From assembly GCA_001797365.1 (NCBI GenBank), contig MGPH01000013.1, positions 30,887 through 64,400 on the forward strand: a DNA stretch of 33,514 nt, written 5' to 3'. The position numbers were made by a program, and so were the translations under genes. How positions within the stretch are numbered: position 1 is the stretch's first letter; the number at the start of each line of letters is the position of its first letter. The notes beneath the pieces were generated by a model. That model was given only the letters and a program-made list of their open reading frames with translations. It ran no database searches and was not told where the DNA came from. This document shows positions 1-33,514 of the stretch, piece by piece. Origin of the DNA: Deltaproteobacteria bacterium GWA2_45_12. Its GTDB lineage: Bacteria; UBA10199.

Positions 1-129
1 GGCTCCATGATTAAGAGCCGCCAAGGCCCGATCAAAACCACTGGGAGCAAAGGGGTCGCGAGCCACAGGGCGTTGCTGATCGAGTTGAATAGGCTGGTTG
101 TCGATTCCGGGCATATTTGGGTTTGTCAT
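1..129 (-). CDS. Unknown protein, N-terminal fragment (runs off left edge)
   Basis: The reading frame is open from ATG at 129-127 to the window edge, giving 43 codons (begins MTNPNMPGIDNQPIQL). An AAGGA Shine-Dalgarno-like site lies about 7 nt before this ATG, which supports the start. The visible part is polar and rich in Pro, Asn and Gln, with no signal peptide or membrane segment. The product is not recognised. Its style (short, disordered, Pro/Gln-rich start) resembles the two long unknown proteins further right in the window, but that is only an impression. Confidence 0.55.
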   Translation of the reverse strand, partial: MTNPNMPGIDNQPIQLDQQRPVARDPFAPSGFDRALAALNHGA

Positions 130-233
130 AAATCCATCCTTTTTTAAGAGCCGGGGCATCCGACTTCTTTAATCTTCTCAGAATTATTATCGTCACCCAT
201 CCCCCCCATAGTTGTGTTTTTTGATGTGTTTTT

Positions 234-536
234 TTATCTTTTAATTTCAGATGGTTGTGAGCTTTTTGCGGCCTCAACCATCCGTTTTTTGACCTCGAGC
301 AGGTATTTGATAAGGTCGGTGGTTAATTCGTAGGCTTGGAGAGCTTGGCGGATTTGTTTTTGTTTCCCCAGCCCTCCGCCGGCTTTACTTTTAAACATGC
401 GTTCTAAAGTCTCATAGCATGATTTAAAAGATTGGTTCAGTTGGGTAAAATCCTCGGTTTCAAGAAGTTTTTCCATGGTGGGGTACCCCATGGATTGTTT
501 GGGAGAAGGATTGGATTTAGGTTGTTGGGCGGCCAT
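234..536 (-). CDS. Small hypothetical helical protein (100 aa)
   Basis: A 100-residue ORF begins MAAQQPKSNPSPKQ. The first ~25 residues are polar and Pro/Ser-rich. The rest is strongly helical and amphipathic, with a KSCYETLERMF segment, a GGGLGKQKQ turn and a long C-terminal helix ending VKKRMVEAAKSSQPSEIKR. There is no signal peptide. A weak AAAGGT ribosome site lies ~9 nt upstream. It sits between the edge fragment and the FHA-PEGA gene, all on the minus strand, so the three could be co-transcribed with the FHA protein. The size and helical content would suit a small adaptor or chaperone, but no family is recognised. Confidence 0.6.
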   Translation of the reverse strand: MAAQQPKSNPSPKQSMGYPTMEKLLETEDFTQLNQSFKSCYETLERMFKSKAGGGLGKQKQIRQALQAYELTTDLIKYLLEVKKRMVEAAKSSQPSEIKR

Positions 537-630
537 AAACGGTTACCTTTGTAAAGGGTGATACCCGTTAAGGTAACGGAAATGAGGATTTGAGTCAACG
601 AAGCTTCAAAAAACAAATTGAACAAGAAAA

Positions 631-2868
631 TTAAAAAGCATCTTTTTTCAGTGTGACAAACACCGGAATAAAATCTCCCATTTGAACTGATTTTTTCACA
701 ATGGCCGGCCCAAAACCCTCTTTGTCAATTTCAATGCGATAGGTTCCAAATTCAACATCCGAAAGAATCACCGGTGTTTTTTGATCGACCTCTTGATGAT
801 TGACAACCACCCTGGCCCCACTGGGTTCGGATGAAATATAAATCACCGCTCCTGTTTTAATAATGCGCTGGAAGACCCGTTTGGCTTCACCAGCCAGCGG
901 GGTATGTGCCTTTGAATTGAGCATCACTTCGATAATGCGTGAAAGGGCGGCATTTTTATTTCCCTCGTCTATCTGTAGCTTTGCCAATCCAAGCTGCGAT
1001 TCATAATAAAAGTCTTTGCTCTTGATTGACTCTTCCCAATACGTTTTGGCTTTGGGTTTATCGGCCAACAAATAATAAACATGCCCCAGAAAATAATAAA
1101 TTTCGGCCTTTTCCTTAAGAGTGACATCCCCTTTAAGGGCTTCCACAAGTTCATTAAGCGCATGTGTGGCGTCACTTGTTTCCAAAAATTCCTTGGCCCG
1201 ATGAATATGCCGACCAGCCAAAGACGTGTCTAAAACAAAAGTTTCTTCATAGGGGACATTCACACGCACATCATAGGTTTCTTGTTTGTCAAAAAAGCCT
1301 TCCAATACAAATTTCATCGAATGGTTTCCCAGGGGCAAATCACCTTCAAACGGAGTGACTCCCATTTTCTGGCCATCTACAAACAAGGTGGCTCCCGGGG
1401 GCTGGGTCTTTATTTGGGCTGGGAAAAACTGGAGTGCCTTGTCATCCACTGAAATCTCAAGCGAACGGTTTTCGGCGTTCAAATCATATTCACGATGATA
1501 GCGCACTTCATAAACGGGCTTGGATGATGCCCCAAGGCGTACCGGCAATTTAAGTTCAACCTGATAATGCCCAAAGGGGATATAAAGGGGTTTTCCATAA
1601 ACAATGTCATCAAGTCTTACAGGGTTTGCATGGGCCTTGTCATAGGCATAATAACCTTCCAGATAAAACTGCACATCACGGGGAAGTTTTAAAATACGCA
1701 GCATACCGATTTCGGCATCAAAATTGATCGAAAAAACCTCCCTGCGCGCATCGGCCTTAAAAACGGTTTTTTGCTGATATTTGTCGCGAATGTCTTTTAA
1801 GTCGTATTCCGCCACCACTTCATATTCACGCCCTTGTTCAACATCCACGGGCACTTTAAGTGGCGCATAACCCAAGGCGCGCCCATCCATACGGATAAAG
1901 GCCGGCATGGGTTTTGTCTGAATATCCAAAAAAGCATGAAAGATTTCGGAAGTGGGAGTGGGTATCGATGTTTTCGGCTGGATGGTTTCCACAGGAACAG
2001 GAGTTCCAGGTTTTTCCTCTACAGTAGGAACAGGCTCCTGTTTTTCTTCCTGGTCTTGGTCAAGAAGGGCTTCATCAATAACTTCATCTATGGATTCTTC
2101 GCTATCTTCGATTGTGACTTCTTGAGATTTTTGTAAAGAATGACTTTTGTTGAAATAATAAAAAACAAGCCCGGCCACTCCGCTTAACAAGCACACTGCA
2201 ATGAAAATAAAACCCAGTCGTTTGCCAACCCTTCCCTCTTCTGCAGCAATTTCGCCCACAGGGACGGGCAATTGTTTATTTTCAGCATCTGTTTCAGGCC
2301 CTTCTTTTACAGGTTCGTCAAAAACCCCCTTCGATTCTTCGGCCGGCTCTGTCTCTTTGGGATTCTCCTGTTTTTCTATTTCAGGGCTTTGGGGGGAAGA
2401 AGCCGCCACAAAAGTTTCAACCGAGCTTTTTTTATTTTTTTGTGAAACCAAATCCTGGGGCGTTATGGCCTTCAAGGCCAGGCGAAGACTGTAAATACCC
2501 AACCCGATTTCATCACAATGGGCCAGCTTGTGATCGGTGTCTTTTTTTATTTTTTTACCATTAAGTAAAGTGCCGTTACGGCTACCCAAATCTTGGATGG
2601 TGATACCTGCTTCATCCACAACAATTTTCGCATGCATGCGTGAAAGCGAGGTGTCATCCAGATGAATTTGTACCCTCCCCTTGGCCCGACCCAGAACCTG
2701 CTCCCCTTTTTTCAGGGCCAGAACCATACCCTCCTGAGGGCCGGCAACAACTTCCAGGCGCGGGTAGGCTACGTCACTTGGTTTTTGAAATAAGTTCAAT
2801 TTTTCTGGCGAAATCAGTTCCTCTTCTCCCACAGGAACATCGCCGGTTTTTTCTGGATTATCGGGCAT
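631..2868 (-). CDS. FHA - transmembrane - PEGA/TPR membrane protein (745 aa)
   Basis: Domains in order: a cytoplasmic FHA domain (about residues 36-132, with the phosphothreonine-binding signatures VLGRAKG, SLSRMHA and DLGSRNGTLLNGKKI); an acidic Glu/Pro linker; one transmembrane helix (about 218-238); an Asp/Glu-rich stretch; a PEGA-like segment (about 315-345); a clear PEGA domain (about 485-525, QPPGATLFVDGQKMGVTPF); TPR-like helices (about 550-650); and a final PEGA domain (about 672-715, SSEPSGARVVVNHQEV). FHA domains bind phosphothreonine peptides, and PEGA domains are extracytoplasmic beta modules. The protein therefore probably links a Ser/Thr-kinase signal inside to the envelope outside (inference). 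No kinase gene is in the window. The double-FHA gene at 5410 and the secreted TPR genes nearby suggest one functional cluster. The start ATG at 2868 has no evident Shine-Dalgarno site. Confidence 0.88.
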   Translation of the reverse strand: MPDNPEKTGDVPVGEEELISPEKLNLFQKPSDVAYPRLEVVAGPQEGMVLALKKGEQVLGRAKGRVQIHLDDTSLSRMHAKIVVDEAGITIQDLGSRNGTLLNGKKIKKDTDHKLAHCDEIGLGIYSLRLALKAITPQDLVSQKNKKSSVETFVAASSPQSPEIEKQENPKETEPAEESKGVFDEPVKEGPETDAENKQLPVPVGEIAAEEGRVGKRLGFIFIAVCLLSGVAGLVFYYFNKSHSLQKSQEVTIEDSEESIDEVIDEALLDQDQEEKQEPVPTVEEKPGTPVPVETIQPKTSIPTPTSEIFHAFLDIQTKPMPAFIRMDGRALGYAPLKVPVDVEQGREYEVVAEYDLKDIRDKYQQKTVFKADARREVFSINFDAEIGMLRILKLPRDVQFYLEGYYAYDKAHANPVRLDDIVYGKPLYIPFGHYQVELKLPVRLGASSKPVYEVRYHREYDLNAENRSLEISVDDKALQFFPAQIKTQPPGATLFVDGQKMGVTPFEGDLPLGNHSMKFVLEGFFDKQETYDVRVNVPYEETFVLDTSLAGRHIHRAKEFLETSDATHALNELVEALKGDVTLKEKAEIYYFLGHVYYLLADKPKAKTYWEESIKSKDFYYESQLGLAKLQIDEGNKNAALSRIIEVMLNSKAHTPLAGEAKRVFQRIIKTGAVIYISSEPSGARVVVNHQEVDQKTPVILSDVEFGTYRIEIDKEGFGPAIVKKSVQMGDFIPVFVTLKKDAF

Positions 2869-2877
2869 ACTTTAATG

Positions 2878-2936
2878 GCTCGTCGCTCGAGGACTCGTGA
2901 ACCCGTATAACGAGCGACGAGCTTACGAGTCCTCGA
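2878..2936. repeat. Interlaced inverted repeats (A-B-A'-B'), intergenic
   Basis: Two 12-bp words, GCTCGTCGCTCG (2878-2889) and TCGAGGACTCGT (2887-2898), overlap by 3 bp. Their reverse complements follow in the same order: CGAGCGACGAGC (2911-2922) and ACGAGTCCTCGA (2925-2936). All matches are perfect. The order A-B-A'-B' means the two stems cannot nest: as RNA it could form a pseudoknot or two alternative hairpins. It lies between the divergent genes at 2868 and 3006. Confidence 0.8.
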
Positions 2937-2991
2937 TCTTGGCCCCCCACAAACAACTAGATTAAATAGTAGTATTTATTTCTGCAACATT

Positions 2992-2997
2992 TATAAT
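2992..2997 (+). promoter_or_regulatory. Candidate -10 box of the 3006 gene
   Basis: A perfect TATAAT lies only 8 nt before the ATG at 3006. Transcription would then start within about 2-4 nt of the start codon, giving an almost leaderless mRNA. No convincing -35 box is seen 16-18 bp upstream, so this is a weak call. Confidence 0.35.
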
Positions 2998-3005
2998 TAG
3001 TTACG

Positions 3006-4112
3006 ATGAAATTGTTCCTTTTTTGCATGATTTGTATTTTTTTGCTTACAGGCCATGGGAAGATGGTTTTTGCTTCTTGTTTGACCCCACCCCCGTCTTT
3101 GGTCATGGACGAACAAATGATCGGGTGGCTTAAAACCCAAACCAAAAAATCGAAAACACGCATCGCTCTTTTCCCTTTTGAAGACCGAAGCCAAATAGAA
3201 CCCGACCTGGCTCTTGGTTCGGGCTTTGCCATTGTTCTTTACGATTTTCTTAAAAAGACCAATGAGACAGGGATCTATCATCCTTTTGTCATGTTACACT
3301 CCACCCGCTCGAATAATCTTACAAATGCCGACTTGTTTGATGATGAAAAAATCCTGCAAGCGGCCAGCTCTATCGAAGCCAGCCATGCCGTTTTGGGCCT
3401 CTTCCAACGCCAGCCCGACGGGACACTGCGCTATTTTATTAAAATAATGGAGGTCGCCTCAAAAAAACAATTAGGCACAACCATTGAAGAATTCACCGAT
3501 CAGGGAGACCGATTTTTTGCAAGCATCGGCGAGGCCAGCTCTCAAATTCTTAAAACAATTTCTGGCAGCAAAATCAGTACCGATTTTTTAAGAAATAGTG
3601 TGGCCAAAAGCCCAAGTTATGAAGCTTATCGTTATTATTTAAAAGGTATGCTTGAAAGCAGTTCTTACAATGCGACACGTCTGGAAGTGGCCAAGGCCTG
3701 GTTTGAAAAAGCCACGAGCCTTTCTTATGGCTTTAAAAGTGCCTTCCATGAAAAAGCACGAACCCTTTTTATGCTGGCCATTATCCAAAAAATAATGGGA
3801 CAAGATTCATCGGCCAGTATTGGAGAAGCGGCTTTTTTGTTGAAGGAATATCCCCTTGAATCAGAAAAAAAGACAAAAAACGGGGAGGTTTTATCATCCT
3901 CTATTGGCACAGAGCGCTGGCTTAAATCCCATTTGGCCTTTGTTTCAGGAATGAACCTTGTAAAGGCAAACCAGCAAGGTCAGGCCCAAAAAGAACTGGG
4001 AATCGCAATATCCCTTGTTCCTGAAGATGGGTTGGCCCAGCTGGCCCTCTCACGCCTTGGGAAAACAGGTGATGCAAACCTCGTTTCACAACTGAACCCT
4101 TGTAATTTATAA
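3006..4112 (+). CDS. Exported protein, TolB/CsgG-like N-terminus with TPR-like C-terminus (368 aa)
   Basis: It begins with a hydrophobic export signal (MKLFLFCMICIFLLTGHGKMVFAS). A stretch at about residues 52-82 (RIALFPFEDRS ... LGSGFAIVLYDFL) has the pattern of TolB/CsgG/FlgO-type N-terminal alpha/beta domains, where 'ALFPFEDRS' is a beta strand followed by a loop. The second half (about 200-360) is alpha-helical, with TPR-like repeats including 'YRYYLKGMLESSSYNATRLEVAKAWFEKA' broken over two helices. The gene is followed after only 3 bp by the TPR gene at 4116, so the two form an operon. The role is probably periplasmic scaffolding within the FHA/PEGA cluster. Exact function is unknown. 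Confidence 0.75.
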   Translation: MKLFLFCMICIFLLTGHGKMVFASCLTPPPSLVMDEQMIGWLKTQTKKSKTRIALFPFEDRSQIEPDLALGSGFAIVLYDFLKKTNETGIYHPFVMLHSTRSNNLTNADLFDDEKILQAASSIEASHAVLGLFQRQPDGTLRYFIKIMEVASKKQLGTTIEEFTDQGDRFFASIGEASSQILKTISGSKISTDFLRNSVAKSPSYEAYRYYLKGMLESSSYNATRLEVAKAWFEKATSLSYGFKSAFHEKARTLFMLAIIQKIMGQDSSASIGEAAFLLKEYPLESEKKTKNGEVLSSSIGTERWLKSHLAFVSGMNLVKANQQGQAQKELGIAISLVPEDGLAQLALSRLGKTGDANLVSQLNPCNL

Positions 4113-4115
4113 ATT

Positions 4116-5369
4116 ATGAAAAAAACTTTTTTTCCAAAATTAATCCTGGTTCTTCTGACTGTTCTTGCAATGGTCCCCTCTTCGGCCGAGGCCAAAAAGA
4201 AAAAATTCGATAAACCCTCCAGCCGTGCGGTCTACCACAACAATCAGGGGGTTACTGCCATGTATGAAGGTAATTTCGATCGTGCCGTCTTTGAATTAAA
4301 AACAGCCGTCGAGCTTGAGCCAAAATATTTGGAAGGCTGGAACAACCTGGGCTTGGCCTACAAATACAAGGGGCGTTACGAGGATGCAATCAATGCCCTC
4401 CAAAAAGCCATTGAAATGGATAAAAAATATGCCTCACCTTACAATCATTTGGGGGCCATCTATTACGACCAAAAACGGTATGATGAAGCGCTCAAACAAT
4501 TTGAGATGGCCATCAAATACAATAAAAAGTTTGCCGATGCTTATTATAACCGTGCGCTCACTTATGTGGCCATGTCTTACACTAAAAATACAGAAGCCCT
4601 TAATTCTGCCACCAGCGACTTGAAACAGGCCACCGACCTCAACCCCGATCATCCTTACGCCCATAACGAACTGGCAAAAATTTATCAGCGTAAAGGTGAA
4701 TTCGAATTGGCCATTATCCGCTACAAGCTGGCGCTGGAAATCAATCCAAACTTGACTGAAAGCTGGAACAACTTGGCGACTCTCTATAACCAGACAGGAC
4801 AACCCTTAAAGGCCCAGGAAGCCCTCAATCATGCCCTAAGAAAAGAACCGAATTCTGCCCACACACACATGAATCTGGGAATTTCCTATCTTAAGGAAAA
4901 AAATTATCCGCTGGCTCTTCGGGAGTTTGACACGGTCATTAGAAGCACACCCACCAATGAAATGGCCTATTTTAATGTAGGGTTTGTTCATTATCAAATG
5001 GGGTTGGATGCCAAAAATAATGGAATGGTTGATAAAGCCAAAACCGAACTGGAAGAAGCCATCAAAGCCTTTATTTCCGCCTTTAAGCTCAAACCAAATT
5101 TTGGTGATGCCGCCTACAATGCCGCCTATGCCTACCAAACCTTAAATGACATCCCCAATGCCATTGTCTGGTTTGAAAAAGCACTCCAGGCCCAGCCCGA
5201 TAATATACGCGCCAGTTATGGTCTTGGGAGTGTTTACGAAGCTCAAGGCGACATGCCCAAGGCAAAAAAATATTATTGCGATTTTTTGAAAGTCGGTAAA
5301 ACCACCGAACTGCAAGTGGATGTAAAACGTATTGAGCAGGTGGTTTCCCAGGCAGGGGGATGCAAGTAG
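4116..5369 (+). CDS. Exported multi-TPR protein (417 aa)
   Basis: A signal peptide (MKKTFFPKLILVLLTVLAMVPSSAEA) is followed by about ten tetratricopeptide repeats filling residues 38-415. Examples are the repeats starting YHNNQGVTAMYEGNFDRAV, GWNNLGLAYKYKGRYEDAI and SPYNHLGAIYYDQKRYDEAL, with the usual W/G/Y/A/P spacing. TPR solenoids bind peptides, so this is most likely a periplasmic scaffold or assembly factor working with the gene just upstream. The stop codon TAG is not native-looking: it falls inside the GTAGGGG start of a palindromic repeat (5366-5391), so the original C-terminus may have been trimmed or replaced when the repeat arrived. Confidence 0.85.
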   Translation: MKKTFFPKLILVLLTVLAMVPSSAEAKKKKFDKPSSRAVYHNNQGVTAMYEGNFDRAVFELKTAVELEPKYLEGWNNLGLAYKYKGRYEDAINALQKAIEMDKKYASPYNHLGAIYYDQKRYDEALKQFEMAIKYNKKFADAYYNRALTYVAMSYTKNTEALNSATSDLKQATDLNPDHPYAHNELAKIYQRKGEFELAIIRYKLALEINPNLTESWNNLATLYNQTGQPLKAQEALNHALRKEPNSAHTHMNLGISYLKEKNYPLALREFDTVIRSTPTNEMAYFNVGFVHYQMGLDAKNNGMVDKAKTELEEAIKAFISAFKLKPNFGDAAYNAAYAYQTLNDIPNAIVWFEKALQAQPDNIRASYGLGSVYEAQGDMPKAKKYYCDFLKVGKTTELQVDVKRIEQVVSQAGGCK

Positions 5370-5391
5370 GGGCCAACCTTGTGTTGGCCCG
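5366..5391. repeat. GTAGGG-type palindrome supplying a stop codon
   Basis: GTAGG followed by an 8-bp hairpin, GGGCCAAC (5370-5377) / GTTGGCCC (5383-5390), with loop CTTGT. The TAG at 5367-5369 is the stop of the TPR gene. It is a close relative of the element at 11211-11236, which has the same layout and loop but the stem GGACCATC/GATGGCCC. The A-T pair is flipped to T-A in the stem, a compensatory change. Confidence 0.8.
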
Positions 5392-5409
5392 ATATTAATC
5401 CAAAAATCA

Positions 5410-6471
5410 ATGCTCCAATTTAAAATCACAAACAGGAAAACAGGCGACGAAAAAAGTTTTAAGACACAAAAGGATTCCGTCATTGTGGGCCGTACAAAAG
5501 AATGCGATATCGTTCTTGATTCAAAATCGGTTTCGCGCAAGCACACCGAGATTCTCCGCATTGAGAATGATTTTTTTCTGGTTGATCTTGAAAGTGGCAA
5601 TGGCACTTTTCTAAACGGCAAATTGCTCAAACCTCTTGAAAAAACACCTCTTCAAAACAAGGATTCCATTCGTATTGAGGAATTTGAAATCATTCCCGTT
5701 CTGCCCCGGACAGAAAAAGTATTTTCAGAAGAAAATACGGACTCCGGCATCATCGAAATCAAGATGATTAAAAAAGTTCTCAATGCCATTGACACGGGCC
5801 AAAACCCAAGCCTGGAAATAATCAAGGGGCCCCACGAAGGAAGAAAAGCTTTTTTGGATGATCCTATTGACGAACTGTTCATTGGTCGCGACCCTGCGTG
5901 TCATCTTTCGATCGAATCAGATGTCATCAGCCGCAGACACGCCGTCATTCGAAAAAAATGGGGAGGGGTCACCATTACCGATCTTCAAAGCAAAAACGGG
6001 ATGATCATTCACGACAAAAAAGTCAAAGAATACACCCTTAAGGACGGCGACATTATTACTTTGGGGAACATCCAGATTTTATACCGCAACCCCCAGGAAA
6101 TTGATGTGGAAGGCCTAAGTAAACAGGTTGAAGAAAAATTAAAAACAGCCGCCCAGGAAGAAACACCTTCTTTATCCCCTAACCCAGAATCTGGGCCCGA
6201 GCCAAAATCCATTTCCGAACCCGCTTCCGAACAAGCCAAAGCATCCCTTGCCAAAAACGAACCTGAAAGCAAATCTGAACCGGCTGCCGAGGCTTCCAAA
6301 ACAGATACGGTGGACCAGATTCTCCGGGAAGTTGAAACATCACAGCCGCTTCCTCCAAAAACAATAAAAAGAAAAAGTTTAAACCTTTCTGCTTTCGAGA
6401 TTTTTTTAATTGGCGTAGGAATTCTCACTTTAGTAGGTGCCATCCTTGCCATCTATGGTTTGTTGTTTTAG
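5410..6471 (+). CDS. Double-FHA, C-terminally anchored membrane protein (353 aa)
   Basis: Two FHA domains in tandem: residues about 5-95 (VIVGRTKECDIVLD, SVSRKHTEI, LESGNGTFLNGK) and about 135-228 (LFIGRDPACHLSIES, VISRRHAVI, LQSKNGMIIHDKKV). A Pro/Glu/Ser-rich linker (about 240-310) and a single hydrophobic C-terminal helix (LSAFEIFLIGVGILTLVGAI and on) follow. The FHA domains would face the cytoplasm with the tail in the inner membrane. The start is taken at ATG 5410, because the longer frame starting at TTG 5332 would run back through the palindrome and overlap the TPR gene. Its partner is probably the FHA-PEGA protein on the opposite strand, both reading phosphothreonine signals. No kinase or phosphatase is in the window. 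Confidence 0.87.
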   Translation: MLQFKITNRKTGDEKSFKTQKDSVIVGRTKECDIVLDSKSVSRKHTEILRIENDFFLVDLESGNGTFLNGKLLKPLEKTPLQNKDSIRIEEFEIIPVLPRTEKVFSEENTDSGIIEIKMIKKVLNAIDTGQNPSLEIIKGPHEGRKAFLDDPIDELFIGRDPACHLSIESDVISRRHAVIRKKWGGVTITDLQSKNGMIIHDKKVKEYTLKDGDIITLGNIQILYRNPQEIDVEGLSKQVEEKLKTAAQEETPSLSPNPESGPEPKSISEPASEQAKASLAKNEPESKSEPAAEASKTDTVDQILREVETSQPLPPKTIKRKSLNLSAFEIFLIGVGILTLVGAILAIYGLLF

Positions 6472-6489
6472 GATTTATTAAAATATCCT

Positions 6490-7335
6490 ATGCCCATTAA
6501 TATCCACAAGCGACATCATAAAATGGTTGGTGACAACAAACGGACCCCGCTCATTGTCAAAGCCATTCAACAAAAAATAAAAAAAGGGGACGTGATCTTT
6601 GAAATCGGCTGTGGAACAGGAATTTTGACCTTGGAAGCCCTTAAAGCAGGTGCAGGCCTTGTGTATGCCTGCGATATTGATCCGGAAGCTGTCCGGGCAG
6701 CCAAAGCCCTGATCAAAAAAGAAGGGTTTGAAAAAAAGGTCGTTTTTTTTACAGGTCTTTCCTCCGACATGGAGCTTCCCCGGAAAATAGATGGCATTAT
6801 CGCTGAAACCATCGGCAGCATAGGCTTAAATGAAAACATCCTCCCCTATGTATGCGACGCACGAAAAAAGTGGCTCAAAAAAAATGGCTTCATCATCCCC
6901 CAAAATCTGAAAATTTTTCTGGCCCCTGTTAGTTTCTCAAAAAAAATCCCATCGAACAAAAATAACGAATACGATTTCATGACCGGCTTGGTGGAACCCT
7001 CACAAATCTTAGCCAAGGAAAAACTCTATGGTGACATTTCTTTTTTAAAAAACGAGTACTATGGTTATGATGCGGAAATGGATTTTACAATCACACGCCC
7101 AGGAAATTTGGACGGTTTTTGTGGATGGATCGAAGTCGCATGGGACGCCAACAACATCACGCATACCTCTCCTTTTCATCCATTCACCCACTGGAAGCAA
7201 ACCCTTTTACCGCTGGCAAAAAGCGCCCCCGTAAAAGTGGGGCAAAAAGTGGCTTTTCGTTTGATTATTGGCCCCAAGGATGAAATTTTTTCAACCGAAA
7301 CTCTTGTGGAATGGGGATACAAAATTTGTATATGA
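6490..7335 (+). CDS. PRMT-type protein arginine methyltransferase-like enzyme (281 aa)
   Basis: A class I SAM-dependent methyltransferase fold with PRMT hallmarks: an N-terminal HHKMVGDNKRT segment resembling the PRMT 'M-D-R' helix; motif I VIFEIGCGTGIL (residues about 35-46); the acidic post-I residue in YACDID; a double-E loop AETIGSIGLNEN with Glu at about 106 and 115; and a THW loop, PFTHWKQTLLPL (Thr-His-Trp at about 233-235), in the C-terminal barrel part. The double-E plus THW combination is diagnostic of protein arginine methyltransferases, which are common in eukaryotes and rare in bacteria. It overlaps the next gene by 4 bp (ATGA), so the two are translationally coupled. The substrate is unknown; RG-rich Rho is a candidate (inference). 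It could alternatively methylate a small molecule. Confidence 0.85.
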   Translation: MPINIHKRHHKMVGDNKRTPLIVKAIQQKIKKGDVIFEIGCGTGILTLEALKAGAGLVYACDIDPEAVRAAKALIKKEGFEKKVVFFTGLSSDMELPRKIDGIIAETIGSIGLNENILPYVCDARKKWLKKNGFIIPQNLKIFLAPVSFSKKIPSNKNNEYDFMTGLVEPSQILAKEKLYGDISFLKNEYYGYDAEMDFTITRPGNLDGFCGWIEVAWDANNITHTSPFHPFTHWKQTLLPLAKSAPVKVGQKVAFRLIIGPKDEIFSTETLVEWGYKICI

Positions 7336-8093
7336 GATTTGTTTCTTCTCCCAAACAAATATCTTTGCTTCTTTTTTTGATTCTTTCCCTATCACAAACC
7401 GCTTCAGCCCATCATTGGCAAAATGTGGACAAGGGCCTTGGCTACACCGTCATCCAGCCGGCTTCGAACGACGAAGGAAAATTAAGTCTTCATGCATTCA
7501 AGATCGATCTGAAATATTTTGATCTTAAGCCCCTCTTTTCCTCATCGTTATCCACTCGATTACCCATCAAGCAGATGGTTTTACAAACCCGGGCCAAAGT
7601 GGGCGCCAATGCCAATTTTTTTGATGGTACTAACCAGCCTTTGGGTTTGATTATTGACAACAGGAAAATCGTCAACCCTTTCAAAAAAATTTCATGGTGG
7701 GGTATTTTTTTGATTGAAAACAAAATTCCTGCCATTGTTCATGCCCATGCCTTCAGACAAAATCCCGCTATCACAACAGCCATACAAGCAGGCCCCCGCC
7801 TGGTGATTAACGGGGCTATTCCCCGCCTTAAACCCGATTTAAGCAGGCACACGGCCTTTGGCATACAAAAAAACAATCATGTCATTTTGGTTGTAAGCCA
7901 GGAACCCATTGAGATTACCGAGCTGGCGCGCATCATGGCGAAACCCGAAAAAGAAGGAGGGCTTGGATGTGTGAACGCCCTTAATTTGGATGGCGGAAGC
8001 TCAAGTCAAATTTACTCCAAGATTGGTTCGTTTGAGTTGGATATCCCCAGTTATGTGGGAGTGCCGGTGGGGTTGGGGGTGTTTCGACGGTAG
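7332..8093 (+). CDS. Exported NAGPA-domain (phosphodiester glycosidase-like) protein (253 aa)
   Basis: Start chosen at ATG 7332, which overlaps the previous stop as ATGA and begins the signal peptide MRFVSSPKQISLLLFLIL...ASA. The mature part carries the NAGPA/DUF2233 pattern: VGANANFFDGTNQPLGLII, then TTAIQAGPRLVING, RHTAFGIQ, and the C-terminal NLDGGSSSQIY signature. The family includes the uncovering enzyme of mannose-6-phosphate tags. In bacteria it is linked to exopolysaccharide or phosphodiester-glycan turnover, so a periplasmic phosphodiester glycosidase is likely. The stop TAG at 8091-8093 belongs to a palindromic repeat that separates this gene from the convergent rho. Confidence 0.85.
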   Translation: MRFVSSPKQISLLLFLILSLSQTASAHHWQNVDKGLGYTVIQPASNDEGKLSLHAFKIDLKYFDLKPLFSSSLSTRLPIKQMVLQTRAKVGANANFFDGTNQPLGLIIDNRKIVNPFKKISWWGIFLIENKIPAIVHAHAFRQNPAITTAIQAGPRLVINGAIPRLKPDLSRHTAFGIQKNNHVILVVSQEPIEITELARIMAKPEKEGGLGCVNALNLDGGSSSQIYSKIGSFELDIPSYVGVPVGLGVFRR

Positions 8094-8143
8094 GGGCCCT
8101 GCTTGCTGGGCCCTTAATTGGGCGCACCAAGGAGCGCCCCTAC
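8090..8143. repeat. GTAGGGGC...GCCCCTAC double-hairpin element between convergent genes
   Basis: It starts GTAGGGGCCC and ends GGGCGC...GCGCCCCTAC. Two hairpins are visible: GGGCCC tgcttgct GGGCCC, then GGGCGC accaagga GCGCCC. Its first TAG is the stop codon of the NAGPA gene. Its end is 2 bp from the rho stop codon, so it fills the entire space between the two convergent genes. It could act as a bidirectional terminator, although neither strand has a clear U-tract. Confidence 0.75.
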
Positions 8144-8145
8144 AA

Positions 8146-9675
8146 CTACTTATTCATGCTCTCCAGAAAATCACGATTGGTTTCCGTACCATTCATTTTA
8201 TCAAGCAAGAATTCCATCGTATCCACCACGTTAAGAGGATGAAGCAATTTACGCAACACCCACACACGGCTCAAAACGTCTTCCGGTTGCAACAATTCTT
8301 CCTTACGTGTACCTGATTTGTTCACATCCATGCATGGAAAAATACGTTTTTCCATGAGTTTGCGATCCAAATGAATTTCGGAATTACCCGTTCCTTTAAA
8401 TTCTTCAAAAATAACTTCATCCATGCGCGAACCAGTGTCGATAAGGGCCGTGGCAATAATGGTGAGCGAACCGCCTTCTTCAATATTGCGGGCCGCTCCA
8501 AAAAAACGCTTGGGCTTATGAAGGGCGTTTGAATCGACACCTCCTGAAAGAATTTTTCCTGAAGGAGGAACCACGGTATTGTAGGCACGAGCCAGACGCG
8601 TGATACTATCAAGCAAAATAACAACATCTCGTTTGTGCTCTACCAAGCGTTTGGCTTTTTCAATGACCATTTCAGCCACCTGCACGTGACGTGTGGCCGG
8701 TTCATCAAAGGTGGAGCTAATGACTTCTCCTTTTACAGAACGTTCCATGTCGGTCACTTCTTCAGGACGTTCATCAATAAGTAAAACAATCAAGACAATT
8801 TCAGGATGATTAATGGTGAGCGCATTGGCCAGGTTTTGGAGCATGACCGTTTTACCCGTACGTGGCGGGGCCACAATAAGGCAGCGCTGTCCTTTGCCAA
8901 TAGGGGCCAAAAGATCAATGATGCGCGTAGTGTAATTGTCTTTTTTACATTCAAGATTAAACCGTGCGTCCGGATAAAGAGGAGTCAAGTTATCAAAAAG
9001 AATCTTTTCACGCGCTATTTCAGGATCTTCAAAATTGACTTCTTCCACTTTAAGCAACGCAAAATAACGTTCAGAGTCTTTGGGGGGGCGTATTTGTCCC
9101 GCAATATTATCCCCGGTTCTTAAATTGAATTTGCGGATTTGTGAGGGCGAAACATAAATATCATCCGGCCCGGGCAAATAGCTAAAATCCCCCGACCGTA
9201 AAAAACCAAAACCATCGGGCAAAATTTCCAAGACACCATCCCCATAAATAACCCCTTGCTGGTCTGTTTGAGCCTTAAGAATGGCAAAAATAATTTCCTG
9301 TCTTTTAAGGCCTGCAGCTCCTTCAATATTTAATTTTCTGGTTAAGTTGATGAGCTCTCCAATTTTGACTTCCTTTAAATCACGCAGATAAAGAGTGCCG
9401 CCTTTTAAAAAGTCGGCAAAGGCCTCCTCAGCTTGTTTGGGAGTGACCGGTGTCGGGCTGGAAAGAATTTCATCATTGACTTCCCTACCCGAAGACGGGT
9501 TCAACCCGGCCTTGGGGCTTCCATTTCCTGCTTCATCGACCTGACGCACAGGAAAATCAGAAGGAACGCGGCTACGCCCTCCGGAACGCGGGCCACCACT
9601 GCGGCCTCTTTTAGGGGGTTCATATTCACGCACATTACTATTGGCTAGATTATTTGATTTTCCTTCAGGACTCAT
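8146..9675 (-). CDS. rho: Transcription termination factor Rho, with RG-rich N-terminal extension (509 aa)
   Basis: Hexameric RNA helicase that ends transcription. The Rho core begins near residue 97 ([19 protein letters not shown]). It continues with the cold-shock RNA-binding domain ([31 protein letters not shown] in two parts), Walker A APPRTGKT (about 269-276), Walker B with [16 protein letters not shown], and the R-loop [10 protein letters not shown]. It is ~90 residues longer than E. coli Rho. The extra N-terminal part is disordered and basic, with an RG/RS-rich patch ([16 protein letters not shown], residues 21-36) and a hairpin-encoded stretch (residues 51-65). Such extensions occur in several phyla. 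A good promoter lies 130 bp upstream, so rho can be expressed apart from the sucCD-ndk genes before it. Confidence 0.98.
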
Positions 9676-9805
9676 ATGTTAAACTATTGATTTGACTCGA
9701 GATTTTCCAAACTATCCTTTAAGTTCTAAATTGAATGATTTTTTGAAAGGATCTCTGGTCGTTGATTATGAAGTGACTTTAGTGAAACTATAAAAGAATA
9801 TAAAA

Positions 9806-9834
9806 ATTATCTATGACCCAGGCGCATTCGTCAA
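9806..9834 (-). promoter_or_regulatory. Sigma-70-type promoter of rho
   Basis: On the minus strand, TTGACG (9834-9829) and GATAAT (9811-9806) are separated by 17 bp, which is close to consensus. It predicts transcription from about 9799 and a 5' leader of ~124 nt before the rho ATG. That leader is long enough to host the autoregulation known for rho in other bacteria (inference). Confidence 0.7.
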
Positions 9835-9850
9835 GGAAGAATTTTCAATC

Positions 9851-10267
9851 TTAGCAAATTTCTTTGGATTCAAAAAAATACCCTACCTCAAATTGGGCGG
9901 TTTCGGGGGCATCGGAACCATGGACCGTGTTTCGTTCAATATTTTCGGCAAAATCTTTTCGAATGGTGCCCGGGGCTGCTTTTTCAGGGTTTGTAGCGCC
10001 CATCAACTCACGCCACTTGGCAATGGCCCCTTCCCCTTCCATGACAAAAGGAACAACCGGGCCACTGGTCATGTATTTCACCAAATCCTTGAAAAAAGGT
10101 CTTTCTTTGTGAACAGCATAAAAACCTTCCGCCTTGGCCGTATTTAATTGCAATTTTTTGATGGCAACAATTTTCAACCCAGCCTTTTCAACACGGGACA
10201 AAATTTGCCCGATTAGATTACGCGCTACACCATCGGGTTTGATAATACCTAAAGTTTTTTCTGTCAT
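9851..10267 (-). CDS. ndk: Nucleoside diphosphate kinase (138 aa)
   Basis: Transfers the gamma phosphate of ATP to other (d)NDPs through a phosphohistidine. The typical start [16 protein letters not shown] is present, with the active-site region [22 protein letters not shown]; the His of NTVHGSD is the catalytic residue. Length is normal for bacterial Ndk (about 135-145 aa). A weak AGGGA site precedes the ATG, directly after a palindromic repeat. It lies between sucD and rho on the same strand. The TCA enzyme pair makes GTP or ATP at substrate level, so an adjacent Ndk fits functionally. Confidence 0.98.
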
Positions 10268-10278
10268 TTTATTTCCCT

Positions 10279-10329
10279 GTAGGGGCGCGGTTTCCGTCCG
10301 CCTAAGGCGGAGGGGTACCCCGCCCCTAC
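10279..10329. repeat. GTAGGGGCG...CGCCCCTAC palindromic element (sucD-ndk gap)
   Basis: Outer arms GTAGGGGCG (from 10279) and CGCCCCTAC (to 10329) enclose an inner hairpin, CCGCC taa GGCGG. It starts 4 bp after the sucD stop and ends 11 bp before the ndk start, so it makes up nearly the whole intergenic space inside an operon. Confidence 0.8.
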
Positions 10330-10333
10330 GAAA

Positions 10334-11203
10334 TTAACGATAATATTGTTTCAACGTTGTTCCCAAATCTGCCGGGCTGCGCGAAATTTTAACACCGGCT
10401 GCTTCCAGGGCGGCAAATTTTTCGGCCGCTGTACCTTTACCACCTGAAATGATGGCGCCCGCATGTCCCATGCGTTTACCAGCCGGGGCTGAAGCCCCGG
10501 CAATAAAACCAACCACAAGTTTTTTGACGTTCTTTTTGATGAAGTCGGCCGCCTCTTCCTCAGCACTGCCTCCAATTTCACCGATCATGATGATGGCCTG
10601 TGTCTCCGGATCTTTTTCAAACAATTCCAAACAATCGATAAAATTGGTTCCATTGACCGGATCGCCCCCGATACCAATACAGGTAGACTGGCCCAAACCA
10701 ATGCGGCTTACCTGATCAACAGCTTCATAGGTGAGTGTGCCACTACGCGAAACAATACCGATATGCCCCTTTCGATGAATAGGTCCGGGCATGATCCCGA
10801 TTTTGCATTCTCCCGGTGTAATGATTCCCGGACAATTGGGCCCGATCAGACGGCTTTTCCTACCTTGCATGAAGCGTTTGACACGCACCATGTCCAAAAC
10901 AGGAATTCCTTCGGTAATGCACACAACCAATCCTATCCCCGCATCCACGGCTTCCATGATGGCATCGGCCGCAAAAGGAGGTGGAACATAAATCACCGAA
11001 GTATCAGCCCCTGTATTTTTTTTGGCTTCACCCACTGTATTAAAAATGGGAATCCCCTCAAAAGCTTGTCCCCCTTTACCTGGGGTAACACCGGCCACCA
11101 TTTGAGTCCCATATTCCTTGCAAGCCTTGGTATGAAACTGCCCCGTGGAACCGGTAATTCCTTGAGTGATGACTTTGGTGTTTTTATTAACGAGAACAGA
11201 CAT
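10334..11203 (-). CDS. sucD: Succinate-CoA ligase, alpha subunit (289 aa)
   Basis: Forms succinyl-CoA + ADP/GDP from succinate, CoA and NTP (or the reverse) together with SucC. Visible signatures: [23 protein letters not shown] (CoA-binding Rossmann start), GVTPGKGG, and the phosphohistidine region [20 protein letters not shown], with His in RMGHAGAI. Length is standard. The start is set at ATG 11203 (MSVLVNKN); the longer frame would begin inside the intergenic palindrome. It follows sucC by 34 bp. A perfect 8-bp stem (GCCGGGGC/GCCCCGGC) near 10482-10501 encodes a normal conserved segment and is not an insertion. Confidence 0.98.
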
Positions 11204-11210
11204 AAAAAAA

Positions 11211-11236
11211 CGGGCCATCACAAGGATGGTCCCTAC
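11211..11236. repeat. GTAGGGA-type palindrome in the sucC-sucD gap
   Basis: On the minus strand: GTAGGGACCATC, loop CTTGT, GATGGCCCG. It begins 1 bp after the sucC stop codon and occupies nearly all of the space before sucD. It shares the layout and loop of the element at 5366-5391, with a compensated base-pair change in the stem, so both are copies of one family that keep the hairpin. Confidence 0.75.
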
Positions 11237-11237
11237 A

Positions 11238-12443
11238 TTATTTAATGGCTCCGACTACTTTTTGCGCGGCATCGGTCATGGTGTCGGCGGGAATAATGGC
11301 CAAGCCTGATTCAGACAAAATTTTTCTTCCCAATTCAACATTGGTGCCATGCAAACGGGCCACAAGGGGAATTTTTAAACCCACTTCTTTCACCGCAGCC
11401 ACAACCCCTTGGGCAATCACATCGCACTTCATGATGCCCCCAAAAATATTCACCAAAATGGCCTTCACTTTGGGGTCGGACAAAATAATTTTAAAGGCAG
11501 CGGTCACTTTTTCAGCGGTGGCACCACCGCCCACATCCAAAAAGTTTGCCGGTGATCCGCCATGCAATTTGATGACATCCATGGTGGCCATGGCCAGCCC
11601 CGCCCCATTGACCATGCAACCGATATTGCCATCTAAGCTAATGTAGGAAAGATCGTATTTTTTGGCTTCAATTTCAGCGGCATCTTCTTCCGACACATCG
11701 TGCAATCCTTCGTAGTCCGGGTGACGGAAAAGAGCATTATCATCAAAATTAAGTTTGGCATCGGCTGCAATCAAATGGCCCTGGGCTGTAACCACCAAGG
11801 GATTCACTTCAACCAGCGAGCAGTCCGCTTCCACAAAACACTTGGCAAGCGCGGCGCAAAACTTGACAAACTTGCCCACCAATTCAGGTACCAATCCCAA
11901 GCCAAAAGCCAGGTTGCGGCCCTGATAGGCCTGAAAACCAACGGCTGGATCAATGGCTTCCTTAAGAATTTTTTCAGGAGTTTGGGCCGCTACTTTTTCA
12001 ATTTCCATGCCGCCTTCGGTGGAAGCCATAAGAGTAACACGCGATGTGGCGCGATCGAGCACCGCCCCCAAATAATATTCCTTGGCAATTTGGATGCCCT
12101 CTTCAATGAGAACTTTGTTGACTTGTTTGCCAGCGGGCCCTGTTTGATGGGTGACTAAAATATTGCCTAAAATTTTGGAAGCGACTTCACCGGCTTGGTC
12201 GGGGGACTTAACAACCTTTACTCCACCATCGAGAATGGGCGCGGCAAGCAGCGCCCCTACCTTGTATATTTTACCTTTTCCTCTACCACCGGCATGAATT
12301 TGTGATTTCACCACAATAACGGGCGACCCCAGTTCTTTGGCGGCCGCTACGGCTTCAGAAGGACTATAGGCAATTTTGCTTTTGGGAACGGGGATACTGT
12401 ATTTACGGAAAATTTCTTTACCCTGATATTCGTGGATGTTCAT
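11238..12443 (-). CDS. sucC: Succinate-CoA ligase, beta subunit, with in-frame palindromic insert (401 aa)
   Basis: ATP-grasp subunit that binds nucleotide and succinate. It begins [15 protein letters not shown]; further signatures are [21 protein letters not shown] and [15 protein letters not shown]. Normal SucC reads ...GGRGKAGGVKVV... through the glycine loop. Here residues about 58-72 ([15 protein letters not shown]) are extra, and they are encoded by a palindromic repeat at 12237-12260. The total of 401 aa is about 12-15 above the usual ~388. The insert sits beside the nucleotide-binding loop, yet the frame and all later motifs are intact, so the protein is probably functional. A promoter at 12457-12483 leaves a leader of only ~7 nt. 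Confidence 0.97.
12237..12260. repeat. GTAGGGGC palindrome inserted in frame in sucC
   Basis: On the minus strand it reads GTAGGGGCGCTGCTTGC then CGCGCCC. Of its 24 bases, 23 match the left arm of the element inside prmA (25474-25497). Read in the same frame, both give VGALLAAP. Confidence 0.88.
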
Positions 12444-12456
12444 GAGAAGTGGCGTA

Positions 12457-12483
12457 ATTATAAGGAAACAGTAGGGCTGTCAA
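12457..12483 (-). promoter_or_regulatory. Candidate promoter of sucC
   Basis: Minus-strand TTGACA (12483-12478) and TATAAT (12462-12457) are both perfect boxes but only 15 bp apart, shorter than the usual 17. The predicted start is about 7 nt before the sucC ATG and no Shine-Dalgarno site is present, so the message may be nearly leaderless. Confidence 0.55.
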
Positions 12484-12518
12484 GAAAATGAAATCTTGTT
12501 TTTTGAATGGAAAACGGG

Positions 12519-14351
12519 TTACCCCACCGTGCGTTCTTGGGAACCGGTGATGCTGGGGGGGCGGGATTGTTGAGCTTCGTGTTGGGCGATTTGTTGTTTT
12601 TGTTGGTCACTTTCGGCCTGTTCACGTTGGGCTCGTTGGCGGGGATCTTCACCCCGTTCGTTTTTATCATTTTTGGACACAAACATTCCCTTAGTTGCAT
12701 CAAGGGCGCCCTTGTCAAAGTCTTTACGACGAGCACGACGATCTTCCCGGCTAGCAGAAACAAGCTGATCGCCCATTTGCATCAAATGTTGCATGCCTTG
12801 CTGAAGTGCTTGGAAAGCACGATTGGCCCCTTGCTCAATTGATTGAGCCACCTGTTGTTGAAGTGTCGCATTAAATTGAATGGCCGCTTTGGCAGCATCG
12901 TCACTATAATCTTTAAATCCAAGCAATTCTCTGACACTTTTAAATAATTGCGTACCTGAAGTCCCCGTTCCAAGAATAGTACTAAGACTACTTGCCCCTT
13001 CCGCAGCAGCAGCTAAAGCCGATTTCTTTTCTTCGTCTGTTCTATTGGCTTCAGCAGTTTTTTTAATCCCATTATGTTCTGCTTGGGTTAATTGGATCCC
13101 TGTCAATTTTTCAAATTTTTTGCGGTTGTCCGCATCATCACTGGTCATGCCTTCACGAACGGCTAGGAGATAATCTGCCTTGTCTTTTTTGGCTCTTTCC
13201 AACAATTCACGATCGGCTTGAACTCGAATCGCCTTTGCGTGACTTTCACCGGGAGATCCATCCTCTATAGTTTGGCTCCGTTTTAAGGCTGCCTCGGCCC
13301 TGCCGATAGCTTCGTCTCTTGAAGCGATTCCATGGTTAATGGCCCCTTTTACCTCATCCTTACGTGTTTTAAGCGCCTCTGGGATTTGTTCCGAAGCGAA
13401 ATACTGTGAAATATCTCCCAAAGGTTTCTCTCTTTTTACCAATTGGAACTTGGCTTCTTCATCCATCCCTTTGGTGCGTAATTCCCAGGCTGTTTCAAAA
13501 CGATCTGAATCAGCCTCACTGGGTTTGGCATCCCCAAAAGTTTGATGTCGGGCATATGCTTTATTATCAGAATATTTCTCTAAACCTTTTCTATCTTTAC
13601 GAGGGTCAAAATCATTTAATTCTTGTAGGGCCGTATCTGGGTTATCTTTAGTCTTTGCACTCATGTCACGTACATACAGAGGTACGTTTAGGCCCGCTTC
13701 AGTTGCTTTTTGGGCCGCAAGGGATTCAACCGCTTTTTGTTTATCACCAGATGCCTTAAATTCTCTTTCAGGTTTCAGCGTAGGGCCATCTATGTATTTT
13801 GGACTCCCATCTGTCTCTACCATTTGGGTTCCATCTGGATTTCTGGCCACTATCCGTTCATGTTTTTGATTTTCAAAATTTGAATCACCGGCGGATTTGG
13901 GAGGTACAATCGCAGCAAAATCAGTTGCCTTACGTGTATCACCAGCGCTTCCCTCTTCAGCTGGAGCGGCCTCTTTGGCTGCTTTATCTGCTTTATATCG
14001 GGCAATATCTTCGGGTGTGGCGGCAACCAAGGTGCCTTCATAGATAATATTCTGACTACCATCAGGATTTTTTACATCTTTTATTTTTATCCCACGCAAA
14101 ACAGCATCTGGAGTTTGATCACCATCTACGTCTTTATAGATGGGTTTATTATCAACAATGGCCCTGTCCAACATGAAGGTATCGATGCAAGATGTAGGAT
14201 CGGTAACCTTACATTCTCCTCCTGCTAAATCAACCGGGGTAAATTCGACTTGATCCTTCACTGATTTTTTGGGGTCCTGTGAACTGGCAATATCTCCCTC
14301 TACCGTATATTCAAGGGATGTCATGCTACTAAATGTGATTGGTTCTGCCAT
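12519..14351 (-). CDS. Large polar protein of unknown function (610 aa)
   Basis: Not recognised. It has no signal peptide or membrane helix. It is very rich in Lys, Asp, Glu, Ala and Gln. Residues about 73-81 read DVDGDQTPD, an EF-hand/dockerin-like Asp-rich loop that could bind calcium. An Ala/Glu-rich stretch (about 120-140) and long charged helices follow (about 290-430). A short Gly/Ser-rich, mildly hydrophobic part lies near 450-475 (GASSLSTILGTGTSGTQLF). The C-terminal ~130 residues are Gln-rich coiled-coil-like. Codon usage looks like its neighbours. It is followed on the same strand by sucC, which has its own promoter, and preceded by another long polar protein (14716-16254) of similar style. 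The pair could be secreted effectors or structural proteins; this is speculation. Confidence 0.75.
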   Translation of the reverse strand: MAEPITFSSMTSLEYTVEGDIASSQDPKKSVKDQVEFTPVDLAGGECKVTDPTSCIDTFMLDRAIVDNKPIYKDVDGDQTPDAVLRGIKIKDVKNPDGSQNIIYEGTLVAATPEDIARYKADKAAKEAAPAEEGSAGDTRKATDFAAIVPPKSAGDSNFENQKHERIVARNPDGTQMVETDGSPKYIDGPTLKPEREFKASGDKQKAVESLAAQKATEAGLNVPLYVRDMSAKTKDNPDTALQELNDFDPRKDRKGLEKYSDNKAYARHQTFGDAKPSEADSDRFETAWELRTKGMDEEAKFQLVKREKPLGDISQYFASEQIPEALKTRKDEVKGAINHGIASRDEAIGRAEAALKRSQTIEDGSPGESHAKAIRVQADRELLERAKKDKADYLLAVREGMTSDDADNRKKFEKLTGIQLTQAEHNGIKKTAEANRTDEEKKSALAAAAEGASSLSTILGTGTSGTQLFKSVRELLGFKDYSDDAAKAAIQFNATLQQQVAQSIEQGANRAFQALQQGMQHLMQMGDQLVSASREDRRARRKDFDKGALDATKGMFVSKNDKNERGEDPRQRAQREQAESDQQKQQIAQHEAQQSRPPSITGSQERTVG

Positions 14352-14715
14352 AATCTGTTACCCCACAAACCTTTCCATATAGATACTTTTCATACTTCTC
14401 CCCTTACCCATCTATTAGCAGGAACCATGCCAGCCCATGGTGCCAGACACATATATAAGGCTATGTTTTACTGAATAAATTTTTATTTTCTGGATGGGGA
14501 AAACATCTAGAAGCCATGGAGCCCCCAGTTTAGAGAAGAAAGCGGGGAGGAAAATCCCCGACTTGTCCCGACTCGTCCCCCTTTAAAAAAGGGGGAATAA
14601 GGGGGATTTGTTTCCGTTCCCGACTTTTTATATTTGTTCTTATGCAGAAAACAATACGGAGAAAATCCCCCTGTGTCCCCCTTTTATAAAGGGGGATAAT
14701 ACGGGAATCAGTAGA
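14352..14715. other. Intergenic region, mostly a repeat element
   Basis: No gene is seen. The right half holds the CCCCCTTT/AAAGGGGG element (14575-14697), preceded by a small hairpin GGGGA ggaaaa TCCCC (about 14544-14559). The left part (14352-14540) shows nothing recognisable apart from the probable leader of the 610-aa gene. Confidence 0.6.
14575..14697. repeat. MITE-like pair of CCCCCTTT-AAAGGGGG arms
   Basis: Left arm 14575-14616: CCCCCTTTAAAAAAGGGGG, then AATAAGGGGGATTTG, then TTTCCG. Right arm 14657-14697 is its approximate inverse: CGGAGAAAATCCCCC, then TGTG, then CCCCCTTTTATAAAGGGGG. Each arm folds on itself and the two arms pair with each other, around a ~40-bp A/T-rich middle. It is the same family as 22884-23020 and 29055-29189. 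No transposase is encoded. Confidence 0.82.
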
Positions 14716-16254
14716 TTACGCGTGCATTTCCGGGCGGGTTTGTTGAAGGTGGCCCATGAAGAAGGTGTTTTCTTTTTCGCGTTCTCTTTGACTTAAATAA
14801 GCCCCATTTCGTGAATAACCGCGGGCGCCACCGTAAATTTCGGTGTTGCCGGGCGCATAGTCATAGGAAGCTTGGGCGACGTAACGTTCTAAACCTCGAA
14901 CATAGCGCAAGGAATCATCGGCTTTAACTTCCTTGGGTTCATAAACGGGAAGGGCAGCATCCAAACGACTGCCATTTTGGGCGACAAATTTATCCAAAGT
15001 GACTACTTCACGTTCACCAATATTTTCCACATTTTCATCCGCATCTTCGCAAAGAGTAAACCCACCGCAAATCATGTCATTAAACAAGTTTTGCTGTGAC
15101 CTGCGGAAAGCAGAGGCCACACCTGAGGCACCTTCTTGCATTGTATCAGCCGCTGATTCCGCGGTGCCTTTATTCATGGCTTTTCTTAATTCTTTGGAAG
15201 TACGGGCCAAACCTTCTCGGGCCCCAAATTTTTTCTTGTTTTCCAATCGCTTCTCAGTGGCCACATAGCGCGCTACAGCTTGTTCCACCACTTTGACATT
15301 GGGTTTAACAGCCTCACTGGCCACTCGTTGTTTCCCTTGGGCTACTTGTTCTTCAGCTGTGCGGTGAGAATTAAGTGCTTGTTTAACGGGGCTTTCAGGC
15401 TTTTTTCCCTCCGCTTTAGGGCTGGTTTTGGCATAACCATTGGCTCGGGCGTCATCGTGCTTGGCCAAATCGCCTGCTTTTACAGTGGGGACTTTGGGAG
15501 CTTGCACAACAACCTCAGATTTAGCTCCTTTAAACCATAAATCTTTTAATCCTTTATTGTCTTTTCGCCCTTTTTCAGCGGAGCTTTGGGTATCGGCTGT
15601 GGCCAAATTTTTTGTTATCAAGGCCAGGGTTTCTTGGCCATCCTTCATCATTTCCGACAAAATTTGTTTTTGCTCGGTCGATAATCCACGGGGATTGACA
15701 TTTTTTAAAGCTTGAAGAGTTTGTTTAATCTGAAAAGAAGAAGCTCGCGTCCTGGCCTTACGGGCGGCCAGTTTCTTTTCTTCTTCTTCATTATTTGTCT
15801 GAAAAGTACTGCTAAGTGTTTCACCACATTGGGCTGAAAGTAATTGCGACTCTTCCAAACCATTATTAAGAAGACCCTGCACCGAATTAAACAGGGCATT
15901 GGGGTCTCTTACTGAACCATCCGGGTTTAAGTATTGAGAAACAGGAATTTTGGGAGTGGGAGGAGCCGGGTTTTTGGAAGTAGAACTTGGAACATGGCTT
16001 TCAGTGCCATCGGCGTTTGTAACATTGGCATCCTCAGGAGTGTAAGTTTGCGTATGAATTGAATCCAGATCAGAATCTGCAGAACCTTCCGAACCGGCAG
16101 CCGGAGGAGGAGTTTCGGGGGTACTTCCCGCTGCATCAGCACCTGTTGTCGCTGCGGCTGCATCTGTGGGAGGAGCAGGAGGAGGAGCATCTGCGGCAGG
16201 AGGCGCTGGCTCGGCAGCTGGTTGGGGAATATTAGTGTCAATTACTGGTGCCAT
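14716..16254 (-). CDS. Pro/Ala-rich protein of unknown function (512 aa)
   Basis: Not recognised. The first ~100 residues are low-complexity Pro/Ala/Thr/Asp (IPQPAAEPAPPAADAPPPAP), with no export signal. The middle is charged and helical, with EEEEKKLAARKARTRASS around 155-172 and Lys-rich segments. Four cysteines are visible, including a CGE near 143 and a CGG...C pair near 400. The tail is rich in Tyr/Arg/Gly (YGGARGYSRNGAYLSQRERE). It lies upstream of the 610-aa unknown gene on the same strand, separated by a repeat element. A disordered polar N-terminus without a Sec signal is typical of type III or other non-Sec secreted proteins, but no secretion genes are in the window. Confidence 0.75.
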   Translation of the reverse strand: MAPVIDTNIPQPAAEPAPPAADAPPPAPPTDAAAATTGADAAGSTPETPPPAAGSEGSADSDLDSIHTQTYTPEDANVTNADGTESHVPSSTSKNPAPPTPKIPVSQYLNPDGSVRDPNALFNSVQGLLNNGLEESQLLSAQCGETLSSTFQTNNEEEEKKLAARKARTRASSFQIKQTLQALKNVNPRGLSTEQKQILSEMMKDGQETLALITKNLATADTQSSAEKGRKDNKGLKDLWFKGAKSEVVVQAPKVPTVKAGDLAKHDDARANGYAKTSPKAEGKKPESPVKQALNSHRTAEEQVAQGKQRVASEAVKPNVKVVEQAVARYVATEKRLENKKKFGAREGLARTSKELRKAMNKGTAESAADTMQEGASGVASAFRRSQQNLFNDMICGGFTLCEDADENVENIGEREVVTLDKFVAQNGSRLDAALPVYEPKEVKADDSLRYVRGLERYVAQASYDYAPGNTEIYGGARGYSRNGAYLSQREREKENTFFMGHLQQTRPEMHA

Positions 16255-16442
16255 AAATTAATCTCAACCCCTGATAATGCAGGCCCCATGCCAAGATAGA
16301 GGGATTAAATTTAATATAAAACTCATGTAATTATTTGGCTTTTTTATAATTTAAAAATTGGAGCGCTGCATCCAAAGTAGGTTTCTAGGCCTCAAAAACC
16401 TGAAATTGGGGAGTGGGAACCTCGGGATCTTTTTTGTTTATA

Positions 16443-16514
16443 CGGACATGAGCAAGTCGAACCATGATTCTCGGCATCAAGCGAGTGATGGTTCGACGGA
16501 GCTCACCATGTCCG
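16443..16514. repeat. Long imperfect palindrome (TTCGAC/CATGTCC type) after purA
   Basis: Stems CGGACAT (16443-16449) with ATGTCCG (16508-16514), GAGC with GCTC, and GTCGAACCAT (16456-16465) with ATGGTTCGAC (16488-16497) form one long hairpin, topped by CTCG/CGAG. It lies 8 bp beyond the purA stop codon. It resembles the GTTCGAC...AGCTCACCATG repeats scattered in many environmental bacterial genomes (from general familiarity). It may act as a terminator, although no U-tract follows. Confidence 0.75.
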
Positions 16515-16521
16515 ATTGTTT

Positions 16522-17848
<1,327 letters not shown>

Positions 17849-17865
17849 ATAAGGAATGAGAGAAT

Positions 17866-19455
17866 TTATAACACCACTTTTTGCACTGAAACAATACCGG
17901 GCACTTTTTTGATTTCATCAAGAACATCGGTATTAACGATGCCCCCCACACTATAAAACGCCATGGCCTGTTTTCCGGCCAAACCAAGTTGCAAGCGCGA
18001 AATATTGATCTTATGCTTGGCCAACAGAGTCCCGACATTTCCAACAACTCCGGGGGTATCCTGGTTGCGGATGATTAAAATGCATCCTTCGGGAACGGCC
18101 TCAAAATCGTATTCATTCACACGAATGATACGCGGGTGGGTTTTCCCAAAAATGGTTCCTGCAACAATCTGCTCTTTGTCTTTAAATTTAAGTTTCACGG
18201 TAATCAGGGACGAGAAATCTTCGTGATCACTTATCTTCATTTCTGTAACTCGTATACCACGTTCTTTGGCAATGCTGGGAGCATTGACCAAGTTGACACT
18301 ATCATCTCCCAGAATGGGTTTTAACACCCCTCGTAAAACCGAAACCATGATGGGAGCCCCCGGCAACCTGCTTAACTCGCCGGTAAGTTCTACGACAATT
18401 TCAGTGGGCGATTCGGTGGCCAATTGTCCCTGAAGACTGCCCAATTTTTCAGCCAGAGGAAGAAAGGGAGCCAAAGCTTTCATGATTTCACCGGAAACCG
18501 AGGGGAAATTGACCGCATTTTGCACCGTCCCCGTGGTCAAATAGGCCACAATCTGATGAGCCACATCCAAAGCCACATTTTCTTGCGCTTCTTCAGTAGC
18601 AGCCCCCAAGTGAGGAGTACAAATAACCTGATCAAGCTTAAGCAAGGGATGGTTTGGGTCAACCGGCTCTTTGGCAAACACGTCAAGGGCCACACCCGCC
18701 ACCTGGCCAGAGCTAATGGCATCGGCGAGATCAAGTTCATTAATAATGCCTCCACGCGCGCAGTTGATAATGTAAACCCCTTTTTTCATCTTGGCAAAAG
18801 TGTCTTTGTTCAAAAGATTGGCTGTTTTTTCAGTTTTGGGAATATGGAGGGTGATGTAATCGGCATCTTTAAAAAGAGTATCCAGATCAACCTTGGTGAC
18901 ACCGATTTTTTCAGCAACTTCGTCGGTCAAAAAAGGATCAAAGGTGATCACATTCATGCGCAACCCCTTGGCGCGATCGGCCACAATTTTACCAATGTTG
19001 CCGCAACCGATAACCCCCAAGGTTTTTTCGTAAAGTTCGCTCCCCATGAAACGGTTTTTTTCCCACTTGCCGGCTTTAATGGAAGCCGTGGCTTGGGGAA
19101 TCTGGCGGGTAAGGGCACACATCATTGAAATGGCATGTTCTGCCGTGGTTACCGTGTTGCCAAAGGGGGTGTTCATGACAATGATGCCCTTTTTGCTGGC
19201 AGCCGCCACATCGACATTGTCCACACCAATGCCCGCACGGCCAATCACCTTAAGCTTTCCGGCACACTCCAAAATGTCGGCTGTTAATGTGGTGCCGCTG
19301 CGGATGGCAATGGCATCGGCTGTTTTGATGGCTTCTTTAAGTTTGGGAATGTCTTTTCCAAGGCCTGGTTGGTAGTCAACCTGAACCCCTTGGGCCCTTT
19401 TGAAAATGGCCAAACCGGCTTCGGATAATTTATCGGAAATTAATACACGCATCAT
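17866..19455 (-). CDS. serA: D-3-phosphoglycerate dehydrogenase, long form (529 aa)
   Basis: First step of serine synthesis: 3-phosphoglycerate + NAD to 3-phosphohydroxypyruvate. It begins MMRVLISDKLSEAGL. The substrate/NAD domains contain GRAGIGVDNVD and LGVIGCGNIGKIV. The catalytic Arg lies in NCARGGIINE, and the catalytic His in CTPHLGAATEEAQ. An intervening (ASB-like) domain (about 315-445) and a C-terminal ACT domain (about 455-529, ILIIRNQDTPGVVGNVGTLL) complete the long (type 1) form, where serine feedback is common. The ribosome site GGAGGA sits inside the last codons of the aminotransferase gene, only 2 bp away, so the two are coupled. Confidence 0.98.
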   Translation of the reverse strand: MMRVLISDKLSEAGLAIFKRAQGVQVDYQPGLGKDIPKLKEAIKTADAIAIRSGTTLTADILECAGKLKVIGRAGIGVDNVDVAAASKKGIIVMNTPFGNTVTTAEHAISMMCALTRQIPQATASIKAGKWEKNRFMGSELYEKTLGVIGCGNIGKIVADRAKGLRMNVITFDPFLTDEVAEKIGVTKVDLDTLFKDADYITLHIPKTEKTANLLNKDTFAKMKKGVYIINCARGGIINELDLADAISSGQVAGVALDVFAKEPVDPNHPLLKLDQVICTPHLGAATEEAQENVALDVAHQIVAYLTTGTVQNAVNFPSVSGEIMKALAPFLPLAEKLGSLQGQLATESPTEIVVELTGELSRLPGAPIMVSVLRGVLKPILGDDSVNLVNAPSIAKERGIRVTEMKISDHEDFSSLITVKLKFKDKEQIVAGTIFGKTHPRIIRVNEYDFEAVPEGCILIIRNQDTPGVVGNVGTLLAKHKINISRLQLGLAGKQAMAFYSVGGIVNTDVLDEIKKVPGIVSVQKVVL

Positions 19456-19457
19456 TT

Positions 19458-20594
19458 TTATGCTCCTCCTACAACTTCCATCGCTCGGGCCACACCTTTA
19501 CCCAGTTCAAACTTGTAACCCATTTTAGCCATCGCCATTTCAATGGCCGACCAAACGGTGATCATATCCATGGCATCGTAATAACCCAAATGACCGATAC
19601 GGAAAATCTTCCCCTTGGCGGCATCTTGCCCGCCGGCAATGGTCATATTGAATTGATTGCGCAAAATTTTCACAATATCCCCGGAATTCATTCCTTCAGG
19701 GCCATAAATAGCGGTGATTGAATCAGCCGGTGATTCGGGCGCAAACAGTTTCAAGCCCACAGCCTTGGCCGCCTCACGTACGCTACTAGCCATGATACGA
19801 TGACGCTTGAAAATATTTTCCAAACCTTCTTTTTGCATGTTTTGAAGAACCACACGCAACCCCTGAATAAGGCTTACAGCGGGTGTCCAGGCGGTGGTAT
19901 TTTCCAGGATATTTTTCTTTTCGGTTTTAAAATTGAAATAAAATTTTGGCAGATCGCTCTTTTCAATGAAACCCCAGGCTTTCTGGCTTACGGCTGCAAA
20001 GGAAAGCCCCGGAGGTAATTGAAGCGCTTTTTGGGAACCCGAAACCAAAACATCAATACCCCACTGGTCCATGGGAAGGGGGAACACACCCACACCGGTA
20101 ATGCCATCAACGACTAAGGCTGTTTGATCAAATTTTTTGACAATGGCGGCAATCTCTTGGATGGGGTGAGCCACACCAGTAGAAGTTTCGGAGGCCTGCA
20201 CAAAGACTGCACGATAGTCTTTTTCCTTGAGTTTTGCTTCAATCTCACTGGCTTTGACTGCCTGACCCCACTGGACCTTGATAACATCATGTTCCAAACC
20301 ATACGCCTTGCAAATTTTCCACCAACGCTCACCAAACTTGCCTCCATCCACAACCAGGGCACGATCTCCCTTGGACATTAAATTGACAATGGAGCCTTCC
20401 ATGGCCCCGGTACCGCTGGCAGCAAAAATAAGAACTTCTTCCTTGGTTTGAAACAACCACTTTAAGCCGGCTCTTACTTCTTCAATTACTTTTTCAAAGG
20501 CGGGAGTGCGGTGGTGCCAAATGGGTTTGGCCATCTCGGTTAAAACATCTTCGGGAACAGGGGTGGGACCGGGAGCATAAAGGCGGTATTTCAT
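19458..20594 (-). CDS. Class V PLP aminotransferase (AGXT/PucG type), probable serine-pathway enzyme (378 aa)
   Basis: PLP-dependent fold type I enzyme. It begins MKYRLYAPGPTPVPEDVL, the usual alanine-glyoxylate/serine-pyruvate aminotransferase start. PLP phosphate-binding region: FAASGTGAMEGSI. The Asp contacting the PLP ring is in VVDGITGVGV, and the Schiff-base Lys is in VSGSQKALQLPPG (about K189). Because it is tightly coupled to serA, the most likely role is converting phosphohydroxypyruvate to phosphoserine (replacing classical SerC), as class V members do in several lineages. Serine-glyoxylate exchange is the alternative. The ATG has no Shine-Dalgarno site; instead a four-copy heptamer repeat lies just before it. 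Confidence 0.9.
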   Translation of the reverse strand: MKYRLYAPGPTPVPEDVLTEMAKPIWHHRTPAFEKVIEEVRAGLKWLFQTKEEVLIFAASGTGAMEGSIVNLMSKGDRALVVDGGKFGERWWKICKAYGLEHDVIKVQWGQAVKASEIEAKLKEKDYRAVFVQASETSTGVAHPIQEIAAIVKKFDQTALVVDGITGVGVFPLPMDQWGIDVLVSGSQKALQLPPGLSFAAVSQKAWGFIEKSDLPKFYFNFKTEKKNILENTTAWTPAVSLIQGLRVVLQNMQKEGLENIFKRHRIMASSVREAAKAVGLKLFAPESPADSITAIYGPEGMNSGDIVKILRNQFNMTIAGGQDAAKGKIFRIGHLGYYDAMDMITVWSAIEMAMAKMGYKFELGKGVARAMEVVGGA

Positions 20595-20600
20595 GGAAAG

Positions 20601-20628
20601 TTATGAGTTATGAGTTATGAGTTATGAG
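20601..20628. repeat. Tandem TTATGAG heptamer, four copies
   Basis: Four exact copies of TTATGAG occupy 20601-20628, 6 bp before the start codon of the aminotransferase gene on the other strand. About 30 bp further, TCATAACTCA (near 20663-20672) is complementary to a repeat unit, so the mRNA leader could fold into several alternative hairpins around an AAGGAGAA sequence. Confidence 0.85.
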
Positions 20629-20700
20629 ATTTAAAAAAATTCTCCTTCTCATAAATCACTTGTCATAACTCAGCTTATAAAATTGTAATGAAACCTTCCA

Positions 20701-20775
20701 CTTTAACAGGCCCAAAGGGCCGTTGAAGGGGAGGCTCCATCTGGCTTTGCCAGTGGAGGGGGCGACGCGAGCCCC
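20701..20775. repeat. Three consecutive hairpins downstream of the tRNA
   Basis: Hairpin 1 (20701-20728): CTTTAAC aGGCCC aaa GGGCC GTTGAAG. Hairpin 2 (20735-20758): CTCCA t CTGGC ttt GCCAG TGGAG. Hairpin 3 (20759-20775): GGGGC gacgcga GCCCC. On the minus strand a TTTTTT run separates the tRNA end from hairpin 3. The block may stop tRNA transcription or be a dispersed repeat. Confidence 0.7.
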
Positions 20776-20824
20776 TAAAAAATGTTGCGGGGCTTGGATT
20801 TGAACCAAGGACCTTCGGGTTATG

Positions 20825-21484
20825 CTTACCACGACAACTTTCGTTGCTCCTTAAAATTTAAGAATTCGTGGCCTGGACTTTACCTTCACCATACCATCTC
20901 ATAGAGATGTTTTAGGTGCCTGCCATCAAGTCTCTACACCTTCTCAACCAATTTTAACATTGGCTGAGCTTGGCTCGGGATTACCCTGCTAACGGCTTCC
21001 CCGAGTTTGACAGGTTTTCGTACAAAAGTTTCCTTCTGTACAGCCCACTGCGAAATTAATTTCCAAGCGTCACGATAGCTTGCAGAAGCTGGCTTCCTTT
21101 GGCGCTTGGAGGCTTCGACTAAGTGAATTTCACTGCCGTAGCCAATAAATACCTTACTAGGGAAAACATAGAAGAGATCTAATTCCTCTATGTAAACAAG
21201 AGCAAAGTCAAAATCACTGGAAAGATAATTTTTACGAACCATCTTTCGCCGATTTGTTTTGGTTCGACGATTATCGACAACATAATTGCCTTTAATACGG
21301 TCAAACCAAGCTGACTTCACCTGGACCTTGGAAAGCACACCATTAATATCGAAAACCAGGTCATAGCTTAACCTGTCTCCGATGGGCTTGAGTACCCCCC
21401 AACCCCGCTTCAATGAATGAAGCACGGTGGCCTGTTCAGCCAGATCACCCTTTAGCTTGGTATCCATGTCAATTTCGCGGATCG
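20825..21484 (-). ncRNA. Group I intron (IC3-like) in tRNA-fMet, 660 nt
   Basis: The 5' exon ends in U and the intron ends in G, as group I introns require. Helices I can pair: P1, exon GGCU (21488-21485) with guide GGCU (21045-21042); P1 extension GCGAAATT (21478-21471) with AATTTCGC (21057-21050); P2 with GAAA tetraloop (21041-21020); P3 CCTGTC (21014-21009) with GGCAGG (20924-20919); P4 CTCGGG (21005-21000) with CCCGAG (20979-20974); P6 CTCAGCCAAT with ATTGGTTGAG; P7 GACTT (20932-20928) with AAGTC (20880-20876); P8 CACC...GGTG with CATCTC/GAGATG; P9 CCACGA (20871-20866) with TCGTGG (20834-20829), including a CAAC GAAA GTTG hairpin. The core words AATCCCGAGCCAAGC and GAAGGTGTAGAGACT closely resemble the Anabaena tRNA-Leu and Azoarcus tRNA-Ile introns (from memory). 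It is probably self-splicing. Confidence 0.95.
20934..21467 (-). CDS. Intron-encoded PD-(D/E)XK homing endonuclease (177 aa)
   Basis: The ORF starts 17 nt after the 5' splice site, in the loop of P1. It begins MDTKLKGDLAEQATVLHSL. The restriction-fold motif is visible: Glu11 in the first helix, Asp36 in SYDLVFD, and Gln49-x-Lys51 in KVQVKSAW. This is the E...D...QxK arrangement of the I-Ssp6803I type, the endonuclease of the Synechocystis tRNA-fMet intron. The expected role is to cut intronless tRNA-fMet genes at the anticodon region so that repair copies the intron. The C-terminal ~42 residues (from ISQWAVQKE to the end) are encoded by the ribozyme's P1-guide, P2, P3, P4, P5 and P6 sequences, and the TAG stop lies just before P7. 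No Shine-Dalgarno site is seen. The alternative, an unrelated passenger nuclease, is unlikely given the location. Confidence 0.88.
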   Translation of the reverse strand: MDTKLKGDLAEQATVLHSLKRGWGVLKPIGDRLSYDLVFDINGVLSKVQVKSAWFDRIKGNYVVDNRRTKTNRRKMVRKNYLSSDFDFALVYIEELDLFYVFPSKVFIGYGSEIHLVEASKRQRKPASASYRDAWKLISQWAVQKETFVRKPVKLGEAVSRVIPSQAQPMLKLVEKV

Positions 21485-21532
21485 AGCCCGACGAGCTACC
21501 GGACTGCTCTACCCCGCGGTAAATAGGGGTTG

Positions 21533-21562
21533 CTTATATTGTTTTAAGGCAAGGGGTGTCAA
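21533..21562 (-). promoter_or_regulatory. Promoter of the tRNA-fMet gene
   Basis: Minus-strand TTGACA (21562-21557) and TATAAG (21538-21533), 18 bp apart, with the -10 box ending 14 nt before the mature tRNA 5' end. A C-rich stretch (CAACCCC) follows the -10 box. Confidence 0.7.
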
Positions 21563-21663
21563 CGTTATTGTTTGGGATGTTTTAAAAAAAGTTTTTCGGG
21601 AAATTATTCCGGACAAAATTTTATCTCTTGCCCCTGGCAAAACAGTCATGTTACCAAAGTAAA

Positions 21664-22860
21664 ATGCTTACACATCACCAGAATCGTTTGGGTTTCACCC
21701 CTGAACACGAAATTTTTCGCAAAACAGTCCGCACTTATGTTGAAAAAGAATTACTCCCCTATAAAGAAAAGTGGGAATCCGAAAAATCAGTCCCGCGGGA
21801 TGTGTTCAAAAAACTGGGAGATCAAGGTTTTTTAGGAATTACTCACGACCCAAAGTATGGGGGAAGTGGATGCGATTATTGGTACAAAGTGGTCTTTGCC
21901 GAAGAAATGCTTGCCTGCCGCATGCATGGCTTTGTCATGGATGTGTTTGTGCAAACCGACATCACCACACCCGCCATTGCCAAATTAGCCACCGAAGAAC
22001 AAAAACAGGAAGTCCTTGTTCCTGCTATTAAGGGCGAAAAAATTCTTTCCTTGGGGGTTACTGAACCAAATACGGGTTCCGATGTGGCTCACATCCGCAC
22101 TACGGCCAAAAAAGAGGGGGACTATTATATTGTGGATGGGGCCAAAATGTTTATCACCAACGGGTCGCGCGCCGACTATATTGTCCTGGCTGTCCGCACC
22201 GGAGGTGCACTCAAGGAAAGCTGGAATAATGCCCACCAAGGTATTAGTTTTCTTATCTTTCCCACCAAGGATGAAAAAGGAAATACGACTCCCGGATTTT
22301 CTGTGGGCCGCAAATTAAAAAAGATGGGAAACGATTCCTCTGACACCGCGGAACTTTCTTTTCAAGGGTGCCGTATCCATAAAAGATATTTGCTGGGTGA
22401 GGAAAATCGCGGTTTTTATTACATCATGCAAAACTTCCAGGGGGAACGGCTGATCGCCGCCATTATGGGCACCGCAAGCTGTCGCATGATGTTAGAAGAC
22501 GCCCTGGCCTATGGCCGACAAAGAGAAGCCTTTGGACAACCCATCATCAATTTCCAAGTATGGCGCCAACGCTTTGCCCAAAGCTGGGCTGAGACTGAAG
22601 CTTGCCAAGAATTAACTTATCGCGCATGCGATCTGTTTAACCGTAACATCCCCTGTGTTAAAGAAATATCGATGGCCAAATTAATTTCTTCAGAATTGGC
22701 CAATAAGATTGCCTATGAATGCACCCAATTTTTTGGGGGTATGGGTTACATGCAAGAAACGGACATCTCCCGCTTCTACCGCGATGTGCGTTTGTTATCC
22801 ATTGGGGGTGGCACCAGCGAAATCATGCGCGAGATCATCGCCAAGAGTCAGGGGTTTTAG
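21664..22860 (+). CDS. Acyl-CoA dehydrogenase family flavoenzyme (398 aa)
   Basis: FAD-dependent alpha,beta-dehydrogenation of an acyl-CoA, passing electrons to ETF. Signatures: LSLGVTEPNTGSDVAHIRTTA (FAD/substrate region), KMFITNGSRADYIVL, AYGRQREAFGQPI, and the C-terminal ECTQFFGGMGYMQETDISRFYRD...GGGTSEIMREI. The C-terminal motif has GGGTSEI rather than the YEGT of medium-chain enzymes, so the catalytic Glu is probably the one in NFQGERLIAAI, as in isovaleryl- and long-chain-type members. The start is taken at ATG 21664 (MLTHHQNRLGF); an earlier in-frame start at 21628 adds 12 unlikely residues. The substrate chain length is not clear. It is divergent from the tRNA. Confidence 0.94.
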   Translation: MLTHHQNRLGFTPEHEIFRKTVRTYVEKELLPYKEKWESEKSVPRDVFKKLGDQGFLGITHDPKYGGSGCDYWYKVVFAEEMLACRMHGFVMDVFVQTDITTPAIAKLATEEQKQEVLVPAIKGEKILSLGVTEPNTGSDVAHIRTTAKKEGDYYIVDGAKMFITNGSRADYIVLAVRTGGALKESWNNAHQGISFLIFPTKDEKGNTTPGFSVGRKLKKMGNDSSDTAELSFQGCRIHKRYLLGEENRGFYYIMQNFQGERLIAAIMGTASCRMMLEDALAYGRQREAFGQPIINFQVWRQRFAQSWAETEACQELTYRACDLFNRNIPCVKEISMAKLISSELANKIAYECTQFFGGMGYMQETDISRFYRDVRLLSIGGGTSEIMREIIAKSQGF

Positions 22861-22883
22861 AATTAGCTCTACTCTCCCGTGTT

Positions 22884-23020
22884 ATCCCCCTTTAAAAAAG
22901 GGGGTATGGGGGATTTGTTCCCGTAACCAATGCCCGCAACCGTTTCTGAACATACCCACAGGAACGTCGATAAAAACGGAAACAAATCCCCCTTAGTCCC
23001 CCTTTTTTAAAGGGGGAAAT
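22884..23020. repeat. MITE-like CCCCCTTT-AAAGGGGG element before the DUF4438 gene
   Basis: Left arm 22884-22923: CCCCCTTTAAAAAAGGGGG, TATGGGGGATTTGTT, CCCG. Right arm 22977-23020, inverted: CGGAAACAAATCCCCC, TTAGT, CCCCCTTTTTTAAAGGGGG. About 53 bp of unrelated sequence lies between. It ends 18 bp before the next ATG, directly before that gene's GAGGAA ribosome site. Confidence 0.85.
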
Positions 23021-23038
23021 CATACGAGGAATAATAAA

Positions 23039-23929
23039 ATGCTCAAAACAAACGAAAAAAATCTTCCTCAAGTGGCCCTTCAGGGCGGAATTATTCCTCC
23101 CATTGCTTTTGGATGGGAAGTCTGCCGCGATGGACAAGCTGTCATGCTTCCTTCGGTAGGAGGTATTACCTACAATATTTTGATAGGAGACTCGGTTTAT
23201 GATTTTGTCGGGGACCATCTGGAATCTGGGGTTTCCTCCATTGCCGGCGGGTTTAACGACCGGCGCACAGCCAACCCTAATTTAAGTTACAATGTTTATA
23301 GTTGTGTTGGAAACGAAGCCACCCTTCTTTCAGGAGCCGCCAAGAGGAAAAAAGGAACAGTGGTTGGCCACCATGGTGGCGTGGAGCATGTCATCATCGA
23401 TTTCCCCCAAGCCGTGTTAGAAAAATTAACTTATGACGACAAAATCCTTATTCGCGGCACGGGTCAGGGATTAAAACTTATAGACTACCCCACAATCACC
23501 CTCACCAGCCTTTCCCCCAAACTACTCCACAAAATTCCCGTCAAAGCGGGGAAAGATTTCATTTCCGTGCCCGTGGTCGCCCATGCCCCGGCAAGCCTTA
23601 TGGGTTCTGGTTTGGGTCATAACGATTCGTTTAAAGGGGACTACGACATTCAGACGAGCGATCCACAAATCATCAAAAAATATAATTTGGACAAATTACG
23701 TTATGGGGATTTGGTCGCCATTATTGACCACGAATCAACCTATGGATGGTCCTACAAGACAGGAGCTGTTTCCATTGCCGTTGTCGTGCATGGGAATTCT
23801 TATTTGGCAGGCCACGGCCCCGGAGTTCAGACTATTATGACCTCAAGGGATGGACACATTAAACCCATTGTGGATGCGGGTGCCAACATTGGGCGCTATT
23901 TGGGAATTGGAAGGTTTAAAAAACGGTAA
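23039..23929 (+). CDS. DUF4438-like protein of unknown function (296 aa)
   Basis: The protein starts MLKTNEKNLPQVALQGGII and contains PPIAFGWEVCRDG, LPSVGGITYNILIGDSVYDFVGDHLESGVS, GHHGGVEHVIIDF and a C-terminal IKPIVDAGANIGRYLGIGR. The 'LPS-GGI-YN---GDS-----DH-E-GVS' pattern matches my memory of DUF4438 proteins, which have a solved structure but no known activity. Conserved His, Asp and Glu residues (GDHLE, GHHGG, IIDHES) suggest metal binding (inference). A clear GAGGAA site lies ~8 nt upstream. The TAA stop is formed by the first bases of a GTAAGGGC repeat unit. There is no signal peptide, so it is cytoplasmic. Confidence 0.75.
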   Translation: MLKTNEKNLPQVALQGGIIPPIAFGWEVCRDGQAVMLPSVGGITYNILIGDSVYDFVGDHLESGVSSIAGGFNDRRTANPNLSYNVYSCVGNEATLLSGAAKRKKGTVVGHHGGVEHVIIDFPQAVLEKLTYDDKILIRGTGQGLKLIDYPTITLTSLSPKLLHKIPVKAGKDFISVPVVAHAPASLMGSGLGHNDSFKGDYDIQTSDPQIIKKYNLDKLRYGDLVAIIDHESTYGWSYKTGAVSIAVVVHGNSYLAGHGPGVQTIMTSRDGHIKPIVDAGANIGRYLGIGRFKKR

Positions 23930-23987
23930 GGGCGTTTTACGGAAGTATCAGCCCTTCTGTAAGGGCAATTCATGAATTGCCCTTACA
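23926..23987. repeat. GTAAGGGC palindromic unit pair, including a perfect 30-bp palindrome
   Basis: The first unit (23926-23957) starts GTAAGGGC and closes with AGCCCTT; its TAA is the stop of the DUF4438 gene. The second (23958-23987) is a perfect palindrome, TGTAAGGGCAATTCA plus its exact reverse complement. The same 30 bp occur without a mismatch inside prmA at 25236-25265. Confidence 0.9.
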
Positions 23988-23999
23988 AAATCAAAACCA

Positions 24000-24470
24000 A
24001 TGTTTTCTATTCTTATGCTCACATTCCTTTTACAAACAGGCTCCATAGCCCCCGACTTCACCCTGCCCTCACAAGAAGGAAAAAATGTTTCTTTAAGTGA
24101 TTTCAAGGGGCAGAACATCGTTCTTTATTTTTATCCGAAGGATGATACCCCCGGCTGCACCAAAGAAGCGTGTTCGTTTCGAGACCAATATGAAGTCTTT
24201 CGCAAAAAAGGAGCTGTTGTTTTGGGAGTAAGTTCCGATTCGGTGGCTTCCCATCAAAAATTTTCTCAAAAATATAAACTGCCGTTTTTGCTTTTGGCTG
24301 ATTCCGACGGAAAAGTAAGAAAACTCTACGGCGTTAAATCAACCATGGGAATTATCCCCGGCAGAACCACGTTTGTGATTGATAAAAAGGGCGTCATCAA
24401 GCATGTTTTTTCATCCCAATTTCAGGCACAAAAACATATTGAAGAAGCATTAAAGGCGTTGGGAGAATGA
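24000..24470 (+). CDS. bcp: Peroxiredoxin, Bcp/PrxQ type (156 aa)
   Basis: Thioredoxin-fold peroxidase that reduces hydrogen peroxide and organic peroxides. The core is [22 protein letters not shown], then [21 protein letters not shown], with the peroxidatic Cys53 and a resolving Cys58 five residues on, the usual PrxQ arrangement. [21 protein letters not shown] follows. The start is uncertain: ATG 24000 gives a slightly hydrophobic start ([14 protein letters not shown]), while ATG 24015 gives a length closer to the family. Neither has a Shine-Dalgarno site, and a palindromic repeat sits 12 bp upstream. It overlaps the next gene by 4 bp (ATGA). Confidence 0.93.
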
Positions 24471-25039
24471 ATATGCCCCACTTTCCACTATTCATCAATC
24501 TTACACAAAAAAACATTTTAATTGTTGGTGCCACCACTTTGGCCAAGGACAAAATCAAACGCCTTTTACCCTTTGTAAAAAAAATCACTATTGTCGCCAC
24601 ACGCATTGATCCAGAAATACACGACATGGCCCAAAGCGCGCCCTTGACAATCCATCAGCGTGAGTGGGCCATGGAAGATTTAAAAGGAATGGATATGGTC
24701 ATTGTGGCGGCCAGTGAGGCCGATCTTCAAAAAGAGATTTTTTCGGCCTGCACCAAAAAACGCATCTTGTGCAATACAGTGGATGTCCCCAAGTATTGTC
24801 ATTTTTTCTTCCCCGCCCTTATTACCCGCGGCGATCTATCCATCGGCATTTCCACGGGCGGAAAAGCCCCCGCCGTTTCCAAAAAAGTAAAGGAATACAT
24901 TGATGGCATGCTTCCCAAAAACCTGGATGACGCCGTGTCCCAGTTGATTTCATTACGAACCTCGCTGGAACCCGGCATTGAACAAATGAAAAAAGTCGCT
25001 GAATGGACCGGCAAGGTTTTAAAAGAGATTTTGAAATAA
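24467..25039 (+). CDS. Precorrin-2 dehydrogenase / siroheme synthase N-terminal-type protein (190 aa)
   Basis: Resembles the Met8/CysG N-terminal domain, which oxidises precorrin-2 to sirohydrochlorin with NAD and may insert iron. Features: [32 protein letters not shown] (Rossmann strand and loop), [59 protein letters not shown] in sequence. The nucleotide loop reads [10 protein letters not shown] instead of the usual VGGGxVAxRK, so cofactor binding may be altered. The length (~190) fits the single-domain form. It overlaps bcp by ATGA and prmA by TAATG, so all three are coupled. No other tetrapyrrole gene is in the window. Confidence 0.88.
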
Positions 25040-25947
25040 TGGCCGAAAAAAATCCAGCCTACCATGTCATCACTTTTGAAATAAAAATAGACGTTTTGGA
25101 ACCCCTTCAGGGGATTCTCTACCAACAGGGGGCCTTGGGACTTGAAGAATTGCCTTCTGACAAAAAGGATTATGTCATTATTAAAGCCTACTTCGATGCC
25201 AAAGAACCTCTGAGTCAGTTTTTGGATTCTTTTCCTGTAAGGGCAATTCATGAATTGCCCTTACATGCCACCACCATCACCCTTCAATCCATCAAACAAA
25301 ATATTGTTCCCTTCGAACCCTTGGAACTTATTCCAGGCACATGGATTGTGCCTCCGAAGGATATGAATCAATCTCATTTAGAAATCCCCGATGTTCACTC
25401 TATCATCATCCGGCCCGGGATGGCTTTTGGGACGGGAAGGCATGAGACCACACAGTTAGTGGCGGAAATATTTGTAGGGGCGCTGCTTGCTGCGCCCTAT
25501 TTTGTTCAATCACGGGCGCAGCAAGCTGCGCCCCTACGAAAACAAATACAATCCGTACTCGATGTGGGGTGTGGTAGTGGCATTTTGGCTCTTTTTGCAG
25601 CGCAAAATGGAATTTCCAAAGTAGATGGTGTTGAAATTGATCCCCAAGCCCTTAATAACGCCCGTGAAAACATCGCCCTCAACAATCAAAACCATATTCA
25701 ACTTTATCAAAATTTGAAGGAAGTGCCCGATTGTTACGATTGTCTTTTGGCTAATATTTTGGCTTCAACCCTTATTTATTTAAAAGAAGAACTTCTTTCA
25801 AAGATAAACAAGGGTGGATTTCTTATTGCCTCAGGCATTACTGTTGAAGAAGCCCAAAGCTTTGAACCTTATTTCGCCCGGCTTACGTTAATAAAAAAAG
25901 TCCAAAAAAAGGAATGGTTGTGTTATTGCTTTCAAAACAATGATTAA
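25039..25947 (+). CDS. prmA: Ribosomal protein L11 methyltransferase with two palindromic inserts (302 aa)
   Basis: SAM-dependent methyltransferase for ribosomal protein L11 Lys/N-terminal amines. The family motifs are IIIRPGMAFGTGRHETTQL (residues about 122-140), motif I VLDVGCGSGILALFAA, VDGVEIDPQALNNARENI and the catalytic-region LLANILASTLI. Two stretches are foreign: residues about 67-76 ([10 protein letters not shown], in the N-terminal L11-binding domain) and 146-167 ([22 protein letters not shown], between the GTGRHETT motif and motif I). Both are encoded exactly by palindromic repeats (25236-25265 and 25474-25537) and keep the frame. The total of 302 is near the normal length, so the surrounding regions are probably slightly short. 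Start ATG 25039 overlaps the previous stop (TAATG). Confidence 0.95.
   Translation: MAEKNPAYHVITFEIKIDVLEPLQGILYQQGALGLEELPSDKKDYVIIKAYFDAKEPLSQFLDSFPVRAIHELPLHATTITLQSIKQNIVPFEPLELIPGTWIVPPKDMNQSHLEIPDVHSIIIRPGMAFGTGRHETTQLVAEIFVGALLAAPYFVQSRAQQAAPLRKQIQSVLDVGCGSGILALFAAQNGISKVDGVEIDPQALNNARENIALNNQNHIQLYQNLKEVPDCYDCLLANILASTLIYLKEELLSKINKGGFLIASGITVEEAQSFEPYFARLTLIKKVQKKEWLCYCFQNND
25236..25265. repeat. Perfect 30-bp palindrome inside prmA
   Basis: Identical to 23958-23987: TGTAAGGGCAATTCA followed by its exact reverse complement. Being 30 bp long with no stop in this frame, it adds exactly ten codons. Confidence 0.95.
25474..25537. repeat. GTAGGGGCG bipartite inverted repeat inside prmA
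   Basis: Left arm GTAGGGGCGCTGCTTGC TGCGCCC (25474-25497) and right arm GGGCGCAGCAAGCTGCG CCCCTAC (25514-25537) are inverse copies with one mismatch, separated by 16 bp. The sucC insert matches the left arm at 23 of 24 positions. Confidence 0.93.
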
Positions 25948-26683
25948 ATGTTTTTTCCCCATGCGAATTAAAAAAGTCATCCTGAAAATTTTCTTGATAA
26001 GCTTTTTTGCCGTTTTATCTTCTTCACTGGCTATGGCCAGAGCCCCTTCCAATTCCAGAACAGATTCTTCTTCCCGAACACCTTCGACCAAAAAAAGTAA
26101 ATACATTGAATCCGAAACCGGGCTGAACATTCCTTCCATGGGCATTGCCATTGATGCCATTTATCAACCTGAACTTGATAATTTGATTCCTGGCTACAAA
26201 ATATTAAACATTGTCCTTACCAATAAAAGTTCCCAGAATATTCAACTTAATCCCAATAAAGACCGATGGATTGTTCGTGACAATGTCGACAAAAAGCATA
26301 TTGCCATTAATCATCTTCGTTTTTTGGGAGAAAAAGTGTGGGAAGAAATATCTGCCGACCTTAGAAACAAACTGGAATATCCTCAAATTGTCCGTAGCGG
26401 CAACAACACCAAAATTGATGTGTTTTTTCCAGCCACCACCAATCTGGCCAATTTTAGATCCTTTGAATGGAAATCCTTCTTTTTCAAAAAAGAATTTCTC
26501 CTGACAAACCCCTTGGAAAAAGATTTGAAGCTTGATGACCTCACCCGACCCACAACACAATCGATCACCCTTTCCAATGTGAAATATGATGGGAAAACCC
26601 CAGAAGAACCTAAAGTAAAAAAAGAATCCCCTCCTCCGGCTTTTGATCCCAAACTGGATGATTTCTCAATTACGGTGGATTAA
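25940..26683 (+). CDS. Exported protein of unknown function (247 aa)
   Basis: A hydrophobic N-terminal signal (KVILKIFLISFFAVLSSSLAMA) is followed by a Ser/Arg-rich stretch, and a beta-rich middle: GYKILNIVLTNKSSQNIQLNP looks like the start of an immunoglobulin-like strand pair. A charged, Pro-rich tail ends FDPKLDDFSITVD. No family is recognised. It may start at ATG 25940 (overlapping prmA by 8 bp) or at the in-frame ATG 25961 (MRIKKVIL), which gives a more usual signal peptide. Its last 14 bp overlap the convergent lipoprotein gene. Confidence 0.72.
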   Translation: MIKCFFPMRIKKVILKIFLISFFAVLSSSLAMARAPSNSRTDSSSRTPSTKKSKYIESETGLNIPSMGIAIDAIYQPELDNLIPGYKILNIVLTNKSSQNIQLNPNKDRWIVRDNVDKKHIAINHLRFLGEKVWEEISADLRNKLEYPQIVRSGNNTKIDVFFPATTNLANFRSFEWKSFFFKKEFLLTNPLEKDLKLDDLTRPTTQSITLSNVKYDGKTPEEPKVKKESPPPAFDPKLDDFSITVD

Positions 26684-28946
26684 ACTTACCACACGCCACT
26701 CCTCCACTCCCCAAAGCAACACAAATGGTTTTGCCCCGGTTTGTGACATCCACTCCAAAAGTGGCGCCCACTTCCCAGGCATGAATCAGTTTTGGTTTGG
26801 CAGGATGGGTCATATCAAAAAAACTAACGCCAAAAGCATGGGGCAACAACAATGTGTTCCCCCCCATGGAAAAAGAAAGTCCCATGAATTGATTTTTGTC
26901 CATGGCAAGCTTGTTTAAGATGGAAGCCACCGTGATATTGGGAAGTATATTCATGACCGCAACACTGACCTGCCCTTGATCCGTCTTGTAAAAAACATAG
27001 GCCGTTTTTTGGTGGGGTGCCAGACGAACACCCAGAGCTTGAAAGCCGGGCTTTATGGCAGGTATTGTTGTTGATAAGGCCAGCTTGTTAAGTCCCAAGC
27101 CAAAATCAAAAACACAAACACCTTTTTCTCCACAAGCAGCCAACACTTTGTTCTGCAAAGGAAGAGCTTCTATAGAAAAAAGAGGGGGGGTTTTCAATTC
27201 AGCCAATTTCTGAATTTTCTTTCCTAAAGTATAAACAGACAAACTTCCTTCCGAAACCCCATTTGACTTGTTTTTGGCCAAAAAGAGAGCCTGTTGATCT
27301 CCAATAACCGCATAGGCCATGGCCTGGATTTTTTGAGCCGGCAAAGCCAACATCGAGGATGAACTAAAATCTGAAGAAACCTGGTAAATTTTTCCGGTAT
27401 CCTCGCTAAAAGCCCAAAAGGATCCCCCGCCATAAGCCATGATACGGGCTTGGGCTGGCAAATTTTTTATTGTATGGGATAAAATTTCAATAGGATCGGA
27501 CTTGATGGAAGGAACAATAAAAAATCCCTTATCCCCTCTTAAATAAGCCCGTTCCCCTGCCAACAAGATACTAGAAATTCGGCCGGGCAGGGAAAGTTCG
27601 GCACTTTTGGAAAGTTTTTGTACCGTCTTGGCTCCCCCTTGAAACGCCAAAGGGGTCCTGCCTTTTAAAGAGCTTTCTTCCCCGGATTCTGCCTGATGAT
27701 AAAGAGAAACCCCATTTTCATGGGCAACAACCACTTTGTCATTTTTGGCATCAAGAGAAATGATGTTTGCCTTATCCGCCAAGGAAAGAACGGAACCCTG
27801 TTTTGTCACTAAATCAAAATTGAAAACCTGATCGGGATTTTTCCAAAAAATAATTTTGTTATTTTTTATATCAGGCGAAAAATCATCGGCCGACTCCCCT
27901 AAAGCATACAAACGGCCTAGATCAGAAATGCCACCGGAGCCGGACAAGGGAACCAACTGAAGCCAATCTAAAGACTGTGTGGAAGGATTTTTAACAAGAA
28001 CCACTAAAAAAGCCGCTTTTTGTTCTTCCCAAACATCCAAAAGAACAAAAGGCTTGTCAAAAGGAATTTCGGACAAGACAGAAAAATCAGCCTCTCGCAC
28101 CACCTTAATGCGATTCTCTTCAGCGAGATAATAATACCCTTGATAAGCGACAAGATTGGATACTTCCTTAACAGGCAATTCGGAAATTAAAACCATATCC
28201 GTTACCGAATTGAGGGCATACATTTGGACTTTGTCAGAAGCAGCAACAAAGGCATAAATCTGGTTTTTAGAGTTTTTAAAAAAATGAACGGTTCCCAACA
28301 TCGCTACCGAACCCAAAGAACTTATCTGGAAGGAGGCATCCATTTCAAAAACTTCCAGGATGTTTCCCAACTCTGCCAGATAAAACCTTGTCTTGCCGTC
28401 GGTAAGGCCACACGCAGCTTGATAAACAGGAGCCTTTGTAAATTGTGCCGCTAATGTTTTTAGATTTTCATCCAAAACCGATATTTTTTGATGAGACCCC
28501 ATCAGCACCACGCCACAATCGTAAGAAATAAAATGGGGCATCCCTCCAAACCGAACGATACTATCGAGCAAGCCCGCAAGATTGCTGACAAGGGCACTAG
28601 GAACCTGGGGCATTGTTTCCGGAGCAACAACAGCTGGCTCTGGATTGGGAAGCGCTTCTTGGGAATCAGAATCCGGAACCGGGGTTGGGATGTCTTCCGG
28701 AACTTGATCTAAAGCTTCCGCTTCCACCTGGCCAAAAGATACTTGAGCTTCATCCGGAAGAGAAAGAGAGGAAGGCAGACTTTTTTGTGCGGACGTTTTA
28801 TTTTCCTTTTTGGATTTCTGATCTTCCTTATCAACCAAGCCCCACTTGGCTAAATGACGCGTCACAAGATTTTTTACTGAGTTTAAAGAATCACAACTCG
28901 TTCCAAGAAATACAAAAAGAATCAAAAAAAGAGCTGACCGTTTCAT
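26670..28946 (-). CDS. Putative lipoprotein with beta-propeller-like repeats (758 aa)
   Basis: Start chosen at ATG 28946 (MKRSALFLILFVFLGTSCDS), which gives a short signal peptide ending in a Cys, so probably a lipoprotein, though LGTSC is a weak lipobox. A charged low-complexity linker (about 35-110) follows. The rest, about 640 residues, is beta-rich with regularly spaced hydrophobic strands such as 'NLVAYQGYYYLAEENRIKVV' and 'GKTICVALGSGGVACGKF', as in LVIVD or WD-like propellers. It is probably displayed on the outer membrane. No catalytic motif is seen. Upstream is a long intergenic region with a MITE-like element. Confidence 0.75.
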   Translation of the reverse strand: MKRSALFLILFVFLGTSCDSLNSVKNLVTRHLAKWGLVDKEDQKSKKENKTSAQKSLPSSLSLPDEAQVSFGQVEAEALDQVPEDIPTPVPDSDSQEALPNPEPAVVAPETMPQVPSALVSNLAGLLDSIVRFGGMPHFISYDCGVVLMGSHQKISVLDENLKTLAAQFTKAPVYQAACGLTDGKTRFYLAELGNILEVFEMDASFQISSLGSVAMLGTVHFFKNSKNQIYAFVAASDKVQMYALNSVTDMVLISELPVKEVSNLVAYQGYYYLAEENRIKVVREADFSVLSEIPFDKPFVLLDVWEEQKAAFLVVLVKNPSTQSLDWLQLVPLSGSGGISDLGRLYALGESADDFSPDIKNNKIIFWKNPDQVFNFDLVTKQGSVLSLADKANIISLDAKNDKVVVAHENGVSLYHQAESGEESSLKGRTPLAFQGGAKTVQKLSKSAELSLPGRISSILLAGERAYLRGDKGFFIVPSIKSDPIEILSHTIKNLPAQARIMAYGGGSFWAFSEDTGKIYQVSSDFSSSSMLALPAQKIQAMAYAVIGDQQALFLAKNKSNGVSEGSLSVYTLGKKIQKLAELKTPPLFSIEALPLQNKVLAACGEKGVCVFDFGLGLNKLALSTTIPAIKPGFQALGVRLAPHQKTAYVFYKTDQGQVSVAVMNILPNITVASILNKLAMDKNQFMGLSFSMGGNTLLLPHAFGVSFFDMTHPAKPKLIHAWEVGATFGVDVTNRGKTICVALGSGGVACGKFNPP

Positions 28947-29288
28947 AGGCAAGATTGATTCGTTCAAATTTTTAAAAGAATCAATAATTTTGCATTGTAG
29001 GGGGCACTTTCAAGCGCGTCAATAAAATTGAAAAATCTGCAATCCTTCAGTTACGGAAATTCGGGAACAAATCCCCCTGACCCCCTTTTTTAAAGGGGGA
29101 TGAACCAGGAAAATATAATTTTTTTTCTTCTTCTACCCATCCCCCTTTAAAAAGGGGGATTAAGGGGGATTTTCTCCGTGCCCGTTTCCACAAATGCCTA
29201 AGTACCTTTTGCCACCAATGACTGAAGCTTTACAAAATTTCCAGTCATCGATTGACCCCTCACGAAGTTTTCGTTAACGTCTATAGCT
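28947..29288. other. Intergenic region with repeat and possible promoter
   Basis: No gene is seen. It holds the repeat at 29055-29189. A possible plus-strand promoter for the acyltransferase follows: TTGACC (29252-29257), 17 bp, then TAACGT (29275-29280). The -10 box is weak. Confidence 0.45.
29055..29189. repeat. MITE-like CCCCCTTT-AAAGGGGG element, arms in opposite order
   Basis: Left arm: GGAAA, CGGGAACAAATCCCCC, then CCCCCTTTTTTAAAGGGGG. Right arm: CCCCCTTTAAAAAGGGGG, ATTAAGGGGGATTTTCTCCG, then CCCGTTTCC. It has the same building blocks as 14575-14697 and 22884-23020, but here the AAATCCCCC sides point outward rather than inward. Confidence 0.83.
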
Positions 29289-31079
29289 ATGGTTTGCATT
29301 TGGATCTTTTTGATTCTACTTTATCTTACCCCTTTATGCTTGGTTGCTTTCAAACTTTTTTCATTTTTATGGCTTCTTCTTTCTTATCCCTTACGCCTCA
29401 CCCGAAACATCATGGGGATCAAACGCCGACAAAGGGACGATCACAACTTAAAAGGTCCCGATTTCTTGGGCAAAATTAATTACCTCCTGGGCAACTATGA
29501 ATATATCATTCGCTCCCCACGAAACTACAGCTTGGGCTTTGTTGTTACCGCTTACCTTATTATTACAAACATTCGCTCGCTCATTCATAATCAAGCCCCT
29601 GGAGAAAACCAAATTTATCCTCTTATTCTTCTTATTCTTACCTTTTACACCATCCATCACGAAATTCTTACAAATCTTAAAATGGCCGAAATTCTGCGTA
29701 CCAATCCATCGCTTCATCCACGCCTCTTTTTCGACATTTACAAAAATCTTTTGGGGCCGTTTTTTTATTCCATTCCGGAAAAAATGGAGACCATCTCCCC
29801 CCTGGGAATCCAGTTTGGGCAAACAGGGCGTAGCCAAAAAAGTATAAAACCAACGCTCAATTTTATCGGCGACACGGCTCATTTGGCCCATGTTTGTTTA
29901 AAAGCCCTCAAATATGTGGGCCATGAATATGCCCGTGAAGTCTTTGATCCGTTTGCTTCCATGTGGGGTAAACGCCTTCTGCAGGTGGTAGGCGCTCAAT
30001 TTGAGATAATAGGTTCTGAAAAACTGCAAAATCTCACAGGCAAAAATATTCTCGTCTTCAATCACAAAAGCCAGCTTGATTTCATCCTGGCCTTTTTTGC
30101 GCTAAGCCATATCCGGCTTGCTTCAAAAAGAGGGGTTAAAGTCCGTTTCATTACTGCCAAGGACCATTTTTTGGATAATCCCTTTATTTATGATTTTTTA
30201 GGTGTGGGAAGGCTTATCGAAGCCGTCGACATGGTTTTTATTGAAAGGAAAAAAGCCAAGCAAGGCGTGGCTGATCTTGGGCAGGCCGCTTCTTTTCTGG
30301 CGCGCAAGGACATTGATCTTGCCATTTTTCCCCAGGGCACAAGAGCTGAAGGAAACGCGGATCGTTCGGGAAAACGGAGGGATTCAGGCTATTACACAAC
30401 AGTTCCTCCCAAGGATATCGACAACGACATGGGGCATCTTCGAAAGGGAACGGCCTTTCTGGCAGTCAACTCACTTATTGAGTTGGCGAAAGTTGGAGAA
30501 AAAGAACTCAATCTTATCTTTGTAGGCATTAAGGGGACTGCCTCCATTTTGGCCAAGCAATCATTAAAATTTCAAACCGAAACCCAGGTCAATTTCAACG
30601 TGGGTGAAATTTTAACCCTGCCCACTTCCTTGGCAGAGGAACTGCGTCAGCCACTGGATATGGCCAATCCCCAAAGCCCCCAAGAAGAAAGCTATCTCCA
30701 GCTGGTGCAAAAAATTCATGAAGCCATCGACCTTCATTTAATCGACAGCCTGCATTTGCATGAGGGGTTAAAAAATCGCTACCTGATGGATTTGACAGCC
30801 CACTTTCAATATAGCCAAGACAAAGTAGATGCCATTACTAACAATTTAAATGACATGGGAGAAAAGCATCCTTCCATTCTTTATCAGGTGCTTGACCGTA
30901 TTTACGCTTGCAAGCCGGAAGACTGGAATAGTTACCTATCCCTTTTATCCCAACTCCTTATTGAAGGAGCCCCGCGCGAAAAATTAAAAAAACTACGGCA
31001 CGATATTACTCTGCACATGTTTGGCAGGCTGAAGACAAAACTGCATGGGAAGAAGATTGACCCGCAAAAAAGGGTTTGA
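29289..31079 (+). CDS. PlsC-type 1-acylglycerol-3-phosphate acyltransferase-like membrane protein (596 aa)
   Basis: Glycerophospholipid acyltransferase family (LPLAT). Hydrophobic N-terminal segments (about 1-35 and 85-125) suggest two or more membrane helices. The catalytic HX4D motif is NHKSQLD (His259, Asp264). A glycine-type substrate motif, FPQGTRAEG, starts at residue 347. These would place it in phospholipid synthesis or remodelling at the inner membrane. It is about twice as long as typical PlsC (~240 aa): the N-terminal ~230 residues and the C-terminal ~130 helical residues are extra and not recognised. The downstream gene is an acyl/acetyl-CoA ligase 49 bp away, consistent with lipid metabolism. 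Confidence 0.85.
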   Translation: MVCIWIFLILLYLTPLCLVAFKLFSFLWLLLSYPLRLTRNIMGIKRRQRDDHNLKGPDFLGKINYLLGNYEYIIRSPRNYSLGFVVTAYLIITNIRSLIHNQAPGENQIYPLILLILTFYTIHHEILTNLKMAEILRTNPSLHPRLFFDIYKNLLGPFFYSIPEKMETISPLGIQFGQTGRSQKSIKPTLNFIGDTAHLAHVCLKALKYVGHEYAREVFDPFASMWGKRLLQVVGAQFEIIGSEKLQNLTGKNILVFNHKSQLDFILAFFALSHIRLASKRGVKVRFITAKDHFLDNPFIYDFLGVGRLIEAVDMVFIERKKAKQGVADLGQAASFLARKDIDLAIFPQGTRAEGNADRSGKRRDSGYYTTVPPKDIDNDMGHLRKGTAFLAVNSLIELAKVGEKELNLIFVGIKGTASILAKQSLKFQTETQVNFNVGEILTLPTSLAEELRQPLDMANPQSPQEESYLQLVQKIHEAIDLHLIDSLHLHEGLKNRYLMDLTAHFQYSQDKVDAITNNLNDMGEKHPSILYQVLDRIYACKPEDWNSYLSLLSQLLIEGAPREKLKKLRHDITLHMFGRLKTKLHGKKIDPQKRV

Positions 31080-31128
31080 TACTAAATGCACATGAGTTCC
31101 AACAAAAAAGTGAGGCCATAACATCCTC

Positions 31129-33090
31129 ATGTACACCAACGCCATTATCTGGAAACCGACGAAGGATCATCTCGAAAATTCCAATATCGCCCGCTTCATG
31201 AAAAAGAACGGGATTGCCGATGCCAAGACGCTCATTCAAAAATCTTCGGCAGACATCGAATGGTTTTGGAAGGCAGCGTTAGAGGATTTGGGCATCGAGT
31301 GGTTTCAGCCTTACACCAAGATTGTGGAAGGCGGCCTCCCCTGGGCTAAATGGTTTTTGAATGGCAAGATCAATATTGTTGCCAATTGCCTGGATCGTCA
31401 CCAAAAAACTTCCATCAAAAATAAAACCGCTTTCATTTGGGAAGGCGACTGCGGCGCCACATCCAAAATCACTTACGGCGAGCTTCATCAAAAAGTTGCA
31501 GCGTTTGCCGCAGGGCTTCGTTCCTTGGATGTTAAAAAAGGCGATTGTGTCGCCCTCTACATGCCGATGATTCCCGAAATGGTCGTGGCCTTCTTCGCCA
31601 TTTTAAAAATTGGCGCCACGGTCATCCCTATTTTTTCGGGTTTTGGGCCGGAACCAACGGCCATTCGCCTGGATGATGCCAAAGTAAAGGTGCTTATCAC
31701 TGCCGATGGCGCCCTACGTCGCGGGAAAAAAGTTTCGATCAAGGAACAGGCCGATAAAGCGCTGACACAAGCCCCCTCGGTCAAACACGTCGTCGTGGCC
31801 AAAAGATTGTTCGAAAACATCCCTTGGACCGAAGGGCGGGATGTTTGGTTTGATGATCTTCTCACCCTCCCCCCTACCCCCCTCCCCTCGAGGGAGGGGG
31901 CCGGGGGAGGGGGTACAGAAATCCTGGACGCCGAAGATCGATCCCTTGTCATCTACACTTCAGGAACCACCGGAAAACCCAAGGGCACCGTGCATACGCA
32001 CGCCGGATGCCTGGCACAGATGGTGAAGGAAGTGGCCTACACGATGGATTGTAAATCGGAGGACGTTTTCTTCTGGGTGAGTGACATTGGCTGGATGATG
32101 GGCCCGTGGGAATTAATCGGCGCAACACAACGCGGAGCCACGGTGGTGATTTTTGAAGGGGCGCCTGATTATCCACAGCCCGATCGCTTATGGGACATGG
32201 TGGAACGGCACAAGGTTTCTATTTTGGGAATTTCTCCAACCGCCATCCGTCTTCTTAAAAAAGCCGATTTGGAAAACGTGACCAAGCACGATCTTTCATC
32301 GCTGCGCATCCTTGGTTCCACCGGTGAAGCATGGGACCCTGAATCCTACATGTGGTATTTCAAAAACATCGGGGGCAAACGCTGTCCCATCATGAATATT
32401 TCGGGCGGCACTGAAATTGTCGGCTGCCACTTGGCTCCCCTCCCCGTTTCTCCGCTAAAAGCCTGCACGCTCGGGGGCCCGAGCTTGGGCATGGACGTCG
32501 ATGTTTTTAACGAAGAAGGAAAATCAGTTCGTGGCGAGGTGGGTTACTTAGTGTGCAAAAAACCCGCACCCAGCATGACTAAAGGTTTTTTAAATGACCC
32601 CCAACGTTATTTGGACACTTACTTTTCCAAATGGCCAAACATTTGGAACCATGGTGATTGGGCGTTTGTCGATGAGGATGGCTTCTGGTTTCTGCGCGGA
32701 CGCGCTGATGATGTGATCAAAGTCTCCGGCCACCGCACCGGCCCAGCAGAAATTGAATCCGCGCTCATGGATTCCCCCCTGGTCGCCGAATGTGCCGCCA
32801 TCGGCGTTCCTCATGCCATCAAGGGTGAATCGATTGTCTGCTTTGTTGTGCTCAAAGATGTCGGGCAAGCTTCAGAAGACATCAAGAAAAATTTAAAGAT
32901 TAAAGTCGGCGAGAAATTAGGAAAGACATTAACCCCGGACGAAATCAAATTCGTCAAAGCCCTCCCCAAAACACGTTCGGCAAAAATCGTGAGGGGAGCG
33001 ATCAAAAAGAAATTTTTGGGGTTGCCGTTGGGGGATGTTTCTTCGGTGGAGAATTTGGAGGCGTTGGATGCGATTGGCTTGGTTCTTTAA
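31129..33090 (+). CDS. Acetyl-CoA-synthetase-like acyl-CoA ligase with palindromic insert (653 aa)
   Basis: Adenylate-forming enzyme: carboxylate + ATP + CoA to acyl-CoA + AMP. The N-terminal ACAS-type helix region WFLNGKINIVANCLDRH is present. A3 P-loop: YTSGTTGKPKG (from residue 276). A5: ISGGTEIVGC. The A7/A8 region GDWAFVDEDGFWFLRGRADDVIKVSGHR contains the hinge Asp. The A10 catalytic Lys is in PKTRSAKIVRG (about K619). Length and N-terminus match acetyl-CoA synthetase, but the substrate region GWMMGPWELIGAT and LGSTGEAWDPESY lacks recognisable Acs specifics, so propionate or another short acid is possible. Residues about 246-263 (TLPPTPLPSREGAGGGGT) are a palindrome-encoded insert. Many bacterial Acs enzymes are switched off by acetylation of the A10 lysine. 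Confidence 0.92.
   Translation: MYTNAIIWKPTKDHLENSNIARFMKKNGIADAKTLIQKSSADIEWFWKAALEDLGIEWFQPYTKIVEGGLPWAKWFLNGKINIVANCLDRHQKTSIKNKTAFIWEGDCGATSKITYGELHQKVAAFAAGLRSLDVKKGDCVALYMPMIPEMVVAFFAILKIGATVIPIFSGFGPEPTAIRLDDAKVKVLITADGALRRGKKVSIKEQADKALTQAPSVKHVVVAKRLFENIPWTEGRDVWFDDLLTLPPTPLPSREGAGGGGTEILDAEDRSLVIYTSGTTGKPKGTVHTHAGCLAQMVKEVAYTMDCKSEDVFFWVSDIGWMMGPWELIGATQRGATVVIFEGAPDYPQPDRLWDMVERHKVSILGISPTAIRLLKKADLENVTKHDLSSLRILGSTGEAWDPESYMWYFKNIGGKRCPIMNISGGTEIVGCHLAPLPVSPLKACTLGGPSLGMDVDVFNEEGKSVRGEVGYLVCKKPAPSMTKGFLNDPQRYLDTYFSKWPNIWNHGDWAFVDEDGFWFLRGRADDVIKVSGHRTGPAEIESALMDSPLVAECAAIGVPHAIKGESIVCFVVLKDVGQASEDIKKNLKIKVGEKLGKTLTPDEIKFVKALPKTRSAKIVRGAIKKKFLGLPLGDVSSVENLEALDAIGLVL
31863..31915. 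repeat. C/G-rich palindrome inserted in frame in the acyl-CoA ligase gene
   Basis: Centred on CCCTCGAGGG (31885-31894), with a left arm of CCCTCCCCCCTACCCCCC type and a right arm of GAGGGAGGGGGCCGGGGG type. It encodes the linker TLPPTPLPSREGAGGGG just before the A3 motif. A repeat of this kind (LPPTPLPSREG) is familiar from other bacterial proteins. Confidence 0.85.
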
Positions 33091-33133
33091 CAACACCTCG
33101 ACCTGGATATCCGGGCACTTAAACTGTCAATAA

Positions 33134-33514
33134 CCCCTCTTGCTCCGTCCACGTACACTTATAGATACAGGATGGTATGAAGCTACAAAAATCAGCGCGG
33201 AAGAAACCACAGTAAAACAAATCCTCGAAGATCAAATTCTTACTCAGGAAGAATTCACCAAATATGTGGAACTCATGTCTTGGGGATCCTGTCAAGGCAT
33301 GAAAACTGGAGTTATTGAACCGAAAGAAGCCAAACATTTTTGGTTTCTTAAAGCAAAAGGGCAATTTGGTGAAGTGGCAAACATCTTAACAAAACATGGC
33401 TTTAAAGAGGGCCCTCTTTTTCAAGACCTTTCTCGCAACGTTACTTATGAAGACGTAGCCCTTAATGAAGTATCTTCATCGCATTTTGAATATCGTTATC
33501 TAGGAGCCTGTCGG
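33134..33514 (+). CDS. Partial ORF of unknown function (runs off right edge, start uncertain)
   Basis: The frame is open from the codon after the TAA at 33131 to the end (127 codons) and looks coding (balanced, globular composition: ILEDQILTQEEFTKYVELMS, GVIEPKEAKHFWFLKAKG). The first in-frame ATG is far inside (about 33272). An in-frame TTG at 33140 is a possible start but has no ribosome site. ATGs at 33172 and 33177 are out of frame. The 5' end may therefore be damaged by a frameshift, or use an unusual start. No family is recognised. Confidence 0.5.

Follow-up and report, generated by a model that had tools for sequence, protein, structure and literature searches.

PRMT1 carries a helix-turn-helix arm on which its dimerization, AdoMet binding, and activity all depend; mutation or deletion of the arm impairs all three, for a reason that is not settled (PMC8592882, PMC8619983). 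Bacterial enzymes that methylate guanidino groups of small molecules have also been described, among them SznE of streptozotocin (PMC11705231, PMC12637814) and BlsL of blasticidin, for which 35% identity to a PRMT has been described (PMC5572114). Our search of the open-access literature returned no direct report of bacterial protein arginine methyltransferases (PRMTs). Here we analyzed a 33,514-nucleotide stretch of DNA (the window; contig MGPH01000013.1) from the 2.46 Mb, 68-contig genome of Deltaproteobacteria bacterium GWA2_45_12 (GTDB name UBA10199; one of the uncultured "Deltaproteobacteria" MAG groups), in which a bacterial PRMT had been predicted at 6490-7335 from the sequence THWKQTLL and two Glu residues at about 106 and 115. 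These residues are indeed found at E106, E115, and T233-W235 of a 281-residue protein, with FTHWKQTLL at residues 232-240 (Table 1). The in-frame open stretch is just 287 codons, so the choice of start misses no N-terminal part of the PRMT. In our assessment, the gene probably encodes a vertically inherited bacterial enzyme of the PRMT fold that methylates arginine on a terminal guanidino nitrogen, with a cellular protein as the most likely substrate.

Table 1. Features of the PRMT locus, in coordinates of the window
Feature	Position	Strand	Basis or remark
Gene for an FHA-domain membrane protein, immediately 5' of PRMT	5416..6471	+	Adjacent to PRMT in three families of the order
Putative PRMT-fold arginine N-methyltransferase gene	6490..7335	+	ATG to TGA, 281 aa; profile, PDB search, model
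N-terminal patch H9-x-x-M12-x-x-D15-x-x-R18-T19 (PRMT1 HEEMLKDEVRT)	6514..6546	+	Alignment with PRMT1, CARM1, PRMT6
Motif I FEIGCGTGIL, residues 37-46, AdoMet binding	6598..6627	+	Sequence and alignment
Double-E loop ETIGSIGLNE, E106 and E115	6805..6834	+	Glu pair invariant in 23 class homologues
Reduced dimerization arm site, residues 148-164	6931..6981	+	DSSP and pLDDT of model; segment lengths
THW loop T233-H234-W235-K-Q237-T	7186..7203	+	T, H, W, Q invariant in complete class rows
NAGPA phosphodiester-glycosidase-family gene	7332..8093 (or from 7311)	+	Signal-peptide-like N-terminus; Pfam

The family assignment rests on profiles, PDB searches, and a predicted structure. The Pfam PRMT_C profile gives 37.5 bits, above its cut-off of 27, beside general AdoMet-methyltransferase matches. 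A phmmer search of the PDB returned PRMT6 at 2e-27, and among the 60 matches listed, all are named as PRMTs or arginine methyltransferases except 8rbk, which has an uninformative PDB name and is a PRMT by its PRMT9-like sequence. With a profile of 12 homologues, PRMT6 was matched end to end over positions 8-273 (6e-51), and the 60 sequences listed are PRMTs. An AlphaFold monomer prediction built from eight sequences (the window protein and seven loci; pLDDT 86.9, pTM 0.85) matches PRMT6 and PRMT1 over nearly the entire chain; the Foldseek and VIA-align matches listed were all PRMTs, including PRMT6 5fqo (VIA-align Z 30.9, rmsd 2.8 A, 279 of 281 residues). The seven-strand AdoMet Rossmann domain with motif I is present, as judged from the Pfam methyltransferase matches and the model, and the C-terminal PRMT beta-barrel lies in the same arrangement as in PRMTs, as seen from the PRMT_C score and the superposition on PRMT6. 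No small-molecule methyltransferase family lies closer in the PDB or Pfam, an affinity that the original prediction had named as counting against it. A PADLOC match to mad2 was rejected, as it covers only the Rossmann part and no neighbors of defence type were recognized. By sequence and predicted structure, the protein genuinely belongs to the PRMT superfamily in its broad sense, as a bacterial member from an armless lineage, and arginine methyltransferase function is likely.

The residues expected of a PRMT active site are in place. We checked the human PRMT1 sequence in the alignment residue by residue; in what we take to be the PRMT1 numbering, H45/M48/D51/R54/T55, E144, E153, and THW correspond to H9, M12, D15, R18, T19, E106, E115, and T233-W235, and the nine-position spacing of the two Glu residues is identical. 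In the alignment, H9, D15, R18, E106, and E115 are present in 23 of 23 class rows, T-H-W-Q is kept in all 22 complete ones, and motif I is also invariant across the class clade, although these homologues share just ~31-48% identity with the window protein. The surroundings of the double-E pair are altered: the W and M of SEWMG are replaced by T107 and I108, and I117 stands where PRMT1 has M155 behind the second Glu. In the mechanism that we propose, AdoMet would be bound in the Rossmann domain via motif I. E106 and E115 would hold the guanidinium between them, in a pocket shaped by H234 from the THW loop and by the residues H9, D15, and R18, and the methyl group would then move to a terminal guanidino nitrogen. 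We infer that arginine is the acceptor and that it most likely sits in a cellular protein. The PRMT fold might instead have been kept for another protein side chain or RNA, or in a protein that is no longer catalytic, and the changed neighbors of the double-E pair, the loss of the YFxxY helix and arm described below, and the match of the Rossmann part to PrmA would all fit such a protein. However, the invariance of the Glu pair, THW, R18, and motif I across the clade is hard to explain without guanidinium chemistry, and a separate PrmA is already encoded in the same window at 25003-25947, so we consider this explanation quite improbable.

The putative arginine methyltransferase differs from the eukaryotic PRMTs in two elements. 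The YFxxY motif, which is also important in characterized PRMT1, is absent: none of the eight residues before H9 fits it, and only six further in-frame codons lie upstream of the ATG. The second element is the arm. P137 and W213 are 76 residues apart here, as against 94-105 in PRMT1, CARM1, and PRMT6 and 94-113 in the eukaryotic rows; the equivalent spacing is 55-80 residues in 15 of the 22 complete class rows and 91-110 in nearly all bacterial rows outside the class. In the AlphaFold model, residues 148-163 of the arm site are a low-confidence disordered loop in which no helix is predicted (DSSP, pLDDT). A GFD-type arm of 91 residues is retained by three class members (G041, G022, and G032), so its loss probably took place inside the class. 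Because both the arm and the YFxxY helix are missing, we infer that the window PRMT probably works as a monomer or via a different dimer interface. By the features tested (no YFxxY, no arm, a position outside the eukaryotic type I clade), it is not a type I PRMT. The call of a bacterial PRMT is thus supported by profile, fold, and catalytic residues, and is refined to a divergent lineage without YFxxY or arm.

Homologues of the gene were found in 22 of the 46 genomes of the host class ("Deltaproteobacteria" MAGs; 23 rows, E up to 1e-20), where they span ~11 families. Of 339 bacterial genomes sampled outside the class, ~19 (~6%) encode PRMT-like proteins, and both Glu residues and THW are kept in ~4 (~1% of the sample; G053, G083, G215, and G073); in many other bacterial PRMT-like proteins, at least one catalytic residue has been lost. 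The PRMT_C profile had no match in 14 control genomes. The idea that PRMTs are scarce in bacteria thus holds for versions with all of these residues, which are rare outside the class, and not for PRMT-like proteins at large, which are sparse but not very rare. A viral origin of the gene was also considered and rejected, as the viral contig collection contained no relative.

The phylogeny with eukaryotic and bacterial PRMTs that had been suggested as a check was run as a maximum-likelihood tree of 47 rows, which is unrooted, has long branches, and includes four eukaryotic sequences. All class rows fall in a single clade (support 98/92) whose nearest neighbor is the bacterial G215 (83/80), and PRMT1, CARM1, and PRMT6 group among themselves (100/99), without the window protein. 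Since the homologues form one supported clade apart from the eukaryotic type I PRMTs, the gene looks, from its sequence, vertically inherited in the class with no recent import. Recent transfer from a eukaryote could be argued from the best phmmer matches in the PDB, which are animal PRMTs, although eukaryotes are the source of the PRMTs in the PDB listing; identity to eukaryotic PRMTs is 23-27%, compared with ~31-48% within the class, and together with the separation of the two clades this makes such a transfer extremely unlikely. PRMT9 groups with a bacterial protein of G053 (97/90), encoded at 1150-2253 (-) of locus L162, in which N-terminal TPR-like repeats precede a PRMT module with PRMT9 and PRMT7 as best PDB matches. 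This protein may bear on the origin of PRMT7/9, as a candidate only, with contamination possible.

We then consider the neighborhood. The rho gene adjoins the PRMT-glycosidase pair, and beyond it lie genes resembling ndk, sucD, and sucC (named from sequence), neighbors that mark the contig as bacterial. The original prediction had stressed coupling to a secreted glycosidase-like gene. The overlap is real, with an ATGA stop/start junction if the NAGPA gene starts at 7332, and it recurs in one relative only (G004); a NAGPA gene is adjacent in this genome (G000) and G004 and absent beside the PRMT gene in G002, so the glycosidase was rejected as a partner, and the coupling says little about the target. 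Three genomes of the order, each from a different family, carry the PRMT gene, and in all of them it is immediately preceded by genes for a secreted protein, a TPR protein, and an FHA membrane protein. As an obligate partner this FHA module was rejected too, for it occurs without an adjacent PRMT in G001, G005, and partly G003. The window at 631-6471 holds a divergent FHA-PEGA gene and the secreted-TPR-FHA gene set, which is conserved across much of the order; the 368-aa secreted protein encoded there (3006-4112) matches no Pfam family. In the PRMT-negative G001, surE- and pcm-like genes follow the FHA gene (L223, 5536-6948, +; by eye), and the pcm-like gene would encode another protein methyltransferase. 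Elsewhere in the class, the neighbors vary by lineage (tolB/ppx-like, priA-def-fmt-like, efp confirmed by Pfam, TPR/ATPase genes), and in ~20 relatives they are mostly housekeeping genes, several named by eye from sequence. We take this lack of a constant partner to be common for a housekeeping modification enzyme.

The same neighborhoods bear on whether a small molecule is the acceptor, such as free arginine, agmatine, or a peptide natural product, methylated on its guanidino group in the manner of SznE or BlsL. The existence of those bacterial enzymes speaks for this, a small substrate might gain access to the pocket once the arm is gone, and a PRMT-like domain is found inside an apparent nonribosomal peptide synthetase of G119 (L169, 267-2531, +), where the THW loop is degraded. 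However, no biosynthetic cluster was seen around the PRMT gene in the ~20 class neighborhoods, the gene is spread over its many families in an apparently vertical pattern, and the full beta-barrel of protein-acting PRMTs is retained. We regard a small-molecule acceptor as unlikely.

Three protein substrates were considered for the putative PRMT, and all failed simple phyletic tests. The Rho encoded at 8146-9675 (-) has an RG-rich N-terminal extension, and such extensions vary in length in the order and are absent from much of the class. Rho was rejected as the substrate, since most PRMT-positive genomes have a tailless Rho and similar tails are present in relatives from the order that lack the PRMT. 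In G009 and G016, efp lies beside the PRMT gene, and the EF-P loop carries an Arg (PGNxRA), but the same Arg-bearing loop is found in PRMT-negative genomes and EF-P was rejected likewise. In most class genomes checked (L132-L161), the EF-P tip loop reads PGN[LKW]R as opposed to the PGKGQ type, with Asn at the usually modified Lys position. RGG-rich proteins were rejected by a crude test, in which RGGRGG codon patterns showed no excess over a reversed control in PRMT-positive genomes and no link to PRMT status. Against the PRMT reading we counted this lack of an RGG/GAR excess, the absent YFxxY and arm, the replaced double-E neighbors, and the origin of the monomer model in eight sequences.

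We hold only tentatively, as a possibility somewhat short of an even chance, the broader proposal that a class-wide PRMT lineage has lost the arm, is naturally monomeric or otherwise assembled, and methylates arginine of cellular proteins. If this is true, these uncultured bacteria would routinely modify their proteins by arginine methylation, and the need of PRMT1 for its arm would not be intrinsic to the PRMT fold. A natural armless clade with every catalytic residue offers a direct test of that requirement, and the gene is a concrete starting point to look for arginine methylation in bacteria.

Compared by description with SznE/StzE and BlsL, the window PRMT would share the chemistry of AdoMet-dependent guanidino N-methylation, whereas those enzymes sit in antibiotic biosynthetic clusters and it has no visible cluster. 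With PrmA, the ribosomal protein L11 methyltransferase, it has the Rossmann AdoMet domain in common (55.6 bits over residues 14-109, matching profile positions 143-236 and no others); it lacks the L11-binding N-terminal domain, has the PRMT beta-barrel, and falls far below the TIGR00406 equivalog cut-off (47.9 versus 183 bits). The eukaryotic type I PRMTs (PRMT6, PRMT1, PRMT2, PRMT3, PRMT8, and CARM1) share the two-domain fold (Z ~30), motif I, the THW loop, the double-E pair with identical spacing, and the H/M/D/R/T patch. The window protein, at 23-27% identity, differs from them in its shorter N-terminus without YFxxY, in the loop that replaces the arm, and in the changes of SEWMGY to AETIGS and of the Met after the second Glu to Ile. 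Finally, the bacterial PRMT-like proteins of G215, G083, G053, and G073 are homologous (~34% identity for G215 and G083) and, in the case of G215, G083, G053, and one G073 protein, likewise keep the double-E pair and THW, but their arm segments are full-length, with 91-100 residues between the equivalents of P137 and W213 compared to 76 here.

What the first reader, a model, noticed from the sequence alone, without database searches (positions are those of the whole stretch)
20785..21518. Initiator tRNA gene interrupted exactly before the anticodon by a group I intron, apparently outside cyanobacteria
Two halves of a perfect bacterial tRNA-fMet are separated by 660 bp. The junction (U33/C34), a 3' terminal G and a full P1-P9 fold all fit an IC3-type group I intron. 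Group I introns in tRNA-fMet are known from cyanobacteria (Synechocystis). Here the neighbouring genes look proteobacterial or delta-like, suggesting lateral transfer or a wider host range. If this is the only tRNA-fMet gene, all translation initiation in the cell depends on splicing.
Basis: partly seen in the sequence, partly recalled or inferred. Interest (0 to 1): 0.92.

Follow-up and report, generated by a model that had tools for sequence, protein, structure and literature searches.

The report
Self-splicing intron in initiator tRNA gene
In an uncultured, delta-proteobacterium-like bacterium, what appears to be the only gene for the tRNA that starts every protein is split by a presumably self-splicing RNA parasite that carries its own DNA-cutting enzyme; the same parasite, known from cyanobacteria, sits at exactly the same spot in about a dozen bacterial phyla.

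Summary
On the minus strand, 21518-21485 and 20824-20785 join to a perfect bacterial tRNA-fMet. The 660-nt insert (21484-20825) is a group I intron: Rfam RF00028 57.8 bits, and covariation across 42 homologues with 96% of cells paired. Its ORF lies in the P1 loop and runs on through the ribozyme core to P7. This is therefore a new member of the known tRNA-fMet/I-Ssp6803I mobile intron, outside cyanobacteria. It is not a one-off: about 65 homologues occupy the identical U33|C34 site in about 12 phyla, including cultured Bacteroidota. The endonuclease tree rejects a single origin even within the window's own class (AU p 0.0009), so lateral homing is well supported. In that class, 35 of 46 genomes carry exactly one intact fMet and 4, including this one, carry exactly one interrupted copy and no intact copy, so initiation very probably depends on splicing. 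Less expected: the endonuclease gene lies either inside the intron or just downstream of the tRNA, with more than one relocation inferred. Splicing and cleavage were not tested.

The parts
21485..21518 (-). tRNA-fMet 5' exon (positions 1-33, ends ..CGTCGGGCT)
   Evidence: C1, GGG anticodon stem
20825..21484 (-). group I intron, 660 nt, inserted between U33 and C34; last base G
20785..20824 (-). tRNA-fMet 3' exon (anticodon CAU to A73; CCA not encoded)
20934..21467 (-). 177-aa PD-(D/E)XK homing endonuclease ORF, I-Ssp6803I orthologue; starts in the P1 loop, overlaps P2-P6 of the ribozyme, TAG stop 1 nt upstream of the modelled P7 5' strand
   Evidence: PF11645 1.6e-49; PDB 2OST 6e-65; E11, D36, Q49, K51 invariant in 65 homologues
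21471..21478 (-). P1 extension 5' strand GCGAAATT (pairs with AATTTCGC at 21057-21050), closing the loop that holds the ORF
   Evidence: sequence
21042..21047 (-). internal guide sequence UGGGCU: P1 with exon GGCU|CG (U.G wobble at the splice site); its GUG can form P10 with the anticodon CAU
   Evidence: sequence; GGGC at least 90% conserved in 42 homologues
20825..21041 (-). catalytic core P2-P9 (P2 21041-21020, P3 21014-21009/20924-20919, P4 21005-21000/20979-20974, P5, P6 20973-20939, P7 20932-20929/20879-20876, P8 20918-20887, P9 20871-20829) ending in omega-G
19458..20594 (-). class V aminotransferase, downstream neighbour; orthologue (77% aa) at the same place beside the interrupted fMet of G004
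   Evidence: Pfam PF00266; tblastn

Best explanation
It is a mobile, presumably self-splicing group I intron of the tRNA-fMet/I-Ssp6803I family. The pre-tRNA is transcribed; an external guanosine attacks after U33, held by P1 (exon GGCU with IGS UGGGCU); the freed exon attacks after the terminal G, guided by P10 with the anticodon CAU, and functional tRNA-fMet results. The ORF in the P1 loop makes a PD-(D/E)XK nuclease that cuts intron-less tRNA-fMet genes in the anticodon arm, so that repair copies the intron in (homing). Because that target is nearly the same in all bacteria, the element has crossed phyla repeatedly. Shown here: anatomy, covariation, orthology, invariant nuclease motif, identical site in about 65 loci, incongruent trees, mutual exclusivity of intact and interrupted genes. 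Inferred: splicing, cleavage, homing, vectors.
For: Exons join to tRNA-fMet. RF00028 57.8 bits. 42-sequence covariation: 37 of 51 pairs with two-sided changes, score 0.497 against 0.07-0.10 for slid controls. HE is PF11645 and 2OST, E 6e-65, with E11/D36/Q49/K51 invariant in 65. Same site in about 65 loci. HE and intron trees both put window-class member L071 with Omnitrophota, away from the window; a single clade for the class is rejected, p-AU 0.0009. Around the junction 20 nt of exon 1 (one difference, in the D-loop) and 15 nt of exon 2 agree with Synechocystis salina. Class census: 4 interrupted only, 35 intact only, never both.
Against: No RNA or enzyme data. The ORF start has no evident ribosome-binding site. 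The C-terminal 28 residues of the ORF overlap the ribozyme and are not a conserved part of the family (11 of 32 embedded ORFs stop at 149 aa). Most non-cyanobacterial hosts are MAGs, so single records may be mis-binned.
Confidence: 0.95

Rival explanations
1. The intron is an immobile relic inherited vertically in the lineage; the ORF is conserved only by chance or recent ancestry.
For: G004 (same order, another family) has the interrupted gene next to the same aminotransferase orthologue (77% aa), and HE identity (77%) is similar, so the window-G004 pair may be vertical.
Against: 5 of the 8 genomes of the order lack the intron pattern and 3 of these 5 show an intact gene. The same-class member G016 has a different, Omnitrophota-like copy. 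Nuclease motif residues are invariant across 65 homologues.
Confidence: 0.1
2. A second intact tRNA-fMet exists in an assembly gap, so the intron is dispensable and initiation does not depend on it.
For: G000 is 95% complete in 68 contigs, and no tRNA-His, -Asn, -Cys or -Leu(UAA) was found, so some tRNAs are missing.
Against: The only two intact CAU tRNAs are Ile2 and elongator Met by sequence. In 35 of 46 class genomes exactly one intact fMet is found, and none has both forms. G004, 100% complete, has 41 intact tRNAs and no intact fMet.
Confidence: 0.08
3. Splicing is lost or inefficient and the gene is a pseudogene.
For: No transcript data are available to exclude it.
Against: Exons keep a perfect cloverleaf; P7, the U.G splice-site pair, omega-G and the covariation are intact; no other fMet gene was found.
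Confidence: 0.02

Closest known systems
Synechocystis tRNA-fMet group I intron with I-Ssp6803I (Biniszkiewicz 1994; Bonocora & Shub 2001; PDB 2OST)
   Same: Same gene, same U33|C34 site, intron of 655 nt with a 150-codon PD-(D/E)XK ORF (PMC1995217) against 660 nt here; HE 75% identical over 140 aa to S. salina
   Different: Host is an uncultured delta-like lineage; ORF runs on 28 codons through the ribozyme core; intron sequence itself diverged
ORF-less tRNA-fMet introns of Nostocales and Bacteroidota with the HE gene just downstream of the tRNA (layout B)
   Same: Homologous intron core, same site, same HE family
   Different: 240-340 nt intron; HE gene mostly begins 90-280 nt after the start of exon 2 (two cases 848 and 2125 nt) instead of lying in P1
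Other bacterial tRNA group I introns (tRNA-Leu(UAA), tRNA-Ile(CAU), tRNA-Arg(CCU))
   Same: Anticodon-loop insertion, self-splicing class
   Different: Different tRNA and site, usually no ORF (own knowledge; not compared here in detail)

Membership tests
Group I catalytic intron (RF00028) | Match above gathering score | tested here: met
   57.8 bits against 50, full model 1-253
Group I catalytic intron (RF00028) | P3-P8 core with P7 and pseudoknotted P3, supported by covariation | tested here: met
   (P3 six of six pairs with two-sided change; P7 invariant)
Group I catalytic intron (RF00028) | U.G at the 5' splice site and terminal omega-G | tested here: met
Group I catalytic intron (RF00028) | Self-splicing with external G | not testable with these tools
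   needs RNA experiment
Subgroup IC3 | IC3-specific core and peripheral features | tested here: inconclusive
   GAAA-capped P2 and P9 hairpin are present, but no subgroup model was run
I-Ssp6803I tRNA-fMet mobile intron | Insertion at U33|C34 of tRNA-fMet | tested here: met
   same site in all mapped homologues, S. salina L064 included
I-Ssp6803I tRNA-fMet mobile intron | PD-(D/E)XK HE orthologous to I-Ssp6803I | tested here: met
   2OST E 6e-65; PF11645 1.6e-49; motif residues invariant
I-Ssp6803I tRNA-fMet mobile intron | HE cleaves intron-less tRNA-fMet | not testable with these tools
   needs enzyme assay
Initiator tRNA (tRNA-fMet) | CAU anticodon, 1x72 mismatch, GGG/CCC anticodon stem | tested here: met

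The most novel reading that the evidence does not exclude
The fMet intron is a pan-bacterial parasite of the initiation step. Its endonuclease gene repeatedly moves between the P1 loop and a free-standing position beside the tRNA, is also carried by phages next to their own fMet-like tRNA (L192), and, where embedded, is read by ribosomes that run into the ribozyme core, so that nuclease synthesis and initiator-tRNA maturation exclude each other on one transcript.
Probability: 0.3. Interest if true: 0.65.

Novelty: new member of a known kind. Interest (0 to 1): 0.5.

Why it matters
The element was published mainly as a cyanobacterial curiosity. The data here suggest it is a bacterium-wide mobile intron whose target, the fMet anticodon arm, is nearly universal, so it can home across phyla. 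In the hosts examined the single initiator tRNA gene is the interrupted one, so all protein synthesis would depend on ribozyme splicing. Standard tRNA finders miss such genes: ARAGORN finds no tRNA in the window by default, and the tRNAscan-SE 2.0 authors report 36 genomes with missing fMet or Ile2 genes for this reason (PMC8450103).

Tried and rejected
A phage or plasmid source for the window copy: no plasmid match, and named phages give only 25-38% matches. A second fMet gene: the one-mismatch hits to GGGCTCATAACCC are not in tRNAs, and the intact CAU tRNAs are Ile2 and elongator Met. A hidden tRNA-Asn in G000: the pattern search found only the Ile2 and Met loci and a 3'-half fragment. My first exon regex had an error and returned nothing; it was fixed. 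Monophyly of the cyanobacterial HEs could not be rejected (p-AU 0.26), so direction of transfer (out of cyanobacteria or into them) is undecided. The 1994, 1997 and 2001 primary papers could not be read (two id look-ups failed; the 2001 paper was not looked up); they are cited through later papers.

Full report
Observation. On the minus strand, 21518-21485 reads CGCGGGGTAGAGCAGTCCGGTAGCTCGTCGGGCT and 20824-20785 begins CATAACCCGAAGG. ARAGORN finds no tRNA in the raw window. On the joined exons it reports tRNA-Met(CAT), with the initiator marks C1xA72 and a GGG/CCC anticodon stem. The intervening 660 nt end in G and lie between U33 and C34. Rfam assigns 21067-20852 to RF00028 at 57.8 bits.

The intron encodes a 177-aa protein (21467-20934, minus strand) that matches PF11645 at 1.6e-49 and PDB 2OST, the I-Ssp6803I endonuclease (identified as such from my own knowledge; the entry is titled 'Putative endonuclease'), at 6e-65. 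A published table lists the Synechocystis PCC 6803 tRNA-fMet intron as 655 nt with a 150-codon PD-(D/E)XK ORF (PMC1995217). Motif residues E11, D36, Q49 and K51 (window numbering) are invariant in 65 homologues. The ORF begins 17 nt into the intron, inside the loop closed by P1 and its extension (GCGAAATT/AAUUUCGC). It runs on through P2-P6, and its TAG stop ends 1 nt before the modelled P7. Among 32 embedded homologues 11 stop at 149 aa, so the last 28 residues are probably incidental read-through.

Ribozyme anatomy. P1 pairs exon GGCU|CG with the guide UGGGCU, with a U.G pair at the splice site. The guide's GUG can pair with the anticodon CAU as P10. P2 and the last P9 hairpin carry GAAA loops. 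On 42 aligned homologues the 51 proposed pairs are 96.1% standard and 37 show two-sided changes; the covariation score is 0.497 against 0.07-0.10 for slid partners. The core plus 3' exon folds at z = -5.5 against shuffles.

Sole initiator tRNA? In the window's genome (68 contigs, 95% complete) 40 tRNAs are found above the cut-off. The only two intact CAU tRNAs are, by sequence, Ile2 and elongator Met. tRNA-His, -Asn, -Cys and -Leu(UAA) were not found, so assembly gaps exist. A census of the class removes most of this doubt: of 46 genomes, 35 have exactly one intact fMet pattern, 4 (G000, G002, G004, G016) have exactly one intron-exon 2 pattern and no intact one, and none has both. The remaining 7 show neither pattern. 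G004, 100% complete, has 41 intact tRNAs covering every amino acid except Asn and lacking an initiator Met; its fMet and its Asn gene are both interrupted by group I introns.

Distribution. The protein search returned 69 loci. About 65 intron-bearing loci map to the same site of tRNA-fMet: Cyanobacteriota, Bacteroidota including cultured Spirosoma, Arcicella, Neolewinella and Flavobacterium, Chloroflexota, Actinomycetota, Planctomycetota, Acidobacteriota, Thermodesulfobacteriota, Pseudomonadota, Omnitrophota, several Patescibacteria lineages and several records titled Deltaproteobacteria. Many are MAGs, but the isolates establish the point.

Lateral transfer. The HE tree needs 19 changes of phylum label. 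The window HE is 79% identical to a Scytonema copy over 140 columns. L071/G016, of the window's own class, groups with Omnitrophota in both the HE tree (99/99) and the intron tree (97/85), while the window groups with G004 in the intron tree (95/86). Holding the four class members together is rejected (p-AU 0.0009). The window and G004 copies share the downstream aminotransferase (77% aa), so that pair may be vertical. Holding the cyanobacterial copies together is not rejected (p-AU 0.26), so the direction of transfer is open.

Two layouts. In layout A (30 measured introns, 634-695 nt) the HE gene is inside the intron. In layout B (34 introns, 240-340 nt) it is outside and downstream of the tRNA, mostly 90-280 nt after the start of exon 2. 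Layout needs 9 changes on the HE tree (2 forced by strongly supported branches), and one clade for layout B is rejected (p-AU 0.011). Two cyanobacteria (L097, L099) have an intact fMet with an HE remnant downstream. An IMG/VR contig (L192) carries an intact HE (54% identical) whose end overlaps an fMet-like tRNA, beside a suppressor-type tRNA. That is a possible phage vehicle, not shown to be one.

Literature. Group I introns in tRNA-fMet are reported for cyanobacteria. The tRNAscan-SE 2.0 paper counts 36 genomes missing fMet or Ile2 because of group I introns and names Gloeobacter and Synechocystis for fMet (PMC8450103). I found no report of the cross-phylum spread in the searched library, which lacks most subscription papers, so priority is not claimed.

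Verdict. A real and well-supported member of a known mobile intron family in a new host. Interest comes from the breadth, the apparent dependence of the single initiator tRNA on splicing, and the relocating endonuclease gene. Self-splicing, cleavage and homing were not tested here.

Noticed in passing
G000 contig C7:42135-42784 (L001): A second group I intron interrupts the 23S rRNA gene between ..CTAAGGT and AGCGAAATTCC.. (near E. coli 1931 by my knowledge) and encodes a LAGLIDADG endonuclease (PF00961 3e-25).
   Followed up: partly
L003-L020, L027-L031, L221 (same-class genomes): Group I introns interrupt several other tRNA genes in this class: Lys(CTT), Asn(GTT), Leu(TAA), possibly Thr; in G004 the only tRNA-Asn found is interrupted between anticodon positions 35 and 36. 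25 of 60 relatives searched have a group I match.
   Followed up: partly
L192:2001-2499 (IMG/VR contig): A viral contig carries a free-standing I-Ssp6803I-like endonuclease (54% identical) overlapping an fMet-like tRNA gene and near a UUA-anticodon (suppressor-like) tRNA.
   Followed up: partly
L169, L170: Distant PF11645 endonucleases (about 30% identical) lie just downstream of intact tRNA-Ala(GGC) genes, hinting that the family targets other tRNAs as well.
   Followed up: no
G000 contig C35:33637-33680 (L161): A 3' half of an elongator-Met-like tRNA without a 5' half, as left at attachment sites of integrated elements.
   Followed up: no
L097 and L099: Cyanobacteria with an intact tRNA-fMet and a truncated endonuclease remnant directly downstream: candidate intron-loss or collaborative-homing footprints.
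   Followed up: no

What the first reader, a model, noticed from the sequence alone, without database searches (positions are those of the whole stretch)
20934..21060. Homing-endonuclease C-terminus and ribozyme core share the same nucleotides
The last ~42 codons of the endonuclease run through the P1 guide strand, P2 (with its GAAA loop), P3, P4, P5 and P6, and stop at TAG just before P7. This stretch must satisfy RNA folding and protein coding at once. Ribosomes translating the ORF would unfold the ribozyme, so translation and splicing should compete, possibly as a built-in switch. The C-terminal extension may also have been gained by readthrough into the core.
Basis: partly seen in the sequence, partly recalled or inferred. 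Interest (0 to 1): 0.85.

Follow-up and report, generated by a model that had tools for sequence, protein, structure and literature searches.

The report
Endonuclease gene creeping into its ribozyme
A DNA-cutting "homing" gene sits inside a self-splicing intron of a bacterial start-tRNA gene and its last 42 codons are also the catalytic RNA; relatives show that one base pair usually decides whether the protein runs on into the ribozyme, and that some relatives later left the intron still carrying a translated piece of that ribozyme.

Summary
On the minus strand a 660-nt group I intron splits an initiator tRNA-Met gene between U33 and C34. Its 177-aa ORF is a PD-(D/E)XK homing endonuclease homologous to I-Ssp6803I. 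Codons 137-177 cover the P1 guide strand, P2, the 5' strand of P3, P4, P5 and P6, and end at a TAG inside a stretch invariant in the aligned cores, just before P7.

The phenomenon is published as "core creep" (Edgell, Chalamcharla and Belfort 2011), whose Table 1 lists the Synechocystis relative with a 61-nt P1/P2 overlap. New here, from about 80 relatives:
(1) Ending before P3 or running through P3-P6 usually turns on codon 150, whose first base closes P2: TGA is G·U in 14 of 14 cases, CGA is G-C in all 12 extended cases.
(2) The frame through P3-P4' is almost always stop-free even in untranslated cores, so the tail comes free with the RNA. No protein-level selection was detected in the overlap; residues 151-177 are predicted disordered.
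(3) The P1 extension pairs the start-codon region with codons 137-140, so folding and initiation should exclude each other (inferred).
(4) In cyanobacteria, free-standing relatives beside ORF-less introns still carry, in register, a translated relic of the ribozyme core.

The parts
21485..21518 (-). 5' exon of initiator tRNA-Met(CAT), ends at U33
   Evidence: ARAGORN finds tRNA-Met(cat), 75 nt, on the joined exons
20784..20824 (-). 3' exon of tRNA-Met, begins at C34
20825..21484 (-). Group I intron, 660 nt
   Evidence: Rfam RF00028 57.8 bits; boundaries from tRNA joining and U·G at the 5' splice site
20934..21467 (-). PD-(D/E)XK homing endonuclease ORF, 177 aa, in the P1 loop and running into the core
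   Evidence: PF11645 1.6e-49; I-Ssp6803I 2OST E 6e-65 by sequence, Foldseek TM 0.91 on the target
21469..21478 (-). P1 extension, 5' strand; ends 1 nt before the start codon
   Evidence: own-partner helix score 19.5 vs 13.3 when partners are swapped between introns (max 14.9); pairing probability 0.99
21050..21059 (-). P1 extension, 3' strand, inside codons 137-140
21043..21047 (-). P1 guide strand UGGGC, inside codons 141-142 (Trp-Ala)
   Evidence: complementary to exon GCU and intron CG; GGGC invariant in alignment A2
21020..21041 (-). P2 hairpin with GAAA loop, codons 143-150
   Evidence: 9 of 10 pairs show change on both sides
21018..21020 (-). Codon 150 (CGA here): the gate. Its first base is the 3' partner of the P2 closing pair; TGA (G·U) ends the ORF, CGA (G-C) lets it run through P3-P6
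   Evidence: TGA 14/14 G·U in short ORFs; CGA 12/12 G-C in extended ORFs
20974..21014 (-). P3 5' strand, J3/4, P4, P5, J5/4, P4' (codons 152-167, PVKLGEAVSRVIPSQA)
   Evidence: frame stop-free in 47 of 48 ORF-less introns too
20939..20973 (-). P6 and P6a, variable part of the tail
20934..20939 (-). GUGUAG of J6/7, the stop codon of this ORF
   Evidence: GUAG invariant in 48 cores; used as stop by 10 of 40 embedded ORFs
20825..20932 (-). P7, P3 3' strand, P8, P7', P9: untranslated part of the core

Best explanation
This is a mobile group I intron of the I-Ssp6803I family in which the endonuclease gene, lodged in the P1 loop, has crept into the ribozyme. Shown by comparison: the P1'/P2 overlap (to codon 149) is old and shared; beyond it the RNA itself supplies an open frame through P3-P4', so loss of the stop at codon 150, which costs the RNA only a G·U to G-C change at the base of P2, adds a tail that runs to the next stop, here an invariant TAG before P7. 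The tail looks passive: predicted disordered, variable and not measurably selected as protein. Shown in cyanobacteria: such an ORF left the intron, leaving an ORF-less intron and a free-standing gene downstream whose 3' end keeps an in-register relic of the ribozyme. Inferred: while the P1 extension is open (before the end of the ORF is transcribed) ribosomes can start; once it closes, the start region is buried and the intron splices; relocation ends that conflict.
For: I-Ssp6803I homology by sequence, profile and fold. Covarying core. Stops at different places in 40 embedded relatives: 17 between P2 and P3, 5 in P6/P6a, 10 at the invariant TAG, 6 in P7/P3', 2 before P2. Codon 150 gate. Short and extended ORFs interleave on the tree, 11 changes, at least 5 forced by well-supported branches. 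Frame stop-free without translation: one of 48 ORF-less introns and none of 19 short ones has a stop in the 12 codons tested. No coding footprint. Helix 136-149 at pLDDT 79-95, residues 151-177 at about 51 or less. P1 extension. Relic: type-A core HMM hits the 3' ends of free-standing ORFs in register, best E 0.003; L039 own ribozyme vs ORF 3' end scores 60 vs shuffle maximum 34; 18 loci at exactly the type-A register and 6 more off it by one base or by codon-sized indels; L086 tail peptide 12 of 25 identical to the translated core, 0 of 200,000 shuffles. Literature: core creep, PMC3073962.
Against: No experiment; splicing, translation and cleavage are inferred. The coding-footprint test has little power in the nearly invariant P3-P5. 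In free-standing relatives the tail shows dN/dS of about 0.47, against 0.08 for the domain and below 1, so some protein constraint there is possible. Extended introns are more GC-rich (0.49 vs 0.43, p 0.0009), as core creep predicts, but too few independent pairs exist to separate this from ancestry.
Confidence: 0.85

Rival explanations
1. The overlap is a built-in regulatory switch: translation through the core blocks splicing and folding of P1 blocks translation, and this has been selected.
For: The start region lies directly after the P1 extension 5' strand, which pairs with codons 137-140 with covariation and probability 0.99 in the full transcript, while positions -8 to -1 are open when only the 5' part is present. 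A precedent exists for I-TevI/td (cited in PMC3073962).
Against: P1 extensions also exist in ORF-less introns (seen in L021), so burial of the start may be a by-product. Nothing shows that reading on into P3-P6 rather than stopping before P3 is selected; the gate flips often and follows G·U or G-C at one pair.
Confidence: 0.35
2. The C-terminal tail is a functional protein segment under dual RNA and protein constraint.
For: dN/dS about 0.47 for residues 151-160 in free-standing cyanobacterial relatives; in L086, 7 of the 12 residues shared with the translated core use different codons.
Against: I-Ssp6803I itself and 17 embedded relatives lack it; frame varies after L5 (VIPSQA versus GNPEPS); predicted disordered; shortened or lost in several free-standing relatives.
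Confidence: 0.12
3. The likeness between free-standing tails and the ribozyme is reversed: the peptide was ancestral and the ribozyme came to match it.
For: None found.
Against: The same core sequence and frame (LKFRET, LKLRET) occur in other group I introns of the same cyanobacterial genomes, and viral-contig free-standing relatives lack the tail.
Confidence: 0.02
4. Free-standing genes and ORF-less introns are the ancestral state and embedding came later (collaborative homing pathway).
For: Known pathway in phages (PMC3984707); for the Bacteroidetes free-standing group no relic was found, so polarity there is open.
Against: For the cyanobacterial clade the relic shows that the gene was in the core before it was outside, and the clade groups mostly with extended embedded ORFs (support 88/88).
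Confidence: 0.1

Closest known systems
I-Ssp6803I, tRNA-fMet group I intron of Synechocystis PCC 6803 (Bonocora and Shub 2001; structure 2OST)
   Same: Same host gene, same endonuclease family and fold, ORF in the P1 loop, overlap of P1'/P2, intron 655 vs 660 nt. L106, with a 655-nt intron and a 150-aa ORF, matches its published dimensions.
   Different: In L106 the ORF stops at TGA just before P3; here codon 150 is CGA and the ORF runs on 28 codons through P3-P6.
Core creep (Edgell, Chalamcharla and Belfort 2011, PMC3073962)
   Same: Extension of an intron ORF into the ribozyme by loss of a stop codon; predictions of variable length, GC dependence and dispensable tail are met or consistent here.
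   Different: Here the single gating base pair, the invariant RNA-supplied end stop, and the relic in genes that later left are added.
I-TevI / T4 td intron
   Same: ORF end overlaps P6a-P7; sequestration of the initiation region; translation can harm splicing.
   Different: Other endonuclease family; ORF in P6, 20-nt overlap; RBS hairpin rather than the P1 extension.
Synechococcus L1917 LSU introns (PMC1995217)
   Same: ORF runs from a loop through P7, P3 and P8.
   Different: LAGLIDADG family, P6 insertion, rRNA host.

Membership tests
Group I intron | P3-P8 core with P7 and covarying helices | tested here: met
   Rfam 57.8 bits over gathering 50; 96.4% paired, 25 pairs covary
Group I intron | U·G pair at 5' splice site, omega-G at 3' end, exons rejoin to a gene | tested here: met
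   exon GCU pairs with GGGC; intron ends in G; joined exons give tRNA-Met(CAT)
Group I intron | Self-splicing activity | not testable with these tools
   needs RNA assay
I-Ssp6803I-type PD-(D/E)XK homing endonuclease | PDDEXK_5 domain and fold | tested here: met
   Foldseek 2OST TM 0.91, 66% identity
I-Ssp6803I-type PD-(D/E)XK homing endonuclease | Encoded in a group I intron of tRNA-fMet | tested here: met
I-Ssp6803I-type PD-(D/E)XK homing endonuclease | Cleaves the intronless tRNA-fMet anticodon region | not testable with these tools
   needs cleavage assay
Core creep | Extension length varies between lineages | tested here: met
   five classes of stop position
Core creep | GC content influences the stop position | tested here: inconclusive
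   GC 0.493 vs 0.430, p 0.0009, but only 4 independent pairs on well-supported branches
Core creep | Extension not needed for endonuclease function | tested here: inconclusive
   absent from I-Ssp6803I, predicted disordered; no assay

The most novel reading that the evidence does not exclude
Catalytic RNA has become protein: ribozyme-core sequence translated by core creep was carried out of the intron by escaping endonuclease genes of cyanobacteria and, in lineages such as L086, kept as a functional C-terminal peptide under protein selection.
Probability: 0.25. Interest if true: 0.85.

Novelty: new variant of a known kind. Interest (0 to 1): 0.6.

Why it matters
Core creep was proposed in 2011 from a few examples. 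This family offers dozens of members at one intron site, with ORF-less introns as a built-in control, so its predictions can be tested: the extension mostly opens at one wobble pair, the RNA decides where it ends, and the tail seems passive. The relic in free-standing genes gives a direction (intron to outside) for a step that is usually discussed the other way round, and it is a clear case of protein sequence derived from a ribozyme.

Tried and rejected
Coding footprint in the overlap by codon position: none. Phylogenetic test of the GC effect: too few pairs, though nearly all go the same way. One origin of all free-standing genes: not rejected (AU p 0.071), although 7 changes are needed on the best tree, 2 of them forced. 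Relic in Bacteroidetes free-standing genes: not found; offsets are random. DNA relic in L086 over a longer stretch: score 35, reached by 1 of 1000 shuffles, so only its peptide likeness is strong. Conserved P2 length as evidence of coding: rejected, since the ORF-less introns aligned have the same length. Viral contigs: only two distant free-standing relatives. ARAGORN on the intact window found no tRNA, as expected for a split gene. Literature: no paper found in the held library on a ribozyme relic in free-standing endonucleases; Bonocora and Shub 2001 itself was not read here.

Full report
OBSERVATION. The window holds, on the minus strand, a group I intron (Rfam RF00028, 57.8 bits, 21067-20852). 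Removing 21484-20825 joins two exons into tRNA-Met(CAT); the intron lies between U33 and C34 of an initiator tRNA, and P1 puts a U·G pair at the 5' splice site. The ORF 21467-20934 (177 aa) matches PF11645 (1.6e-49) and I-Ssp6803I (2OST, E 6e-65, residues 2-147); the AlphaFold model matches 2OST with TM 0.91 on the target at 66% identity. A structure written from the window sequence and counted on 48 related cores gives 96.4% standard pairs and change on both sides in 25 of 43 pairs, far above shuffled and slid controls.

RELATIVES. One scan of species genomes, one of viral contigs and several searches of whole genomes gave about 100 distinct ORFs, 89 of them complete enough for a tree. Two layouts occur in tRNA-fMet genes. 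Type A (about 40) has the ORF in the P1 loop of an intron of about 620-740 nt. Type B (48 with a core, some with broken ORFs) has an ORF-less intron of about 240-340 nt and a free-standing ORF downstream of the tRNA, most often 90-150 bp away. L106 (655-nt intron, 150 aa, TGA before P3) has the published dimensions of the I-Ssp6803I intron (PMC1995217).

WHERE THE ORF ENDS. Of 40 embedded ORFs, 17 stop between P2 and P3, 5 in P6/P6a, 10 at the TAG of GUGUAG before P7, 6 in P7/P3', and 2 earlier (a few are broken genes). Nearly all therefore overlap P1' and P2, and what varies is P3 onward. The common short form ends with TGA at codon 150, where the window has CGA. The first base of that codon is the 3' partner of the P2 closing pair. 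TGA in short ORFs is G·U in 14 of 14; CGA in extended ORFs is G-C in 12 of 12. The other extended ORFs have AGA, GGA or other sense codons there. ORF-less introns carry both pairs freely. On a protein tree made without the tail, short and extended forms need 11 changes, at least 5 forced by well-supported branches. Most type A introns have exactly 455 nt from the start codon to the P3-P4 motif.

THE TAIL COMES FREE WITH THE RNA. In the frame of the ORF, P3 to P4' is stop-free in 47 of 48 ORF-less introns and in all 19 short type A introns. The window's end stop lies in GUAGAGACU, invariant in all 48 aligned cores. L5 and P6a change length out of frame, so downstream of P5 the same RNA reads VIPSQA in some lineages and GNPEPS in others. 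Codon-position variation does not differ between translated and untranslated introns (P2 p about 0.72; P3-P5 p about 0.13). AlphaFold gives a helix over 136-149 and pLDDT of about 51 or less from 151 on. So the P1'/P2 part is probably real protein structure, and the P3-P6 part a passive extension. Extended introns are richer in GC (0.493 against 0.430, p 0.0009), as the core creep paper predicts, but independent pairs are too few to exclude ancestry.

TRANSLATION AGAINST FOLDING. In type A introns the first 10-20 nt of the intron pair with the stretch just 5' of the guide strand, which is ORF codons 137-140. The pairing is specific to each intron (mean helix score 19.5; with partners swapped 13.3, maximum 14.9 in 300 trials). 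The 5' strand mostly ends 0-7 nt before the start codon. In the window it forms with probability 0.99 in the whole transcript, while positions -8 to -1 are open when only the 5' part exists. I infer a timing rule: initiation is possible until the RNA polymerase has copied the end of the ORF, after which P1 closes over the start. This is anatomy and folding, not an assay.

ESCAPE WITH A RELIC. Free-standing ORFs of Nostocales and allies end in peptides such as KENCVRSPVQFQEAGF (L021) and KETEEQQPLKFEEFLGDIIPIQAQ (L086), in the same register as the window's KETFVRKPVKLGEAVSRVIPSQAQ, which is the translation of P2-P6. An HMM of type A cores finds these 3' ends as second hits (best E 0.003). Aligning each locus's own ribozyme to the end of its own free-standing ORF puts 18 loci at exactly the type A register and 6 more off by one base or by codon-sized indels; 14 of 48 beat all 300 shuffles; the Bacteroidetes loci fall at random offsets. 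L039 scores 60 against a shuffle maximum of 34. L086 matches the translated core at 12 of 25 residues and L021 at 9 of 15, neither reached in 200,000 shuffles. The same frame of other group I introns in these genomes reads LKFRET or LKLRET, so the peptide derives from the RNA. In L099 the relic lies beyond a new early stop, and several relatives have lost the tail. dN/dS in the cyanobacterial set is 0.08 for the domain, 0.77 for 139-150 and 0.47 for 151-160: mostly relaxed, perhaps weakly kept.

KNOWN AND NEW. ORFs that run into group I cores are known (PMC1995217, PMC3073962, PMC3984707), and the Synechocystis relative is in the 2011 table. The window is a longer example. The gate at one wobble pair, the stop supplied by the RNA, the ORF-less controls and the relic in escaped genes were not found in the held literature, which lacks many subscription papers.

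LIMITS. Many sequences are from metagenome assemblies. The tree rests on 137 columns. Polarity is shown only for the cyanobacterial clade; one origin of all free-standing genes is not rejected (AU p 0.071).

Noticed in passing
L001 1501-2150 (G000 contig C7, 42135-42784): The same genome has a second group I intron (59.6 bits), apparently in a 23S rRNA gene, with a 170-aa LAGLIDADG ORF (PF00961, 3e-25).
   Followed up: partly
L009 1495-1902 and L010: PDDEXK_5 ORFs in group I introns of a different tRNA gene in the same class; in L009 the ORF again stops at a TAG directly before the P7 motif AGACTA.
   Followed up: partly
L091, L092 (viral contigs): Distant free-standing relatives of the endonuclease lie next to tRNA genes, without the ribozyme-derived tail.
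   Followed up: no
L055, L057, L061, L099, L100: Cyanobacterial free-standing relatives that end at 139-147 aa; in L099 the in-register DNA relic of the ribozyme continues past the new stop.
   Followed up: partly
L086 own intron versus ORF tail: The P3 variant that reads PLKF is shared by this intron and by the relic tail of its neighbour ORF, while most others in the clade read PV; a recent escape or conversion is possible.
   Followed up: no
window 21518-21570 (-): TTGACA and TATAAG, spaced like a sigma-70 promoter, lie upstream of the tRNA 5' exon and may be its promoter.
   Followed up: no
window 20594-20650: Short tandem repeat of GAGTTAT units between the aminotransferase gene and the tRNA.
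   Followed up: no
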